Assembly (NCBI RefSeq): GCF_900105835.1 | Contig: NZ_LT629783.1 | Span: 1,426,001-1,490,000, forward strand | DNA: 64,000 bases | Direction: 5' to 3' | Source: Pseudomonas fragi | GTDB taxonomy: Bacteria; Pseudomonadota; Gammaproteobacteria; Pseudomonadales; Pseudomonadaceae | Shown here: positions 1 through 64,000 of the stretch, in pieces | Numbering within the stretch: the first letter of the stretch is position 1 | Layout of the letters: each line of letters opens with the position of its first letter | Made by a program: the position numbers and the translations under genes | The notes under the pieces: model-generated | What the model saw: the letters and a program-made list of their open reading frames with translations, nothing else | What the model was told of the DNA's origin: nothing | Databases searched by the model: none

Positions 1-26
1 TCCTGAATACGTTGCAGTTGGCTCAT
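1..26 (-). CDS. fliT: Start of fliT-like gene (partial, cut by window edge)
   Basis: Only the first eight codons are visible (MSQLQRIQ). A good Shine-Dalgarno, AGAGGAG, lies 6 bases upstream of the ATG, and the stop codon of fliS is 16 bases upstream. In Pseudomonas the small gene following fliS is a FliT-like chaperone or its positional equivalent, so the name rests on position, not on sequence similarity. Confidence 0.5.
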
Positions 27-42
27 GACGCACTCCTCTGGC

Positions 43-432
43 TTATTGCGGGGCGATGGCATCCCAACCACTTTTTACAGTGATCAGCAGGCGCGCCACT
101 TCATCGATGATTTCCGGGTCGTTCTTGGCATTGGCCAGGGTCAGACGCACGGCCATGTACTCGTACAGGCTGTCCAGTTGCTCCAGCGCCGCCTTGTCGT
201 CGGTCTTTTCTTCATCCAGGCCCTGACGCAAGCCGGTGATGATATCGATGGCCTTGGTAATCAACATGGCCTTCTGCGGGATATCGCCACGGCTCATCGC
301 GCCCTTGGCCTGGGCCATGCGGTCCAGACCGCCTTCCATCAGCATCTGAATCAGACGGTGGGGGCTGGCTTCGGAGATTTGAGCGTGGGAATTAACCTTC
401 TGATACTGACGAAGGGCGCGCATCGGGTTCAT
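43..432 (-). CDS. fliS: Flagellar export chaperone FliS
   Basis: 129 aa, the usual length of FliS, the cytoplasmic chaperone that binds the C-terminal disordered end of flagellin, prevents premature polymerisation and delivers it to the flagellar export gate. The N-terminus has the family pattern of a tyrosine-containing leader followed by SPHRLIQMLMEGGLDRMAQAKGAM, seen here as shorter recognisable pieces (SPHRLIQML, GGLDRMAQAKGAM). It lies downstream of fliD on the same strand with a 96-base gap and ahead of the fliT-like start, the standard flaG-fliD-fliS-fliT order. Confidence 0.95.
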   Translation of the reverse strand: MNPMRALRQYQKVNSHAQISEASPHRLIQMLMEGGLDRMAQAKGAMSRGDIPQKAMLITKAIDIITGLRQGLDEEKTDDKAALEQLDSLYEYMAVRLTLANAKNDPEIIDEVARLLITVKSGWDAIAPQ

Positions 433-528
433 GTTTCTACCTCATAACGGTGTCAGGCAAAAATGACTGGTTCTTGATGCTTATATCGACCGGCGCGGCG
501 CAAGCTTTAGCCGCGCAAAGGGCCGACA

Positions 529-1890
529 TCAGCTGGTTTTAGGGTTATTCAGCGAGTTGAGCGTGGTCATGATGCTGGAGCTGCTGGCGTTGATCTTGGC
601 GATCAGGGTGTCCATGGCGGTGTACTTGGAAGTCAGCGAAGTTTTCAGACTATCCATGCGTCGATCCAGATCCGCTTGCTGCGTCGTAAGGTCAGTCAGC
701 TTGGTATTCAAGTCAGTCACGCGACTGGCCAGCAGACCCGTAGTGCCGACGTAGCTATCGGTCGCCTTGGTCATACGCGCCACCAGCCCGGTATCACCAG
801 TGAATGCCTTGGCAATTTCAGTTGCGCCATTGGGCTTGGCAACTGCTGCATCCCACTGCTTGTCATCCAGCGTCAGCAACCCGGTTTTTTGATCGGTACT
901 GATACCCATCTGGGACAAGTTGCCCATACTCGACGAGCCAGAGTTTTGCAGCAGCTCGTTACGAATACCGCTGACCAGTTGACGCATCGACGCGTCGCCG
1001 GTCAGGGCGCCCGAGGTGGTGGTTGCCGAGTCACCGGTGGCCGTGACCTTGGTTTGCGTGTTGATACTGGTCAACAGCGCGTTGTAGGCACTGACAAACG
1101 ACTGCACCGAGGTTTTCAGCGTTGCCGTATTAGAAGCCACGGTGATGGTGGACGCTTTGGTATCAATCAGCTCCAGGGTCACACCACTGATGGCGGAAGT
1201 GACCTTGTTGCTCGACGACTCCATGGCGATGCCATCGATGGTGTATTCCGCATTCACCGGCGCTTTACCGGCGTCGTAGCCAGTCGACAGCTCTGAATCA
1301 CCGCTGATGGTGATATCGGTACCCTTACCCGTGGTCTGCGAGCCAATTACCAGACGCGAACCATTGGCGTCGGTCAAAACGTTGGCGCTTATGCCCTTGG
1401 ACTGCAACTGCGTGTTGATCGCTTCACGTGTCTGCTGAAGGGTTGCGCCTGCGGGGATAGAGACATTGTAGTCAGAGCCGGACTGCGAGATGGTCAGGGT
1501 CGTAGGCTCAGTGCCCGAGTTTACGACCGAGGAAGTACCACCCTCAAACACCTTACTGGTGATTTTTGACGAGGTCGCCAACTTGCTCACGTCCAGCGCA
1601 TAGGTGCCGGTGGAGGCTTTGTCATCAATGGTGACTTTGGAAATTTTTTCGTCTGACGACGTAGCGGCCAGACCGTTGAAACTGGAAACGCTGTTGAGCT
1701 TGGCAATGGCTGCACGATAGGTTTCGAGCGACGCTTTTACCGTACCCACTGCGGACAACTGAATGGTAGTGTCTTTTTGTTGCGCGGTAATCTGGCTTTG
1801 CTTGGGTGCTTTTTCAGCATCAACCAAGGCTTTCACAATCCCGATGGTGTCAAAACCCGAACCAACACCGGTAATCGTTGAACTGGCCAT
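529..1890 (-). CDS. fliD: Flagellar filament cap protein FliD (HAP2)
   Basis: 453 aa, a typical length for pseudomonad FliD. The protein forms the cap at the tip of the filament and folds exported flagellin into place; in pseudomonads it can also act as an adhesin. The N-terminus MASSTITGVGSGFDTIGIV is the family signature, and the C-terminal ~90 residues are a coiled-coil-like heptad region (VTDLNTKLTDLTTQQADLD) that forms the leg domain. It lies between flaG and fliS in the expected operon. The ATG is followed by conserved sequence from residue 1 and preceded by GGAGAATAC, so this start is secure. Confidence 0.96.
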   Translation of the reverse strand: MASSTITGVGSGFDTIGIVKALVDAEKAPKQSQITAQQKDTTIQLSAVGTVKASLETYRAAIAKLNSVSSFNGLAATSSDEKISKVTIDDKASTGTYALDVSKLATSSKITSKVFEGGTSSVVNSGTEPTTLTISQSGSDYNVSIPAGATLQQTREAINTQLQSKGISANVLTDANGSRLVIGSQTTGKGTDITISGDSELSTGYDAGKAPVNAEYTIDGIAMESSSNKVTSAISGVTLELIDTKASTITVASNTATLKTSVQSFVSAYNALLTSINTQTKVTATGDSATTTSGALTGDASMRQLVSGIRNELLQNSGSSSMGNLSQMGISTDQKTGLLTLDDKQWDAAVAKPNGATEIAKAFTGDTGLVARMTKATDSYVGTTGLLASRVTDLNTKLTDLTTQQADLDRRMDSLKTSLTSKYTAMDTLIAKINASSSSIMTTLNSLNNPKTS

Positions 1891-1985
1891 CTGTATTCTC
1901 CTTATCCGGGCTGCCGCTTTATGGGCTTACGCTTTTTTGACGAGCAAGGCCGAGGAAGCAGACAGCATCACAATTCATGCCACGT

Positions 1986-2336
1986 TCAGGCTTTACCCTG
2001 AAAAAGCAGGCTGTGGGGATCAGCCAAATTTTGCGCCAGCTTCAAGGCCACCTCTGAAGGTAGCTGGCGAATGACCTCACCGCTGTCGGCGGCGATCACC
2101 TTGACCACCATCACACCGGTGGTGTCATCAATTGAAAAGTCCAGCTTGCGTTGGTTGGACTGTGCGAATTCTTGAATGTCACTGACGGCCTTTTCCAGTT
2201 CCGCGCGCTCAGGCGGCATGCCTGTCGACGGGGCCGGGGCCGCGACTGCTTGAGGGGTTGCAACCGGCGCGGGTACGGGACCGGGTGATCCGGTGGCGCT
2301 CGGGTAAACGGGATTCAGCTTGATGCTTATGTCCAT
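1986..2336 (-). CDS. flaG: Flagellar protein FlaG
   Basis: 116 aa. The C-terminal half carries the FlaG family pattern (DDTTGVMVVKVIAADSGEVI followed by RQLPSEVALKLAQ). The N-terminal third (residues ~12-45) is a Pro/Ala-rich low-complexity linker. FlaG limits filament length in Pseudomonas, and its gene commonly sits between fliC and fliD, as here: 72 bases after the fliC stop and 95 bases before the fliD start. Its own promoter was not identified; the fliC terminator-like hairpin lies directly upstream. Confidence 0.9.
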   Translation of the reverse strand: MDISIKLNPVYPSATGSPGPVPAPVATPQAVAAPAPSTGMPPERAELEKAVSDIQEFAQSNQRKLDFSIDDTTGVMVVKVIAADSGEVIRQLPSEVALKLAQNLADPHSLLFQGKA

Positions 2337-2354
2337 TTCGTCACCTCAACACTG

Positions 2355-2390
2355 AAAAAACGAAAGGGCACGTAAACGCGCCCTTCCGTT
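2355..2390 (-). terminator. Rho-independent terminator after fliC
   Basis: On the minus strand the arms AACGGAAGGGC and GCCCTTTCGTT (one mismatch) flank a ~14-base loop and are followed by a T run (positions 2355-2360 read as A on plus). It lies 18 bases after the fliC stop, so flagellin mRNA probably ends here, partly isolating flaG-fliD-fliS. Confidence 0.75.
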
Positions 2391-2408
2391 ATCAACTAAG
2401 CGCTGAAA

Positions 2409-4088
2409 TTACTGCAGCAGTTTCATCACAGCGGATGGCAGCTGGTTAGCCTGGGACAGGATCGCGGTAGCGGCCTGTTGCAGGGTTTGTTGCTTGGTCA
2501 GCTCGGCAGCTTCCGATGCGAAGTCAGTGTCCTGAACGCGACCACGTGCAGCAGTCGAGTTCTCGGAGATGCTTTGCAGGTTGGAAACGGTGCTGTCGAA
2601 ACGGTTTTGTACAGCACCCAGTGCGGAACGCTGAGTGTCGATCTGCTGGATGGCGCCAGTCAAGGCCTGGATGGTTTGTTGAGCGCCTTCGGCAGTCAAC
2701 ACGCTCAGGTCAGAGACGGTGGTTTCGACTGTGTTGGCTGTAGTGATTTTAGCCGTATCCGTCAGACCCAACGAAGCTAGGCCAGTACCTGCACTGCCGT
2801 CAGCAATGGTGATGTCCTTGGTGGAGAACAACTTCAGCGTGTTGTCAGCATTTTTGCTGGCAGTTACCCCAGTGCTTGCGCTGTTGATCGAAGAAACGAT
2901 GGTGTCCATCGAATCGCCTTTCTTGAACTTCACTTCTACGCCATTGAACGATACGGAAGTATCATTGGTCAGCTTGGCTTGAGTACTGCCTGCTGTCAGG
3001 CCCAGTTTGGAAAGCGAACCTGGACCACCAGTACCTGTGCTATCCGCAAGATTGATAGCCTGCCCCTTCTCCGAAGTCAGAACCAGGCGACCATCTTTAA
3101 CCGAGGCGTTTACGCCTGTTTTAGAGTCAGTATTTGCTTTAGTAATTGCTGCAGCTGCATTCTCAAGAGAACCAGCGGCAATAGTAACCTTGACACCGTT
3201 AACTTGAATCTCACCGGCGTCCAACAGATTTTTTGCTGGTGTGGCTGCAGCAACGAAACCCGCATCAGAAGCAGCAGAACCCACTGCAGTAAAATCAGAA
3301 GCGGAAGACAGGGTCAACTTAGTTCCAGTAGCAGCATCAGCCGATGCTGTTACGCCCGTCTTAGAGGTTTGCTTGTTGATTTCAGCAACCGCGTCTGCAA
3401 TTTTCGAATCTTTAGCAATGGCAATATCTGTTCCATTGATCGTTAAGGTTTGATCATCTACAGCAGCAAAGGCCGCCGCACCTGTCGCCTTGAATGTCGC
3501 AGCATCGTTCGCACCACCAACAACGTTTGCAGACAGCGTGCTCACGCCACCTGCGGCACTCGCCTCACCATAAGAACCCTTCAAACCAGTAGCACTGATA
3601 TCGCTCATACCGAACGAGATGGTCTGGTTGGCATCAGCACCGACCTGGAACGACTGGTTCTGGAACGAGCCGTCCAGCAGGTTACGACCACCGAAGGTGG
3701 TGGTAGACGAAATACGGGTCAGTTCACCGACTTTCGCTGTGAATTCTTGTTGCAGGGACGCACGGTCATCAGCGCTTTTATCACCGTTCGCAGACTGCAG
3801 GGCCAGTTCACGCAAACGTTGCAGAATGTTGGTCGACTCTTGCATCGCGCCTTCAGCCGTCTGTGCAATCGACGAGCCGTTGTTGGCGTTGGCGATGGCA
3901 ACGGTCATGCCTTTAACTTGGGAAGTCAGACGGTTGGCGATCTGCATGCCGGCAGCGTCGTCTTTGGCGCTGTTGATTTTCAGGCCGGAAGACAGACGGG
4001 TCATCGAGGTGCTCAACGAGTCGCCGGCTTTGTTCAGGTTCTTCTGAACGGTCTGGGACGTGACGTTAGTGTTTACTGATAAAGCCAT
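2409..4088 (-). CDS. fliC: Flagellin (filament subunit)
   Basis: 559 aa flagellin exported by the flagellar type III apparatus. Conserved D0/D1 helices occupy residues 1-~140 ([37 protein letters not shown]) and ~465-559 (ending [15 protein letters not shown]). The middle, residues ~190-455, holds three similar modules of the flagellin_IN type at about 213-262, 291-349 and 378-430, each a short beta pattern ([30 protein letters not shown]) followed by an Ala/Asn-rich helix. Codon use in this middle part (2726-3521) is visibly more AT-rich than the ends, as expected for a surface-exposed variable region. A sigma28-like promoter precedes it and a terminator follows. Confidence 0.97.
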
Positions 4089-4168
4089 GACGAAATCCTC
4101 ATTGGATGAATACTGCGGCTTCCGGCCCTGGCAACCGCCGGGTGTGGCCTAGAGAACCTTCGTAATGG

Positions 4169-4195
4169 TTATCGTCGTGAATGTCGGTTGCTTGA
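4169..4195 (-). promoter_or_regulatory. Sigma28 (FliA) promoter of fliC
   Basis: On the minus strand TCAAG (-35) and GACGATAA (-10) are separated by 14 bases. This fits the pseudomonad FliA pattern T(A/C)AAG-N14-GCCGATAA with one mismatch. The predicted start is near 4160, leaving a ~70-base 5' UTR before the fliC ATG. Confidence 0.75.
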
Positions 4196-4282
4196 GGGTT
4201 ATTTTGATTTTTTTTGCAGGCAAGCGGGCCATGCCTTGTAATTCAGGGGGTTAGCGATGCGATGAGCTGCCGCCCCCCCCAG

Positions 4283-4369
4283 TGTGGGAGCGGGCTTGCT
4301 CGCGATTCGGGCGGCGCGGTGCTTCAGGCAAACCAGGGTGATGCCATCGCGAGCAAGCCCGCTCCCACA
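4283..4369. repeat. REP doublet (inverted pair)
   Basis: Inverted arms TGTGGGAGCGGGCTTGCTCG and its complement flank a ~40-base centre. This is the widespread Pseudomonas REP family in its paired (REPIN-like) form. It lies between fliC and the ketoacyl synthase gene. Confidence 0.9.
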
Positions 4370-4395
4370 GATTCAATCAGCCCTGCCAGAAAGCA

Positions 4396-4427
4396 AAACG
4401 CCCATGGCTTTGCGGCCACGGGCGTTT
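4396..4427 (-). terminator. Terminator after ketoacyl synthase gene
   Basis: Arms AAACGCCC and GGGCGTTT with a further TGG/CCA pairing inside, followed on the minus strand by TTGCTTTC. It lies 19 bases downstream of the stop of the KASIII-like gene. Confidence 0.65.
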
Positions 4428-4445
4428 GATGTTTCGGCTTGAAGC

Positions 4446-5372
4446 TTATGGACGATAGATAATCGCCGAGCCCCACGACAGGCCCACACCAAAACCGCTC
4501 AGCGCCACGCGCTTCCAGGTGGCGTCCATCACATGCTTTTCCAGCAGCAGCGGAATGCTCGACGACACGGTATTGCCGGTCTCGACCATATCCTTGATAA
4601 ATTTCTCCGGCTCGCCTTCAAAACGGCGGGCCACGGCATCAACGATGGCCGCACTGCCCTGGTGGATGCAGAACGCGTCGATGTCCTTGGAGGTCAGCTC
4701 CGACTCTTCCAGCAGCTCGTTCAAGTGCGCAGGCACTTTAAGCAGCGCGAAGTTGAACACCTGGCGGCCATTCATAAAGAACACGCCATCACTGACTTTC
4801 AGATGCGGGGCACCGGAACCGTCGGTGCCGAACTTGGCCTTGCCCAGCTGCCAGGGAGCGTCTTCGCCCATCCAGGTAGCGGTGGCCGCGTCACCAAAGA
4901 GCATGGTGGTGTTGCGGTCTTCCGGGTCGACGATTTTCGAGTACGGGTCGGCCGTCACCAGCAAGCCGTTTTTCAGGCCCGCGGCTTCCATAAAGCCTTT
5001 CATCGCGTAGATGCCGTAGACATAGCCCGAGCAGCCCAGGGAGATATCAAAGGCGGCAACGTGGGTCGGCAGGCCGAGCTTGTCCTGGACGATGGCCGCC
5101 GTGTGCGGCAGACCTTCGGCGTCGCCGTTCTGGGTGACAACGATCAACGCGTCGATGGATTCGCGTTTAAGCTGCGGATTGTTGCTAAACAGTGCGTTGA
5201 CGGCTTCAACACACAGGTCCGAGGTTTCCTGGTCAGCATCTTTGCGCGGCAGAAAGGCCGAGCCGATCTTGCCCAGGATGAATTCTTCGTCTTTGGAGAA
5301 CTTCGCGCCTTGCGCGTAGTTGTCTACACCGCTTGCTGGCAAGTAACTGGCGATGCTTTTAATGCCAATCAT
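4446..5372 (-). CDS. Ketoacyl-ACP synthase III-like protein in flagellin locus
   Basis: 308 aa thiolase-fold condensing enzyme of the FabH type. The catalytic triad is intact: Cys114 in SLGCSGYV, His237 in FCIHQGS, Asn267 in ETGNTVSS. Enzymes of this class condense an acyl-CoA or acyl-ACP with malonyl-ACP, or transfer acyl groups. Housekeeping fabH normally sits in a fatty-acid cluster. Here the gene sits alone between fliC and flgL, where P. syringae carries the flagellin glycosylation genes (fgt1, fgt2, and a KASIII-like orf3). A role in making or attaching an acyl part of the flagellin glycan is therefore an inference from position. It has its own terminator and is flanked by REP elements, so it is probably expressed alone. 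Confidence 0.85.
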   Translation of the reverse strand: MIGIKSIASYLPASGVDNYAQGAKFSKDEEFILGKIGSAFLPRKDADQETSDLCVEAVNALFSNNPQLKRESIDALIVVTQNGDAEGLPHTAAIVQDKLGLPTHVAAFDISLGCSGYVYGIYAMKGFMEAAGLKNGLLVTADPYSKIVDPEDRNTTMLFGDAATATWMGEDAPWQLGKAKFGTDGSGAPHLKVSDGVFFMNGRQVFNFALLKVPAHLNELLEESELTSKDIDAFCIHQGSAAIVDAVARRFEGEPEKFIKDMVETGNTVSSSIPLLLEKHVMDATWKRVALSGFGVGLSWGSAIIYRP

Positions 5373-5727
5373 TGTGGCTTCCCAATACTAAATAGCTGGA
5401 GATCACCCGCTCGCACAACCGAGGGGCGCTGACAATAAAAGGGCTTTATCGCGCAGGAATGCGACGAATATGGGTGCATAACAATAAACAAAACAGCCTG
5501 AAAAAGGCCCGGCACCCGCCCGTACGTTTCACACGATACAGTGAAGATGCGCGTTATGACTCATAGGTCACGCTATTTTGTGCGGTTTTATACAAAACAT
5601 TACAGCCAGAAAGGCGATTTTGTGGGAGCGGGCTTGCCCGCGATGGCAGCAACACGGTATTACCGGCATACCGTGTCGCCTGCATCGCGGGCAGCCCGCT
5701 CCCACATTAGCCCCCCTGCACCGCTGT
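5373..5727. other. Intergenic region between flgL and the KASIII-like gene
   Basis: 355 bases without a supportable gene. It contains the upstream region of the KASIII-like gene (5373-5600, AT-richer than its surroundings) and one REP doublet (5621-5706). The 66-codon reading frame across the REP is not credible as a gene. Confidence 0.6.
5621..5706. repeat. REP doublet
   Basis: TGTGGGAGCGGGCTTGCCCG arm and inverted partner around a 40-base centre, 21 bases after the flgL stop. The arm variant has CCCGCGA in place of CTCGCGA. Confidence 0.88.
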
Positions 5728-7308
5728 TTAGAGCTGGTTGAACAGGCTCAGCTGGGAGATTTTCACGAACGCCAGTTGCGAGGCTTCAAGCATGGCTTTC
5801 TGGAACGCCAGTTCAATGGACGCCCCCGCCATGTCGGTGTTGCCAATCGCCGCCGTGGTGGAGTCGTTGGCCAGGCCCAGGCTGATATTTTCATCGGCCT
5901 GGATATCCACCGCCTTCAAACGCGCACCAATCGAGCCCCGGGCGCTGTCGACGCCGGCACTGGCGTTTTTCAGGTTGCCGATCGCGGCGTTGATCGCGTC
6001 CTTTTGCGTTTGCTGGGCCAGCGGGTCTTTGTCGCTAGGGATCTCCAGCGCCTTGCGCAGCTGGCTGATGGTGTCCAGCGCGTTCTGGCTCTGGTGGTTG
6101 TTGCGGTTGACGACAAACTGGTCGCCCGCCTGCGGTGCTCCAGCGAAGTCGAACTTGATCCCGAGCGCACCGCCGTCAACAGTGCCCTGGGCAATCGACT
6201 TGCTGTCGGCGCTCAGCGGCTGGGCATACACCTCGTACTCGGTGGCGCTGGTAAATTTGATCACCGCGCCATTGCTCGGAAAGCTGTCGCCATAGGCCTG
6301 GGCGTCGGTCACCGTGGAATTGGTAATCTGCGCCGTCGAGCCGTTGCTCGGCGTGCGCGAGGTATTGATGGTGTCGGCCTTGGCCTCCAGGGTGAAGGTA
6401 CGCCCCGCCACTGCCGCATCGCGATCCGCCGCCGGGATATCCTTGAGGTTGGGGGTAATGTCGAACGAAACGCCACGCAGGCTGATGCTCTGCGAACCGT
6501 CCTTGATCGGGTCGAACACGCCATTACCCGCCACCTGCGAGGTCAGGTCGTTGCCGTCGCGGTCAGTCAGGGTGTACTGGGTGCTGCTGCTGAATTTCAG
6601 CGTATAGGGCTGGCCTTCGGCGAAGCTCTTGTTGAACACCGCGCTTGACGTAACCAGGCCGGCAGACACCGAGAGCTTGCCGTCATTGACGGTCGGCTCG
6701 CCATTGGCATCCACGCCGGGCACAAAAGTCGCCTGGGTACGCCCGGTATTGGTCGCGCCTTCCATGATGCTTCTGGCCGTATCGCTGCTGGCCAGGGTCA
6801 GGGTGTCGGAAACCTTCAGGTTAAGCTGGGTATCGTCACCCTGATAGCTGTAGGTGCCGTCATTGTTGCGAGTGTAAGGCGGTGTGTCGGTTTTGGAGCC
6901 GGAGAACATGTAGTTGCCCGCAGCGTCCTTGCTGTTGAGCAGGCTGAACACCTGCTCTTCAATACTGCCCAGTTCGTTGGCAATGGCCAGGCGATCGGCA
7001 TCGCTTTTACCGCTGCCTGCGCCCAGGGCCAGCTCACTGGCCTTTTGCAATGAGTTGTTGATGCTGTCGAGCACCGCTTCCTGGGCGCCCAGGGACGATT
7101 TGATGCTGTTCATATTGGTGCTGTACTGGCCCAGCATGTCTTTTTGCTGTTGCAGTTGCAGCAGGCGCGCCGCGCCGACCGGGTCATCGGCGGCGGTCTG
7201 GATGCGCACGCCGGAGTCGATCTGGCCCTGGGTCTTGATCACCGACGAGAAGTTGTTCTGGTAGGTGGCGCTGGTCGATTCAAAAAACTGCGAAGTTGAA
7301 ATACGCAT
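5728..7308 (-). CDS. flgL: Flagellar hook-filament junction protein FlgL (HAP3)
   Basis: 526 aa, much longer than enterobacterial FlgL (about 320 aa) because of an expanded central domain (roughly residues 160-420); this enlarged form is normal in fluorescent pseudomonads. The N-terminus MRISTSQFFESTSATYQNNF and the C-terminal helix ending SQLAFVKISQLSLFNQL are the coiled D0/D1 parts that join FlgK to flagellin. It starts 14 bases after the flgK stop, so the two are translated from one transcript. Confidence 0.95.
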   Translation of the reverse strand: MRISTSQFFESTSATYQNNFSSVIKTQGQIDSGVRIQTAADDPVGAARLLQLQQQKDMLGQYSTNMNSIKSSLGAQEAVLDSINNSLQKASELALGAGSGKSDADRLAIANELGSIEEQVFSLLNSKDAAGNYMFSGSKTDTPPYTRNNDGTYSYQGDDTQLNLKVSDTLTLASSDTARSIMEGATNTGRTQATFVPGVDANGEPTVNDGKLSVSAGLVTSSAVFNKSFAEGQPYTLKFSSSTQYTLTDRDGNDLTSQVAGNGVFDPIKDGSQSISLRGVSFDITPNLKDIPAADRDAAVAGRTFTLEAKADTINTSRTPSNGSTAQITNSTVTDAQAYGDSFPSNGAVIKFTSATEYEVYAQPLSADSKSIAQGTVDGGALGIKFDFAGAPQAGDQFVVNRNNHQSQNALDTISQLRKALEIPSDKDPLAQQTQKDAINAAIGNLKNASAGVDSARGSIGARLKAVDIQADENISLGLANDSTTAAIGNTDMAGASIELAFQKAMLEASQLAFVKISQLSLFNQL

Positions 7309-7322
7309 CGTCGCGGGCTCCC

Positions 7323-9347
7323 TTAAAGACTGTTGATCAGCGTGCTGAAGGTTGCTTGCGCCGCTTTGATGATCTGCGACGAGGCGGTGTAGTACTGCTG
7401 GAACTTGACCAGGTTGGAGGCTTCTTCGTCCAGATTGACCTGGGACACCGAGTTGCGCACTTCCTTGGCGTACGCGAGGGCCGCGCCGTTAGCGGTGCCG
7501 TCGACCGCAGCCTGGCTGGCTTTGCCGCCCACCTTGGATACCAACTGGCTGTAGGAAGTAGCCATGCTGACGCCGCCAGTGCCGTCCTTGCCTACGCCCA
7601 CTGTGGCCTTGGTTTGCAGGCCCAGCAGTTCGTTGGCATTGCGGTTGTCAGCCTTGCCGTCCTTGTTGAACTTGATATCGAAGCTGTCGCCCTTGCCCGG
7701 TGAGCCGCTGATGACAGTGTCGAACCCCACGCTGGTGGTCGTGCCATCGGCGTTGGTGACGGGCACATTGATCGTGACCTTGTTGTCCTGGCCGGGCACG
7801 ATGCTGCCCTTGCCGATTTCCTTGCCTGCCTCGTTCAGCACCCGGTAGCTTTGGGTCCCGTCGGCAGCGGCCTCATCAAAGGCGATACGCACCGGCATCG
7901 CGCCTTCAATGTCGCTTTGCGACTTGCCCAGACTGACGCCGCCATAAATATCCAGCGCTGACGACAGATTGAGGCTGCCCACTGCACCCGTACCGGTGTT
8001 GGAGCTGCCCGGGCCGGCAACCAGCGGCCCGGCAAATGCCAACTTATTGGCATCGCTCATTTGCACGCCGATATTGCTGGCGCCACTGCGGGTGGGGCTG
8101 ACCTTGAACGCATCACCAGCGGTCATCGGGCCGCCCTTGAGGTCCAGAGTGAAGCCGTCGATCACCTTGGCCGGATTGTCCGTGGTGGCGAACGCGCCCA
8201 TATCGGTGCCGTCGGAGCGTTTGACCGAGTACTCGGTGGCGCTGGTAAACGTGACCTGATAGTCGTAGGCGGTCAGCGCGCCGCTGTCGGCGATGCTGAC
8301 ATTGAAGTTGCCCGCGCCAATATTGCCGGTCGCCGCCTGGCTGCGCTGGCTGATGGCCTTGTCACTGTTGATGCTGTTGAACATCGACGAGCCGAACTCG
8401 CCATTGGCATCCAGGCCCTGGCCCAACTGCTGGTTGATCGCATCGGCGACCACAATGGCTGTACGCCCCAGATCATTCATGGCCGGAGCCAGCACATCAT
8501 CGCGATAGCGCAACAGGCCGCCGATCTTGCCGCCACTGAGCACCGAGGTCACGTCGGAGCTCGATTGCTGGTAATTGATCTGGATGCTGTACTGGCTTTT
8601 GTCGACCTTGCCCGGTACCGCCGAGAGGGTATTGGAGGTCGAACCCTGCACCAGCGCCTGACCGGTGCCCAGGGTGATGTCGTAGACGTTGTCGTGCTCC
8701 TGGACCGTCACCCCGACCAGCTCGTTGAGGGTACGCACGGCTTCGTTGCGCGCATCCAGCAGGTTGTTCGGCGTATTGCCCGCCGTGGTGGCCTGGGCGA
8801 TCTGCTTGTTCAGCGAGGCAATGGTGGCCGTGTGCTGGTTGACCATCGAGGTCAGGGTATCAAGCTGGCTGTTGATCCCCTCGTTCTGCTGGTTGAGCTG
8901 GGACGAAATCGAGTTGAAACGGTTGCTCAGGGTCTGCGCACTGGTCAGCAGCAGCTGGCGCGCCGACACATCACCGGGCGCCGCGGCGGCGGTTTGCAGG
9001 GAGCTGAAAAAGCTGCTCAGGGCTGCCGACACGCCGGTGTTTTTATCCGACAGCAGCTTGTCGACCGTGCCGATCTGGTCGAGATAAGCCTGGGCATCGC
9101 CGTTGAGCGAGGTGGTGGTTTGCAACTGGGCGTCGAGGTAGGAGTTGTACACGCGGCGCACGTCGGCCAGGGTGGTACCGGTGCCGATAAACACCCCGCC
9201 CACCTGTTGCGACGCGCCGCTGCCCTGGACGATCTGCTGACGCGAATAGCCCGAGGTATTGGCGTTGGCAATGTTGTTGCCGACTGTCGCCAATGCGCCC
9301 TGACTGGCGTTGAGCCCCGACATCCCGATGTTGATCAAACTCGCCAT
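7323..9347 (-). CDS. flgK: Flagellar hook-associated protein FlgK (HAP1)
   Basis: 674 aa. The rod/hook family N-terminal motif is clear (MASLINIGMSGLNASQGAL, then NNIANANTSGYSRQQ), and the C-terminus VKFQQYYTASSQIIKAAQAT is the matching D0 helix. It forms the first junction ring between hook and filament. The central region (about residues 330-560) contains two beta-rich segments rich in Gly, Asp and Ser. It lies between flgJ (10-base gap) and flgL (14-base gap). Confidence 0.96.
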   Translation of the reverse strand: MASLINIGMSGLNASQGALATVGNNIANANTSGYSRQQIVQGSGASQQVGGVFIGTGTTLADVRRVYNSYLDAQLQTTTSLNGDAQAYLDQIGTVDKLLSDKNTGVSAALSSFFSSLQTAAAAPGDVSARQLLLTSAQTLSNRFNSISSQLNQQNEGINSQLDTLTSMVNQHTATIASLNKQIAQATTAGNTPNNLLDARNEAVRTLNELVGVTVQEHDNVYDITLGTGQALVQGSTSNTLSAVPGKVDKSQYSIQINYQQSSSDVTSVLSGGKIGGLLRYRDDVLAPAMNDLGRTAIVVADAINQQLGQGLDANGEFGSSMFNSINSDKAISQRSQAATGNIGAGNFNVSIADSGALTAYDYQVTFTSATEYSVKRSDGTDMGAFATTDNPAKVIDGFTLDLKGGPMTAGDAFKVSPTRSGASNIGVQMSDANKLAFAGPLVAGPGSSNTGTGAVGSLNLSSALDIYGGVSLGKSQSDIEGAMPVRIAFDEAAADGTQSYRVLNEAGKEIGKGSIVPGQDNKVTINVPVTNADGTTTSVGFDTVISGSPGKGDSFDIKFNKDGKADNRNANELLGLQTKATVGVGKDGTGGVSMATSYSQLVSKVGGKASQAAVDGTANGAALAYAKEVRNSVSQVNLDEEASNLVKFQQYYTASSQIIKAAQATFSTLINSL

Positions 9348-9357
9348 GGTTCAAACC

Positions 9358-10614
9358 TTATAAATTCGTGAGAGAACCCGTCGAGGCGTAGCTCTGGTAG
9401 GTTTTCATTTGCTTGGCTATCTGCGAAATCTTGCTCGCGTACTCAGGGTCGGTTGCGTAACCGGCCTTCTGCAACTCGCGTACAAACTGCTCCGGTTTAT
9501 CGGCCGCATTGAGCACATCTTTATAACGATTGTTGCTCTGCAACAGCGTCACCAGATCATGGAAGCTGTCCTGGTAGGAGTCGTAGGAACGGAAGTCTGC
9601 CGTCTCCTTGACCATCTGCCCGCCCTTGAACTCGCTGGTGATGGCCCGCGCCTGGGCGCCCTGCCAGCTGCCGGTGGCCTTGATGCCGAACAGGTTGTGG
9701 CTGCTGCTGCCATCTTGCTGGCGCATCACCGATTTGCCCCAGCCGGTTTCCAGTGCGGCTTGCGCCACCAGGTACAGCGGGTCGACGCCGATGCGGTCGG
9801 CGGCCTGTTGCGCCATCGGCAGCATGGTGGCGACAAACGCATCCGGCGACTCGAAGGCCTGTTTGGCCGGGGCCAATGGCGGCTGCGCCACGGCACGACC
9901 GTAAATCTGCATGCGCCCTTGCGCGCCGCTGGCGCTGAGCATCGGCTGGCGGCTGCCCTTGAGCACCGCATCCAGCCCCGGCGATGTGCGCCCAGGTACG
10001 GTGGCGGTATTGAGCGCGGTGCGCGCCGGGTCCGCCGATGGCACGATGCCAGCCAGCAAACGGTCAGTGAGCTTGCTCGGCAACGCCAGGCGGCGCTGAT
10101 TGAGCATGGCCATATCATTTTTATGACCGTCAGCTACGGCTGCCGGCGTAGTGGTAACCCGCGAAGCCCACAATGGACGCTGACCGCTGGAGCGCACAAA
10201 AGGGCTGTCGACGGTGGTGGCCGCCGGCGCTTTGACTTCGGCGGTCAGCGCCGTGGTAGCCGCAGCCTCCCCCGGCACCGCAGCCTTGTTTTTCGACATC
10301 TGGCGCATCAGCACATCGGCCAGGCCGATGCCACCGCCCTGGCGGGACAGGGTCACTGACAGCTGCTGGTCGTACATTTCCTGATACTGCTTGGCCGCAG
10401 GAGTATTGAGCGGGTTGTCCTTGCCCAGCACTTCGTTGGCCGAGCGCATGGACTTGAGCATTTCGTTAAGGAACAGCGACTCGAATTCCTGCGCCACCTT
10501 GCGCATATTGCCGTCGCTTTCGCGGTCGCCGACTTTCAGCTTATTCAGCCGATTCAGGTCGGTAAACGCCCCCGAATCGCTGCTCGCCACTACTCCGCTC
10601 TTGGACATGTCCAT
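9358..10614 (-). CDS. flgJ: Flagellar rod assembly protein / peptidoglycan hydrolase FlgJ
   Basis: 418 aa. The N-terminal rod-chaperone part is at residues ~35-105 (KVAQEFESLFLNEMLKSMR, RQGGGIGLADVLMRQM). A long variable linker (~105-240) follows, then the C-terminal glucosaminidase domain with the catalytic Glu in QAALETGWGKS and the family's NLFGIKATGSW. The enzyme opens the murein layer so that the rod can pass through the periplasm. Downstream of flgI with a 10-base gap and upstream of flgK. Confidence 0.95.
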   Translation of the reverse strand: MDMSKSGVVASSDSGAFTDLNRLNKLKVGDRESDGNMRKVAQEFESLFLNEMLKSMRSANEVLGKDNPLNTPAAKQYQEMYDQQLSVTLSRQGGGIGLADVLMRQMSKNKAAVPGEAAATTALTAEVKAPAATTVDSPFVRSSGQRPLWASRVTTTPAAVADGHKNDMAMLNQRRLALPSKLTDRLLAGIVPSADPARTALNTATVPGRTSPGLDAVLKGSRQPMLSASGAQGRMQIYGRAVAQPPLAPAKQAFESPDAFVATMLPMAQQAADRIGVDPLYLVAQAALETGWGKSVMRQQDGSSSHNLFGIKATGSWQGAQARAITSEFKGGQMVKETADFRSYDSYQDSFHDLVTLLQSNNRYKDVLNAADKPEQFVRELQKAGYATDPEYASKISQIAKQMKTYQSYASTGSLTNL

Positions 10615-10624
10615 GCTGTCAGCC

Positions 10625-11746
10625 TCAGATCACGATCAGGTCGGCTTGCAGGGCGCCGGCCTGTTTCAGTGCTTCGAGAATTGCCATCAAGTCTCCTGGC
10701 GCTGCGCCGACCTGGTTTACCGCCCGCACGATCTCGTCGAGGGTGGTGCCCGGGCCGAACTTGAACATCGGCTTGGCTTCCTGCTGGGCATTGAGCCGCG
10801 AACGCGGCACCACGGCGGTCTCGCCGTTGGACAGCGGGCCGGGCTGGCTGACAATCGGGTCTTCGGTGATGGTCACGGTCAGGCTGCCGTGGGTCACTGC
10901 GGCGGGCGAAACCTTGACGTTCTGGCCAATCACGATGGTGCCGGTACGCGAGTTGATGATGACCTTGGCCACCGCCTGCCCCGGATCGACTTCGAGGTTT
11001 TCCAGGATCGACAGGTAATCAACACGCTGGCTCGGGTCCAGTGGTGCCGTCACTCGCACCGAGCCGCCATCGATGGCCTGCGCCACACCTGGGCCGAGCA
11101 GGTCGTTGATCTTGTCGACAATACGCTTGGCGGTGGTGAAGTCCGAACGGTTGAGGTTCAGGGTCAGGCTGTTGCCCTGATTGAAACCGCTGGGCACGGC
11201 CCGCTCCACCGATGCTCCACCCGGAATGCGCCCGGCCGACGGCACGTTGACGGTGATTTTCGAGCCGTCGCGGCCTTCGGCATCAAAACCGCCGACCACC
11301 AGGTTGCCCTGGGCCACCGCATACACATTGCCATCGATGCCTTTAAGCGGTGTCAGCAGCAGCGTACCGCCGCGCAGGCTTTTGGAGTTGCCGATGGAGG
11401 AAACCGTGATATCAATCACCTGCCCCGGCTTGGCGAATGCCGGCAAATCGGCGCTGATGGACACCGCCGCAACGTTTTTCAGCTGCACATTGCCCGACCC
11501 CGGCGGCACCTTGATGCCGAACTGGGACAGCATGTTATTGAAGGTTTGCAGGGTAAACGGGGTTTGCGTGGTCTGATCGCCCGTACCGTTCAAGCCCACC
11601 ACCAGGCCATAACCAATCAATTGGTTGGAGCGCACGCCGGAAATGCTGGCGATGTCTTTCAACCGTTCGGCGTGGGCGCCCAGGGCGGTCGACAACAGCA
11701 ACACGGCGGCCAGCAGATGCTTGAGGTTAGGCATGGTGAAGTTCAT
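10625..11746 (-). CDS. flgI: Flagellar P-ring protein FlgI
   Basis: About 373 aa periplasmic protein forming the P ring around the rod in the peptidoglycan layer. A Sec signal peptide is visible ([18 protein letters not shown], cleaved before ERLKDIA), followed by the conserved [19 protein letters not shown] and [15 protein letters not shown]. The frame is open from a GTG at 11749 that shares a base with the flgH stop; the ATG at 11746 or that at 11734 is more likely used, as neither start has a strong Shine-Dalgarno and all keep the signal peptide. Confidence 0.95.
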
Positions 11747-11748
11747 CA

Positions 11749-12444
11749 CTAAAAGGGAAACAGCGGGCTAAGGAAGAAACGGTCAAACCAGCCCGGCTGG
11801 CTCGCATCGGCAAACGAGCCGGTGCCCGAGTAGGTGATGCGCGCATCGGCCACGCGGGTCGAAGACACGGTGTTATCGGTGGCAATGTCATCGGCACGCA
11901 CCAGGCCGGCAATGCGCACCAGTTCATCGCCGGTGTTGAGGGTCATCCACTTTTCGCCGCGCACGGCGATGATGCCGTTGGGCAACACGTCGGCCACGGT
12001 CACGGTGATCGAACCGGTCAGGCTGTTGCCCTGCCCGGCCTTGCTGTCGCCCTTGGTGGCACGGCTGCCGCTGTAACCGGCATTGAGGCTCAGGTCACCC
12101 CCTCCCAGCGGGTTGTTGGTGGTCAGGCCGCTGCCGAACAACGAGGTCAGGCCGATGCTGGTGTTGCTGTTTTTACCGATGGCCGAGTTGGCGTTTTTGC
12201 TCGCCTGGGTCTTCTCGTTCAAGGTGATGGTGATGATGTCGCCGATACGGTACGCCTTGCGGTCGCTGTACAGGTTCTGCTCGAAACCGGCCTGGTAGAT
12301 CGAGCCGTTGTTGGCCGCAGCCGGCAGCGGCGTACGCGGCAGCACAGGTGCGTAGTACGGATCGTTGGCCCGTGGTGGCGGGCTGACGCAACCGGCCACA
12401 AGGGTAATGGCGCCCAGTGCCAGAACAGAAAACAAGCGCTTCAT
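11749..12444 (-). CDS. flgH: Flagellar L-ring lipoprotein FlgH
   Basis: 231 aa. A lipoprotein signal peptide ends at the lipobox LVAGC (Cys19), and FlgH family sequences follow ([31 protein letters not shown]). It builds the ring in the outer membrane through which the rod turns. The stop codon touches the start region of flgI (TAGTGATG), indicating coupled translation. flgG lies 24 bases upstream. Confidence 0.96.
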
Positions 12445-12468
12445 GAGCTCTCCCGCTATTTCACGTAA

Positions 12469-13254
12469 TTACAGGTTTTGCGTTACGAACGACAACATCT
12501 GGTCAGCGGTGGAGATAACTTTGGAGTTCATCTCGTAGGCACGCTGAGTGGTAATCATGTTGACCATTTCTTCCACGGTGCTGACGTTCGAGGTCTCGAG
12601 CATGCTTTGCATGGTCAAACCGAAACCGTTCAGGCCCGGGGTGCCGATCTGCGGCGCGCCGCTGGAAGCGGTTTCCAGGAACAGGTTGCCACCCTGGGAC
12701 TGCAAGCCCGCCGGGTTGATAAAGTCGGCGGTCTGCACGTTGCCGATCACTTGCGCCGCCGGGTTGCCGGAAATGGTCACCGACACAGTGCCGTCCTGGC
12801 CGACGGTGAAGGTCTGGGCATCAGCCGGCACCACAATCGCCGGTTCCAGGGCAAAGCCGCTGGCGGTGACGATCTGACCGTTGGAGTCCAGGTGAAAAGT
12901 ACCGTCACGGGTGTAGGCCGTTGTACCGTCGGGCTGCATGATCTGGAAAAATCCACGGCCATTGATCGCCATGTCCAGCGGCTGCTCGGTGGTTTGCAGG
13001 CTACCGGCAGAGAAGTTCTTTTGCGTGCCGACGATGCGCACCCCGGTACCCACTTGCAGGCCCGAGGGCAGCTCGCTGTCCTGGGTGGACTGGGCACCCG
13101 GCTGGCGCTTGATCTGGTAGAGCAAGTCCTGGAACTCGGCGCGATCACGCTTGAAGCCGGTGGTCGAGACGTTGGCCAGGTTGTTGGAAATGGTGGTCAG
13201 GTTGGTGTCTTGTGCAGCCAAACCCGTTTTTGCAACCCACAGTGCCGGAAGCAT
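12469..13254 (-). CDS. flgG: Flagellar distal rod protein FlgG
   Basis: 261 aa, the standard length. The N-terminal rod motif is MLPALWVAKTGLAAQDTNL with NNLANVSTTGFKRDRAEFQD, and the C-terminus NMITTQRAYEMNSKVISTAD is characteristic of FlgG. It forms the distal part of the flagellar rod that spans periplasm and rings. It lies between flgF (44-base gap) and flgH. Confidence 0.97.
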   Translation of the reverse strand: MLPALWVAKTGLAAQDTNLTTISNNLANVSTTGFKRDRAEFQDLLYQIKRQPGAQSTQDSELPSGLQVGTGVRIVGTQKNFSAGSLQTTEQPLDMAINGRGFFQIMQPDGTTAYTRDGTFHLDSNGQIVTASGFALEPAIVVPADAQTFTVGQDGTVSVTISGNPAAQVIGNVQTADFINPAGLQSQGGNLFLETASSGAPQIGTPGLNGFGLTMQSMLETSNVSTVEEMVNMITTQRAYEMNSKVISTADQMLSFVTQNL

Positions 13255-13298
13255 GGTGCTCTCCTCGCGCGCCGGTTTTTCGGCGCTCGTTCAAGTAA

Positions 13299-14039
13299 TT
13301 AGCTGATGGACAGGACGCGAGTCATGGCCTGATCGTCTTCTTTGGCGGTGTTCATCATTTTGATGTGCAGTTCGAACTGCTTGGACAGGGCCAGCACCGA
13401 GGTCATCTCATCCACGGCATTGACGTTGCTCGCCTCCAGAAAGCCCGAGGTCACCCGCACATTGGCATCGGCCGGGGCCGGCTGCCCGTCGTTGGTGTGG
13501 ATCAGGCCGTCGAGGCCCTTGCTCATGGTTTTCAGGTCTGGCTGGACCAGCTTGATCCGGTCCACTTGCGCCATCACCCGGGGGCCTTCGCCCTGGGCGC
13601 GGATGCTGATGGTGCCGTCTTCGCCGACTTCGATCTGCTGCTGGGGCGGCACCGCGATCGGCCCGCCATTGCCCATGATCGGCATGCCGTTACCCGCCCG
13701 CAGGATACCCAGGGCATCCACGTTCATACTGGCGGTGCGCACATAGGCCTCACTGCCGTCGGGGGCCTGTACCGCCAGCCAGCCGTCACCGGACACGGCC
13801 ACATCGAGGTCACGACCGGTCTCGACCAGCGCACCGGGGCTGAAGTCGGTGGCCGGGCGCTCGGTCAGGGCAAAGGCACGCGCCGGAAAGCTGTCACCAA
13901 ACACCGGCATCGAGCGGGCCTGTTCCAGGTCACGCTGAAAACCGTTGGTCGAGATGTTCGCCAGATTGTTGGCATGCGCCTTCTGCGCCAGTGCGTTCTG
14001 ACTGGCGCCGGTCATTGCCACATAAAGGTACTTGTCCAC
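13299..14039 (-). CDS. flgF: Flagellar proximal rod protein FlgF
   Basis: 246 aa from the GTG at 14039, which gives the family N-terminus (V/M)DKYLYVAMTGASQNALAQ and has a good AGAGGAAAG Shine-Dalgarno 4 bases upstream. The longer frame to 14075 adds 12 residues with no family resemblance. NNLANISTNGFQRDLEQA and C-terminal FELHIKMMNTAKEDDQAM are typical of the rod family. This is the first gene of the visible flgF-to-flgL run; no clear sigma54 or sigma28 promoter was recognised upstream. Confidence 0.95.
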   Translation of the reverse strand: MDKYLYVAMTGASQNALAQKAHANNLANISTNGFQRDLEQARSMPVFGDSFPARAFALTERPATDFSPGALVETGRDLDVAVSGDGWLAVQAPDGSEAYVRTASMNVDALGILRAGNGMPIMGNGGPIAVPPQQQIEVGEDGTISIRAQGEGPRVMAQVDRIKLVQPDLKTMSKGLDGLIHTNDGQPAPADANVRVTSGFLEASNVNAVDEMTSVLALSKQFELHIKMMNTAKEDDQAMTRVLSIS

Positions 14040-14230
14040 AGTCTTTCCTCTGTCTGACGGACGCTTGCCGTCCACCGCTGTACTGCAGAGGTCATTGCAA
14101 TTTGCGCACCAACTTTATTTTGACGCGCTGCGGCGCGGGTTTGCACAGGGATGGGGGGAGATTCGGGGCGGGGGAACGGCGGGGTTCTGCCGGTTGCGGC
14201 AATGGGTGGCCTGCCGAGTCGCGTCAATCT

Positions 14231-14317
14231 TGTGGGAGCGGGCTTGCTCGCGATTCTGGCGGCGCGATATGTCTGGCACACCGCAGCGATATCATCGCGA
14301 GCAAGCCCGCTCCCACA
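14231..14317. repeat. REP doublet
   Basis: TGTGGGAGCGGGCTTGCTCG and inverted partner, lying 18 bases after the phhR stop and ~190 bases upstream of flgF; it separates the flagellar and phh loci. Confidence 0.9.
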
Positions 14318-14334
14318 GACCAGCACTTACAGGT

Positions 14335-15900
14335 TTAAGCGTCCTTGCCCGGCTTGATAATGTCGTGCTCGCGCAGTTTGTTGGCGATGGTGGTATGGGA
14401 CACCCCCAATCGCTTGCCCAGCAATCGGCTACTTGGGTGCTCGGAATACAGTTGCTCCAGCACCGCCTTTTCGAAACGCCCGACAATCTGCTCCAGGCCG
14501 CCCTCCAGCGAAAACTCGCCCAGGGGCTGGCGCACGCCGTAATCCGGCAGGCGGATATGCTCGGCCTTGACCACCCCGCCATCGCACAGCGACACCGCCT
14601 GGAACAGCACGTTCTCCAACTGACGCACGTTGCCCGGCCAGTGGTAGTGGCGCAACCGTTCCATCGCCGCAGGCGCCAGGCGCGGTAGCGAACAACCAAT
14701 CTGGCGGCTGGCCTGATCGAGAAAATGCTCCACCAGCGGTTCCAGCCCGTCCAGGCAATCGCGCAACGGCGGGATATGCAGCGACAGCACGTTGAGGCGG
14801 TGATAGAGATCCTGGCGGAACTCGCCCCGGGCACACAGCTCCGACAAGTCGACCTGGGTGGCACACATCACCCGCACATCGAGATAGACCTCTTCATCAC
14901 TGCCGACACGGCGAAAGCAGCCGTCCTGCAAGAAGCGCAGCAATTTGACCTGCAAGCGCGGGCTCATTTCACCCACGCCATCAAGAAACAGCGTACCCCC
15001 GGCCGTCAGCTCCAGCAGGCCCAGCTTCCCTTCCGCCCGCGCCCCTTCAAATGCACCAGGGCCGTAGCCGAACAACTCGGTTTCAGCCATCGATTCGGGC
15101 AGGCCAGCGCAGTTAAGCGCCATCAATGGCGACTGGCCACGAGGGCTGGCCAGATGGCAGGCACGGGCCAGCAGCTCCTTGCCGGTACCGGTTTCGCCTT
15201 CTATTAATAGCGGCGCATCCAGCGGCGCCATGCGCCGGGCTTCGCGCACCACGGCAGCCATGACCTTCGAGCTCTGGAAAATACTGTCAAAGCCGCGCAG
15301 TTCCTGCTTGCGCACATTGTAAATCTGCTCGCCTACCCGGTCGGCGCGGTGCAGGGTCAGCACGGCCCCGGCCATCGCCTCGCTTTCATCATGCTCGAGT
15401 TGCAGCGGCGCGATATCCGCCAGGTACACCAAACCCTTGATCTTGACCCGCAGGCCATTGATGCGCGACTTGTTGGCCCGCACCAGCTCGGGCAGGTCAA
15501 AATCTTCGGCATAACGGGACAGGGAAATGCCCGGCACCTCATCGACCCGCACCCCGAGCAATTGCGCCGCAGCCCGGTTGGCCGCAACGATGCATCCGCC
15601 CATGTCGATGGACAGCACCGGAAACTCCAGCGCCCCGAGCAAGGCGTTGAGCTCCATATGCCTGCGCTCGCTGGGCATCAGTCCTACTCGCTTGACACCA
15701 AAGACCCCGGAGATGGTTTCAAACTTCGGACGCAGGGCCTGAAACTGCAGGTTGATCAGATTGGGGCAGTACAGGTAAATCGCATTGCCCTGATCGCCGC
15801 CGACCTCCCCGCGCTTGACGTTGATGCCGTAGGCCACCAGCAGGTTGAGAATGTCGCGAAGAATGCCAATCCGGTTTTGGCAGTGGACTTTGATACGCAT
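14335..15900 (-). CDS. phhR: Aromatic amino acid catabolism regulator PhhR (TyrR family)
   Basis: 521 aa from the ATG at 15900 (the ACT-domain start MRIKVHCQNRIGILRDIL); the longer frame upstream only translates a REP element. Domains in order: ACT ligand-binding domain ~1-75, PAS ~80-190, AAA+ ATPase from ~205 with Walker A GETGTGKE, and a C-terminal Fis-type helix-turn-helix (RLLGKRLGVSHTTIANKL). The sigma54-contact loop reads GAFEGA instead of GAFTGA, as in TyrR-type proteins thought to work with sigma70. It is divergent from phhA, which it presumably activates in response to phenylalanine or tyrosine. Confidence 0.94.
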   Translation of the reverse strand: MRIKVHCQNRIGILRDILNLLVAYGINVKRGEVGGDQGNAIYLYCPNLINLQFQALRPKFETISGVFGVKRVGLMPSERRHMELNALLGALEFPVLSIDMGGCIVAANRAAAQLLGVRVDEVPGISLSRYAEDFDLPELVRANKSRINGLRVKIKGLVYLADIAPLQLEHDESEAMAGAVLTLHRADRVGEQIYNVRKQELRGFDSIFQSSKVMAAVVREARRMAPLDAPLLIEGETGTGKELLARACHLASPRGQSPLMALNCAGLPESMAETELFGYGPGAFEGARAEGKLGLLELTAGGTLFLDGVGEMSPRLQVKLLRFLQDGCFRRVGSDEEVYLDVRVMCATQVDLSELCARGEFRQDLYHRLNVLSLHIPPLRDCLDGLEPLVEHFLDQASRQIGCSLPRLAPAAMERLRHYHWPGNVRQLENVLFQAVSLCDGGVVKAEHIRLPDYGVRQPLGEFSLEGGLEQIVGRFEKAVLEQLYSEHPSSRLLGKRLGVSHTTIANKLREHDIIKPGKDA

Positions 15901-15937
15901 GGCAATTGCTCGGAAATGGCAGAAAGTGAAGATCAAA

Positions 15938-16023
15938 TGTGGGAGCGGGCTTGCTCGCGATGCAGGCGGTGCGATTTGCCTGATACACCGCAGCGATACA
16001 ATCGCGAGCAAGCCCGCTCCCAC
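15938..16023. repeat. REP doublet in the phhR-phhA divergent region
   Basis: TGTGGGAGCGGGCTTGCTCG and inverted arm ending GCTCCCACC. It lies 37 bases upstream of the phhR ATG, so it probably falls in or next to the phhR promoter or leader. Confidence 0.88.
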
Positions 16024-16119
16024 CAGTAAATTGTTTTTGTCCGCAAAGGCATTTCTTCGTCACGATTTTGTGACAGATGCACTGTCGCGCACTCAAGAAT
16101 GACAGCTCGCCCCTCACGT

Positions 16120-16137
16120 CGTAACGAATACTTTACG
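16120..16137. promoter_or_regulatory. TyrR/PhhR-type box upstream of phhA
   Basis: CGTAAC-N6-TTTACG matches the TyrR-box form TGTAAA-N6-TTTACA at 9 of 12 positions with the correct 6-base spacing and palindromic symmetry. It lies 124 bases before the phhA ATG in the divergent region. Inference from motif only. Confidence 0.55.
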
Positions 16138-16260
16138 AATAAGCGCCATCATCCCAGCATTACTGGCTTTAGGCTAGCTGCACACAGCAATCACTTGGGG
16201 TATCACTAAGGCATCGCAACAACACCGAATAATAAAAACGATTTCCTTGCGGAGAGCCCC

Positions 16261-17052
16261 ATGAAGCAAACGAAATACGTCGCCCGTGAGCCTGATGCCA
16301 ATGGCTTTATCGACTACACACCGGCCGAGCACGGGGTGTGGAACACACTGATTACCCGCCAGTTGAAACTGCTGGAAGGCCGCGCCTGCCCCGAGTACAT
16401 GGAGGGCATCGAAAAGCTGGACCTGCCCCACGACCGCATCCCGCAACTCGACGAGATCAATCAGGTACTGGGTGCTACCACAGGCTGGCAAGTTGCCCGG
16501 GTACCCGCACTTATTCCCTTCCAGACCTTTTTCGAATTACTGGCCAACAAGCAGTTTCCGGTGGCCACCTTTATTCGCACACCCGAAGAGCTGGATTACC
16601 TGCAAGAGCCGGATATTTTTCACGAGATTTTCGGCCACTGCCCGCTGCTGACCAACCCGTGGTTTGCCGAATTCACCCACACCTACGGCAAGCTCGGCCT
16701 GCAGGCGAGCAAAGAACAACGGGTATATCTGGCGCGCCTGTACTGGATGACCATCGAGTTCGGCCTGGTCGACACCCCTGAAGGCAAGCGCATTTACGGT
16801 GGCGGGATTCTGTCGTCGCCCAAAGAAACGGTTTACAGCCTGTCGTCAGAGCCGGAACATCAGGTTTTCGACCCGCTGGAAGCCATGCGCACGCCATATC
16901 GCATCGATATTCTGCAGCCGCTGTATTTTGTCCTGCCGGACTTGAAGCGGCTGTTCGACCTGGCCCACGAAGACATCATGGGCATGGTCGAAAAAGGCAT
17001 GACCCTGGGCCTGCATGCGCCCAAGTTCGCGCCAAAACCGAAAGCGGCCTAA
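16261..17052 (+). CDS. phhA: Phenylalanine-4-hydroxylase
   Basis: 263 aa, the size of the short bacterial enzyme that converts phenylalanine to tyrosine with tetrahydropterin and O2. The non-heme iron ligands are present: His121 and His126 in [14 protein letters not shown] and Glu166 in WMTIEFGL. The N-terminal regulatory domain of animal enzymes is absent, as is normal for bacteria. The ATG has GGAGAG 6 bases upstream. It begins the phhA-phhB-phhC operon; a TyrR-like box sits upstream and phhR is divergent. Confidence 0.97.
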
Positions 17053-17101
17053 GCCTTTTTTACCTACACACATCAATAAAAAACGAATTCAGGAATACAC
17101 C

Positions 17102-17458
17102 ATGAACGCACTGAACCAAGCCCACTGCGAAGCCTGCCGCGCCGATGCTCCACAGGTCAGCGACGAAGAGTTGCCGATCCTGATCAAACAGATCCCGGAC
17201 TGGAACATCGAAGTTCGCGACGGCATCATGCAGCTGGAAAAGGTCTTTCTGTTCAAGAACTTCAAATTCGCCCTGGCCTTTACCAATGCCGTGGGTGAAA
17301 TCGCCGAAGCCGAAGGCCATCACCCGGGTCTGCTGACCGAATGGGGTTCGGTCACCGTGACATGGTGGAGCCACTCGATCAAGGGCCTGCACCGCAACGA
17401 CTTCATCATGGCCGCACGCACCGATGAAGTGGCCAAAACTGCCGAAGGTCGCAAGTAA
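17102..17458 (+). CDS. phhB: Pterin-4a-carbinolamine dehydratase
   Basis: 118 aa. It dehydrates the carbinolamine form of the pterin cofactor so that phhA can turn over. The family motif [20 protein letters not shown] and nearby [10 protein letters not shown] contain the paired His residues of the active site. The start is the ATG at 17102 ([14 protein letters not shown]), preceded by AGGAATACACC. The stop TAA overlaps the phhC start by one base (TAATG), indicating translational coupling. Confidence 0.96.
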
Positions 17459-18654
17459 TGCACTTCGCCGATATTGGTCGGGTGCCGGGCGACCCGATCC
17501 TCGGTTTGATGGACGCCTATCAACAGGACACCAATCCGGACAAGTTTGACCTGGGCGTGGGCGTTTATAAAGACGCCAATGGCCTGACGCCGATCTTGCA
17601 ATCGGTAAAGCTGGCTGAGCAGCGCCTGGTCGACCAGCAACAGACCAAAACCTATATCGGCGGTCATGGTGACAGCCGATTCGGGCAACTGATCAGCGAA
17701 CTGGTGCTGGGCGAAGACTCGCCCCTGCTGGCGGCCAAACGCGCCGGCGCCACCCAGACCCCGGGCGGCACTGGCGCGCTGCGCCTGAGCGCCGATTTTA
17801 TCGCGCAATGCCTGCCGGGCCGCGGTATCTGGCTGAGCGACCCGACCTGGCCGATCCACGAAACCATCTTTGCTGCGGCCGGGCTGAAGATCAGTCACTA
17901 CCCCTATGTGGGCAGCGACAACAAGCTCAATGTCGCGGCCATGCTCGAAGCGCTGGAGCACGCGCCAAAAGGCGATGTCGTACTGCTGCACGCCTGCTGT
18001 CACAACCCGACCGGCTTCGACCTGTCCCAAGCGGACTGGTTGCAGGTGCTGGATGTGGTACGCCGCCGCGAATTGCTGCCGCTGATCGACTTTGCCTACC
18101 AGGGTTTTGGCGACGGACTGCAGGAAGATGCCTGGTCGACCCGCCTGTTCACCCGTGAACTGCCGGAAGTGCTGATCACCAGTTCGTGCTCGAAGAACTT
18201 CGGCCTGTACCGCGAACGGGTCGGTGCATTGATTGTGTGCGCCCATGACGCCGAAAAGCTGACCGATATCCGCAGCCAGCTGGCCTATATTGCGCGCAAC
18301 TTGTGGTCCAACCCGCCGGATCACGGCGCAGCGGTGGTGGCGACCATCCTCGGCGATGCCCAGCTGAAAACCCTGTGGGCCGACGAAGTGGAAGCCATGC
18401 GCAGCCGTATCGCGCAATTGCGCAGCGGCCTGGTTGAAGCGTTGACGCCATTCGGTCTGGCGGAACACTTTGCCCATATCAATGAGCAACGCGGGATGTT
18501 TTCGTACACCGGCCTGACCCAGGAGCAAGTCCAGTTGTTACGCGAAAAACACAGCGTATACATGGTCGGCTCGGGGCGCGCCAATATGGCCGGGGTCGAC
18601 GGCACGCGCCTGAGCCTGCTGGCCAAGGCGATAGCGCAGGTGTGTACGCACTAA
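17458..18654 (+). CDS. phhC: Aromatic amino acid aminotransferase
   Basis: 398 aa class I aminotransferase. Lys246 in TSSCSKNFGLYRERVG is the PLP Schiff-base residue; CHNPTGFD and DFAYQGFGDG are further cofactor-binding motifs. In the phh operon it transaminates tyrosine (and phenylalanine) to the 2-oxo acid, feeding the homogentisate route. It starts within the phhB stop codon and is the last gene before a palindromic repeat element. Confidence 0.94.
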   Translation: MHFADIGRVPGDPILGLMDAYQQDTNPDKFDLGVGVYKDANGLTPILQSVKLAEQRLVDQQQTKTYIGGHGDSRFGQLISELVLGEDSPLLAAKRAGATQTPGGTGALRLSADFIAQCLPGRGIWLSDPTWPIHETIFAAAGLKISHYPYVGSDNKLNVAAMLEALEHAPKGDVVLLHACCHNPTGFDLSQADWLQVLDVVRRRELLPLIDFAYQGFGDGLQEDAWSTRLFTRELPEVLITSSCSKNFGLYRERVGALIVCAHDAEKLTDIRSQLAYIARNLWSNPPDHGAAVVATILGDAQLKTLWADEVEAMRSRIAQLRSGLVEALTPFGLAEHFAHINEQRGMFSYTGLTQEQVQLLREKHSVYMVGSGRANMAGVDGTRLSLLAKAIAQVCTH

Positions 18655-18956
18655 ACGCCGCTCCCGTAGCAGCTGCCGAAGGAACGAGGCTGCGTCCGAC
18701 GACGCAGTCGTCGTAAAACCAGAGAGCCGGGCTTTACTGACACACCGCAGTATCTGATTTTGCGACGACTTCGTCGGGGTGCCGCATCCCGCCGAACGCA
18801 GCCTTCGTTCCTCGGCAGCTGCTACGGGTCCAGCGACAGCTGCAAAATGAAAAGTTCGATACAAATCCCCCCAGACGCAATAAAAAGACAAATTGTCACA
18901 CTCCCTCCTGTATCCTTAGCAAGCTACTTAAAACACACCTTACGAGGAGCGCGACG
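18655..18956. other. Intergenic region after phhC
   Basis: 302 bases; half is a long interspersed palindromic repeat (18664-18828). The rest (18829-18956) is AT-richer and leads to the GAGGAG site of the small ORF at 18957. No further gene seen. Confidence 0.6.
18664..18828. repeat. Second interspersed repeat family, copy A
   Basis: 165-base element with terminal arms CCGTAGCAGCTGCCGAAGGA and the inverse TCGGCAGCTGCTACGG; inside, GAGGCTGCG... and ...CGCAGCC pair again. The same design occurs at 24780-24939 and 42694-42841, and a variant at 57366-57475. It differs from the REP family and lies strictly between genes. Confidence 0.8.
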
Positions 18957-19088
18957 ATGCACGAGATCCCAAACCTCCCCTTCCCAAGCCTGCACGAAAC
19001 CGAGCAGCCAACCCCGCAACACACCAGTGGCGAAAACCCCGCACTGGACGAGGCCTCTGAAAGCCTCCAGGCCGACAGCGAAGACTGA
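18957..19088 (+). CDS. Small acidic hypothetical protein (43 aa)
   Basis: 43-codon ORF beginning MHEIPNLPFPSLHETEQPTP and ending SESLQADSED, strongly acidic and Pro-rich, without Cys or membrane segment. It is supported by a strong Shine-Dalgarno (GAGGAG) 7 bases before the ATG and good third-position GC. I do not recognise a family. It precedes a long imperfect hairpin (19099-19139) that could be its terminator. It might instead be spurious; conservation in other pseudomonads would decide. Confidence 0.5.
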   Translation: MHEIPNLPFPSLHETEQPTPQHTSGENPALDEASESLQADSED

Positions 19089-19098
19089 CGGCTCACCA

Positions 19099-19139
19099 TC
19101 AGACGGTGCGAAAAGCACCCTGTTTTTCACACCGTCTGA
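19099..19139. repeat. Long hairpin between two small ORFs
   Basis: Arms TCAGACGGTG and CACCGTCTGA (10/10) continue after one mismatch into GAAAA/TTTTC around a 9-base loop, giving about 15 paired bases. It starts 11 bases after the 43-codon ORF. It looks like a terminator stem but lacks a downstream T run, so attenuator or operator are also possible. Confidence 0.6.
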
Positions 19140-19174
19140 CACAATCGCTCCACCCCCCTATTCCGGATTCAAGC

Positions 19175-19351
19175 GTGACTGACACCTTCAGCGACACCCA
19201 GGCCAGCGTCCTGATCGGCACCGCCGAGAAAATGATCGACCTCTGGGAGCGCCTCAGCCCCGAGAAGCAAGCGCTCTTGCTCAAGCGCTTCGGCACCCAG
19301 GAAAATGCCCTGGCTGCGTTAATCGCGACACAATTGGTTGCACCGTTGTAA
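19175..19351 (+). CDS. Small hypothetical protein upstream of MFS gene
   Basis: 58 aa from a GTG (V/M)[17 protein letters not shown]; the open frame extends further upstream but into the hairpin. Helical, with [20 protein letters not shown] and a C-terminal hydrophobic stretch. No family recognised. It ends 35 bases before the MFS transporter start and may be co-transcribed with it. No convincing Shine-Dalgarno precedes the GTG, so the exact start is unsure. Confidence 0.5.
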
Positions 19352-19386
19352 TCTGCCCCAACCGCACCCCGCAGGACCCCTACCCC

Positions 19387-20574
19387 ATGCCTGAAACACA
19401 GCGCCCCCTGGCAATCACGCTGCAAGTGGTTTCCATCGTCCTGTTTACCTTTATCGGCTACCTGAACATCGGTATTCCACTGGCCGTTCTGCCGGGTTAC
19501 GTACACAACCATCTCGGTTACGGCACGGTGATCGCCGGGCTGGTGATCAGCGTGCAGTATTTGGCCACGCTATTGAGCCGCCCGTACGCCAGCCGCTTTA
19601 TCGATACCCGGGGCAGCAAGCGCGCCGTGATGATCGGCCTGGCCGGCTGCGGCCTGAGCGGCGTGTTTATGCTGGTGTCCAGCTGGCTGACAAGCATGCC
19701 GGCCTGGAGCCTGGCCAGCCTGCTGATCGGCAGGCTGGTGCTGGGCAGCGCGGAAAGCCTGGTGGGCTCTGGCTCCATCGGCTGGGGCATAGGCCGGGTC
19801 GGCGCACAGAACACGGCCAAGGTGATTTCCTGGAATGGCATCGCCAGTTACGGCGCCATTGCCATTGGCGCGCCGCTGGGCGTGGTCATGGTCGGCCACT
19901 TGGGCATGTGGAGCCTGGGCGCAAGCATTATGGCCCTGGGAGCGCTGGGCGTACTGCTGGCCTGGCCAAAACTGGCAGCCCCCATTGTCAGCGGCGTGCG
20001 CTTGCCGTTCCTGCATGTACTGGGGCGAGTTTTGCCCCACGGCACCGGACTGGCCCTGGGTTCGATCGGCTTTGGCACCATCGCGACCTTTATCACCCTG
20101 TACTACGCAACCAACCACTGGGAAAACGCGGCACTGTGCCTGAGCCTGTTTGGCGCCAGCTTTATCAGTGCGCGCTTGCTGTTCGGCAATCTGATCAACC
20201 GTATCGGCGGTTTTCGCGTGGCAATTGCCTGCCTGAGTGTCGAGACCCTGGGTTTGCTGTTGCTGTGGCTGGCGCCCAACCCGGAGTTGGCCCTGGCGGG
20301 CGCGGCCTTGAGCGGCTTTGGCTTTTCGCTGGTGTTCCCGGCGCTGGGGGTTGAGGCCGTCAACCTGGTACCGGCTTCCAGCCGTGGTGCTGCGGTGGGT
20401 GCGTATTCGCTGTTTATCGATCTGTCGCTGGGTATCACCGGGCCGCTGGTGGGTGCCGTGGCGGCAGGGTTCGGCTTTGCGTCGATCTTTCTGTTTGCGG
20501 CGCTGGCGGCGCTTACCGGACTGTTGCTGAGTGTTTATCTGTATCGCCAGGCGCAGAACGCAAGAGCGTACTAG
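19387..20574 (+). CDS. MFS transporter, YfcJ/YhhS type
   Basis: 395 aa with about 12 hydrophobic segments. The loop after TM2 has [18 protein letters not shown], a form of the major facilitator motif A, and the N-terminus ([20 protein letters not shown]) resembles the YfcJ/YhhS efflux group (UPF0226). The substrate cannot be read from sequence. The preceding small ORF is 35 bases away; a REP element follows. Confidence 0.85.
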
Positions 20575-20596
20575 CCCGCAATCAGGGTGATATACC

Positions 20597-20683
20597 TGTG
20601 GGAGCGGGCTTGCCCGCGATGCAGACGGAGTGGTGTGTCAGGTAAAACATGGCGATGCCATCGCGGGCAAGCCCGCTCCCACA
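20597..20683. repeat. REP doublet
   Basis: TGTGGGAGCGGGCTTGCCCG and inverted partner, lying between the convergent ends of the MFS gene and arfB. Confidence 0.9.
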
Positions 20684-20699
20684 GGACTGCTGCTGCCCC

Positions 20700-21113
20700 C
20701 TAGAAATCCACCTTGCCCCGCCCGGCCTTGATGTTGCCGCGCTTGGTCTTGGATTCCAGCCGACGCTTTTTCGAGCCCAGGGTCGGCTTGGTCGGGCGGC
20801 GCTTTTTCTCCACCTTGGTCGCACTGACGATCAACTCAGCCAGACGCTCCAGCGCATCCACCCGATTTTGCTCCTGGGTGCGATATTGCTGGGCCTTGAT
20901 AATCAGCACGCCATCACTGGTGATGCGGCTGTCACGCAGCGCCAGCAGCCGCTCCTTGTAAAAATCCGGCAACGACGAATTGGGGATATCAAAGCGCAGG
21001 TGCATGGCGCTTGAGACTTTATTGACGTTCTGCCCGCCCGCACCCTGGGCGCGAATGGCCGTCAGTTCGATCTCGGCATCAGGGATATGCACGTTGTTGG
21101 AAATCACCAGCAT
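20700..21113 (-). CDS. arfB: Alternative ribosome-rescue factor ArfB
   Basis: 137 aa peptidyl-tRNA hydrolase that frees ribosomes stalled at the 3' end of mRNA. The catalytic GGQ is at residues 26-28 ([13 protein letters not shown]), in the release-factor-like domain. The C-terminal tail is basic ([20 protein letters not shown]), the part that probes the empty mRNA channel. The ATG at 21113 is chosen over the TTG one codon earlier. It lies downstream of the amino acid permease on the same strand, after a terminator. Confidence 0.93.
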
Positions 21114-21158
21114 CAAAAAGGGTCCGTGTTCAGGGCCTCAAGGATACCCCACAAACAA

Positions 21159-21184
21159 CAAACCCGGCGCAATGGCCGGGTTTG
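21159..21184 (-). terminator. Terminator after AroP-type permease
   Basis: Perfect 10-bp arms CAAACCCGGC / GCCGGGTTTG with a 6-base loop, followed on the minus strand by a T-rich stretch (TTGTTTG). It lies 17 bases after the permease stop. Confidence 0.75.
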
Positions 21185-21201
21185 CAGGGTTACCTCAGGG
21201 T

Positions 21202-22620
21202 TTACTTGGCAGAACTGTAAGCCGCTGTCTGCGCCTGTACGGCACGCTTGTTCTTGATCACAAAGCACAGCCACATAAAGGCCACCCACACCGGAATCGC
21301 GTACACCGACACGCGAATCCCCGGGATCAACAGCATGATCACCAGGATGAACGCCACAAATGCCAGGCAGATGTAGTTGCCGTACGGGTACCACAGGGCC
21401 TTGAACAACGGAACCTGCGCGGTCTTGTCCATATGCTGGCGGAACTTGAAGTGCGAGTAGCTGATCATCGCCCAGTTGATCACCAGGGTCGCCACTACCA
21501 ATGACATCAGCAGTTCCAGCGCATCATGGGGCATCAGGTAGTTAAGCAGTACTGCAATGACCGTTACCGCCGCCGAGGCCAGGATCGAGTTGACCGGCAC
21601 GCCGCGCTTGTCGATTTTGGCCAGCACTTTCGGCGCATCGCCCTGCTGTGCCATGCCCAGCAACATACGGCTGTTGCAGTAGGTGCCGCTGTTGTACACC
21701 GACAACGCTGCAGTCAGGACCACAAAGTTGAGGATGTGCGCGGCGGTGTTGCTGCCCAGCATCGAGAACACTTGCACAAACGGGCTGCTGCTGTAGCTGT
21801 CGCCACCGGCATTGAGGGTTTCCAGCAGCGAGTCCCACGGGGTCAACGACAGCAGGACCACCAGGGCACCGATATAGAAAATCAGGATGCGGTAGATCAC
21901 CTGGTTGATCGCTTTCGGGATCACGGTGCGTGGCTTGTCGGCTTCTGCGGCGGTGAAACCGAGCATTTCCAGACCGCCGAAGGAGAACATGATAAAGGCC
22001 ATGGCCATGATCAGACCGGTCGTCCCGTTCGGGAAGAAACCACCGTGTTCCCACAGGTTGCTCACCGATGCCTGCGGGCCACCGCTGCCGCTGACCAGCA
22101 GGTAGCTGCCCAGGGCGATCATGCCGACAATCGCCACAACCTTGATGATCGCGAACCAGAATTCCGCCTCGCCGAACACTTTGACGTTGGTCAGGTTGAT
22201 CAAGTTGATCAGTACGAAGAAGGCCGCTGCCGAGGCCCAGGTCGGGATCTCCGGCCACCAGTAGTGCACGTACTTGCCGACCGCAGTCAGCTCCGACATG
22301 CCCACCAGGATGTACAGCACCCAGCAGTTCCAGCCCGACATGAAGCCGGCGAAACCGCCCCAGTATTTATGGGCAAAGTGACTGAAGGAGCCGGCGACCG
22401 GTTCTTCGACGATCATTTCGCCGAGCTGGCGCATGATCATGAACGCGATAAAGCCGCAGATCGCATAGCCCAGGATCATCGACGGGCCGGCCGACTTGAG
22501 TACCCCGGCCGAACCGAGGAACAGGCCAGTGCCAATCGCGCCACCGAGGGCTATCAGCTGGATGTGACGATTTTTCAGGCCGCGTTTAAGCTCGCCCGAA
22601 TGCGAGGTATTTCCACTCAT
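21202..22620 (-). CDS. Amino acid permease, AroP/PheP type
   Basis: 472 aa APC-superfamily (AAT) permease with 12 predicted membrane helices. The N-terminus has LKRGLKNRHIQLIALGGAIG followed by GTGLFLGSAGVL, the substrate-binding helix I of this family; FSFGGLEMLGFTAAEADKPR is the conserved helix VI/VII region. It resembles the aromatic amino acid proton symporters, but related proline, GABA and D-alanine carriers look alike, so the substrate is not settled. The ATG at 22620 (MSGNTSHSGELKRG) is chosen over an upstream GTG. A ~290-base structured leader precedes it. Confidence 0.88.
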   Translation of the reverse strand: MSGNTSHSGELKRGLKNRHIQLIALGGAIGTGLFLGSAGVLKSAGPSMILGYAICGFIAFMIMRQLGEMIVEEPVAGSFSHFAHKYWGGFAGFMSGWNCWVLYILVGMSELTAVGKYVHYWWPEIPTWASAAAFFVLINLINLTNVKVFGEAEFWFAIIKVVAIVGMIALGSYLLVSGSGGPQASVSNLWEHGGFFPNGTTGLIMAMAFIMFSFGGLEMLGFTAAEADKPRTVIPKAINQVIYRILIFYIGALVVLLSLTPWDSLLETLNAGGDSYSSSPFVQVFSMLGSNTAAHILNFVVLTAALSVYNSGTYCNSRMLLGMAQQGDAPKVLAKIDKRGVPVNSILASAAVTVIAVLLNYLMPHDALELLMSLVVATLVINWAMISYSHFKFRQHMDKTAQVPLFKALWYPYGNYICLAFVAFILVIMLLIPGIRVSVYAIPVWVAFMWLCFVIKNKRAVQAQTAAYSSAK

Positions 22621-22913
22621 TGCAAAGGTCCCACACAAGGTTTGATGTGATTCAGTGCGTTGTAACTTGAGCACCAGAGGCAGTGATCGAAGGGTCTACA
22701 ACACAAATCAAACCCCAGCGCAGGCGCCAGGAATCCAAGGTTGTTTCACGAGTCATGCGTCACCTGTTTGTTTTTATCTGTGACGGAATCGAACCCGCAA
22801 CGCTTGTGGCATTGCGGAGTTATCAAGGCGGGTAGCCTTGAGGTTTTGGCCATTCGGTGTAACGCCGAGCGGCGCAAAATGCGCGGGTACGCAATTGAGT
22901 CACAGTTAAAACG
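22621..22913 (-). promoter_or_regulatory. Structured 5' leader of the AroP-type permease (candidate riboregulator)
   Basis: On the minus strand a possible -10 TACAAT (22925-22920) would start RNA near 22913. From 22905 to 22778 the RNA can fold as a multibranch domain: closing stem CTGTGAC/GTCACAG (22899-22905 with 22778-22784), hairpin TCAAGGC/GCCTTGA with a 5-base loop (22823-22841), hairpin CCGCAA/TTGCGG (22795-22817) and a GCGC stem around a 5-base loop near 22872-22884. The segment GGTTCGATTCC (22784-22794) resembles a tRNA T-loop. A 34-codon ORF follows. No known riboswitch class was recognised. Confidence 0.5.
22652..22756 (-). CDS. Possible 34-aa leader peptide ahead of the permease
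   Basis: 34 codons starting MTRETTLDSWRLRW, with two Trp in the first 14 residues and no Phe or Tyr. The ATG is preceded by AGGTGA with 3 bases between, a strong Shine-Dalgarno, and the stop lies 31 bases before the permease ATG. This arrangement fits a leader peptide that couples or attenuates translation of the carrier gene. It could also be a chance ORF; codon conservation was not testable. Confidence 0.4.
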   Translation of the reverse strand: MTRETTLDSWRLRWGLICVVDPSITASGAQVTTH

Positions 22914-23007
22914 CGGCGCATTGTACACCCGCACGAAGGCAAGATCCCATCACACAGCCGATTGCAATACGAAACAAGCCGCAATTTATGCAGGAACTGT
23001 CCTGATT

Positions 23008-23036
23008 CTGTAAATCTCGGAAGATTTTCATTACAG
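23008..23036. promoter_or_regulatory. Nested palindrome upstream of permease leader
   Basis: AAATCT-CGGA-AGATTT (perfect) is enclosed by CTGT and ACAG. It is a candidate operator about 95 bases upstream of the predicted leader start. The CTGTAAA half resembles half of a TyrR box, but the second half-site is at the wrong spacing for one. Confidence 0.3.
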
Positions 23037-23159
23037 ATGGGTGTTTTCAGCGGTTTAAGGTCGGTAACTGGCTGAATTCGTATAGGTTTATTGACATGGT
23101 GTAACGATTATTTTCCAATTTAAAAATGAAACAATCCTGCCCTGACATTTCGCAGGCAT

Positions 23160-23196
23160 AAAAAAACGCCAACCCCTGAGGGTTGGCGTTTTTTGT
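23160..23196. terminator. Strong terminator after rluB
   Basis: AAAAAACGCCAACCC and GGGTTGGCGTTTTTT pair perfectly over 15 bp with a 4-base loop, giving T runs on both strands. It ends the rluB transcript (15 bases after its stop) and could also stop transcripts from the other side. Confidence 0.9.
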
Positions 23197-23210
23197 ACTG
23201 CGCTTAACGC

Positions 23211-24407
23211 TTACTGCGGCTTGCGACGACCGAAGCCCGGGCGCTGACCCGAACCGGCAGGAGCGCCACGACGCTTGCCCGACGGCGCATCGTCAACCAG
23301 CTTTGGCCCGTTACGGGTTGGCTTGGTCGGACGCTTGTTGACTTCGCTCGGACGCTCGGCAACTGGCGCACCACGGCCTGCTGGCACACGGTCAGTACGA
23401 CCTGCCGGCTTGCGGGCCGGACGAGCCGACTCATCGCGAGCCGGACGGCCTGGACGCTCGCCTTCGATATGCGGCTGGCGGGCCGGGCGCGGTGCAACAG
23501 GTGCACCTTCAGCCGGGCGCAGCACGCGGGCAACACGGTCACCACGGGCCACAGGGCGCGAGGATTTGCGCTGCATACGCTCAAGCTTGTCTTTGCTCTT
23601 GGCGTTCATCTCTGGCATGGCAACCGGCGTAAGGCCGACTTCCGCGCTGAGGATATCCACCTCGAACTGGCTCATTTCGCGCCAGCGACCCATCGGCAGG
23701 TCGGAGTTGAGGAACACCGGACCAAAACGCACGCGCTTCAGGCGGCTGACCACCAGGCCCTGGGATTCCCACAGGCGACGTACTTCACGGTTACGGCCTT
23801 CCATCACTACACAGTGGTACCAATGGTTGAAGCCTTCGCCGCCCGGCGCCTGCTTGATGTCGGTGAAACGCGCCGGGCCGTCTTCCAGCACAACGCCAGC
23901 CTTGAGGCGCGCGATCATGTCGTCATCCACTTCGCCACGTACACGTACCGCGTATTCACGGTCCATTTCGTAGGAAGGGTGCATCAGGCGGTTGGCCAGC
24001 TCACCGTCGGTGGTGAACATCAGCAAACCGGTGGTGTTGATGTCCAGACGACCGATATTGATCCAGCGGCCTTCTTTTGGACGCGGCAGTTTGTCGAACA
24101 CGGTCGGACGGCCTTCAGGGTCGTCACGGGTGCAGATTTCGCCGTCGGGTTTGTTATACATGATCACGCGGCGAACCGATTCGGCTGCCTCTTCACGCTT
24201 GATCACCTTGCCATCGATGGTGATGGCGTCGTGCAGGTCTACGCGCAGACCCAGGGTTGCATCCTTACCATTGACCTTGATGCGGCCCTGGCTGATCCAG
24301 CTCTCTACGTCGCGACGCGAGCCTACGCCAATACGGGCGAGGACTTTTTGCAGTTTTTCGCCTGCCGGGCCAATTTCCTGGCCGTCTTTAGGGTCGAGAT
24401 CTTTCAT
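23211..24407 (-). CDS. rluB: 23S rRNA pseudouridine synthase RluB
   Basis: 398 aa. The N-terminal S4 RNA-binding domain is at ~17-62 (LQKVLARIGVGSRRDVESWI), followed by the RsuA/RluB catalytic domain with Asp122 in NIGRLDINTTGLLMF. RluB makes the pseudouridine at position 2605 (E. coli numbering) of 23S rRNA. The C-terminal ~125 residues are a basic Arg/Pro/Lys-rich tail, common in pseudomonad RluB and probably disordered. Last gene of the scpAB-type cluster; a strong terminator follows. Confidence 0.95.
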   Translation of the reverse strand: MKDLDPKDGQEIGPAGEKLQKVLARIGVGSRRDVESWISQGRIKVNGKDATLGLRVDLHDAITIDGKVIKREEAAESVRRVIMYNKPDGEICTRDDPEGRPTVFDKLPRPKEGRWINIGRLDINTTGLLMFTTDGELANRLMHPSYEMDREYAVRVRGEVDDDMIARLKAGVVLEDGPARFTDIKQAPGGEGFNHWYHCVVMEGRNREVRRLWESQGLVVSRLKRVRFGPVFLNSDLPMGRWREMSQFEVDILSAEVGLTPVAMPEMNAKSKDKLERMQRKSSRPVARGDRVARVLRPAEGAPVAPRPARQPHIEGERPGRPARDESARPARKPAGRTDRVPAGRGAPVAERPSEVNKRPTKPTRNGPKLVDDAPSGKRRGAPAGSGQRPGFGRRKPQ

Positions 24408-24551
24408 CTGGGCACCTCCCGGTGTGTCAATTCAGGCGAGCGCCTGAAGTGTTAAAAATGGGCCTTGGGGCTCTGCTGAGCCCCAGAGGGTCGCGAATCA
24501 TACGCGGATATTGACCATTGCGCATCAAAGGCTGGTCACCAAATGCCCGGC

Positions 24552-24743
24552 TCACTTGTTTTTCCGCCGGCCGGTGGCCTCCAGCGCCAGCAAACGCAGG
24601 GCGGATTCGGCCAGCACCGTGCGTTTAGCGTCCTTGTCGAGTTTCTTCCAGGCCTTGATTTCACGTTTTGTACGCCCGCAGCCCAGGCAAATGTCGTCGG
24701 TGAATTTGCAGACACCGATGCAGGGGTCTTTGGTTGAACTCAT
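24552..24743 (-). CDS. DUF1289 family small protein
   Basis: 63 aa with four Cys in CIGVCKFTDDICLGCGRTK, the DUF1289 signature (probable metal-binding Cys cluster). The ATG at 24743 has GGGAGG upstream. The function is unknown; the family often sits near scpAB/rluB in pseudomonads. It lies between scpB and rluB on the same strand but is separated from scpB by a repeat element. Confidence 0.85.
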   Translation of the reverse strand: MSSTKDPCIGVCKFTDDICLGCGRTKREIKAWKKLDKDAKRTVLAESALRLLALEATGRRKNK

Positions 24744-24779
24744 GAATAAACCTCCCGAACAGAAGCGGCGCAAAATTCC

Positions 24780-24939
24780 GTAGCAGCTGCCGTAGGAACG
24801 AGGCTGCGTACAAGATGGCGTGCCACTGCGACGAAGCGATCGTAAAACCTGAACTCACGGTATACCTGACAGACTGCACCCACTGATATCACGACTGCTT
24901 CGCAGCTGAACGCAGCCTCGTTCCTACGGCAGCTGCTAC
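24780..24939. repeat. Second interspersed repeat family, copy B
   Basis: Arms GTAGCAGCTGCCGTAGGAAC and inverse around GAGGCTGCG/CGCAGCCTC, in the short gap between scpB and the DUF1289 gene. Confidence 0.8.
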
Positions 24940-24949
24940 AAAAGTCCGG

Positions 24950-25897
24950 TCAATCTTCCAACTCGCGGCGCTCCTGTTCGATGGCTTCGGCCAGCGCCTG
25001 GGCCTCAAGTTCTTCGTCGCTCATGGCGGATCGTTGCTCTAGTGCAGCCACCGCAGCTCGCAACCGCTCGCGGGCCAGTTCGGCCGCAGACGGTTGCTGG
25101 GGTTGTGGTTGCGCCTCTGGCTCTGCTTGGACCTCAGGCTCAGGCTCTTCACTTGCCGCTTGCTGCTCATCACTCGCAACTGCGTCGCGAAGCAGATCAT
25201 CAAAGTCGGTTTTAAGACCCTCTTCCATCGAGTCCAGTTCCGTGAGCAAGGTACGGAAGCTGGTTTCATCTTTTGGCTCTTCGGGCTCGGCACTCTCGTC
25301 GGCCAGGGCCTGCAAATGCGCAGGCACCGGCGCATCGTCGAAGTCGAGGATCGGATCCGGCTCAAGCTCGCGCAATTCAGCCAGCGGCGGCAATTCGTCG
25401 AGGCTCTTGAGGTTGAAGTGATCGAGAAAACCCTTGGTGGTGGCAAACATCGCAGGCCTGCCCGGCACGTCACGGTAGCCCACCACGCGAATCCACTCGC
25501 GCTCAAGCAGGGTCTTGACGATATGGCTGTTGACCGCCACGCCACGCACGTCTTCGATCTCGCCACGGGTAATGGGCTGGCGATAGGCAATCAGTGCCAT
25601 GGTTTCCAGCATGGCCCGCGAATAACGTTGCGGGCGTTCTTCCCACAAACGTCCGACCCAAGGCGAGTACTTTTCGCGGATCTGCAGGCGATATCCGGAG
25701 GCAACTTCTTTCAGTTCAAAGGCGCGACCGTCGCAGGATTTGCGCAGCAGTTCCAGGGCCTTCTTGAAGACCGGCGGCTCCGGGCGCTCGCCCTCTTCAA
25801 ACAGCTCGAACAGGCGCTCAAGGCTCTGCGGCTTTCCCGAGGCCAACAGAAAGGCCTCCAGCAACGGGGCCAGTTCGCGGGGTTCAGTCAAATTCAT
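24950..25897 (-). CDS. scpB: Segregation and condensation protein B
   Basis: 315 aa, longer than typical ScpB (about 200 aa) because of an acidic, Glu/Gln/Pro-rich C-terminal extension from ~residue 195. The winged-helix core includes ALIAYRQPITRGEIEDVRGV and VGYRDVPGRPAMFATTKGF. ScpB dimers bind ScpA and bridge the SMC ATPase heads in chromosome compaction. It starts 12 bases after the scpA stop. Confidence 0.94.
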   Translation of the reverse strand: MNLTEPRELAPLLEAFLLASGKPQSLERLFELFEEGERPEPPVFKKALELLRKSCDGRAFELKEVASGYRLQIREKYSPWVGRLWEERPQRYSRAMLETMALIAYRQPITRGEIEDVRGVAVNSHIVKTLLEREWIRVVGYRDVPGRPAMFATTKGFLDHFNLKSLDELPPLAELRELEPDPILDFDDAPVPAHLQALADESAEPEEPKDETSFRTLLTELDSMEEGLKTDFDDLLRDAVASDEQQAASEEPEPEVQAEPEAQPQPQQPSAAELARERLRAAVAALEQRSAMSDEELEAQALAEAIEQERRELED

Positions 25898-25909
25898 GGT
25901 TTCAGCTCT

Positions 25910-26737
25910 TTATTCGGCTCTTGCCCGCACATGGATCGGCGCGAAGGGTTCATTTTGCACCAGCTCGATCAGCGACTCCTTGACCAGTTCAAGTATGGCC
26001 ATAAAGGTCACGACCACCCCCAACTTGCCTTCCTCGGCGGTGAACAGCTCGATAAAGGGCACAAAGCCACCCCCCTTGAGGCGCTCAAGCACGTCGCTCA
26101 TACGTTCGCGGGTCGACAGGGCCTCACGGCTCACCTGGTGACTTTCAAACATGTCGGTACGGCGCAGCACTTCGGCCATCGACATCAGCAGCTCTTCGAG
26201 CGCCACATCCGGCACCAGCTTGCGTGCCCGCGCCTCAGGGGCATCGAGTTTGGGCACATAGATCTCGCGCCCTACCCGGCTCAGCCCCTCGATGCCTTCA
26301 GCAGCAGCCTTGAAGCGCTCGTATTGCTGCAGGCGGCGGATCAGTTCGGCGCGGGGGTCGCCCTCGTCTTCCTCGATTTCGGCCGAACGCGGCAACAGCA
26401 TGCGCGACTTGATCTCGGCCAGCATTGCCGCCATGACCAGGTACTCGGCCGCCAGCTCCAGGCGCACGGTTTTCATCAACTCGACGTAGCCCATGTACTG
26501 GCGGGTGATTTCCGCCACGGGGATGTCGAGAATGTCGATATTTTGCTTGCGGATCAGGTACAGCAGCAGGTCGAGCGGGCCTTCAAACGCATCAAGGAAC
26601 ACCTCCAGTGCATCCGGGGGGATGTACAGGTCTTGCGGCATCTCGATGACCGCCTGACCATAGACCATGGCCAGGGACAGTTCTTGCTGGGCACCGGCCC
26701 GGGCTTCTGGCGCCTCGGGGGTGTTTACGTCGGACAT
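25910..26737 (-). CDS. scpA: Segregation and condensation protein A (kleisin)
   Basis: 275 aa kleisin of the SMC-ScpAB complex. The N-terminal SMC-neck binding region reads FEGPLDLLLYLIRKQNIDIL followed by DIPVAEITRQYMGYVELM; the C-terminal winged helix is near FTAEEGKLGVVVTFMAILEL. The ATG shares one base with the stop of the upstream yciO gene (TGATG), so translation is coupled. Confidence 0.95.
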   Translation of the reverse strand: MSDVNTPEAPEARAGAQQELSLAMVYGQAVIEMPQDLYIPPDALEVFLDAFEGPLDLLLYLIRKQNIDILDIPVAEITRQYMGYVELMKTVRLELAAEYLVMAAMLAEIKSRMLLPRSAEIEEDEGDPRAELIRRLQQYERFKAAAEGIEGLSRVGREIYVPKLDAPEARARKLVPDVALEELLMSMAEVLRRTDMFESHQVSREALSTRERMSDVLERLKGGGFVPFIELFTAEEGKLGVVVTFMAILELVKESLIELVQNEPFAPIHVRARAE

Positions 26738-27369
26738 CAGGCCTCGACCATAAAGGGTTCAGGATCACCGCAACCCACACGCACGATCTCGGGGTCACCG
26801 CTGTCCACCAGGCTGATCACGGTGGAGGCCTTGTTGCCGCCAAAACCGCCATCGATGATCAGGTCGACCTGTTTTTCCAGGGCATCACGGATTTGGTACG
26901 GGTCTTCCATCGGCTCGCTTTCGCCCGGCAGGATCAGGGTTACGCTCATCAGCGGCTCGCCCAGTTCTTCAAGCAAGGCCAGGGCAATCGGATGGCTCGG
27001 CACGCGCAGGCCGATGGTGCGGCGCTTGGGGTGCAGCAGCAGGCGCGGCACTTCGCGGGTGGCGTTGAGGATAAAGGTGTACGGCCCCGGCGTGTGCGCC
27101 TTGAGCAAACGGAAGACCCCGGTATCAACCTTGGCAAACAGCCCCAGCTGCGACAGGTCGCAGCACATCAGGGTGAAGTTGTGCTTGTCGTCCAGGTTAC
27201 GCAGGCGCTTGATCCGCTCAATCGCGCCCTTGTCGCCCATCTGGCAACCCACGGCGTAGGATGAGTCGGTGGGGTAAATCACAACCCCGCCCTTCTTGAT
27301 GATTTCAACGGCCTGCTTGATCAGGCGCGGTTGTGGGTTTTCCGGATGAATCTGGAAAAATTGACTCAC
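26737..27369 (-). CDS. yciO: YciO-type Sua5/YrdC/TsaC-family protein
   Basis: 210 aa from the GTG at 27369, which has AGGT upstream and gives (M)SQFFQIHPENPQPRLIKQA, closely matching the E. coli YciO N-terminus. Longer starts would run into the PHP gene. The YrdC-fold nucleotide and RNA site shows in KKGGVVIYPTDSSYAVGCQM and RRTIGLRVPSHPIALALLEE. TsaC/Sua5 relatives make threonylcarbamoyl-AMP for the t6A tRNA modification; YciO itself is a paralogue whose exact activity is less certain. Confidence 0.88.
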   Translation of the reverse strand: MSQFFQIHPENPQPRLIKQAVEIIKKGGVVIYPTDSSYAVGCQMGDKGAIERIKRLRNLDDKHNFTLMCCDLSQLGLFAKVDTGVFRLLKAHTPGPYTFILNATREVPRLLLHPKRRTIGLRVPSHPIALALLEELGEPLMSVTLILPGESEPMEDPYQIRDALEKQVDLIIDGGFGGNKASTVISLVDSGDPEIVRVGCGDPEPFMVEA

Positions 27370-27382
27370 AGTATTTACCTGT

Positions 27383-28246
27383 TCAGACGTTGGCAGTGGG
27401 CTTGTCATATTTGAATCGACACCACAATGGCGGCAAGTCTTCCGGTAACGGCCGGTATTCGCCGATCTCGGACCACCCCCCTGGACCATGAAAATCACTG
27501 CCGGCACTGACCAGCAGACCGAACTCACGCGCAAGGATCGCCAGGCTGCCAACCTGATCGGCCGGCTGGTACCCGTTGACCACTTCAATCGCGTGACCCC
27601 CAGCTTGAATATAGTCGCCAATCAGCCTTCGGCGCTTGCTGCGGGTGAAATCGTAGTGCGAGGGGTGCGCCAGGCTGACCCAGGCCCCTGCTGCGCGCAG
27701 GGTGGCGACGGTGTCTTCAAGGGTCGGCCAGTGCAGCTTGACGTCGCCCAGCTTGCCGGCGCCCAGCCACTTGCGGAACGCTTCGGCGCGGTCCTTGACG
27801 TAACCGGCCTCGACCAGAAAGTCGGCAAAGTGCGGACGCGCCGGGGCATTGCCACTGTCGCCCAGGGTCTGCTGGATAGCTCGCGCACCTTCAAGCGCAC
27901 CGGGCATGCCCTTGAGCGCCAGTTTGCGGCTGATCTCTTCGGCGCGCAGCCAGCGGCCATCGTGCAATTTGGCAATGGCCTCGACCAGCGCTGGCGCGTC
28001 CACATCAAACCCGTAGCCAAGCACATGTATCGTCGCCCCGCCCCAGGTGCAGGACAATTCCACGCCGTTGACCAGCGTCATGCCCAACGCCTGCGCCGCC
28101 GTGCGGGCTTCGTCGAGGCCTTCAAGTGTATCGTGATCGGTCAGGGCCAGGACTTGCACACCTTTCTCGAACGCACGCGCAACCAGTACTGCGGGCGCCA
28201 GGGCGCCATCGGATGCCGTGCTATGGCAATGCAAGTCGATTTCCAC
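27383..28246 (-). CDS. rnm: PHP-domain phosphoesterase (RNase AM / YciV type)
   Basis: 287 aa PHP-fold metalloenzyme. The metal ligands begin with HCHSTASDG (His6, His8, Asp13) and continue with LTDHDTLEG and NGVELSCTW; late ligands appear in SAGSDFHGPGGW. E. coli YciV/TrpH relatives cleave 3',5'-nucleoside bisphosphates and trim 5' ends of rRNA. First gene of the rnm-yciO-scpA-scpB run, divergent from yciB. Confidence 0.88.
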   Translation of the reverse strand: MEIDLHCHSTASDGALAPAVLVARAFEKGVQVLALTDHDTLEGLDEARTAAQALGMTLVNGVELSCTWGGATIHVLGYGFDVDAPALVEAIAKLHDGRWLRAEEISRKLALKGMPGALEGARAIQQTLGDSGNAPARPHFADFLVEAGYVKDRAEAFRKWLGAGKLGDVKLHWPTLEDTVATLRAAGAWVSLAHPSHYDFTRSKRRRLIGDYIQAGGHAIEVVNGYQPADQVGSLAILAREFGLLVSAGSDFHGPGGWSEIGEYRPLPEDLPPLWCRFKYDKPTANV

Positions 28247-28330
28247 GGGGATTTAATAACCTCTAGCTGACGCTTTCGCTGTCATTGATGTTTGTTATTA
28301 TGCCGCCACATCCTGCTTCTGGCTGCCACT

Positions 28331-28933
28331 GTGAAACAATTCATCGACTTCATCCCGCTGTTACTGTTTTTCATCGTTTACAAAATCGAGCCGCGCATCG
28401 TCGAAATCGGCGGGCACAGCCTGTCGGTCGGCGGTATCTACAGCGCTACGGCGATGCTGATCATCAGTTCACTGGTGGTGTATGGCGCCCTGTTCATCAA
28501 GCAACGCAAACTCGAAAAAAGCCAATGGCTGACCCTGGTTGCCTGCCTGGTATTCGGCAGCCTGACCCTGGCCTTCCACAGTGAAACCTTCCTTAAATGG
28601 AAAGCCCCGGTGGTGAACTGGCTGTTTGCCCTGGCCTTTGCCGGCAGCCACTTTATCGGCGACAAGGTCCTGATCAAGCGCATGATGGGCCACGCCCTGA
28701 GCCTGCCCGATGCCATCTGGACCCGCCTGAACGTGGCCTGGATCGGGTTTTTCCTGTTCTGCGGCGCGGCCAACCTGTTCGTTGCGTTCACCTACCAAAG
28801 CATCTGGGTCGACTTCAAGGTGTTCGGCAGCCTGGGCATGACCGTGCTGTTCCTGATCGCCCAGGGTATCTACCTGTCGCGCCATCTGCATGACACCGAC
28901 CCCACCGATACCTCCCCCAAGACCAAGGACTGA
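28331..28933 (+). CDS. yciB: Inner membrane protein YciB (septation protein A family)
   Basis: 200 aa from a GTG giving (M)[20 protein letters not shown], the conserved YciB N-terminus. Five to six membrane helices are visible, with [15 protein letters not shown] and [20 protein letters not shown] segments. It is involved in cell envelope and division integrity. It directly precedes the yciI-like gene (1-base gap). Confidence 0.92.
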
Positions 28934-28934
28934 C

Positions 28935-29234
28935 ATGCTCTACGCCATCATTGCAACAGACGTCGCCAATTCGCTCGAAGCCCGCCTGGCTGCCCGCCCT
29001 GCGCACCTTGAGCGCTTGCAACAACTGAAAGCCGAGGGCCGTATCGTGCTGGCCGGGCCGCACCCGGCCATCGACAGCAATGATCCGGGCGCTGCCGGTT
29101 TCAGCGGCAGCCTGGTCGTGGCCGAGTTCGAGTCGCTGAACGCTGCCCAGGCCTGGGCCGAGGCCGACCCCTACGTTGCCGCCGGTGTCTATGCCAACGT
29201 CAACGTCAAGCCGTTCAAGCAAGTCCTGCCGTAA
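28935..29234 (+). CDS. YciI family protein
   Basis: 99 aa, ferredoxin-like YciI/YCII fold. [40 protein letters not shown] and the conserved Asp of [14 protein letters not shown] (the proposed active-site Asp) are present. The biochemical role is not established. It follows yciB with a single base between, and is 60 bases ahead of the response regulator gene. Confidence 0.9.
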
Positions 29235-29294
29235 CCTGTATCTTTACCGGTGGCCGGCGCACACAGCGTCGGCACCGGTCAAATCGAGTAAGCC

Positions 29295-29972
29295 ATGAGC
29301 GACCTGTTACTGATAGATGATGACCAGGAGCTGTGTGAGCTGCTGGTCAGTTGGCTGAGCCAGGAAGGCTTTCAGGTTCGCGCTTGCCACGATGGTTCCA
29401 GCGCCCGCAAGGCGCTGAGCGAGTCCAGCCCGGATGCCGTGGTGCTGGATGTCATGCTTCCCGATGGCAGCGGCCTTGAGCTGCTCAAGCAACTGCGTAA
29501 CGACCACCCCGATCTGCCGGTGCTGATGCTGTCGGCGCGTGGCGAACCGCTGGACCGCATCCTGGGCCTGGAGCTGGGCGCCGACGACTATCTGGCCAAG
29601 CCCTGCGACCCCCGCGAGCTGACCGCCCGCCTGCGCGCCGTGCTGCGCCGCAGCCACCCGGCGGCCGTGTCCAGCCAGATGGAGCTGGGCGACCTGTGTT
29701 TCAGCCCGATGCGCGGCGTGGTCACCATCGACCAGCGCGACATCACCCTGACCGTGTCTGAAAGCCGCATCCTCGAAGCCCTGCTGCGCCAGCCCGGCGA
29801 GCCGCTGGACAAACAGGAGCTGGCGCAGATCGCCCTGGGCCGCAAGCTGACCCTGTACGACCGCAGCCTCGACATGCACATCAGCAACCTGCGCAAAAAG
29901 ATCGGGCCGCACCCGGATGGCAGCCCGCGCATCGTGGCATTGCGCAGCCGCGGGTATTTCTACAGCGCCTGA
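29295..29972 (+). CDS. cpxR: OmpR-family response regulator, CpxR-like
   Basis: 225 aa. Receiver domain 1-~115 with phospho-acceptor Asp52 (VVLDVMLPDGSG) and Lys102 (YLAKPCDP); OmpR-type winged helix from ~130 (SRILEALLRQPGEPLDK, SLDMHISNLRKKIGPH). The gene set regulator / Spy-like protein / sensor kinase, and its place after yciB-yciI, match the P. aeruginosa PA3204-PA3206 Cpx-like system. The name CpxR rests on this synteny and on the adjacent Spy/CpxP-like gene. Confidence 0.88.
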   Translation: MSDLLLIDDDQELCELLVSWLSQEGFQVRACHDGSSARKALSESSPDAVVLDVMLPDGSGLELLKQLRNDHPDLPVLMLSARGEPLDRILGLELGADDYLAKPCDPRELTARLRAVLRRSHPAAVSSQMELGDLCFSPMRGVVTIDQRDITLTVSESRILEALLRQPGEPLDKQELAQIALGRKLTLYDRSLDMHISNLRKKIGPHPDGSPRIVALRSRGYFYSA

Positions 29973-29978
29973 AAAAAG

Positions 29979-30091
29979 CACCCTCACCCTAGCCCTCTCC
30001 CAAAGGGAAAGGGGACTAAAGGCAGAAGCAGATCTGCGTAACACCACCAATCAGCCCCCTCTCCCTCCGGGAGAGGGTTGGGGTGAGGGCC
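29979..30091. repeat. Inverted repeat of the CCCTCACCCTAGCCCTCTCC type
   Basis: CCCTCACCCTAGCCCTCTCC near 29979-30000 is mirrored by GGGAGAGGGTTGGGGTGAGGG ending at 30090, spanning ~110 bases. It is the third palindromic repeat family in the window and separates cpxR from the Spy-like gene. Confidence 0.75.
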
Positions 30092-30129
30092 AAGCCAGCC
30101 ACCTTATGTAAATCCCCGGCCAAACCGTC

Positions 30130-30145
30130 TTTACCAAAGCTTTAC
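30130..30145 (-). promoter_or_regulatory. CpxR-type box upstream of the Spy-like gene
   Basis: On the minus strand GTAAA-N6-GTAAA (plus TTTAC 30130-30134 and TTTAC 30141-30145), the direct-repeat form of the CpxR box. A TTGACA hexamer lies just downstream at 30152-30157. It is placed 85 bases before the Spy-like ATG. Confidence 0.55.
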
Positions 30146-30229
30146 CCACGGTTGACAGCGGTTGACCTTGATCTCCCTAAACTGGGCGCATCCGGAATTA
30201 CCGGAATCCAAATTCAAAGGAGACACACC

Positions 30230-30661
30230 ATGCGTAAGACTCTTATTGCTTTGATGTTTGCTGCAGCACTGCCAACCGTCGCAATGGCCATGCCTGGTGG
30301 TGACGGCCAGATGGGCCCACGTCACGGCGGTGAACACCACGGTCGCGGCGACGCCCCTTACAGCCAGCTGGACCTCACCCGCGAGCAGCGCCAGCAGATC
30401 GGCAAGCTGATGGGCGAGCAAATGCATGATCGCAAGCAACTGGTCGAAAAATACCTGGAAAAACTGCCAGCCGCCGACCAGAAAGCGCTGAAAGACGAGA
30501 TGAAGGCCAAGCACGACAAAACCCAGAGCGATATCCGCGCCTTGCTCAAACCTGATCAGCAAAAACGCTTCGACGAGATGCAAAAGAAACGCGCCGAGCG
30601 TCAAGCCGAGATGAAAGAGTTCAAGGAGTGGAAAGCACAGCAAGCGCCAAAAGCGCAATAA
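30230..30661 (+). CDS. Spy/CpxP-like periplasmic protein (LTXXQ family)
   Basis: 143 aa from the ATG at 30230 with AAGGAG upstream. A signal peptide is visible (RKTLIALMFAAALPTVAMA). A His/Gly-rich stretch follows (GGDGQMGPRHGGEHHGRG, possible metal binding), then LDLTREQRQQIGKLMGEQMH, the LTxxQ motif of Spy/CpxP, and a long Lys/Glu helix with a second repeat-like LLKPDQQKRFDEM. Proteins of this type chaperone periplasmic proteins or restrain the Cpx sensor. It lies between the regulator and sensor genes. Confidence 0.88.
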   Translation: MRKTLIALMFAAALPTVAMAMPGGDGQMGPRHGGEHHGRGDAPYSQLDLTREQRQQIGKLMGEQMHDRKQLVEKYLEKLPAADQKALKDEMKAKHDKTQSDIRALLKPDQQKRFDEMQKKRAERQAEMKEFKEWKAQQAPKAQ

Positions 30662-30677
30662 TCTGCGCACCCACCAG

Positions 30678-30701
30678 GCCCAACGGTTAACGCCGTTGGG
30701 C
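30678..30701 (+). terminator. Hairpin between Spy-like and sensor kinase genes
   Basis: Arms GCCCAACGG / CCGTTGGGC (9/9) with a 6-base loop and a short T run (TTT). It may end most transcripts after the abundant Spy-like mRNA while letting some continue into the kinase. Confidence 0.6.
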
Positions 30702-30738
30702 TTTGCGCGTTTCAATCAATTAATGACGAGGAATTCCC

Positions 30739-32073
30739 GTGCGATCACTGTTTTGGCGCATTCTGGCCAGTTTCTGGCTGGCGATTGCCCTGGTCGCAGG
30801 GTTGTCGATCCTGCTGGGGCACATGCTCAATCAGGACGCCTGGATCCTCAGCCGCCACCCCGGCATCGCCAATCTGGCGCAACAGTGGACCGAGCGCTAC
30901 GAAACCCAGGGCGCCGATGCGGCGCAAGACTTCCTTGAGCGGCGCAAGCGCCGTTATCACATCGATGTACAAGTACTCAATGAAAGTGGCGACCCGCTGG
31001 TACGCGGCACCTTCCCGCGCCGCGCCGCCGCCTGGGAAGCCCGCCAGCAACCCGGCCAGCAGGACCTGCCGTGGCGCCGCCTGACGGTCGAATACACCAG
31101 CGCGAAAACCGCCGAAACCTACCTGCTGATTTACCGCATCCCTAACCCCGAGCTGGAGGCCTGGCACCGCCAGAGCCTGATCTGGCCCCTGAGTGCACTG
31201 GGCATTGCGCTGGTGGTGCTGACCCTGTTCAGCCTGCTGGTCACGCTGTCCATCACCCGCCCGCTCAAACGGTTGCGGGTAGCGGTGCATGACCTGGGGC
31301 AAACCACCTATCAGCAGAACAGCCTGGCGCGATTGGCGTCGAGAAGGGATGAATTTGGCGTGCTGGCCACCGACTTCAACCGTATGGGCGCACGCCTGCA
31401 AAGCCTGATCGGGAGCCAGCGCCAGTTACTGCGCGATGTGTCCCACGAACTGCGCTCACCCCTGGCCCGCCTCAAGATTGCCCTGGCCCTGGCTGAGCGC
31501 GCCGGCCCTGAAGAACGTGAAAAACTGTGGCCGCGCCTGACCCGCGAGTGCGACCGGCTGGAATCGCTGATCAGCGAGATCCTGGCCCTGGCCCGGGTCG
31601 ATGCCGATCAGGCCAGCGCCGAGCAGGTCGATCTCAATGCGTTGCTCAACACTGTGCAAAAAGACGCCTCGCTGGCGGCTCCCGAGCAGTCCGTGCTCCT
31701 GCAAGCCGAACCGGGGTTGAGCCTCAATGGCTGGCCAACGATGATCGAGCGCGCCGTGGACAACCTGTTGCGCAACGCGCAGCGCTTCAACCCGCCCGGT
31801 CAGCCGATTGAGCTGAGCGCGGTGCGCGAAGGCGAACATATCACCATCAAGGTTCGCGACCACGGCCCCGGGGTGGCCGAGGAGTACCTGGCGCAACTGG
31901 GCGAGCCGTTTTTCCGCGCACCGGGCCAGACCGCGGCCGGGCATGGGCTGGGGTTGGCCATTGCCCGCCGCGCGGCAGAGCGCCACGGCGGCCGGCTGCT
32001 GCTGGGCAATCACCCGGATGGCGGGTTTATCGCCACCCTGGAGTTGCCGCTGGAGCCCAATGGCAACCTGTAA
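30739..32073 (+). CDS. Sensor histidine kinase, CpxA-like
   Basis: 444 aa starting at a GTG with GAGGAA upstream. TM1 lies at ~9-30, a periplasmic domain at ~31-145, TM2 at ~147-171, and HAMP follows. The phospho-acceptor is His236 in LRDVSHELRSPLARLKI. ATP-binding boxes: NLLRNAQRFN (N), VRDHGPGVAEE (G1), GHGLGLAIARRAAERHGG (G2). It forms the sensor of the CpxR-like regulator encoded upstream. Confidence 0.9.
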   Translation: MRSLFWRILASFWLAIALVAGLSILLGHMLNQDAWILSRHPGIANLAQQWTERYETQGADAAQDFLERRKRRYHIDVQVLNESGDPLVRGTFPRRAAAWEARQQPGQQDLPWRRLTVEYTSAKTAETYLLIYRIPNPELEAWHRQSLIWPLSALGIALVVLTLFSLLVTLSITRPLKRLRVAVHDLGQTTYQQNSLARLASRRDEFGVLATDFNRMGARLQSLIGSQRQLLRDVSHELRSPLARLKIALALAERAGPEEREKLWPRLTRECDRLESLISEILALARVDADQASAEQVDLNALLNTVQKDASLAAPEQSVLLQAEPGLSLNGWPTMIERAVDNLLRNAQRFNPPGQPIELSAVREGEHITIKVRDHGPGVAEEYLAQLGEPFFRAPGQTAAGHGLGLAIARRAAERHGGRLLLGNHPDGGFIATLELPLEPNGNL

Positions 32074-32099
32074 ATCTGATGCGGCGTTTGCGCTGCTGT

Positions 32100-32186
32100 T
32101 GTGGGAGCGGGTTTGCTCGCGATGCAGGCGACGCGGTTTGTCTGGATGACCGCGGTGATGCCCTCGCGAGCAAGCCCGCTCCCACA
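32100..32186. repeat. REP doublet
   Basis: TGTGGGAGCGGGTTTGCTCG and inverted partner GAGCAAGCCCGCTCCCACA, between the convergent sensor kinase and nitroreductase genes. Confidence 0.88.
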
Positions 32187-32203
32187 GGTTTCGAGATCCG
32201 GGA

Positions 32204-32767
32204 TTACTTGACCGGCCACGCCTGCACAAACTCGGCGCTATCAGCCTTGGGCGCTGACCGCAGTTCGTTCTGTGGTGTTCCCAAATACAAAAACGCCACC
32301 ACTTCTTCGCCCTCACCCAGCCCCAAACCCTTGGCCACATGCGGTGCATATGACAGCTCGCCCGTGCGCCATACCGCACCAATGCCCTGGGCATAAGCCG
32401 CCAGCTCAATGGCATGGGCCGCGCAGCCAGCCGTAATCAGTTGCTCGGACTTGGGCACCTTGAAGTGGTCCTGCAAACGGGCAATCACTACCACCACCAA
32501 CGGGGCACGCAAAGGCATGGCACGGGCCTTGTCCAGGGCTGCCTGGGTCACTTCGCCACCCTGGGCCTGCACGGCCTCGGCGAGAATTTCGCCCAGCTGG
32601 TTGCGCGCGTCGCCTTCAACCGTCAAAAACCGGTAAGGGCGCAACTGGCCGTGGTCCGGCGCACGCAAGGCGGCGGCGAAAAGTACTTCACGTTGCTCAG
32701 CCGTAGGCGCCGGATCAAGCAGGCGCGGGGCAGAAACACGGTTGAGCAAAGCGTCGAGAGCCTCCAT
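32204..32767 (-). CDS. Nitroreductase family protein (YdjA type)
   Basis: 187 aa FMN-binding nitroreductase fold. FMN contacts are suggested by RAPDHGQLRPYRFL near the N-terminus and by the C-terminal GLGLGEGEEVVAFLYLG. The short length and the DHGQLRPYRF pattern match YdjA. The physiological substrate is unknown. It is divergent from trkH. Confidence 0.87.
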   Translation of the reverse strand: MEALDALLNRVSAPRLLDPAPTAEQREVLFAAALRAPDHGQLRPYRFLTVEGDARNQLGEILAEAVQAQGGEVTQAALDKARAMPLRAPLVVVVIARLQDHFKVPKSEQLITAGCAAHAIELAAYAQGIGAVWRTGELSYAPHVAKGLGLGEGEEVVAFLYLGTPQNELRSAPKADSAEFVQAWPVK

Positions 32768-32827
32768 TGGCCACCTCCTGAAGAAAATGTGCAGCTATTC
32801 TAACGGTATCTCCCGAAGACCTGGCGG

Positions 32828-32855
32828 TTTACATAACCCGGACCACAGGTAGAAT
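32828..32855 (+). promoter_or_regulatory. Sigma70 promoter candidate for trkH
   Basis: TTTACA and TAGAAT are 16 bases apart, 32 bases before the trkH ATG. This is the only clear -35/-10 pair in the gap between the divergent genes. Confidence 0.5.
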
Positions 32856-32886
32856 GGCGCCCCTCTTTCATCCCCGAGCTGACTTC

Positions 32887-34341
32887 ATGGCGTTGCCGAC
32901 CTTACGCATCATCGGTTTTATCATCGGCATCTTCCTGATTACGCTCGCGATCAGCATGGCCGTGCCCATGCTGACCCTGGTGATTTACGACCATCTGGGC
33001 GACCTGCCGTCCTTTTTGTGGGCCAGCCTGATCACCTTTGTCGCCGGCCTGGCGCTGGTCATCCCGGGTCGCCCCGAGCAGGTACACCTGCGCCCCCGGG
33101 ACATGTACCTGCTCACCGTGTCCAGCTGGGTGGTGGTGTGCATCTTCGCCGCGCTGCCGTTTCTGCTGACCCAGCACATCAGCTACACCGACTCTTTTTT
33201 CGAAAGCATGTCCGGCATTACCGCCACCGGCTCCACCGTGCTCAGCGGTCTGGACACCATGTCCCCCGGCATCTTGATGTGGCGTTCGATGCTGCACTGG
33301 CTGGGCGGCATCGGCTTTATCGGTATGGCGGTGGCGATCTTGCCGTTGCTGCGCATCGGTGGCATGCGCCTGTTCCAGACCGAGTCTTCCGACCGTTCCG
33401 AAAAAGTCATGCCGCGCTCACACATGGTGGCCCGCCTGATTGTCGCCACTTACGTCGGCATCACCATTCTGGGCAGCCTGGCATTCTGGTGGGCGGGCAT
33501 GAGCGTGTTTGATGCGATCAACCATGCCATGTCGGCCATTTCCACCGGCGGCTTCTCGACCTCCGACCAGTCGCTGGCCAAGTGGTCGCAACCGGCGGTG
33601 CACTGGGTGGCAATCGCCGTGATGATCATGGGCAGCCTGCCGTTTACCCTGTATGTGGCCACCCTGCGCGGTCATCGCAAAGCCCTGATCAAGGATCAGC
33701 AGGTGCAGGGCTTGCTCGGTTTGCTAGTGGTGACCTGGTTTGTACTCAGCATCTGGCTGTGGTGGACCACCAACATGCCGTGGTGGGACGCCTTTCGCCA
33801 TGTGGCGCTGAACGTGACCTCGGTGGTGACGACCACGGGCTTTGCCCTGGGTGACTACAGCCTGTGGGGCAATTTCTCGCTGATGCTGTTTTTCTATCTG
33901 GGCTTTATCGGCGGTTGTTCGGGCTCGACCGCAGGCGGGATCAAGATCTTCCGCTTCCAGGTTGCCTATATCCTGCTCAAGGCCAACCTCAACCAACTGA
34001 TTCACCCCCGGGCAGTGATCAAGCAAAAGTACAACGGCCACCGCCTCGACGAAGAAATCGTACGTTCGATTTTGACCTTTTCATTCTTCTTCGCCATCAC
34101 CATTTGCGTGATCGCACTGGCCCTGTCGCTGCTGGGGCTGGACTGGATGACCGCCCTCACCGGCGCTGCCAGTACGGTGTCCGGCGTTGGGCCGGGCCTG
34201 GGCGAGACCATCGGGCCGTCCGGCAACTTCGCCAGCCTGCCGGATGCGGCCAAGTGGATTTTGTCATTGGGTATGTTGCTTGGGCGCCTGGAGATCATTA
34301 CCGTGTTTGTACTGTGCATTCCGGCATTCTGGCGGCACTGA
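32887..34341 (+). CDS. trkH: Trk potassium uptake membrane subunit TrkH
   Basis: 484 aa with four M1-P-M2 pore repeats. The selectivity loops contain SGITATGSTVLSGL, MSAISTGGFSTS, VVTTTGFALGDY and ASTVSGVGPGLG, i.e. the conserved TG(S/F) elements; the later GGCSGSTAGGIKIFRFQV is also typical. TrkH takes up K+ together with the cytoplasmic regulator TrkA, encoded elsewhere. The ATG at 32887 gives MALPTLRIIGFIIGIFLITL. Confidence 0.95.
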   Translation: MALPTLRIIGFIIGIFLITLAISMAVPMLTLVIYDHLGDLPSFLWASLITFVAGLALVIPGRPEQVHLRPRDMYLLTVSSWVVVCIFAALPFLLTQHISYTDSFFESMSGITATGSTVLSGLDTMSPGILMWRSMLHWLGGIGFIGMAVAILPLLRIGGMRLFQTESSDRSEKVMPRSHMVARLIVATYVGITILGSLAFWWAGMSVFDAINHAMSAISTGGFSTSDQSLAKWSQPAVHWVAIAVMIMGSLPFTLYVATLRGHRKALIKDQQVQGLLGLLVVTWFVLSIWLWWTTNMPWWDAFRHVALNVTSVVTTTGFALGDYSLWGNFSLMLFFYLGFIGGCSGSTAGGIKIFRFQVAYILLKANLNQLIHPRAVIKQKYNGHRLDEEIVRSILTFSFFFAITICVIALALSLLGLDWMTALTGAASTVSGVGPGLGETIGPSGNFASLPDAAKWILSLGMLLGRLEIITVFVLCIPAFWRH

Positions 34342-34366
34342 TCCAGCCACACAAAAAGAGAGGGTC

Positions 34367-35125
34367 ATGGACCAAATCCTGTCTCTGCGCCATTACCGCC
34401 ACGACCTGATTGCCCATAGCCATGAACATGCGCAGGTGGTGATCAGCCTGTCGGGCCAGCTGGATTTCGAAGTCGAGGGCCGGCCCAGCCTGCTGCGCCA
34501 GCAACAGTTGATGGTGGTGCCCGCAGGCGCTCACCACACCTGCGGTAGCCCCCAGGGCAGCCATTGCCTGGTGCTGGATGTACCCGGTGACAACTGGCTG
34601 GGGCAGTCATTGGGCGCGCACGCCGATGCCAGCCGCCGCTTGCTCGACACCGCCGGCCATCTGCCCCTCGACCCGCAGCAGCACCAACTGGTCAACTGGC
34701 TGGCGACCAGCCCGGTGACCGATCCGCTGATTGCCCGCCAAGGGGCGATCCTGCTGCTGGCCAGTCTCAATAGACTCAACCCTGAGCAGGCCCAACCCCG
34801 CCGCCTGCCCTACGCCGCCCTCGATGCCTATATCGAGCAGAACGCCGCCTACCCGCTGCAGGTCGCGGATCTGGCGCAGATTGCCGGCTTGTCCTGCGCC
34901 CGCCTGCACAGCCGGTTTGTCAGCGAATGTGGGCAAACGCCGATGGACTACATCCGCCAACGGCGCCTTCGCAGTGCCCTGACGCTGTTGCGCCACAGCG
35001 CCCTGCCCATCGGTGAAATCGCCAGCCGCGTTGGCTACAGTTCGCAAAGCGCGTTTGCCGCTGCCATGCTGCGCGAGTTCGGTGCCTCGCCTTCGCGGCT
35101 GCGCCGCGAGCCTGGCGACAATTGA
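34367..35125 (+). CDS. AraC family transcriptional regulator
   Basis: 252 aa. The N-terminal cupin-like domain (HSHEHAQVVISLSGQLDFEV) is followed by the C-terminal double helix-turn-helix (LQVADLAQIAGLSCARLHSR, IGEIASRVGYSSQSAFAAAM). The His-rich start resembles AraC regulators next to EamA exporters; the exporter gene follows 77 bases downstream on the same strand and may be its target. The start ATG has AGAGGGTC upstream, 25 bases after the trkH stop. Confidence 0.87.
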   Translation: MDQILSLRHYRHDLIAHSHEHAQVVISLSGQLDFEVEGRPSLLRQQQLMVVPAGAHHTCGSPQGSHCLVLDVPGDNWLGQSLGAHADASRRLLDTAGHLPLDPQQHQLVNWLATSPVTDPLIARQGAILLLASLNRLNPEQAQPRRLPYAALDAYIEQNAAYPLQVADLAQIAGLSCARLHSRFVSECGQTPMDYIRQRRLRSALTLLRHSALPIGEIASRVGYSSQSAFAAAMLREFGASPSRLRREPGDN

Positions 35126-35202
35126 CGCCAGCCCCGCGACAGACAGCCGTGCCTTGCACCCCATAGACTGCATGCCTTGTCTGTATTGACCCAAGGATTG
35201 CG

Positions 35203-36096
35203 ATGACTCCGCGTACTGCCCTGGGCGCCCTGCATATTGGCGCCTTGATGTTTGGCCTCACTGGCGTGTTCGGCAAACTTGCCGCTGCGTCGGCCTCAAT
35301 CATCGTATTTGGCCGCGCCGCTTTTGCGGTGCTGGCCCTGCTGTGCTTCGCCGGGCTGGCCAAACGCGGCGGCTGGCACCGGCTGACTCTGCGCGATGCC
35401 CGCAGCCTGCTGTTAAGCGGTTTGCTGCTGGCCGGGCACTGGGTGAGTTTTTTTGTCTCGGTAAAAATCGCCGGCGTCGCGATCGCCACCCTGGGCTTTG
35501 CCAGTTTCCCGGCGTTCACGGTGATTCTGGAAGGGCTGATTTTTCGCGAGCGCATTCGCCTCAACGAAATCGTCCTGGTGGTGCTGGTCAGCGTCGGGCT
35601 GATCCTGGTCACCCCGAATTTTGATCTGGCCAGCCAGGCCACCGAAGGGTTGCTGTGGGCAGTGGGCTCGGGGCTGCTGTTTTCGTTGCTGTCGCTGAAC
35701 AACCGGGCCAACTCGGGGCGGATGCCCGCCGTGCAGGCGGCCATGTGGCAAAACGCCGTGGTTGCAGTGTGCCTGTTGCCGTTTGCCGGCCCGGGGCTGA
35801 GCGAAGTTCGCCCGCTGGACTGGCTCTGGATCAGCCTGCTCGGGGTGTTCTGCACCGGGGTGGCCCACAGCCTGTTTGTCGCCAGCCTGGCCGTGATCAA
35901 GGCGCGCACCGCGGCGGTGGTGTTTGCCCTGGAGCCGGTCTACGGCATCACCCTGGCGTGGCTGCTGTTCCACGAAACCCCTTCACTGCGCATGCTGCTG
36001 GGCGGGGTTCTGATTATCGTCGCCATTGTGGTGTCGAGCCGCATGGCCAGCGGCCCGGTACCCGGCAAAACCGCGCTGGACGCCGCCGCTCACTGA
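35203..36096 (+). CDS. EamA/DMT family transporter
   Basis: 297 aa with ten hydrophobic segments forming two EamA repeats (LHIGALMFGLTGVFGKLAA; ...VVFALEPVYGITLAWLLF). Such proteins export amino acids or small metabolites; the substrate is unknown. It follows the AraC regulator and its last 7 bases overlap the end of the convergent Rdx-family gene. Confidence 0.87.
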   Translation: MTPRTALGALHIGALMFGLTGVFGKLAAASASIIVFGRAAFAVLALLCFAGLAKRGGWHRLTLRDARSLLLSGLLLAGHWVSFFVSVKIAGVAIATLGFASFPAFTVILEGLIFRERIRLNEIVLVVLVSVGLILVTPNFDLASQATEGLLWAVGSGLLFSLLSLNNRANSGRMPAVQAAMWQNAVVAVCLLPFAGPGLSEVRPLDWLWISLLGVFCTGVAHSLFVASLAVIKARTAAVVFALEPVYGITLAWLLFHETPSLRMLLGGVLIIVAIVVSSRMASGPVPGKTALDAAAH

Positions 36097-36377
36097 ACCC
36101 GGTCGTTGTGCCCCAGGTCGCGCTGCGGGTCGATCTGGTCGCGCACCCGCTGCTTGAGCACCTTGGCTTCGGGAAAGCCGCCGTCAGCCTTGCGCTCCCA
36201 GATCTGTACGCCGTTGCAGGTGATGCGAAACACCCCGCCGGTGCCCGGCTCCAGCGCGACCCGGCCCAGGTCGTCGGCAAAGGTACTGAGCAGTTCTTGC
36301 GCCAGCCAGGCAGCGCGCAGCAGCCACTGGCACTGGGTGCAGTAGGTGATGACAATTTCGGGTTTATCGGGCGACAT
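36090..36377 (-). CDS. SelT/SelW/SelH (Rdx) family protein
   Basis: 95 aa thioredoxin-like Rdx protein. The redox motif CTQC (Cys13, Cys16) sits in IVITYCTQCQWLLRAAW; the position that is selenocysteine in animal relatives is Cys here. TGGVFRITCNGVQIWERKADGGFP contains the family's conserved Gly-Gly-x-F region. A redox role is inferred from family. Convergent overlap of 7 bases with the EamA gene. Confidence 0.88.
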   Translation of the reverse strand: MSPDKPEIVITYCTQCQWLLRAAWLAQELLSTFADDLGRVALEPGTGGVFRITCNGVQIWERKADGGFPEAKVLKQRVRDQIDPQRDLGHNDRVQ

Positions 36378-36444
36378 GATTTCAAAGGCTCATGAAAGGA
36401 AGGCGTCGCTATAATAGCCGCCTTTCTCGCTTGCCCAGAGATTC

Positions 36445-38631
36445 ATGATGCGCCGCCTGCTCAGTTGTTTGCTCCTGTGTCTTTGCCCTTTGATGCTGTT
36501 TGCCGCCGAAGCGCCCCGGCCCAAGGTCGGCCTGGTGCTGTCCGGCGGCGCGGCGCGTGGCCTGGCCCACGTCGGCGTGCTCAAGGCCCTGGAGGAGCAA
36601 GGCATTCATATCGATGCCATCGCCGGCACCAGCATGGGTGCGGTGATCGGCGGCCTGTATGCCTCCGGCTACAAGATCGACGAGCTGGAAAAGCTCGCCC
36701 TGGGAATCGACTGGAAAGAAGCCCTGTCCGATGCCCCGGAGCGCGAAGACGTACCCTTTCGGCGCAAGCAGGATGACCGCGACTTTTTGGTCAAGCAAAA
36801 GCTCAGTTTCCGCGACGATGGCAGCCTGGGCCTGCCATTGGGCGTAATTCAAGGCCAGAATCTGGCCTTGCTGCTCGAAAGCCTGCTGGCCCACAGCAGC
36901 GACATCCGCGATTTCGACAAACTGCCGATCCCGTTCCGCGCCGTGGCCACCGATATCGTCAACGGCGAAAAAGTGGTGTTTCGCAAGGGCCATCTGCCCC
37001 AGGTGATCCGTGCCAGCATGTCGATCCCGGCGGTATTCGCCCCGGTGGAAATCAACGGCCAGCTGTTGGTGGATGGCGGCATGGTCGACAATATCCCGGT
37101 GGATGTGGCCCGGGAAATGGGCGTCGACATGGTCATTGTCGTGGATATCGGCACGCCGCTGCGCGGACGCAAACAGCTCAACACCGTGTTCGATATCCTC
37201 AACCAGTCCATCACCCTGATGACCCGCAGCAACTCCGAAGTGCAACTGGCGTCGTTGAAGCCTGACGATATTTTGATCCAGCCTGCGCTAGCCAGTTATG
37301 GCACCACCGATTTTGGCCGCGCGCTCGACATCATCAATGCCGGCTACCGGGCCACCCAGGTCATGGAAAAACGCCTGGCCGGTTTGCGCCAGTCTACGGA
37401 TGTGCAGCTGGCCGAAGCCCGCACCGCCGAAGAGCGCACCCCGGTGATTACCGCGATCAAGATCGAAAACGACTCGAAAATCGGCGATTCAGTGATCCGC
37501 TACTATATTCGCCAACCTGTCGGCGAGCCCCTGGACCTGGGCCGCCTGCAACGGGACATGGGCACCCTGTACGGGCTGGACTACTTCGACCAGGTGCAAT
37601 ACCGCGTGGTACACAAAGGCCAGGAGCGCACGCTGGTGATCAGCGCCCGGGGCAAGCGCAGCGGCACCGACTACCTGCGCCTGGGGCTCAACCTGTCGGA
37701 CGACATGCGCGGCGACAGCGCATTCAACATCGGCGCCAGTTATCGCATCAACGGCATCAACCAACTGGGCGCCGAGTGGCTGACGCGGGTGCAGCTGGGC
37801 GACAAGCAAGAGCTGTACAGCGAGTTTTACCAACCACTGGATGCCGGCTCGCGCTACTTCGTCGCGCCTTATATCAATGCCCGTTCACAAAACGTGGAAG
37901 CCATACTCGATAACGATCCGATTGCGGAGTACCGCCTGGAACGTTACGGTTTTGGCCTCAATTTTGGTCGAAAAATCGGTAACAGTGGTGAGATTCGCGT
38001 AGGCGTTGGTGAGGCCTGGGGTGAGGCCAATGTAAGAATTGGCGATCAGGACCTGCCAAGCACCAGCTTCAACGAAGGCTTCTACGACATCAAATACTCG
38101 TTCGACTCGCTGGATAATGTGTACTTCCCCCACTCGGGCGAGGACATTGCCCTGAGCGTGCGTCAGTTCGAACCGGGGCTGGGCTCGGACGAGCGCTATC
38201 GTCAATGGGAATTCAAACTGGACAAGGCCCTGAGTTCGGGCCCCGACACCTGGATTCTGGGCGGGCGCTACGGGCGCACGCTGGACACGGCCAATGTGGT
38301 GACATCGAGCTTCCTGCTGGGCGGCGCACGGCAGTTGTCGGGGTTCCGGGAAGACGCGATTTCGGGGCAGAACATCAGCCTGATGCGCGCCGTTTATTAC
38401 CGGCGCCTGACCCCGCGCTCGTACCTGCCGTTTGACTTCCCGCTGTATGCCGGCGCCTCGCTGGAACGCGGGCGGGCGTGGAACAACGACAACGAGTTCG
38501 ACAGCGGCTATATCAATGCGGCGAGCATTTTTATCGGCTTCGACACCCCGCTGGGCCCGCTGAACTTCAGCTATGGCTTTAACGATGATGACCAGAAGGC
38601 GCTGTACCTGAACCTGGGGCAGACGTTCTAA
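36445..38631 (+). CDS. plpD: Patatin-like phospholipase autotransporter PlpD (type Vd)
   Basis: 728 aa. Signal peptide 1-~20 (LLSCLLLCLCPLMLFA), patatin domain ~27-310 with oxyanion SGGAARG, catalytic Ser63 in GTSMG and the DGG of LLVDGGMVDNIPVD, then one POTRA-like domain (~325-410) and a 16-strand BamA/ShlB-like beta barrel ending NLGQTF, the outer-membrane C-terminal Phe signal. PlpD proteins are lipases carried to the cell surface by their own barrel. The two ATG codons in tandem leave the start uncertain by one residue. Confidence 0.93.
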   Translation: MMRRLLSCLLLCLCPLMLFAAEAPRPKVGLVLSGGAARGLAHVGVLKALEEQGIHIDAIAGTSMGAVIGGLYASGYKIDELEKLALGIDWKEALSDAPEREDVPFRRKQDDRDFLVKQKLSFRDDGSLGLPLGVIQGQNLALLLESLLAHSSDIRDFDKLPIPFRAVATDIVNGEKVVFRKGHLPQVIRASMSIPAVFAPVEINGQLLVDGGMVDNIPVDVAREMGVDMVIVVDIGTPLRGRKQLNTVFDILNQSITLMTRSNSEVQLASLKPDDILIQPALASYGTTDFGRALDIINAGYRATQVMEKRLAGLRQSTDVQLAEARTAEERTPVITAIKIENDSKIGDSVIRYYIRQPVGEPLDLGRLQRDMGTLYGLDYFDQVQYRVVHKGQERTLVISARGKRSGTDYLRLGLNLSDDMRGDSAFNIGASYRINGINQLGAEWLTRVQLGDKQELYSEFYQPLDAGSRYFVAPYINARSQNVEAILDNDPIAEYRLERYGFGLNFGRKIGNSGEIRVGVGEAWGEANVRIGDQDLPSTSFNEGFYDIKYSFDSLDNVYFPHSGEDIALSVRQFEPGLGSDERYRQWEFKLDKALSSGPDTWILGGRYGRTLDTANVVTSSFLLGGARQLSGFREDAISGQNISLMRAVYYRRLTPRSYLPFDFPLYAGASLERGRAWNNDNEFDSGYINAASIFIGFDTPLGPLNFSYGFNDDDQKALYLNLGQTF

Positions 38632-38650
38632 CGGCTGCAAACCAAATGAC

Positions 38651-38736
38651 TGTGGGAGCGGGCTTGCTCGCGATGGCATCACTGCGGTCTTGGCAAAGAC
38701 CGCGCGGTCAGCATCGCGAGCAAGCCCGCTCCCACA
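38651..38736. repeat. REP doublet
   Basis: TGTGGGAGCGGGCTTGCTCG and inverted partner in the short gap between convergent plpD and the MarR gene. Confidence 0.9.
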
Positions 38737-38746
38737 AAGGTCAGAC

Positions 38747-39181
38747 TCAGTTCTTTTCGAGGTTATCCAGAATGCGCTTGTGCACCCGCAGGCAGATGCG
38801 CGCTTCTTCTTCGTCGATGCCCACGAACAACTCCTGGCGCAACGCGGTGGCAATGGCTTCGATCTGTTCAATCAGGGGGCGGGCAGAATCACTCAGCACG
38901 ATCTTTTTGGCGCGCCGGTCTTCGACCACCGAATGACGCTGCACCAGGCCCTGAGCCTCAAGGCTGTCGAGCAGGCGGGCCAGGGTCGGACCTTCAACGC
39001 CAACGCTTTGCGCCAGTTCGCGCTGTGTGGGCGCTTCGTCAAAACGGGCCAGATGCAACAGCACCAGCCAGCGCGCCTGGGACAACCCCAGACCCGCAAG
39101 ACGACGATCCAGCTCGGCACGCCAGCCACGCGACATTTGCGCCAGTTGCATACCAAAACGGTGTTGATCGGTTAACGGCAT
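38747..39181 (-). CDS. MarR/SlyA family transcriptional regulator
   Basis: 144 aa. The winged helix includes APTQRELAQSVGVEGPTLAR and LEAQGLVQRHSVVEDRRAKK, with the Asp-Arg-Arg wing of the family. The start used is MPLTDQHRFGMQ (39181); the frame is open 12 codons further. Such regulators respond to small phenolic or envelope signals. No adjacent target is evident. Confidence 0.87.
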   Translation of the reverse strand: MPLTDQHRFGMQLAQMSRGWRAELDRRLAGLGLSQARWLVLLHLARFDEAPTQRELAQSVGVEGPTLARLLDSLEAQGLVQRHSVVEDRRAKKIVLSDSARPLIEQIEAIATALRQELFVGIDEEEARICLRVHKRILDNLEKN

Positions 39182-39288
39182 AAAAAACTCAATGTTTAGA
39201 CTGAAAATAGAGGGCAACCAATTATTAGTCAGCTAAGCATGCCGCTTGCTCATAGGCAAGGCCTATAAGTCAATCATTCGTTACCTAA

Positions 39289-41418
39289 TTAGATTTCAAA
39301 CTCCGATTGCAGCGCCGCACGCACGCAATACAGCACACCTTCAGGTACGCGGCCCTTGAACTGCTCAGCGATGCTGGCCACGCTCGGCAGCTCGCCTTCA
39401 CCATCGAGGAAGGCGTCCTGTACTTCCTCCATCAGCTCTTCAGGCAAGTCCAGCGCTTGTTCCAGGGACAGCTCCTGACGACCGATGGCTTCGGCCAGCA
39501 TGGTGTAGACGTTCTTTTCCGAGCACTGCAATTGCCCGCTGATCTGCAGCGGGGTCATGCCGGCACGGGCCAGGCTGATCAGCTCGTGACGGATATCGGC
39601 CACCACTTTCGGGGTTTCGGCCTGCCCGCCCAGCACTTCGAGGAACGCCTCGCCGTAACGCTCCAGCTTGCGAGCACCGACACCGCTGACCCGGGCCATC
39701 TCGGCCATCGAGGTCGGTTGGCTGCGCAGCATTTCGAGCAGCGTGGAGTCGGGGAAGATGACATAAGGCGGCACGCCATGCTCTTCGGCCAGTTTGCGCC
39801 GCAGGGCCCGCAGGGCTTCCCACTGTTCGCGCTCTTCGCCGCGCACCAATTGGCTGGCCGGGCTGGCGGAACTGCTCTTGACCGAGGTTTGCGGCTTGAG
39901 CTCGCGGCGCAGTTCCAGGGTCACTTCGCCGCGCAGCAACGGCCGGCAGCTGTCGCTCAGGCGCAGGCCGCCGTAGCCTTCGATATCGATATCAGCCAGA
40001 CCACGGGCCACCAATTGGCGGAACAGGGTGCGCCACTCGCCTTCGGCGCGGGCTTTGCCTACACCAAAAACGGACAGATGCTGATGGCCAAAGCTGCGCA
40101 CCTTTTCGTTTTCGCGGCCCAACAACACGTCGATCAGGTGCCCGGTGCCGTAACGCTGGCCGGTACGATAAATCGCCGACAGCGCCTGGCGTGCAGGCTC
40201 CGTGGCGTCCCAGGTTTGCACGCCGTCCACGCAGTTGTCGCAATGCCCACAAGGTTGCGGCATCTCTTCATCGAAGTAGGCGAGCAAGGTCTGACGGCGG
40301 CAGCGGGTCTCTTCACATAACGACAACATCGCGTCGAGCTTGTGGTGCTCCAGACGTTTGTGGCGTTCGTCGCCTTCAGAGTTCTGCAGCATTTGCTTGA
40401 GCATCACCACGTCTTGCAGGCCGTAGGCCATCCAGGCATCAGCGGGCAGGCCATCACGGCCTGCGCGGCCGGTTTCCTGGTAGTACGCCTCAAGGGACTT
40501 GGGCAAGTCCAGATGCGCAACGAAGCGCACGTTGGACTTGTCGATGCCCATGCCGAACGCGATGGTGGCCACCATGATCAGGCCTTCCTCGTTGAGGAAG
40601 CGCTTCTGGTTGGCGGCCCGGGTGTCGCTGGGCAGGCCGGCGTGATACGGCAAGGCCGGGAAGCCCTGGTCACACAGGAACTGTGCTACTTCATCAACCT
40701 TTTTACGCGACAGGCAATATACGATGCCTGCGTCGCTGCGTCGCTCGCTGAGGAACGCCAGCAACTGCTTGCGCGGCTGCTCCTTGGGCACGATGCGGTA
40801 AAAAATGTTGGGCCGGTCGAAGCTCGACAAAAAACGCTCGGCATTCTGCAAATGCAGGCGAGTGACGATTTCTTCGCGGGTGCGCTTGTCCGCCGTGGCC
40901 GTCAGGGCAATCCGCGGCACATTGGGAAACACTTCGGCCAGCTGGCCCAACTGCAGGTATTCCGGGCGGAAGTCATGGCCCCATTGCGATACGCAGTGAG
41001 CTTCGTCGATGGCAAACAGGGCGATGTCCAGGCTCTGCAAAAAAGCCATCATGCGCGGTTGTACCAGACGCTCCGGCGCCAGATAGAGCATCTTGACTTC
41101 ACCGCGCTTGATGCGATTGGCCAGATCGCGCTGCTGCTCGGCACTGAGGGTCGAGTTCAACGCCGCGGCAGCAACCCCGAGCTCCTCAAGGGTCGCAACC
41201 TGATCGTCCATCAAGGCAATCAGCGGTGACACCACCACGGCCAGGCCATCGCGCAGCAATGCCGGCACCTGGAAGCACAGGGACTTGCCGCCGCCGGTGG
41301 GCATCAGCACCAGGGCGTCGCCACCACTGGCCACGCGCTCAATAATGTCACCCTGTCGGCCACGGAAACTGTCGTAGCCGAAGATGTCCTTGAGTACGCG
41401 TTGAGCCTGTTCGAGCAT
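39289..41418 (-). CDS. recQ: ATP-dependent DNA helicase RecQ
   Basis: 709 aa. Helicase motifs: Walker [17 protein letters not shown] with [29 protein letters not shown] and [12 protein letters not shown]. The zinc-binding Cys set ([15 protein letters not shown]), winged helix and C-terminal HRDC domain (~525-605, [17 protein letters not shown]) follow. The C-terminus extends ~100 residues past HRDC. RecQ unwinds DNA at stalled forks and in recombination. The ATG at 41418 matches the family start [20 protein letters not shown]. Confidence 0.95.
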
Positions 41419-41688
41419 AGAAACTCCAGAAATCGCCGAAACACCCCTGCGCCAGCACGATCCGCCGCGGCCACAAGCCCTTTGAAAAGCTCGGGCACAG
41501 GCCAACGGTGCGCTACATTTACCGCAGGGCATCACAAAACGCGGCAGTATACCCGAGGGTTCCACTGCTGCGGGCTGTGTAATTGCAACACCGATAACCG
41601 GGAACTGCTGGCAAATGTGCCCTGCGACTGGCTTGGAAGCTCAAGAAAGCCTAGAATTCACTATCGTTTATTTACTAGGTAACACTTA

Positions 41689-42276
41689 ATGTCCTTCGCT
41701 GAGCAACTAACCCGCCTGCAAGCCTTCCTCGACGCCGACGAGCTGCATGACGAGGCGCTGGACTACGTGGCCACCCACGGCTATCTGACTGCCCTGTCCA
41801 TCTGCTCAGAGGAAGTCCCTGAGCGCGAATGGATCGACGCGATCTTCTCCGAAGCCCCGCATTACAAGGACGACGCCCAGCGCGCCGAAATCGAAGGCAC
41901 GCTGATCCAGCTCAAGGCCCATATCGCCCGCCAGCTGGCATCGGACGAAGAGTTCGAACTGCCCTGTGATCTGGATCTGGGCGACGAGCCGGACGATTCC
42001 GACCTGCGCGGCTGGTGTGTCGGCTTTATGGAAGGCGTATTCATGCGCGAAGCCGCCTGGTTCGAAACTGCTGAAGAAGAAGTCAGCGAAATGCTGCTGC
42101 CAATCATGGTGGGTTCGGGCCTGTTCGACGACCAACCTGAATTCGAAGATATCGCCAAGGATCACAACCTGATGGACGACATGATCGTTCAGATCCCGGA
42201 AGCGCTGACCGCCCTGTACCTGCTGTGCCAGGCACCGGACGAGAAGCCGGCGATCCTCAAGCCGCGCCACCACTGA
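41689..42276 (+). CDS. YecA/UPF0149 family protein
   Basis: 195 aa, strongly acidic helical protein with the UPF0149 patterns HGYLTALSICSEEVPEREWI and DLRGWCVGFMEGVFMREAAW. No C-terminal SecA-like zinc motif is present. The role is unknown. It is 7 bases ahead of the YbaN-like gene, so probably co-transcribed. Confidence 0.88.
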   Translation: MSFAEQLTRLQAFLDADELHDEALDYVATHGYLTALSICSEEVPEREWIDAIFSEAPHYKDDAQRAEIEGTLIQLKAHIARQLASDEEFELPCDLDLGDEPDDSDLRGWCVGFMEGVFMREAAWFETAEEEVSEMLLPIMVGSGLFDDQPEFEDIAKDHNLMDDMIVQIPEALTALYLLCQAPDEKPAILKPRHH

Positions 42277-42283
42277 TCCTTTA

Positions 42284-42682
42284 GTGGTTCCCCCCTCTCT
42301 CGGCAACCGCCCGCGGTTGCTGCGCTACGTTCTGTTTGCCATCGGCTGGCTGAGCGTAGCGTTGGGGGTGATCGGGATTTTCCTGCCTGTCCTGCCTACA
42401 ACCCCCTTTCTGCTATTGGCTGCCGCCTGCTTTGCGCGCAGTTCGCCGCGTTTTTATCACTGGCTGGTCGAGCACCCGCGGCTCGGGCCGTGGATTCGAG
42501 ATTATCTCAACGGTAATGGCATCCCGCTCAAGGGCAAGGTCTACGCCATTGGCCTGATGTGGCTGAGCATTGGCGTGTCCTGCTACCTGGTACCCCTGCC
42601 GTGGGCCAGGGGCTTTATGCTGACCAGTGCCGTGCTGGTGAGCATTTACATCCTGCGGCAAAAAACCCTCGAAAAACCCTGA
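42284..42682 (+). CDS. YbaN family inner membrane protein (DUF454)
   Basis: 132 aa with three or four membrane helices and the DUF454 motif GVIGIFLPVLPTTPFLLLAA followed by CFARSSPRFYHWLVEHPRLG. It starts at GTG, 7 bases after the YecA-family stop; no better start is near. Function unknown. Confidence 0.88.
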   Translation: MVPPSLGNRPRLLRYVLFAIGWLSVALGVIGIFLPVLPTTPFLLLAAACFARSSPRFYHWLVEHPRLGPWIRDYLNGNGIPLKGKVYAIGLMWLSIGVSCYLVPLPWARGFMLTSAVLVSIYILRQKTLEKP

Positions 42683-42693
42683 AACGCAACAGT

Positions 42694-42841
42694 CCGTAGC
42701 AGCTGCCGAAGGAACGAGGCTGCGTTCGGCGACGTAGTCGTCGTAAACCCTGAGAGCAGTTTTTAGTTGTCACACCTCAGTGTCTGATTTTGCGACGGCT
42801 TCGCCGCCGAACGCAGCCTCGTTCCTTCGGCAGCTGCTACG
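42694..42841. repeat. Second interspersed repeat family, copy C
   Basis: Arms CGTAGCAGCTGCCGAAGGAA and inverse TTCCTTCGGCAGCTGCTACG; inner GAGGCTGCGTTCGGCGACG pairs with CGCCGCCGAACGCAGCCTC. It fills the gap between the convergent YbaN-like and DTW genes. Confidence 0.82.
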
Positions 42842-42874
42842 CGGACTTGTGCCACCTGGCCAGCATCCGCGCAT

Positions 42875-43486
42875 TTATAAACCCTCGTTTTTACCGTGAT
42901 TACGCTGATAGGTATCGGCGCCCATCGCCTCGATCTGCCCTTCGATCAACGCCTCAAACGGGCGCAGCAGCGGCGTAAACGAAGTGGCCGGCTCCAGAAT
43001 TTCCAGCGCCTGCACAATGGCTTCCAAAGTAGACAGGGCCCCCGGCCCCGGCGCCTTGCGCAACCGGTAACGTGACACCGCCCCCTCCGGCAACGTCACC
43101 CGCGGCAATTGCGCCAGCAACGGATTAAGGTGTAGCAACTTGCGCGCCTTGCGCCAGGTACCGTCCGGTACCACCAACAGCATCGGCAGCTGTTGACCGT
43201 CAACAGTGTCAGCCTCGATCAATTGCGCATCCTCACCGGGAAAGAGCAACCGCGCCCGATACCCCGGCGGGTTGAGCAAGGTCGCCAAATCTTCGAACAC
43301 CTCGCCCACCAGCAATTGCGCATTGGTCAGCCCCAGGGCTGCCAGCCGTGCAGTATTGAGCGCATGGTTGACCTCGCTGGGGTGCTGAAGCAGCAATACC
43401 CGGGTGCGGCTATCAACTTGCGGGATCAGCTCGCACAAGCAGTGGGATTGCGGGCGCATGCAACGTGGGCATTGGGCTCTGGACAT
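42875..43486 (-). CDS. DTW-domain protein (tRNA-uridine aminocarboxypropyltransferase type)
   Basis: 203 aa from the ATG at 43486 (MSRAQCPRCMRPQSHCLC, four Cys for zinc). The DxTW motif appears as VPDGTWRKARKLL, followed by RYRLRKAPGPGALSTLEAI, the SAM-binding part. Relatives such as E. coli TapT put an acp group on U47 of tRNAs. An in-frame TTG start at 43507 overlaps the gbuR stop; the ATG is preferred because the Cys motif begins there. It probably shares the gbuR transcript. Confidence 0.86.
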   Translation of the reverse strand: MSRAQCPRCMRPQSHCLCELIPQVDSRTRVLLLQHPSEVNHALNTARLAALGLTNAQLLVGEVFEDLATLLNPPGYRARLLFPGEDAQLIEADTVDGQQLPMLLVVPDGTWRKARKLLHLNPLLAQLPRVTLPEGAVSRYRLRKAPGPGALSTLEAIVQALEILEPATSFTPLLRPFEALIEGQIEAMGADTYQRNHGKNEGL

Positions 43487-43503
43487 AGGGTAAACAGGCT
43501 CGT

Positions 43504-44397
43504 TCAAGGTTTATGAAGCTGTGTTTTGAGCAGATCGCGAAAAGTCTGGATCAAGGGTTCGCGGCTGCGGCCACGGCGCACGATCATCGAGAACGGCGCT
43601 TGGTAGCCAAATGTTGCGGGCAGCAGCACGCGCAGGTCGCCCTTCTCCACCCAGGGCTCGGCGTAATGCTCGGGCAAATAGCCGATATAGGCGCCGGACA
43701 GCACCAGGATCAGCTGCGCCTCCATGCTGTCCACCGTCGCCGCGCTGTGCTTGAAGCCGTGGCGCGCCAGTTCGGCCTGGCTCCAGTAGCCGCGCCCGAC
43801 CATCCGCTGCTGGGTAATCACCGGCCCGGGGATCCGCCGTTCGCTGAATAGAGGGTGGCGCGTGCTGCAGTACAGCCAGTGCTGCTCACGGTACAGCGGC
43901 TGATAGACCAGCCCGCTCATGCGCGTGGAAAACGCCCCGATGGCCAGGTCCAGGCGGTTGTCCTGCACCCCGAGCTGCAATTCGTAGGGGCTCATCACCG
44001 ATAAATGCAGGTGCACCGCCGGGTGTTCCTGGCTGTAGGCGCCAATGGCCTCGGCGAAGGGCAAGGCCTTGTCATTGACCGTGGAGTCGATCACGCCCAG
44101 GTTCAGGGTGCCGCGCAGTTCGCCCTTGAGCGCTGCCGCGTATTGCTCGAAACCTTCCAGCTCGCCCAGCAGGCGCAGGGTTTCCTGATGGAACAGCTCA
44201 CCCTTGCTGGTCAGGCTGAAACCGCCGCGACCGCGATGGCACAGCACCAGCCCCAGATTGGCTTCGAGCTGGCTCATGTAGGTGCTGATGGCCGAGGTCG
44301 AGAGGTTGAGCGCCTGCTGGGCATTGGCGAACCCCTGGTGCCTGACCACACTGGCAAAGATTCGCAATAGTTTCAGATCGGGTAAAGCGTTGGCCAT
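43504..44397 (-). CDS. gbuR: LysR-type regulator GbuR
   Basis: 297 aa. The helix-turn-helix is at ~20-60 (QGFANAQQALNLSTSAISTY), followed by the periplasmic-binding-like effector domain. It lies divergently next to gbuA, as GbuR does in P. aeruginosa (PA1422/PA1421), where it activates guanidinobutyrase in response to 4-guanidinobutyrate. The name is by synteny. The start ATG 44397 gives MANALPDLKLLRIFASVVRH. Confidence 0.86.
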   Translation of the reverse strand: MANALPDLKLLRIFASVVRHQGFANAQQALNLSTSAISTYMSQLEANLGLVLCHRGRGGFSLTSKGELFHQETLRLLGELEGFEQYAAALKGELRGTLNLGVIDSTVNDKALPFAEAIGAYSQEHPAVHLHLSVMSPYELQLGVQDNRLDLAIGAFSTRMSGLVYQPLYREQHWLYCSTRHPLFSERRIPGPVITQQRMVGRGYWSQAELARHGFKHSAATVDSMEAQLILVLSGAYIGYLPEHYAEPWVEKGDLRVLLPATFGYQAPFSMIVRRGRSREPLIQTFRDLLKTQLHKP

Positions 44398-44415
44398 CAA
44401 TAACTCACTTTCCAC

Positions 44416-44501
44416 CGTGGGAGCGGGCTTGCTCGCGCTACAGGCGCCCGGGTTTCGGCCTGCTGCGCGGTGATGCATTCGCGAGCAAGCCCGCTCCTAC
44501 A
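44416..44501. repeat. REP doublet
   Basis: GTGGGAGCGGGCTTGCTCGC and an inverted partner with one substitution (GCTCCTACA), 19 bases upstream of gbuR and before the gbuA operator region. Confidence 0.85.
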
Positions 44502-44532
44502 GGCAATGATGAAGGATCAAAGTCTACCGCCA

Positions 44533-44556
44533 TTAGTTTAGAAAAACCTGAACTAA
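44533..44556. promoter_or_regulatory. LysR-type operator candidate for GbuR
   Basis: TTAGTTTAG and CTGAACTAA are inverted at 8 of 9 positions around a 6-base centre. This is the only strong palindrome apart from the REP in the gbuR-gbuA gap; it lies 86 bases before the gbuA start, where LysR recognition sites usually sit. Confidence 0.5.
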
Positions 44557-44641
44557 GTATTTGCCCGCAGCGATTCTTCCCGCCTCGCACCTTTCGCAGA
44601 ATCGAGCGCCATAACTCCTACAAAACGACGAGGCCTTACCC

Positions 44642-45592
44642 GTGGACAAAATTCTTCATCAACCACTGGGCGGTAATGAAATGCCGCGCTTCGCCGGCAT
44701 CGCCACCATGATGCGCCTGCCGCACCTGCAATCGGCCGCTGGCCTGGACGCCGCATTTGTCGGCGTGCCCCTGGACATCGGCACTTCGCTGCGCGCCGGC
44801 ACCCGCTTCGGCCCCCGCGAGATCCGCGCCGAATCGGTGATGATCCGCCCCTACAACATGGCCACCGGCGCCGCGCCCTTTGATTCATTGTCAGTGGCCG
44901 ATATCGGCGATGTGGCGATCAACACCTTCAACCTGCTCGACGCGGTACGCATCATCGAGGAGGCCTACGACGAAATCCTCGAACACAACGTCATCCCCAT
45001 GACCCTGGGCGGCGACCACACCATCACCCTGCCGATCCTGCGCGCCATCCACAAAAAGCACGGCAAGGTCGGCCTGGTGCATATCGATGCCCACGCTGAT
45101 GTAAACGACCACATGTTTGGCGAAAAAATCGCCCACGGCACCACCTTCCGCCGTGCCGTCGAAGAAGGCCTGCTGGACTGCGACCGCGTGGTGCAAATCG
45201 GCCTGCGCGCCCAGGGCTATACCGCCGAAGACTTCAACTGGAGCCGCAAACAGGGGTTCCGCGTGGTGCAGGCTGAAGAATGCTGGCACAAATCCCTGGC
45301 CCCACTGATGGCCGAAGTGCGCGAAAAAGTCGGCAACGGCCCGGTGTACCTGAGCTTTGATATCGACGGTATCGACCCGGCCTGGGCACCCGGCACCGGC
45401 ACCCCGGAAATCGGCGGCCTGACCACCATCCAGGCGATGGAAGTGATCCGCGGTTGCCAGGGCCTCGACCTGGTCGGCTGCGATCTGGTAGAAGTCTCGC
45501 CGCCCTACGACACCACCGGCAACACCTCGTTGCTGGGCGCCAATTTGCTGTACGAAATGCTTTGCGTGCTGCCCGGCGTTGTACATCGATAA
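44642..45592 (+). CDS. gbuA: Guanidinobutyrase
   Basis: 316 aa ureohydrolase that splits 4-guanidinobutyrate into GABA and urea. The binuclear Mn site is intact: His126 (GGDHTI), Asp149, His151 and Asp153 (HIDAHADVND), Asp240 and Asp242 (FDIDGIDP). The N-terminus MDKILHQPLGGNEMPRFAGI is close to my memory of P. aeruginosa GbuA rather than agmatinase (SpeB), and the GbuR-type regulator supports this. It starts at GTG. The symporter gene follows 95 bases later. Confidence 0.92.
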   Translation: MDKILHQPLGGNEMPRFAGIATMMRLPHLQSAAGLDAAFVGVPLDIGTSLRAGTRFGPREIRAESVMIRPYNMATGAAPFDSLSVADIGDVAINTFNLLDAVRIIEEAYDEILEHNVIPMTLGGDHTITLPILRAIHKKHGKVGLVHIDAHADVNDHMFGEKIAHGTTFRRAVEEGLLDCDRVVQIGLRAQGYTAEDFNWSRKQGFRVVQAEECWHKSLAPLMAEVREKVGNGPVYLSFDIDGIDPAWAPGTGTPEIGGLTTIQAMEVIRGCQGLDLVGCDLVEVSPPYDTTGNTSLLGANLLYEMLCVLPGVVHR

Positions 45593-45687
45593 GGACGTCT
45601 CTCAGGCGCCGTTGAACATTGCGTTTGGCGGCACCAAACCACCGTGCCAGCTGTATCCATAAAAAAAATAATCGGAGATTCGCCATC

Positions 45688-47067
45688 ATGGCTCTAGATC
45701 TACTGGTCGTCCTTATCTACGCAGCGGCAATGCTGGTGCTCGGCTACTACGGCATGCGCAAGGCCAAAACCCACGAAGACTATCTGGTTGCCGGGCGCAA
45801 CCTGGGCCCCACGCTGTATATGGGCACGATGGCCGCAACGGTACTGGGCGGCGCGTCTACCGTTGGCACCGTGCGCCTGGGCTATGTACACGGGATTTCC
45901 GGCTTCTGGCTGTGCGCCGCCCTGGGTTGCGGGATCATTGCGCTTAACCTGTTCCTGGCCAAGCCGCTGCTCAAGCTGAAAATCTTCACCGTCACCCAGG
46001 TGCTGGAAAAACGCTACAACCCCATGGCCCGCCAGGCCAGCGCGGTGATCATGCTGGCCTACGCACTGATGATCGGCGTGACCTCGATCCTGGCCATCGG
46101 CACCGTACTGGAAGTGCTGTTCGGCCTGCCCTTCTGGATCTCGGTATTGCTCGGCGGTGGCGTGGTGGTGGTGTATTCCACCGTGGGCGGCATGTGGTCG
46201 CTGACGCTGACCGACATCGTGCAGTTCGTGATCAAGACCGTTGGCCTGATGTTCGTCTTGCTGCCCATCTGCCTGTACCGCGTTGGCGGCCGGGACGAAC
46301 TGGTGAGCAAGTTGCCTGCGTCGAACTTCAGCTTCACCAGCATCGGCTGGGACACGATCATTACTTACTTCATGATCTACTTCTTTGGCATCCTCATCGG
46401 CCAGGACATCTGGCAACGGGTGTTCACCGCAAAAACCGCGAAAGTGGCCAAATATGCCGGCACATTCGCCGGGTTTTACTGCATTCTCTACGGCCTGACC
46501 TGCGCCCTGATCGGCATGGCCGACCATGTGCTGATCCCGGACCTGGACAACGTCAACAATGCCTTCGCCGCCATCGTCAAGGTGTCGCTGCCTGACGGTA
46601 TTCGCGGGCTGGTGATTGCCGCAGCGCTGGCGGCCATGATGTCCACCGCCAGTGCCGGCTTGCTCGCGGCTTCCACGGTACTGACCGAAGACCTGTTGCC
46701 AAGGCTGCGCGGCGGCAAGCAGTCGAGCCTGCGGATCAACCGCCTGTTCACCCTGCTCACGGGCATTGCCGTGCTGGGCATCGCCCTGGTGGTTTCGGAT
46801 GTGATCAGCGCCCTGACCCTCGCTTACAACCTGCTGGTGGGCGGCATGCTGGTGCCATTGATCGGGGCGATTTTCTGGAAGCGCGCCACCACGGCGGGCG
46901 CCATTACCAGCATGAGCCTGGGGTTTGTCACTGCACTGGCGTTCATGATCAAGGATGGCCTGGATGCCAACACGCCGATCTACTACAGCCTGGCTGTGGC
47001 GCTGGTCAGTTTTGTGCTGGTCAGCCTGCTGGATCGACGCCCTGCGGTTGTAGCCAGCGTGGCCTGA
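45688..47067 (+). CDS. Sodium:solute symporter (SSS family)
   Basis: 459 aa with about 13 membrane helices. Early GRNLGPTLYMGTMAATVLGG and GGMWSLTLTDIVQFVIKTVG are typical sodium:solute symporter segments. The place after gbuA suggests uptake of 4-guanidinobutyrate or a related arginine-pathway compound; this is inferred from context. The ATG at 45688 has GGAGATT upstream. Confidence 0.87.
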   Translation: MALDLLVVLIYAAAMLVLGYYGMRKAKTHEDYLVAGRNLGPTLYMGTMAATVLGGASTVGTVRLGYVHGISGFWLCAALGCGIIALNLFLAKPLLKLKIFTVTQVLEKRYNPMARQASAVIMLAYALMIGVTSILAIGTVLEVLFGLPFWISVLLGGGVVVVYSTVGGMWSLTLTDIVQFVIKTVGLMFVLLPICLYRVGGRDELVSKLPASNFSFTSIGWDTIITYFMIYFFGILIGQDIWQRVFTAKTAKVAKYAGTFAGFYCILYGLTCALIGMADHVLIPDLDNVNNAFAAIVKVSLPDGIRGLVIAAALAAMMSTASAGLLAASTVLTEDLLPRLRGGKQSSLRINRLFTLLTGIAVLGIALVVSDVISALTLAYNLLVGGMLVPLIGAIFWKRATTAGAITSMSLGFVTALAFMIKDGLDANTPIYYSLAVALVSFVLVSLLDRRPAVVASVA

Positions 47068-47081
47068 TCAGGGTTTTCTTC

Positions 47082-47112
47082 AGCGGGTACAACGTTGCAG
47101 GTTGTACCCGCT
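47082..47112 (+). terminator. Hairpin after symporter gene
   Basis: Perfect 12-bp arms AGCGGGTACAAC / GTTGTACCCGCT with a 7-base loop, 15 bases after the symporter stop. No T run follows, so termination is likely but not certain. Confidence 0.6.
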
Positions 47113-47274
47113 CCCCCTACCCCTTTCATACAACCCGCAACGCCAATACCCCGCCCACTCAGCGACGTGTCGCTCCCAGGCCATTAATCAGCCCAACTAA
47201 GCTTGAAAAGCGGCCACAGAGGATGTTGCCGCATCACTTCATGCAACCCTGACTGATTAAATGGACTTGATACC

Positions 47275-47757
47275 ATGACCCACTTCCACACGTATCTGGC
47301 CACTGCCGCAGTGGCCATTACCCTGGCCGTCGCCGGCACCACCGCTAAAGCCGATGTCACCACACTGACCTTCGAAATCGTCAACAACACCTCGGGACCG
47401 CTCACGCTCAAGCGTTCCGGCTGGGACCTGTCCTTGGCCGCTCCCGGCTTCTTTGATGTCGCCCCCTATGGCGAGCATTCCTATGAGGCAAACTACAAAA
47501 CCAACTTTGCTTACCCGCGCAAAACCCCGGCAACCCTGCGCGAAGTCATTGCTTATAGCAATGGCAATCGGGAATGCACCTTTTCCACGGCGTTGAAGGT
47601 TACCCAGTCATTTGGCACATTCACACCAACACTCCACTCAACCCGGGCAGCCAGTGCCAACTCTACCGGTGTCGAGGATGTGAAGTGCGAAGCCCAGGTC
47701 ACGGAAAAAACAGACGAAGCACCGCTAAATTACAGCGTGCGCTTCAGCATGGGCTGA
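47275..47757 (+). CDS. Secreted hypothetical protein
   Basis: 160 aa. A Sec signal peptide is clear (TYLATAAVAITLAVAGTTAKA, cleaved near ADVTTLTF), then a beta-rich domain of ~135 residues with LTFEIVNNTSGPLTLKRSGW and two Cys (Cys102-region NRECTF and DVKCEA) that could form a disulfide. I do not recognise a family; the FEIVNNTSGPL start recalls small secreted beta-sandwich proteins such as aegerolysin-type folds, but this is weak. It is monocistronic, with its own terminator. Confidence 0.75.
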   Translation: MTHFHTYLATAAVAITLAVAGTTAKADVTTLTFEIVNNTSGPLTLKRSGWDLSLAAPGFFDVAPYGEHSYEANYKTNFAYPRKTPATLREVIAYSNGNRECTFSTALKVTQSFGTFTPTLHSTRAASANSTGVEDVKCEAQVTEKTDEAPLNYSVRFSMG

Positions 47758-47776
47758 CAAGCCCAATAAGGAGAGG

Positions 47777-47800
47777 GGGCAGTGGCCACTGCCCTTTTTT
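47777..47800 (+). terminator. Terminator after secreted protein gene
   Basis: GGGCAGTGG/CCACTGCCC palindrome followed by six T, 19 bases after the stop. Confidence 0.88.
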
Positions 47801-47874
47801 GCGTTGCAAGCCGCAGGCCCTTGCACCAGGCAAGGGACGCTGGAGGTCAGGCTACCTGCCGCAAACAAGTGCCC

Positions 47875-48000
47875 TTAGCGGCGACGTTGCGGGCGGCGGC
47901 GCGGATCCTCGACAGGGATTGGCACAGGTTGCATTGGCGGCTCGATCAAACCTAGCGCTACGCCAAGGTCATGGAGCCAAGTTTGCAGTTTGTCTTTCAT
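47875..48000 (-). CDS. 41-aa small protein, PA1414/SicX-locus type
   Basis: 41 codons, starting MKDKLQTWLHDLGVALGLIE and ending in an Arg-rich tail (DPRRRPQRRR). The ATG is preceded by AAGGGGGAT, a strong Shine-Dalgarno. An Anr-type promoter lies upstream at 48055-48095. The position beside a LysR gene and ~2.3 kb from gbuA parallels P. aeruginosa PA1413-PA1422, where PA1414 is a strongly Anr-dependent small gene overlapping the SicX small RNA. The match is from memory of that locus and synteny; the RNA could be the functional product here too. Confidence 0.7.
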   Translation of the reverse strand: MKDKLQTWLHDLGVALGLIEPPMQPVPIPVEDPRRRPQRRR

Positions 48001-48054
48001 ATATCCCCCTTGGGGTCACTCTGGCGACGGGAATTCAGTGGTCGCTTCGTACAG

Positions 48055-48095
48055 ATAATAGTCCTAACTCCTACAAGATGCTTGCTTAAGGTCAA
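48055..48095 (-). promoter_or_regulatory. Anr/FNR-type promoter of the 41-codon ORF
   Basis: On the minus strand TTGAC-N4-AGCAA (48095-48082) matches the Anr consensus TTGAT-N4-ATCAA at 8 of 10 positions. A -10 TATTAT (48060-48055) follows, placing the start near 48048 and the Anr box centre at about -40.5, the geometry of class II FNR-activated promoters. Transcription would run into the 41-codon ORF after a ~48-base 5' UTR. Confidence 0.65.
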
Positions 48096-48128
48096 TGAAC
48101 TTTAGGCTAAGCCCTGCACCTGTATGAT

Positions 48129-49043
48129 TCAGGCCGGCAATGGAAGTTGCAGCGATAATTCAGAAGTTTGCGGCGAATGGGCCTGTTGCAGCTCTATCCA
48201 GGCATTCAGGTTGGCCCCTGTCATGCCTTTTCGCCACATCAACCATGTTGTGGCACTGGCAAAAGGTTGTTTCAAGGGGTGTATGCATACATTTTCACGC
48301 CCCGGCAAGCTGGCCAGCATCGAGGCCGGCATCAATGCCACCCCCGACCCTGCTGCCACGCACGCCAACATACCTTGATAGGATTCGATCTCCATCACCC
48401 GCCCCATTGCAGCCCGATCACTGGCGTACCAGGCTTCAAGCCGGGCTCGGTAAGAACAGCCCTGGCGGAAGGTAAACACTTCACGCCCCTGCACCTCCTG
48501 GGCGCGGCTAATTGGCGGATGATCCAGATCACTGATCAGCACCAGACGCTCTTCGCAGAACTCTACGCCATCCAGCCCGGCCAGCTCCAGCGGACCATCC
48601 ACCAGAGCTGCGTCCAGCCGCCCGGTCAGCAACCCCTCAAGCAACTCACCGCTGGGTGCCGATTGCACATGCAGATTCACTGCCGGATAAGTACGGTGAT
48701 AGCGGGCCAACAAGCTCGGCAAATGAATCGCCGCGGTACTGTACATCGTGCCCAGGGTGAATTTGCCCGCAGGCACGCCACCTTGCACCGCACCCAGCGC
48801 TTCATCATGCAGGGCGAATAGACGCGCGGTGTAGTCCAGCAGCACCTGCCCCGCCGGAGATAGCTGCAGGCGCTGACGCTCGCGCATAAACAGCTCAACC
48901 CCCATCTGCTCTTCCAGCTGTTTGAGGCGGGTCGACAAGTTGGAGGGCACGCGGTGCAAGCGTTCAGCCGCTCGGGTAATCGAACCCTCTTCGGCTACGG
49001 CCTGAAAAATACGCAATTGACTGAACTCCACACCATTCTCCAA
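48129..49043 (-). CDS. LysR family transcriptional regulator
   Basis: 304 aa. Helix-turn-helix at ~20-50 (GSITRAAERLHRVPSNLSTR), effector domain ~95-290. The protein resembles LysR regulators placed beside YbfB/YjiJ-type MFS carriers; here that carrier gene is divergent with a 91-base gap, so it is the likely target. No clear palindrome with T-N11-A was settled on. The start MENGVEFSQLRIFQAVAEEG has no good alternative. Confidence 0.88.
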   Translation of the reverse strand: MENGVEFSQLRIFQAVAEEGSITRAAERLHRVPSNLSTRLKQLEEQMGVELFMRERQRLQLSPAGQVLLDYTARLFALHDEALGAVQGGVPAGKFTLGTMYSTAAIHLPSLLARYHRTYPAVNLHVQSAPSGELLEGLLTGRLDAALVDGPLELAGLDGVEFCEERLVLISDLDHPPISRAQEVQGREVFTFRQGCSYRARLEAWYASDRAAMGRVMEIESYQGMLACVAAGSGVALMPASMLASLPGRENVCIHPLKQPFASATTWLMWRKGMTGANLNAWIELQQAHSPQTSELSLQLPLPA

Positions 49044-49134
49044 TTCAGAACAAGTAGCTCACTATTATTCATTTTTAAGGAAAGTCAATTCACTCTAGCC
49101 TGACGGTCATTGTTCTCCCTCAGGAATCCGCAAC

Positions 49135-50316
49135 ATGTCGCCCCTGATCCGCATACTCGCCAGCTTTGTCGCGCTCATGATGGCAATGGGCATAGGTCGT
49201 TTCTCCCTGACCCCGCAACTGCCGCACTTGATCAGCGAAGGTCAGATCGACCTGACGGGCGCCGGACTGATCGCCGCCGCCAACTATCTGGGCTATCTGC
49301 TCGGCGCACTGGACGCCATGCGCGCCAGACGCCCAGACCAGGTGCGCAGCCGCCTGCACACAGGTCTGTGGCTGTGCGTTGTACTGACCTTGATTTCATA
49401 CTGGGCCTACGGGTTCTGGCCTCATCTGCTCCTGCGTTTTGGTGCCGGTATTGCCAGTGCATGGGTGATGGTGATGATTACCGCACTCAGTCAGCACATA
49501 GCCATTACCGCCAATCGTCCACGGCTGGGTGCCCTGGTATTTGCCGGCCCGGGAGCGGGGGTGATGCTGACCGGGCTGCTGGCCCTGGCAGCCAATGCCA
49601 CCGGGCAGGGTTCCGCCACACTGTGGATGATCTATGCCGTGGCGGCACTGCTGATGCTGCTGGTGATTCTGCCTGCCCTGCCGCAACCTGCCCCACCGGC
49701 CACCCGCCCCGCAGAAAACCAGGCGGACGGCCGCCAACCCGGTATTGCCCGCCTGGGAGCGATTTATGGATTGTATGGCCTGGGCTACATCATCCCGGCG
49801 ACGTTTCTGTCACAGATGGCCAGCGCACGCTTCCACGGCCAGTGGCAAGCGGACCTGTTCTGGCCTGCATTCGGGCTGTGCGCGGCGACGGGTGTGGTGT
49901 TGATCAGTTTTCGCCGCCCCCGGCCAGCCACTACGCGCTTCTGGCTGATGGGCGGGCTGTGGATTCAAGCCCTTGGCGTGCTGGCGTGCCTGCTGCCCAG
50001 CGGTGCCGGCCTGGCTCTGGGGGTGATCCTGTGCGGCACGCCGTTTCTAGCCTGCATGCCGCTGGTGATGCAGCGCTCACGGGACCTGGCGCCCCACGCC
50101 ACAGCGCGCAATGCGGCCTTGCTCACCGCCTGTTTTGCCGTGGGCCAGCTATGCGGCCCATTGCTGGCGGCAATGAGCAGCCATTTCAGCGGCGGCTTGC
50201 AACCGGCCTTGATCATCGCGGCCAGCGGGCTGCTGCTGGCCGGGTTGCTGGCGTGGCAGTCGGTCAGTTCCCCAGCAGAGCGCGAACTTTGCGACGCACC
50301 CACTGCTCGGCGCTGA
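49135..50316 (+). CDS. YbfB/YjiJ family MFS transporter
   Basis: 393 aa, about 12 helices. The N-terminus RILASFVALMMAMGIGRFSL followed by TPQLPHLISEGQIDLTGAGL is typical of this family. The substrate is unknown. The start ATG has AGGAATC upstream. Its 3' end overlaps the convergent EamA gene by 53 bases. Confidence 0.87.
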   Translation: MSPLIRILASFVALMMAMGIGRFSLTPQLPHLISEGQIDLTGAGLIAAANYLGYLLGALDAMRARRPDQVRSRLHTGLWLCVVLTLISYWAYGFWPHLLLRFGAGIASAWVMVMITALSQHIAITANRPRLGALVFAGPGAGVMLTGLLALAANATGQGSATLWMIYAVAALLMLLVILPALPQPAPPATRPAENQADGRQPGIARLGAIYGLYGLGYIIPATFLSQMASARFHGQWQADLFWPAFGLCAATGVVLISFRRPRPATTRFWLMGGLWIQALGVLACLLPSGAGLALGVILCGTPFLACMPLVMQRSRDLAPHATARNAALLTACFAVGQLCGPLLAAMSSHFSGGLQPALIIAASGLLLAGLLAWQSVSSPAERELCDAPTARR

Positions 50317-51193
50317 CAAAGGTAATGCCGCACAGCACCAGCACGGCGCCCACCACAAAGTTGACGCTCAGGGGTTCATGCAACACCAGCACACCAAAGG
50401 TCACTCCGAACAACGGCGTCATAAATGAAAACACCGCCAGGTTGGAGGCCATATAACGCTTGAGCAACCAGAACCACACCAGATAACTGAAGAACGACAC
50501 CACCAGCCCCTGAAACAGCACACTGGCCACCGCCACGGTGGTCAGGCTGACGTGGCCAATCTGGCCGCTGAAAGCGGCAATCAACAGCAGGCCACCAAAA
50601 CCGACAATCAATTGATAGAACAGGGTCAGGGTCACCGGCGCATCCGACAACCGCGAGGCGCGCACCACCACCGTGGTCGCGCCCCAGGCCATGCCCGCCA
50701 GAATGGCGTAGGCATCACCCAGCAGCACATTGCGATCCATATCGGCAAACGACATGCCGCCCGCGAACGAGAAAGCGATCCCGACAAACGCAAGCAAGAT
50801 CCCCAGCCATTGCAAGGGCCGCAGGCGCTCGCTGGGCAACAGCCAGTTAATCCCGAGGGCGGTGAAAATCGGCGCGGTATAGAGAAAGACCGACATATGC
50901 GCCGCACTGGTAAGTTGCAGGCCTTCGGAAATAAAGAAGAACTCCAGCCCGAACAGGCTGCCTGCCAGCAAACCGCCGCGCCAGGTGGCGGGTACCTGGC
51001 CCCAGCCACCCTTCCAGCAGATCAGCAGTCCCACCAGCAGCGCCGAAATACCGGAACGCAGGGCGGCCTGCATCACTGGCGCGATATCAGGTGCGGCAAG
51101 CTTGATGATGACCTGTTGCACCCCCCAGATCAGGCACAACCCCAGCATCACTTGCAGTGCGAAAGCATCCGTTGCTCGCCGCGAAACACTCAT
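50264..51193 (-). CDS. EamA/DMT family transporter
   Basis: 309 aa with ten helices in two EamA repeats (LGLCLIWGVQQVIIKLAAPD; LAVFSFMTPLFGVTFGVLVL). The second repeat contains the Pro-Leu-Phe-Gly-Val pattern of metabolite exporters. The substrate is not readable. Convergent 53-base overlap with the MFS gene; the C-terminal 17 codons lie inside that gene's end. Confidence 0.87.
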   Translation of the reverse strand: MSVSRRATDAFALQVMLGLCLIWGVQQVIIKLAAPDIAPVMQAALRSGISALLVGLLICWKGGWGQVPATWRGGLLAGSLFGLEFFFISEGLQLTSAAHMSVFLYTAPIFTALGINWLLPSERLRPLQWLGILLAFVGIAFSFAGGMSFADMDRNVLLGDAYAILAGMAWGATTVVVRASRLSDAPVTLTLFYQLIVGFGGLLLIAAFSGQIGHVSLTTVAVASVLFQGLVVSFFSYLVWFWLLKRYMASNLAVFSFMTPLFGVTFGVLVLHEPLSVNFVVGAVLVLCGITFVSAEQWVRRKVRALLGN

Positions 51194-51264
51194 AATTCAC
51201 CCGAAAAAAAGCCACGCCTATAAGAGTCGAAACAACGCAGTGCTTGTCAGTTGCAGAAAGACAA

Positions 51265-51669
51265 TCAGGACGCCAGCTTGCGTGCCGCCCAATAACCCGA
51301 CAGGGCTGCAAGACAGGTCAACAACCCGCCCCAGGCCATGTCCATCAACGCCAACTGGGCCGACCAGCCTTGCAGCGTGGCCCAGTTGGTCATGTCATAG
51401 GTGCCATAGGCCACCAGCCCGAACAGCGCACCCGCCAGCGCCGCCCTGCGCGCACTGGCCCGGGCAAGGGCCGGCAATACCACAAAGAACACCACACCCA
51501 GCACATACAGCAGGTAAAACACGATGGCCGGGCCCCACTTGGGTTGAGCCAGCATCAGCGGGCCCAACAGCTCTTTGTAGGTAGAGCTCATGAGCACGCC
51601 CAGCCACAGGCCGTCGAGCACCAGAAAAGCCAGTAACGCACCGATATACGCCCACACTGCCTTGCTCAT
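51265..51669 (-). CDS. DUF2177 family membrane protein
   Basis: 134 aa with four membrane helices. The family motifs are LLAFLVLDGLWLGVLMSSTY near the N-terminus and FGLVAYGTYDMTNWATLQGW in the third helix. Function unknown. It starts 21 bases after the cvfB stop on the same strand, so it is probably read from the cvfB transcript. Confidence 0.88.
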   Translation of the reverse strand: MSKAVWAYIGALLAFLVLDGLWLGVLMSSTYKELLGPLMLAQPKWGPAIVFYLLYVLGVVFFVVLPALARASARRAALAGALFGLVAYGTYDMTNWATLQGWSAQLALMDMAWGGLLTCLAALSGYWAARKLAS

Positions 51670-51690
51670 GTCGCCAGCCCTCGCCTTGGG

Positions 51691-52527
51691 TCAGATCAGT
51701 TCGATGCGGTCCGGGTGGATCGCAATCTTGCCTTCCTTGTACAGCGCGCCAATGGCTTTCTTGAAGTTGCCCTTGCTCACGCCAAAATGGGTGCTGATCA
51801 CTTCCGGGGCACTTTTGTCGCTGACCGCCAGCACACCGTTGTTGTCGCGCAACTTGCTGAGGATCTTGGAGTTCAGGCTGCTGGCGGCTTCCTGGCCAAC
51901 TGGCTGCAAGCTCAGGCTGATCTTGCCGTCAGCACGAATTTCCTTGATGTAGCCCTTTTCCTGCTTGCCCGCACGCATGAACTTGAAGATTTCATTCTTG
52001 TGGATCAAGCCCCAGTGCTTGTTGTTGATCACGGCTTTAAAGCCCATGTCCGTGGCCTCGGCCACCAACAGATCAACTTCCTGGCCGACCTGGTAATTGG
52101 CCGGGGTCTTGTCCAGGTAACGGTCCAGACGAGCAGTCGCGGTAATGCGGCGGGTGTGCTTGTCGAGGTAGACATGCACCACGACGTATTCGCCGGCGGT
52201 CATCTGGCGTTTTTCTTCGGAATACGGCAACAGCAGATCTTTTGGCAGGCCCCAATCCAGGAACACACCGATGCTGTTAACTTCAACCACTTTCAAACTG
52301 GCAAATTCACCGACTTGAACTTTTGGTTTTTCAGTGGTGGCAATTAACTTGTCAGCACTGTCCAAATAAACAAAGACGTTGAGCCAGTCTTCATCTTCGC
52401 TGGGAATATCTTTTGGAATATAACGGTTGGGCAACAGGATTTCACCGTCAGCCCCTCCGTCCAGATACAAACCGAAGTTTGTATGTTTAACCACTTGCAA
52501 ACTGTTGTAGCGACCGATTAAAGCCAT
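51691..52527 (-). CDS. cvfB: S1-domain RNA-binding protein CvfB (YitL)
   Basis: 278 aa with three S1-like domains (~1-65 MALIGRYNSLQVVKHTNFGL; ~70-130; ~145-215 VGQEVDLLVAEATDMGFKAV) and a C-terminal winged helix (SAPEVISTHFGVSKGNFKKA). CvfB-type proteins bind RNA and affect virulence in other bacteria. The ATG at 52527 is preferred over one five codons earlier. Confidence 0.9.
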   Translation of the reverse strand: MALIGRYNSLQVVKHTNFGLYLDGGADGEILLPNRYIPKDIPSEDEDWLNVFVYLDSADKLIATTEKPKVQVGEFASLKVVEVNSIGVFLDWGLPKDLLLPYSEEKRQMTAGEYVVVHVYLDKHTRRITATARLDRYLDKTPANYQVGQEVDLLVAEATDMGFKAVINNKHWGLIHKNEIFKFMRAGKQEKGYIKEIRADGKISLSLQPVGQEAASSLNSKILSKLRDNNGVLAVSDKSAPEVISTHFGVSKGNFKKAIGALYKEGKIAIHPDRIELI

Positions 52528-52542
52528 GTCCAATACCCTCAT

Positions 52543-52885
52543 TACGTAAGCGGCATTCTACCCGAGTTTAAGGGGGCAAATTGGAGCACCGCAGCCCCGC
52601 ATCCAAAAAATCTGCGAAAGGTTTGATTTATCAGGATTTTCCCCCACCCTTTGGGTGCCATTCGTCAGCCTGGAGGGAACATGCCGCGCACCTGCGAACC
52701 TCTGAATGCACTGCAAAACCCTCCCCTGTTATGAATTAAAACAGCGAGTTAGCGGATCTTTATGCAACTGATTGGGCAGTACGGCAACGCGCCCCTATTA
52801 TTTTACGAAGATATTTAACAAGCAATTGTCAAGTATTTCAGGTACTATCGCTGGCCAAGTTATTTTCTACAGGTCAATAGCCGCC
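52543..52885. other. Intergenic region cvfB / SutA-like gene
   Basis: About 340 bases, AT-rich toward the right end. One small hairpin (CACCC-TTT-GGGTG, near 52646-52658) is visible. No ORF with credible start and codon use; the two outward promoters must lie here but no clear -35/-10 pair was found. Confidence 0.55.
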
Positions 52886-53065
52886 ATGCGTGTAAAAGCA
52901 TCCGCCAGCAAAGCAAAGCCAGCTCCCGCTGTTGAAACCAGTGATTCCATCAATGCGCAAATCGAAGCATTCCTGAAATCCGGTGGCGAGATTCAGCAAA
53001 TCAGCAAAGGCGTCAGCGGCCAAACTTTTGGCCCGTCCAAGCAGATCACGCTCGGCAAAAAGTAA
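52886..53065 (+). CDS. Small protein with SutA-like core
   Basis: 59 aa, basic N-terminus (MRVKASASKAKPAPAVETSD), then INAQIEAFLKSGGEIQQISK. The AFLxxGGxxQxI pattern resembles the RNA polymerase-binding helix of the P. aeruginosa slow-growth regulator SutA, whose acidic N-terminal region is absent here. Relationship, not orthology, is suggested. The ATG has no strong Shine-Dalgarno but the coding pattern is consistent. A hairpin follows 20 bases after the stop. Confidence 0.7.
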   Translation: MRVKASASKAKPAPAVETSDSINAQIEAFLKSGGEIQQISKGVSGQTFGPSKQITLGKK

Positions 53066-53084
53066 CACCCCCTCGCGTCATCTG

Positions 53085-53119
53085 GTCCTAATGCGCTTTG
53101 CCCTTCAAGGCGCTAGGAC
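53085..53119 (+). terminator. Hairpin after the SutA-like gene
   Basis: GTCCTA...TAGGAC with inner GCGC/GCGC pairing (2-base bulge), 20 bases after the stop. No T run directly follows. Confidence 0.45.
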
Positions 53120-53121
53120 TC

Positions 53122-53176
53122 TCGATTTATCCCCCATGTTCCCCTGCGTTGCCACTGATTCGCATCGATAAATCGA
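53122..53176. repeat. Perfect 10-bp inverted repeat
   Basis: TCGATTTATC (53122-53131) and GATAAATCGA (53167-53176) are exact inverses around 35 bases. It lies between the SutA-like and porin genes, 84 bases before the porin ATG. Confidence 0.6.
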
Positions 53177-53259
53177 CGAACGGCACTTTGTTGCCGCTAT
53201 TCCTGCGTATGCTCCGAAGGCTCTGAATCAAGCCTTTGAGCCCATATAGGGAGCCGATC

Positions 53260-53982
53260 ATGCTCACACGGGCGGTATTGCTGGCCGGCACGCTGCTGAC
53301 CAGCGCCATTGCGGATGCTCAGGTGTTCTCCCGCGAACTGGGCGATTTCGACCTCAAGCTGGCCACCCAGCCCAGCCGCAGTATGGCCCAGGGCCTGGTC
53401 AAGCCCACAAGCGCAGGCTCGACCTTTCATGGCGGCCTCGACCTGACCCACGACAGTGGCTGGTATGTCGGGCAATGGGCGCCCACGATGGGGATCAAAC
53501 CCGGCAGTAACCTGGAAGTGGATTCGTACCTGGGCTACAAACACCCCTTCGACCAGACCTTGAGCTATGAGCTGGGGCTGATTCACTACAGCTACCCCAA
53601 AGTTGATTCACTGGACAGCCAGCAGATCTTTGCCGGCCTCACGGTGCTGGGCACGCGCTTTGGCGCCGCCTTCAGCAACGACCCGGACCGCCGCGACAGC
53701 ACCCTGTTTGCCGACCTTGGCGTCAACCAGCCATTTGGCATCGGCGTGAGCATGAAATACACCACCCATCAGCTGGGCACGCCCGTGTCCATTGCCGAGG
53801 GCGGCAGCGTGCGCGCCTTCAATGACTGGTCGATCAAGTTCTCGCGAGCCTGGATGGGCATCGACCTGAATGTCATCTATAGCGACTCCAGCCTGGACGG
53901 CACCGACTGCTCCGCCTACTCCGGGCAAAACACCCAGTGTGATGGCTTGCTGACATTTAAGGCCGAGCGGACGTTCTACTGA
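53260..53982 (+). CDS. TorF-family putative outer membrane porin
   Basis: 240 aa. Signal peptide MLTRAVLLAGTLLTSAIADA, cleaved near QVFSRELGD. The rest is an alternating beta-strand pattern with conserved YVGQWAPTM and VDSYLGYKHPFDQTLSYELG and a C-terminal aromatic strand (LLTFKAERTFY), as in TorF-like porins. DCSAYSGQNTQC could form a disulfide loop. It is followed by the 129-bp tandem array. The ATG at 53260 has AGGGAGC upstream; an earlier GTG/ATG would lengthen it by 8 residues. Confidence 0.85.
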   Translation: MLTRAVLLAGTLLTSAIADAQVFSRELGDFDLKLATQPSRSMAQGLVKPTSAGSTFHGGLDLTHDSGWYVGQWAPTMGIKPGSNLEVDSYLGYKHPFDQTLSYELGLIHYSYPKVDSLDSQQIFAGLTVLGTRFGAAFSNDPDRRDSTLFADLGVNQPFGIGVSMKYTTHQLGTPVSIAEGGSVRAFNDWSIKFSRAWMGIDLNVIYSDSSLDGTDCSAYSGQNTQCDGLLTFKAERTFY

Positions 53983-53996
53983 ACGGCCTGCGGTTT

Positions 53997-54497
53997 TGTG
54001 GGAGCGGGCTTGCTCGCGATGCAGGCGGCGCGGCTTCCCAGTTACACCACGGTGCATACATCGCAGGCAAGCCAGCTCCCACAGATAATGCGGCACTCAC
54101 AAAATCTGCGGCCGACGACAATCCCTGTGGGAGCGGGCTTGCTCGCGATGCAGACGACGCGGCTTCCCAGTCACACCACGGTGACGCCATCGCAGGCAAG
54201 CCAGCTCCCACAGACAATGCGGCACTCACAAAATCTGCAGCCGACGACAATCCCTGTGGGAGCGGGCTTGCTCGCGATTCAGACGGCGCGGCTTTCCAGT
54301 CACACCACGGTGCATACATCGCAGGCAAGCCAGCTCCCACAGACAATGCGGCACTCACAAAATCTGCGGCCGACGACAATCCCTGTGGGAGCGGGCTTGC
54401 TCGCGATTCAGACGGCGCGGCTTCCCAGTCACACCACGGTGCATACATCGCAGGCAAGTCAGCTACCACAGACAATGCGGCACTCACAAAATCTGCG
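53997..54497. repeat. Tandem array of 129-bp REP-containing units
   Basis: The same unit begins at 53997, 54126, 54255 and 54384: exactly 129 bases each, four copies with the last slightly shortened at its end. Each unit holds one REP doublet (GTGGGAGCGGGCTTGCTCGC left arm) whose right arm is a shared variant (AGGCAAGCCAGCTCCCACA, slightly altered in the last copy) and a common ~40-base tail (AATGCGGCACTCACAAAATC...). This points to recent duplication of one REP doublet with its flank. Confidence 0.93.
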
Positions 54498-54510
54498 GCG
54501 TTTCAGGCAA

Positions 54511-54541
54511 CAAAAAACCCGGCACAGGCCGGGTTTTTTGT
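54511..54541. terminator. Bidirectional terminator
   Basis: AAAAACCCGGC-ACAG-GCCGGGTTTTT, perfect stem with A/T tails on both strands, between the porin/array and the helicase gene. Confidence 0.88.
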
Positions 54542-54557
54542 GAGTCACGCCAGCGCT

Positions 54558-55904
54558 TTAATCAGCGGCGGGTGCTTCTGGCTTGCGGCGCTTGAGCGGT
54601 GCCATGCCGTCCTTGCTGACCAGCGACAGGGCGTCGGTCTTCGGGCGGTTGGCAATCTTGCGCTTGGTCGGTGCCTTGGCGCCCGACTTCTTCTTGACGC
54701 CCTTGGCGTCGGTCTTTTTCTTCTTCACACCAACCGCTTTACCCGAAGCCTTGACGTTTTTCGGGCCGCCGTAAGTACCTTTGACTTCCTTGATGGTGCG
54801 ACGCTCGAAGCTTTGCTTCAGGTAGCGCTCAATGCTGGACATCAGGTTCCAGTCACCGTGGCAGATCAGCGAGATCGCCAGGCCATCATTGCCTGCACGG
54901 CCAGTACGGCCGATACGGTGAACGTATTCGTCACCGCTGCGTGGCATATCGAAGTTGATCACCAGATCCAGGCCTTCAACGTCCAGGCCACGGGCCGCAA
55001 CGTCGGTGGCAACCAGAATCTTGACGCCGCCTTGCTTCAGGCGATCGATCGCCAGCTTGCGGTCCTTCTGGTCTTTTTCACCGTGCAAGACGAACGCCTT
55101 GTACTCCTGAGCCACCAGACGACCGTAGATACGGTCGGCCATGGCGCGAGTATTGGTGAAAACAATGGCTTTTTGATAAGTCTCGTTGGCCAGCAGCCAG
55201 TTAACGATCTGCTCTTTGTGCTGGTTGTGGTCCGCGGTAATGATCTGCTGACGCGTGGTGGCGTTCAGCTGGCTGACCTGGTTGAGCTGCAAGTGCTCCG
55301 GGTTGTTCAGAACCTTGCCGATCATTTCACGCAGGCCCGAACCACCGGTGGTGGCCGAGAACAACATGGTTTGCTGACGATTCGGGCATTCATCGACCAG
55401 ACGCTGTACGTCTTCGGAGAAACCCATGTCGAGCATGCGGTCGGCTTCGTCGAGCACCAGCACTTCAACTTCTTTGAGGTCGAGGTTGCCAGCGTTGAGT
55501 TGTTCCAGCAAACGGCCCGGGGTGCCGATCAGGATATCCGGCACCTTGCGTAGCATGGCGGCCTGGACCTTGAAGTCTTCACCGCCGGTGATCAGGCCGG
55601 ACTTGATGAACGTGAACTGCGAAAAACGCTCAACTTCCTTCAGCGTTTGCTGGGCCAGCTCGCGGGTCGGCAGCAGGATCAATGCCTTGATGCTGACGCG
55701 GATTTTGGCCGGACCAATCAGGCGATTGAGAATCGGCAGAACGAAAGCGGCCGTCTTGCCACTCCCGGTTTGAGCTGTAACCCGCAGGTCACGCCCTTCG
55801 AGCGCGAGCGGAATGGCCGCTGCTTGCACAGGCGTAGGCTCGACAAATTTAAGCTCGGCCACAGCTTTAAGCAGGCGTTCGTGCAGGGCGAAATCGGAAA
55901 ACAC
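54558..55904 (-). CDS. DEAD-box ATP-dependent RNA helicase
   Basis: 448 aa from the GTG at 55904 (GAGGT upstream), which gives (M)FSDFALHERLLKAVAELKF. Motifs: Q-motif PTPVQAAAIP, AQTGSGKTAAF (Lys50), LILLPTRELA, VLDEADRMLDMGF, FSATT, HRIGRTGRAG. The C-terminal ~75 residues are Lys-rich. It belongs with the RhlE/SrmB-type helicases used in ribosome assembly and RNA turnover; the exact subtype is not settled. Confidence 0.92.
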   Translation of the reverse strand: MFSDFALHERLLKAVAELKFVEPTPVQAAAIPLALEGRDLRVTAQTGSGKTAAFVLPILNRLIGPAKIRVSIKALILLPTRELAQQTLKEVERFSQFTFIKSGLITGGEDFKVQAAMLRKVPDILIGTPGRLLEQLNAGNLDLKEVEVLVLDEADRMLDMGFSEDVQRLVDECPNRQQTMLFSATTGGSGLREMIGKVLNNPEHLQLNQVSQLNATTRQQIITADHNQHKEQIVNWLLANETYQKAIVFTNTRAMADRIYGRLVAQEYKAFVLHGEKDQKDRKLAIDRLKQGGVKILVATDVAARGLDVEGLDLVINFDMPRSGDEYVHRIGRTGRAGNDGLAISLICHGDWNLMSSIERYLKQSFERRTIKEVKGTYGGPKNVKASGKAVGVKKKKTDAKGVKKKSGAKAPTKRKIANRPKTDALSLVSKDGMAPLKRRKPEAPAAD

Positions 55905-56095
55905 GGGTGCTACCTCGAAGAAATACAAAAAATCAGCGGCATAGAGTAACGGTTTCGAGCGCCAAGGCCGAGTTACTTTGCACGAACGGCATGAAACAAA
56001 TGGTTTTTTAGGGTCTTTAGTCCAATCAAGGCCCACAAATCACCCTGAAGTGCTCTAATCCCATAGCCATTTATTACCGGATATCGTTTTTGCTT

Positions 56096-57364
56096 ATGGA
56101 TACTCAACCTCTCTGGAGCCAAATCCAGGACTTGTGGGCCAACCTGGACCAACATCCGTGGGTCTCGGCCATGCTCGGCCTGATCGTTCTGGTGGGCGTC
56201 GCCCTGCTGGCCGGTCATATCGCTCGCATCATTGTCCTGCGCGTGACCAAAATGCTCGGCCGCCAACCGGCCCTGCACTGGATCAATGACTTACGCGAAC
56301 ACAAGGTGTTCCATCGCCTGGCCCAACTGACCCCCTCGTTGATGGTGCAGTTCGGGCGCAATCTGGTGCCGGACATGAGCGACAACGGTCGCCACTTCCT
56401 CGGCAACCTGGCGCTGGCCATTACCATTTTTGTCCTTACCCGCGTCATCAGCTCGCTGCTGGACGCCTTGCTCGATATCTATTCGCGCACCAATTACGCC
56501 AAGACCCGGCCGATCAAGGGTTACATTCAGCTGACGAAAATGCTGCTGTATGTGTTCTCGGCCATCATCATTGTCGCCACACTGATCGACCGCTCGCCGA
56601 TGCTGCTGCTGTCGGGGCTGGGGGCCATGTCGGCCGTCATTTTGTTGGTCTACAAGGACACCCTGCTGTCGTTTGTGGCCAGCGTGCAATTGACCAGCAA
56701 CGACTTGCTGCGAGTCGGCGACTGGATCGAGATGCCGCAGGTGGGTGCCGACGGTGATGTGATCGATATCACCCTGCACACCGTCAAGGTGCAGAATTTC
56801 GACAAGACCATTGTCTCGATTCCGACCTGGCGCCTGATGTCCGAGTCGTTCAAGAACTGGCGCGGCATGCAGCAGTCCGGCGGGCGCCGGATCAAGCGCA
56901 GTCTGTTTATTGATGCCAGCGATGTCGCGTTCCTGACCGATGAGCAGGAGCAGCGTCTGGAAGGGGTACGCTTGCTGAGCGACTACCTGCATCGCAAGCA
57001 AGCCGAACTCAAAAGCTGGAATGAAGCCCAGGGCAACGTGGCAGCCTTGTCCGCCAACCGTCGGCGCATGACCAATATCGGCACCTTCCGTGCTTATGCC
57101 CTTGCCTACCTGAAAAGCCATGCCGATATCCAGCCGAACATGACCTGCATGGTGCGCCAGCTGCAAACCACGCCTCAAGGCGTGCCACTGGAGGTGTACT
57201 GCTTTACCCGGACCACGGTGTGGGACGAATACGAGCGCATTCAGGGCGATATCTTTGACTACCTGCTGTCCGTGCTGCCTGAGTTCGGGCTCAGCGTATA
57301 CCAGCAACCCAGCGGCAATGACCTGCGCAAAGGGCTGTTCAACAGAATACCGATCGAAGAGTGA
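56096..57364 (+). CDS. Mechanosensitive ion channel, YbdG type
   Basis: 422 aa. Five N-terminal membrane helices up to ~200; the last, pore-lining one reads LSGLGAMSAVILLVYKDTLL, followed by FVASVQLTSNDLLRVGDWIE, the MscS beta-domain entry. The length and the VQLTSNDLLRVGDWIEMPQ pattern match YbdG/YbdG-like channels of moderate osmotic shock. The ATG at 56096 (MDTQPLWSQIQDLWANLDQH) is preferred over a TTG two codons earlier. Confidence 0.9.
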   Translation: MDTQPLWSQIQDLWANLDQHPWVSAMLGLIVLVGVALLAGHIARIIVLRVTKMLGRQPALHWINDLREHKVFHRLAQLTPSLMVQFGRNLVPDMSDNGRHFLGNLALAITIFVLTRVISSLLDALLDIYSRTNYAKTRPIKGYIQLTKMLLYVFSAIIIVATLIDRSPMLLLSGLGAMSAVILLVYKDTLLSFVASVQLTSNDLLRVGDWIEMPQVGADGDVIDITLHTVKVQNFDKTIVSIPTWRLMSESFKNWRGMQQSGGRRIKRSLFIDASDVAFLTDEQEQRLEGVRLLSDYLHRKQAELKSWNEAQGNVAALSANRRRMTNIGTFRAYALAYLKSHADIQPNMTCMVRQLQTTPQGVPLEVYCFTRTTVWDEYERIQGDIFDYLLSVLPEFGLSVYQQPSGNDLRKGLFNRIPIEE

Positions 57365-57365
57365 T

Positions 57366-57475
57366 GTGTAGCCGCTGAGGAGCGCAGCGAGGCTGCGATG
57401 GGCTGCGAAGCGGCCCCCGGCAATCTGAAGGCCCTGCGGGCCTTGTCGCAGCCTCGTGCCTCGTCAGCGGCTACA
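57366..57475. repeat. Palindromic repeat, variant of the second family
   Basis: TGTAGCCGCTGAGGAGCGCA and inverse ending GTCAGCGGCTACA, inner GAGGCTGCG... with CGCAGCCTCG. Shorter (110 bases) than copies A-C and with GCCGCTGAGG instead of GCAGCTGCC, so it is a diverged relative or a parallel family. Between convergent genes. Confidence 0.7.
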
Positions 57476-57478
57476 GGT

Positions 57479-58039
57479 TCAAGCTTGCTTGAACTGCGGA
57501 TCACCGGTGAGCCTGAACAACAACTCGATCCCCTGCGGCCAGGCGCCAAACCCGCCTTCGCCATTGATATGCCCGGCATTTTCCAGCCATACCAGGTCAC
57601 TGCCCCAGGCCTGGCTGAAGGCCTCGGCCCGCTCAGGGGTAACATAGGGGTCGTTGGTACTGGCCACGGTGATGGCATCAAATGGCAGGGGCTCAAGCGG
57701 CATGGGGCTAAAGCCTGTGGTACCGGCCGGGTAACTGTCGGCTTCGGTATCACTGGGCGCCACCAACAGCGCCCCACGCACACGCCGGGCCTCTTTGGGG
57801 TGTTGCTGCGCCCATCGGGCAATCAACGAACACGCCAGACTATGGCCAACCAGCACCACAGGGCGCTCGCTCTTGGTGATTTTTTTTTGCAGGTTCTGCA
57901 CCCAGTCAGTACAGACCGGGTTTTGCCAATCTTCCTGCTTGACCCGGTGCAAACCGCTGTAGCGCTGCTCCCAGTGAGATTGCCAGTGTTCTGCTCCTGA
58001 ATTGAACAGGCCCGGCAAGATCAACACCCTGACTGTCAT
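57479..58039 (-). CDS. RBBP9/YdeN family serine hydrolase
   Basis: 186 aa alpha/beta hydrolase. The nucleophile Ser lies in LVGHSLACSLIARW; Asp and His candidates are in ASTNDPYVTPERA and NAGHINGEGGFG, completing the triad. RBBP9-type enzymes cleave small ester or amide substrates; the natural one is unknown. The stop is 4 bases from the repeat at 57366-57475. Confidence 0.9.
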   Translation of the reverse strand: MTVRVLILPGLFNSGAEHWQSHWEQRYSGLHRVKQEDWQNPVCTDWVQNLQKKITKSERPVVLVGHSLACSLIARWAQQHPKEARRVRGALLVAPSDTEADSYPAGTTGFSPMPLEPLPFDAITVASTNDPYVTPERAEAFSQAWGSDLVWLENAGHINGEGGFGAWPQGIELLFRLTGDPQFKQA

Positions 58040-58080
58040 TCCGACTCTCCCTTACGGCGATAGATGGACTGAGGTTGACC

Positions 58081-58941
58081 TTAGACCGTCACGGGCCTGC
58101 GGTCTAGGCGACTGATCCAGACAGCAAACACAATCACCAGCCCACCGATGAACAGTCGTCCCAACGGTTCATGCTGGTTCCAGATCAGAAGGTTGAGCAG
58201 CAAGCCCACCGGCACATGCAAATTGTTCATCACCGCCAGAGTGCCGCCGCTGACCAGGCAGGCGCCCTTGTTCCACCAATAAAGCCCCAACGCGGTGGAC
58301 ACCAGGCCCAGAAACACCAGCACCCCCCACTGCAGAGGGGCCTCGGGCAGAAAGTTGGCCTTGCCGAACAACAAGAATGCCGGCAGCACCACCGCCAGCG
58401 CGCCAAGGTAAAAGAAACCGAACCGCCGGTAATGGGGCAAGTCGCTCGGGTAGCGCGCCACCAGACGGCGGTACAAGACCTGCCCGGCGGCATAGGTGAA
58501 GTTGGCCAGTTGCAGCAGCAGAAAACCTTTGAAGAAATCCGGGCTGATACTGTCAAACCGAATCACTGCAGCACCCGCCACGGCCACCAGCGCGGCGACC
58601 AGGGCCCAGGGGTTGAACCGACGGTTAAGGGCATCCTCGATCAGGGTCACATGCAGCGGTGTCAGAATGGTGAACAACAACACCTCCGGCACCGTAAGCA
58701 CCCGAAAACTCAAGTACAGGCAGACGTAGGTAATGCCGAACTGCAGCGCCCCGATCAATAACATGCCGCGCATGAAGCCGGGTTCGACCTGACGCCAGCG
58801 CGTCAGCGGGATAAACACCAGCCCCGCCAGCACCACTCGCACCAGTACTGCAAAGTAACTGTCGACGTGCCCCGCCAGATACTCGCCAATCAAACTGAAG
58901 GAAAACGCCTGGATCAGGGTGACAAATAACAGATAGCCCAT
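58081..58941 (-). CDS. EamA family carrier (carboxylate/amino acid/amine type)
   Basis: 286 aa with ten helices. The N-terminus MGYLLFVTLIQAFSFSLIGE and central RVLTVPEVLLFTILTPLHVT match the EamA carriers annotated for carboxylates, amino acids or amines (E. coli YigM-like). The ATG at 58941 is chosen; the frame continues upstream without family resemblance. It follows the hydrolase gene convergence region and is read in the same direction. Confidence 0.86.
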   Translation of the reverse strand: MGYLLFVTLIQAFSFSLIGEYLAGHVDSYFAVLVRVVLAGLVFIPLTRWRQVEPGFMRGMLLIGALQFGITYVCLYLSFRVLTVPEVLLFTILTPLHVTLIEDALNRRFNPWALVAALVAVAGAAVIRFDSISPDFFKGFLLLQLANFTYAAGQVLYRRLVARYPSDLPHYRRFGFFYLGALAVVLPAFLLFGKANFLPEAPLQWGVLVFLGLVSTALGLYWWNKGACLVSGGTLAVMNNLHVPVGLLLNLLIWNQHEPLGRLFIGGLVIVFAVWISRLDRRPVTV

Positions 58942-59044
58942 GTATCTCTCGCTCAAAAAACCTTGGTCGCCTGTTCGATCACGCCGCAGCGAGCCCGAAG
59001 GAATGCGCGACCTTAGCCGGTTTGCCGGGGAAGTAAAATGCTGG

Positions 59045-59081
59045 CTTGGCAATGTCGCCTGTTTAAAGGCGATTGGCCAAG
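59045..59081 (-). terminator. Terminator of the large toxin-like gene
   Basis: On the minus strand CTTGGC...GCCAAG encloses TCGCC/GGCGA; both stems pair perfectly and TTTTA follows. It is 14 bases after the stop codon. Confidence 0.6.
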
Positions 59082-59094
59082 CGACCAACCCGGG

Positions 59095-62000
59095 TTAGAA
59101 ATCCGTCAGGCGCTTCCACGCCTGCAACGCATCGGCACTCAACGGACGAAACAGCCCCGGGTTATGAAAGAGTGCCTGCTGGATATCCTCGAGGCTCATG
59201 CTGGCATTTTGTGTCATAAAGGGCGCCAACTGGCCATGCCAGAGGGTGCCGTCCTGGCTGAAGTAACTACTTTTGTAGGGGCGATCCGGATAGATTTGCG
59301 TGTAAAGCTTCTGTGCAAAGTAGTCCACCAGGCATTCGTCATAATTGACCTCGGCACCGGACACAGCCTGCAACCCAATATGACGGTGGGAGGCCGCATG
59401 CACATATTCATGTACCACCGTGGAGCGCACCTTGTCGGTATCGACCAGCCCATTGACCACGAAATCCGGATGATCCGTGGCGATATATATGCGCCCTTGG
59501 GGCGAGGTCCAGGCTACCGGATTGGCTTTGGCAGAAGATGAATCGTAGGGAATACCCATTTTCCCTGCCAGATCATTGCCCGTTGTCGAAATCACCCTGA
59601 TCCCTTCCAGTTTGACGTGCCATTGGGTATGGATCTGCTGCTCGATGCGTTTGAAGTCGATAGCTCTTTCAACCTGCCAGGGTGTAGCCGCCGGCAGGTT
59701 GTTGAGGTTGCGGTAAAACTGCGGCCCTTCGGGATCCGGAACAAACATGACCTCGGCCCCGCCTTGCCATTTTGACCTTGGCCTGGGCTGCAGGCGGATC
59801 CCGGGATCTATTTCCCACACACCTGAGGCCAGGCCCTGGACGGGGCGAAAAGTCACAAAAGGGCCAGGTTGTTCACCATCGGCATGCAACTGCCAAAACC
59901 TGTTTCTGATCTGCACCACTTCATACACCTGCGGCGGCTCGCCAGCCGTTATCCAGGACCGGCTATTGTGCGTGTAAACACCGGGTGCCGAGCCTGGCAC
60001 CAGCCCCGGCAACGAGATATCACTGCGTGTGTAGGCGTTCATGTCGGCCAACGTGGCCTGGCCACCGTGACCCGGCAGGGCCCAGGTGTGCAAAGTGCCA
60101 GTTTCAAATGACTCCTTACCCCCGCCCCTGATCCCTCTTCTTCTCCAGAGCCCCCCCGCTCCGGCATCGGGTTTGGCAATCAGCCCGCTGCTGAGCAGTT
60201 GCGACGGGTTGTCAGGGTTACTGATTCGCAGCCTGTAATAGCCATCAGGCAAGTCAGGGCTGGCGGGCACGACATACCTTTGCTGGTTGAATCGCACAAC
60301 CCGCACCCTCGATGCCAGCTGCGGCCCATAGGGCAGGCCGGAAACAGGATCGAGCAGGTGGTAACGTGGGGCATCCGCGCTGCCCGTGTTGCGCACCGGC
60401 ACATTGTCGATGCCGTTGACCCTGCGTAGCTGATCACCTGGCGGCGGTGACTTCCACAGCGCGGGGTCATCGACCGTCACCAGCCCGCGGCGAGTGTCAT
60501 AGCGGGCCACACTTGAGCGCCTGGCGGCTTGATTGTAGTGCTCCAGCCCCCGGCTGGCCAGGCTGCGGCCGCCCATCAAAACCTTGATGCGGCCCCATTT
60601 GAGCAACTGGGACAGGCCGTCGGCCGGGTTGAACTCTTGCGCCAGAGCCACCAGCAGAGTTCTGGTGAGCCTTCCCAGCCGTGGCAGCGCGGGCTTGAAA
60701 CCCAGTTTTCCGGCTGTTTTCAGGATGCGTACCGCGCCACCGACAAACCGGGCCACGGGCAGGAAAAACAGCAGGTCGAAAACCAGCCCCAGCCTGCCCT
60801 CAGCCATGCGTTTCTGGTCGCCAGACAGCAGGTCGTCAAAAGTCCCCCAGAACGGGGTAATCGACTTTAGCAGCTGCACGGCCGGATGAGCCTGGTCAAA
60901 CGCCGTCACGCCCCGGGCTGCCGCGCGGGCCTGATCCCTGTCGATATAGAGAGGGGCCAACATGGCAATCTGCTTGCTGCGCGCGGAACAAAACGTATTG
61001 GGCAGCGTACTGCCGGGTTGGCCCTCTGCAGGCAAGCTGCCCAGCTCTTCGACAATCAGCCTGGAGCTTGAGAGTGCATGGGGCCGCGGTTTTTGCCCTG
61101 TTCGGTAGGCGTTTTCGTCCAGTTGCAAAATCGCCCCATGCCGATAGCGATGGATCCAGCTATGCAGGCCCGTTTGCCTGGGACCAATCACTCCGCCAAT
61201 CAACAATGGCTTGAGCCCGGGGCTTTGCTGAATGTGCAAGGCTCGCGGAAATACCTCATAGATATCGCAATCACCGGGCTTGCACACTTGCAGGATAAAA
61301 CCCTGGCGCAGCATCAGCGAATCCATGAGGCTCGTGGTCTCTTCAGCGACGCTGCCACGACTTTCTGTCCTCACGCGCAACACCCTGACAGCGCTGTACT
61401 CGATATCCTGACGCTGTTGCGGGGGCAGGCTGTCCAGCAAGAACCTCACCACTGCTTGTTGTGCAGATACGAGCGCTGCCTCATGGGCATCGTAGCGACG
61501 GCTGAACTCGCGCTCGATATTCACCTGCAAGCGCCCAAGCCGGGCCAGCAGTGCAGCCCGGGCCCTTAGCGTTTCGGTGCTTGGCAGGGTGGTTGCCGTA
61601 TGCGGCTCAAAATCCACCTCCATATGCTTGCCCACGGCATACAGCTCAAACAGGGGCACACTCCCCCTCTGCGCCGTGTACACGCGTTGTTCGGGGCTGA
61701 TGCCGTGTTTCAACAGCTCAGCCCTGGCCATCTGCAGTCTGGCGGGGGGCACCTCGAACAGATCGTTGGCCGCTTTGAGCACTGTCTGCTCAAAGGCATC
61801 CAGCGCCTTGGCGGCTTGCTGGATCTGCTCGCTGGTGTAAGCACTCAAGGGCATTTCAGGCACAACGCCATGAAGGGCTGCCCAGGTCATGAGCGGTGGT
61901 AGTCGCAGGGAAAGCATGGCCGCCGACTTTTCCCGCGCCACGCTCTGCTGCCCTGCCAGGCCAGTCGCCTGCTGGCCTGGCAACGTGATGACCTGTTGAA

Positions 62001-64000
62001 AAGTCATGCGCTGGGGCGAGCCTGGCTCAATCACATGTGCAAGCTCGGCCCCATGCCGGAAGTTGACCCAACTGGCCGAACCGTAGATCAGCTCGACCGG
62101 AATGTCGCGCACGCTGAAATCCGCGGGCATGCTCGGGCGCAGCAAACGCGCCAGCAGCGCGGCAAACGCCGGCGAAGTGGCTTGTCGCGAGGTCAGCAGG
62201 TAGTGCTCGAAATCGCTGCGGATCCAGGCATAGCTTTTACCCCACAAACGATTGGCGTTCAGGTCGTAGCCAGCTGTTGTACCTGCCTGGGAATAACGCA
62301 GCACAAGGGCCTTCCAGGCCAACTGGGCGTTCAGGGTCGCCGGGGCAGCCTCGCCATCGGCGGCGCCATGCCAACCTGACGCCTTGAGCAACTGCTGGCC
62401 AAGCCACTGCCCCTGCTCTGAAGTGAGCAGTTGTTGCAGCGCCACGGTCGGCCTGGTGTGCGCCAATCCGCCAGGGTCAAACCCGGGCAGGTAATGCCCC
62501 AGCACTTCCAGAGGCGGCAAAGGGTTTACCCCCGGCAAGGGTTGCAGGGTTGCAATACAAGCGTTTACGGCACCGAGCAACGCCCGCTCCTGGTCGGCAC
62601 CCAGCAGGCTGTCAAGTAACGGTGTTGCGTTTTCCATGCCCAGGGCACGCACGGCGTACTGTTCTTCAAGGTCATTGAGTGCTTGCCGCCTAGCAGGCGC
62701 CGTTAGCGGTTCAGCCGCAATGATGCAGTAAAAGTCCAGCATCTCCGCCAGAGTCACCGACTCACCGTAATCAAACAGAACGGCTTGCCGGTCGCTATGC
62801 AAACAAGTTTCCAACTGCCTGCGCAGCCTCGCGGGCAATGTCGCGGCAAGTGGCAGGCGCTGATACAGCACACTCGCTGCCTGCCCGCGCAACTCGTGCG
62901 CCAGCAACCCGAACTGGCGCACCACTTCGCTGATGGCGCCCTGCAGCGCAGAGTGCGGGCTTGGCCGCAACCTGAACGAAGAAGCCACAGGGGCCGCCTG
63001 CAACATTGCAGCCATTGCCCGAAAATCAGCCAGGGTGGCCTGCGCCTGCTGCTTGAAGGGGTTTACCGGTGGTTCAGGCAGGGCCGCCGGGGTTACCGGC
63101 AGTTGGCACTCCACAGCGACATACCGCAACGGCCTTACAACAGCCAGTGCATTGTCACGAAAGGCCTGTAGCGTGATTTCAATGCAAGCATCGCTGTCGG
63201 CTGCACCGATGCACAGGCGCTCAATGTCGGCAGCAAGATTGAACACCCGGGGATCAACCAGCAGTTCTCGCAACACAGCCCCGAGCGGCCTGGAACTGAC
63301 CCGTTGCCATTGCCCGGAATGACGGGTGCTTGAGGACAGGTCGGTGACCGCGCTGTCATCCCGGTACCCCCTGAGTTCAAGCCTGTCCATGTCGAAGGGC
63401 GAAACCAGTGACTGGAGGTCAGGGAACGCCTGCACCAGCCCTTCATTAATGGCTGCGGTCCTGCGCGGCCCGGCGCTGCGCTGTGCCTGCAAGGCCAGCT
63501 GCCGCACCTGCAGCAGCTGGCCGACACGCAACCTTGCGCGCAGATTGATAGCCTGCTCCAGATACAACGGTTCTACGCGGCCGGCCCGGAGCAGGTGCTG
63601 GCAACTGTCCTGCTGCCAACTGAGCAGCGATGCCAGGCAACGGGTAAAAGCCTCGCTGCTGGCAACACCCGGGTAGTCCACAAGCGCACGGGGGGAGTGA
63701 GCCAGCACAGCCTGGCGGTGGTTTAAAGCGATTGTGGCCCATAACCAGGGATGGCTTTGCAGGTCGCTCAACCAGCGAGCCAGGTATTGGTTGAACTCAC
63801 CCCCCGAGGAGAATTCGATCAGGCCCTGCCCTGCCATCAGCAAGATCACCCCTGCCGGGCTTTGGGCCGGCAAGTCACGGGGGCTACGGGTGAGAACCAG
63901 GCATCCTGAGACCCGAGCCTCGACGGTCGGTACCCGCAGTGTCAGCTCGAAAACCCCGGGTTCCTCGGTTACGCCGGCATCGAGCAGGCCCCCTGCTACC
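59095..64000 (-). CDS. Giant toxin-like protein with C-terminal metallopeptidase motif (5' partial)
   Basis: At least 1634 codons are visible; the frame is open to the window edge, so the TTG at 63873 is not the true start. The protein looks like the large DUF6543/dermonecrotic-toxin-type proteins of pseudomonads: long Leu/Gln/Arg-rich helical repeats, then VRDIPVELIYGSASWVNF near plus position 62100, and KNTFCSARSKQIA-like central parts. Near the C-terminus HEYVHAASH (59386-59412) is a zinc HExxH site, with a possible third Glu ligand in NYDECLVDYFA. The last ~200 residues form the candidate catalytic head. No signal peptide is visible; delivery is unknown. No neighbour encodes an immunity protein with certainty. 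Confidence 0.8.
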   Translation of the reverse strand, partial: VAGGLLDAGVTEEPGVFELTLRVPTVEARVSGCLVLTRSPRDLPAQSPAGVILLMAGQGLIEFSSGGEFNQYLARWLSDLQSHPWLWATIALNHRQAVLAHSPRALVDYPGVASSEAFTRCLASLLSWQQDSCQHLLRAGRVEPLYLEQAINLRARLRVGQLLQVRQLALQAQRSAGPRRTAAINEGLVQAFPDLQSLVSPFDMDRLELRGYRDDSAVTDLSSSTRHSGQWQRVSSRPLGAVLRELLVDPRVFNLAADIERLCIGAADSDACIEITLQAFRDNALAVVRPLRYVAVECQLPVTPAALPEPPVNPFKQQAQATLADFRAMAAMLQAAPVASSFRLRPSPHSALQGAISEVVRQFGLLAHELRGQAASVLYQRLPLAATLPARLRRQLETCLHSDRQAVLFDYGESVTLAEMLDFYCIIAAEPLTAPARRQALNDLEEQYAVRALGMENATPLLDSLLGADQERALLGAVNACIATLQPLPGVNPLPPLEVLGHYLPGFDPGGLAHTRPTVALQQLLTSEQGQWLGQQLLKASGWHGAADGEAAPATLNAQLAWKALVLRYSQAGTTAGYDLNANRLWGKSYAWIRSDFEHYLLTSRQATSPAFAALLARLLRPSMPADFSVRDIPVELIYGSASWVNFRHGAELAHVIEPGSPQRMTFQQVITLPGQQATGLAGQQSVAREKSAAMLSLRLPPLMTWAALHGVVPEMPLSAYTSEQIQQAAKALDAFEQTVLKAANDLFEVPPARLQMARAELLKHGISPEQRVYTAQRGSVPLFELYAVGKHMEVDFEPHTATTLPSTETLRARAALLARLGRLQVNIEREFSRRYDAHEAALVSAQQAVVRFLLDSLPPQQRQDIEYSAVRVLRVRTESRGSVAEETTSLMDSLMLRQGFILQVCKPGDCDIYEVFPRALHIQQSPGLKPLLIGGVIGPRQTGLHSWIHRYRHGAILQLDENAYRTGQKPRPHALSSSRLIVEELGSLPAEGQPGSTLPNTFCSARSKQIAMLAPLYIDRDQARAAARGVTAFDQAHPAVQLLKSITPFWGTFDDLLSGDQKRMAEGRLGLVFDLLFFLPVARFVGGAVRILKTAGKLGFKPALPRLGRLTRTLLVALAQEFNPADGLSQLLKWGRIKVLMGGRSLASRGLEHYNQAARRSSVARYDTRRGLVTVDDPALWKSPPPGDQLRRVNGIDNVPVRNTGSADAPRYHLLDPVSGLPYGPQLASRVRVVRFNQQRYVVPASPDLPDGYYRLRISNPDNPSQLLSSGLIAKPDAGAGGLWRRRGIRGGGKESFETGTLHTWALPGHGGQATLADMNAYTRSDISLPGLVPGSAPGVYTHNSRSWITAGEPPQVYEVVQIRNRFWQLHADGEQPGPFVTFRPVQGLASGVWEIDPGIRLQPRPRSKWQGGAEVMFVPDPEGPQFYRNLNNLPAATPWQVERAIDFKRIEQQIHTQWHVKLEGIRVISTTGNDLAGKMGIPYDSSSAKANPVAWTSPQGRIYIATDHPDFVVNGLVDTDKVRSTVVHEYVHAASHRHIGLQAVSGAEVNYDECLVDYFAQKLYTQIYPDRPYKSSYFSQDGTLWHGQLAPFMTQNASMSLEDIQQALFHNPGLFRPLSADALQAWKRLTDF

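Follow-up and report, generated by a model that had tools for sequence, protein, structure and literature searches.

The closest described counterpart of the locus treated here is sicX/PA1414 of Pseudomonas aeruginosa (Cao et al. 2023, PMC10247376), where PA1414 is given as 234 bp and its control by Anr was measured. According to section 7 of that paper, sicX reads covered the 5' end only, neither start-codon nor frameshift mutations of PA1414 affected the anaerobic-growth function, and a truncated allele with the 5' region only restored anaerobic growth; the paper also states that other Pseudomonas species have no sicX homologues, with a cut-off of >90% identity and coverage. The Anr consensus is printed as TTGAT-N4-ATCAA in PMC6110920, where an Anr-protected site matches at 6/10 positions, poorer than the box described below, and FNR sites in Escherichia coli are reported in PMC6343905 at -41.5 (class II) and at -61.5 or -71.5 (class I). 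For the protein, the NCBIfam model NF041729 ("PA1414 family protein") provides a name and no function, and no paper on the PA1414 small protein or the family protein was found in the open-licence literature.

The window is the whole 64-kb stretch of Pseudomonas fragi DNA that was analysed (genome G000). The window's clade (n = 10) was defined as the window together with the nine genomes that gave the best further DNA matches among 398 genomes of its genus; PA7 stands for P. aeruginosa, a typical genome of which was absent from the best 80 of 283 loci. A sequence-only reading had placed an Anr-type box, a TATTAT element, a Shine-Dalgarno sequence and a 41-codon open reading frame (ORF) here, and all four are present on the minus strand as described: from 48095, TTGACCTTAAGCAA, 21 nt, TATTAT, 54 nt ending in AAGGGGGATAT, ATG, and 41 codons in total.

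47875..48000, minus strand: ORF of 41 aa, PA1414 family protein (NF041729 match, codon conservation); ATG at 48000-47998, stop ending at 47875
48005..48011, minus strand: Shine-Dalgarno sequence AAGGGGG, 4 nt ahead of the ATG
48005..48015, minus strand: possible small hairpin CCCC-AAG-GGGG, which would pair the Shine-Dalgarno sequence (predicted fold, weak)
48048, minus strand: predicted transcription start (from the position of the -10 element)
48055..48060, minus strand: -10 element TATTAT, invariant in 10/10 genomes of the window's clade
48082..48095, minus strand: Anr/FNR-type box TTGACCTTAAGCAA at a class II position (8/10 match and spacing)
48096..48110, minus strand: conserved block TTAGCCTAAAGTTCA (14/15 columns invariant in the ten clade genomes, the other 9/10)

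The ORF matched NF041729 over residues 1-41 with 79.6 bits (cut-off, 28). The sequence-only reading had made its case depend on conservation of the ORF in related genomes, to be checked at the codon level, and this conservation was found: a family match was present in 204 of the 298 genomes examined within the taxonomic family (200 above the cut-off) and in 11 of its 19 genera, and the 45 pairs of the window's clade gave pS 0.456, pN 0.035 and pN/pS 0.076, while the same DNA read in the two other frames as controls gave pN/pS of 1.93 and 11.29. Set against the nearest relative found (G610), the window ORF has 11 synonymous changes and 0 non-synonymous ones; column conservation in the clade was 0.95, 0.99 and 0.77 at the first, second and third codon positions; and for the whole family pN/pS was 0.198 over the 1846 pairs whose pS was in the range 0.05 to 0.5. 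The start codon was ATG in 183/183 unique family ORFs when the start codon closest to the first position of the profile was taken by script, and a Shine-Dalgarno-like motif, from a permissive motif list, preceded 182/183. The substitution pattern indicates that the 41-codon ORF is a genuine protein gene under strong purifying selection. The peptide consists of a helical N-terminus, a conserved, Pro-containing core GVALGLIEPPMQPVPI and an Arg-rich tail. An AlphaFold model, of low confidence (mean pLDDT 69.2, pTM 0.31), has one helix (residues 2-15), the rest being flexible; an amphipathic helix is not claimed, since its hydrophobic moment was not above permutations, and the best match among solved structures, to DNA polymerase I (E 0.16), was taken as chance. 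A search of the Pfam library gave 0 families, although PF28105 is precomputed for 15/15 relatives of the PA1414 family protein. Note that one genome (G003) had two peptide matches (C1:4770915-4771037 and 6052-6150).

With transcription beginning at the predicted position 48048, the centre of the box would be at about -40.5, and the class II FNR geometry claimed by the sequence-only reading (gap of 21 nt to TATTAT) was thus reproduced. Anr itself is encoded in this genome (G000:C1:5067978-5068706), as in 10/10 genomes searched, with 89% identity to the P. aeruginosa Anr sequence used as query (PA7 matches it at 100%). AAGCAT stands 17 nt ahead of the -10 element, and 0 sites were found when 47500-48500 was scanned for the sigma-70 consensus, so that no -35 element was assigned; the box as a -35 element was ruled out, as it lies 29 nt from the -10 element.

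Read from 48095 to 48082, the box has 8/10 matches to TTGAT-N4-ATCAA. Because the 64-kb window holds 43 matches with two or fewer mismatches (14.9 expected), the sequence of the box alone is unremarkable, and the evidence for Anr rests mainly on position. The best Anr match of the window (9/10) is TTGATACTGGTCAA at 1061-1074. The frequency of such matches would suit the first alternative, in which the peptide gene is real and has another main regulator, the Anr-like box being coincidental and the block TTAGCCTAAAGTTCA at 48096-48110 the true operator. The block, just upstream of the box, is not explained by Anr, and it is more conserved in the clade than the box (0.993 vs 0.886). Half of the clade genomes also have a box poorer than 8/10: there are 8/10 matches in 5/10 genomes and 7/10 in four, and the left half is broken in one; GCAAGCAT, which contains part of the right half of the box, stands at the same place in L004, which is without the left half. 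Conservation in the clade is high from -110 to the gene end and low outside, the block, box, spacer, -10 element and leader ranging from 0.89 to 1.00 per column and the flanks having 0.66 and 0.53.

Against the alternative stand the measured Anr control of PA1414 in P. aeruginosa (PMC10247376) and the recurrence of Anr-like boxes in other genomes. The 210 peptide loci gave 186 upstreams after duplicates and short ones were dropped, and matches of at least 8/10 within 250 nt upstream were counted with shuffles for comparison: 22/24 in g30, the genus of PA7 (shuffles expect 1.0), 10/13 in g33 (0.6), 3/3 in g38 (0.1), 0/9 in g36 (0.4), 0/2 in two other genera (0.1), 4/9 in the clade relatives of the window (0.8) and 72/126 in the rest of its genus including the window (10.8). 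Thus g36 (L080, L082-L089) keeps the peptide without any 8/10 box in its nine upstreams. For the window's genus, 127 of 135 promoters were used (eight were without a -10 match), and the 57 matches of at least 8/10 at gaps of 0-89 nt from the -10 element were at gap 52 (40, which come from related species and are not independent), 50-51 (6), 41 (5), 21 (5) and 14 (1). Gaps of 21, 41 and 50-52 place the box near -40.5, -60.5 and -69.5 to -71.5, respectively, and such a canonical-gap match, with the gaps grouped after an earlier gap listing had been seen, is present in 56/127 promoters and absent from 71/127, eleven other chosen gaps having 0. Class I positions hold the box in 51 of the 56 good-box promoters, and the 8/10 boxes at gap 21 are all within the window's clade, with a 7/10 match there in some other species. 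Matches of 8/10 located 118-168 nt ahead of the -10 element were read as chance. With Anr-like boxes recurring at canonical FNR distances across the window's genus, and boxes present also in that of PA7, another main regulator appears unlikely, though it is the strongest of the alternatives; the window gene is probably switched on at low oxygen, and we infer that Anr exerts this control in P. fragi.

The neighbours of the gene in the window were assigned as follows.

44642..45592, plus strand: agmatinase-type gene at the gbuA position, which we take to be gbuA (context neighbour)
45619..47067, plus strand: sodium/solute symporter (context neighbour)
48129..49043, minus strand: LysR regulator of the PtrR family (NF047711, 458.8 bits; cut-off, 400)

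The order gbuA, symporter, peptide, LysR, MFS, EamA is common to the window and PA7 (L062). The synteny that the sequence-only reading saw with the PA1414 region therefore largely stands for the gene order, compared here from gbuA to EamA, and falls short in spacing, since the symporter of PA7 is flanked by about 2 kb and about 4 kb of additional DNA. In L100, which belongs to the window's genus, gbuR, gbuA, symporter, peptide, LysR and MFS are present, without an EamA match. Nine further loci were compared: symporter, peptide and EamA are common to L063, L066, L068 and L070; symporter, peptide, LysR and MFS to L090 and L094; and gbuR, gbuA, symporter and peptide to L101; in L078 and L083 a DTW gene is the only strong neighbour match. 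Since the synteny varies among these loci, only some members of the family are judged to have the locus at this place. The window locus is orthologous to the PA1414/sicX locus of P. aeruginosa.

In PA7, a GTG 99 nt upstream of the peptide ATG opens a frame of 77 codons, which with the stop codon make up 234 bp, and the P. aeruginosa proteins on record include a 77-aa form (P0001, 99% identical) and a 44-aa PA1414 family protein (P0003). At L102:2402-2632 the 77-aa frame consists of 33 residues from the SicX leader and the conserved peptide of 44 aa, and its start looks mis-annotated. In 18 of 24 non-redundant leaders of PA7's genus, the GTG position (GTA in four of the 24) does not share the frame of the peptide, and an in-frame stop interrupts the 99 nt in 12, so that the 33-aa extension is, from its reading frame, not a conserved protein. 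We infer from these leaders that the 5' leader of the locus is SicX and is followed by the peptide ORF, the two being separate parts. Because the GTG position is so often out of frame, a start-codon mutation at it need not touch the peptide; if the mutations of section 7 in PMC10247376 lie where we place them, the growth phenotype probably needs the leader, and that work probably never put the peptide by itself to the test.

The predicted fold of the leaders in PA7's genus has a stem whose loop region, GGAGAGUGGGA, is invariant, plus a second hairpin, with two-sided changes in 6/24 pairs of 14 aligned leaders (out of 22; L066, L058, L074 and five near-copies were left out), and the fold of the PA7 leader beats that of shuffles (z -3.05). 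A covariance model was built from 12 leaders (two more being dropped from the 14). It matched 24/298 genomes, all in PA7's genus (24/25 there, 0/273 elsewhere), where 12 of the 24 had supplied the model and the genome search used strict filters that lose weak matches. Weak matches were obtained in 7/8 loci classed as g33 (E 0.013 to 0.29), which by our reading rest on the second hairpin. The exception in PA7's genus is G190 (L072), which gave no SicX match; its peptide copy resembles those found in the genus of the window and has a 10/10 Anr box. Transfer or a mixed assembly may account for this.

The sequence-only reading had further proposed a conserved dual-function switch, in which one transcript would combine the base-pairing role of a SicX-like RNA with that of an mRNA for the peptide, with a covariance-model comparison to SicX as a check. 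The orthology of the two loci would favour it, as would a small leader hairpin at 48024-48045 with two-sided changes, predicted from 23/32 related leaders (of the nine left out, five were from a putida-like group). That hairpin was lost when all 32 leaders were used, when no pair showed a two-sided change, and it was rejected; the only hairpin left in the consensus was that on the Shine-Dalgarno sequence, which is weak, as it has four pairs only and no two-sided change. The SicX model, whose matches were confined to PA7's genus, gave none in G000 under the strict filters and none in the window when E values up to 1 were admitted. For the predicted window leader (about 48 nt, against about 109 nt in PA7) the fold does not beat that of shuffles (z 0.28), 0 intrinsic-terminator-like sites were found in 47500-48500, and Rfam at gathering thresholds gave 0 matches in the window.

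The known target of SicX is ubiUVT. A search with the PA7 UbiU (E <= 1e-80) matched 132/298 genomes and not the window genome; of U32-family matches, PA7 has three, and the window genome and the three clade relatives searched have one each. Peptide and UbiU occur together in 91 of the 298 genomes, the peptide only in 113, UbiU only in 41 and neither in 53, and a link between the two was rejected (odds ratio 1.04, p 0.90), so that they are independent. Even among the 24 genomes carrying the SicX leader, a UbiU match is absent in five. Pairing of SicX with ubiU was left unconfirmed, because the duplex energies did not beat shuffles: 197 to 282 of 300 shuffles were as good with the 14-nt loop and 26 to 254 of 300 with the 49-nt piece. 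A CCCAC[TC] site within 150 nt ahead of ubiU was found only in PA7 among six genomes and is suggestive only. With UbiU and SicX both undetected in the window genome, the dual-function switch is considered very improbable, and of the headline of the sequence-only reading the peptide and a promoter apparently of low-oxygen type are retained and the dual-function RNA is dropped. That the ORF is a decoy, its frame open by chance and the conserved product an RNA, would agree with the lack of effect of the PA1414 start-codon and frameshift mutations on anaerobic growth (section 7 of PMC10247376), but it is contradicted by the codon-level conservation with frame controls above 1, the 77-aa frame opens at a GTG whose position is mostly out of frame with the peptide in PA7's genus, and we give the decoy reading practically no credence.

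The reading that we consider likely as a whole is that the window carries a PA1414-family gene, orthologous to the sicX/PA1414 locus, which is transcribed under Anr as a short mRNA and has no SicX RNA. As oxygen falls, Anr would bind the box centred near -40.5 and make class II contact with RNA polymerase, and transcription would begin near 48048; the leader of about 48 nt with its strong Shine-Dalgarno sequence would then lead to the 41-aa peptide, which might have an accessory or regulatory function, docking on a low-oxygen partner that could be a protein, a membrane or an RNA. This docking role is the weakest step, a guess that we hold as rather doubtful. For the family, we lean, somewhat less firmly than for the window, to the view that the sicX locus is first of all an old gene for a small protein, spread across the family and under Anr in much of it, on which the SicX leader RNA arose in P. 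aeruginosa's genus, the protein being an unrecognised low-oxygen factor; SicX would have had an older job than ubiUVT, because the leader is kept in the five genomes without detected UbiU. The older and wider product of the sicX locus thus appears to be the small protein, and SicX looks like the leader RNA of one genus. The sicX locus proves to contain a protein gene that selection has maintained across the family, and its oxygen-type promoters occupy several of the canonical FNR positions; a widespread small protein without known function is now directly testable in harmless laboratory pseudomonads, and the original target of SicX becomes a question to ask anew.

Compared with the known systems, the window product is like the PA1414 family (NF041729) in its full-length match over the cut-off and in its similar length and motifs. 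It is like sicX/PA1414 of P. aeruginosa (Cao et al. 2023, PMC10247376) in the orthologous locus and the Anr-type promoter, and PA7 has the same conserved peptide ORF, there downstream of the SicX leader, whereas the window differs from the PA7 sicX in that no SicX RNA or UbiU was found, the box is elsewhere and the predicted leader is shorter (48 vs about 109 nt). Compared with FNR/Anr class II promoters, its box has only 8/10 matches and most good boxes of the genus are at class I positions, but the window promoter is alike in the centre of the box at about -40.5, the -10 element TATTAT and the absence of a -35 element.
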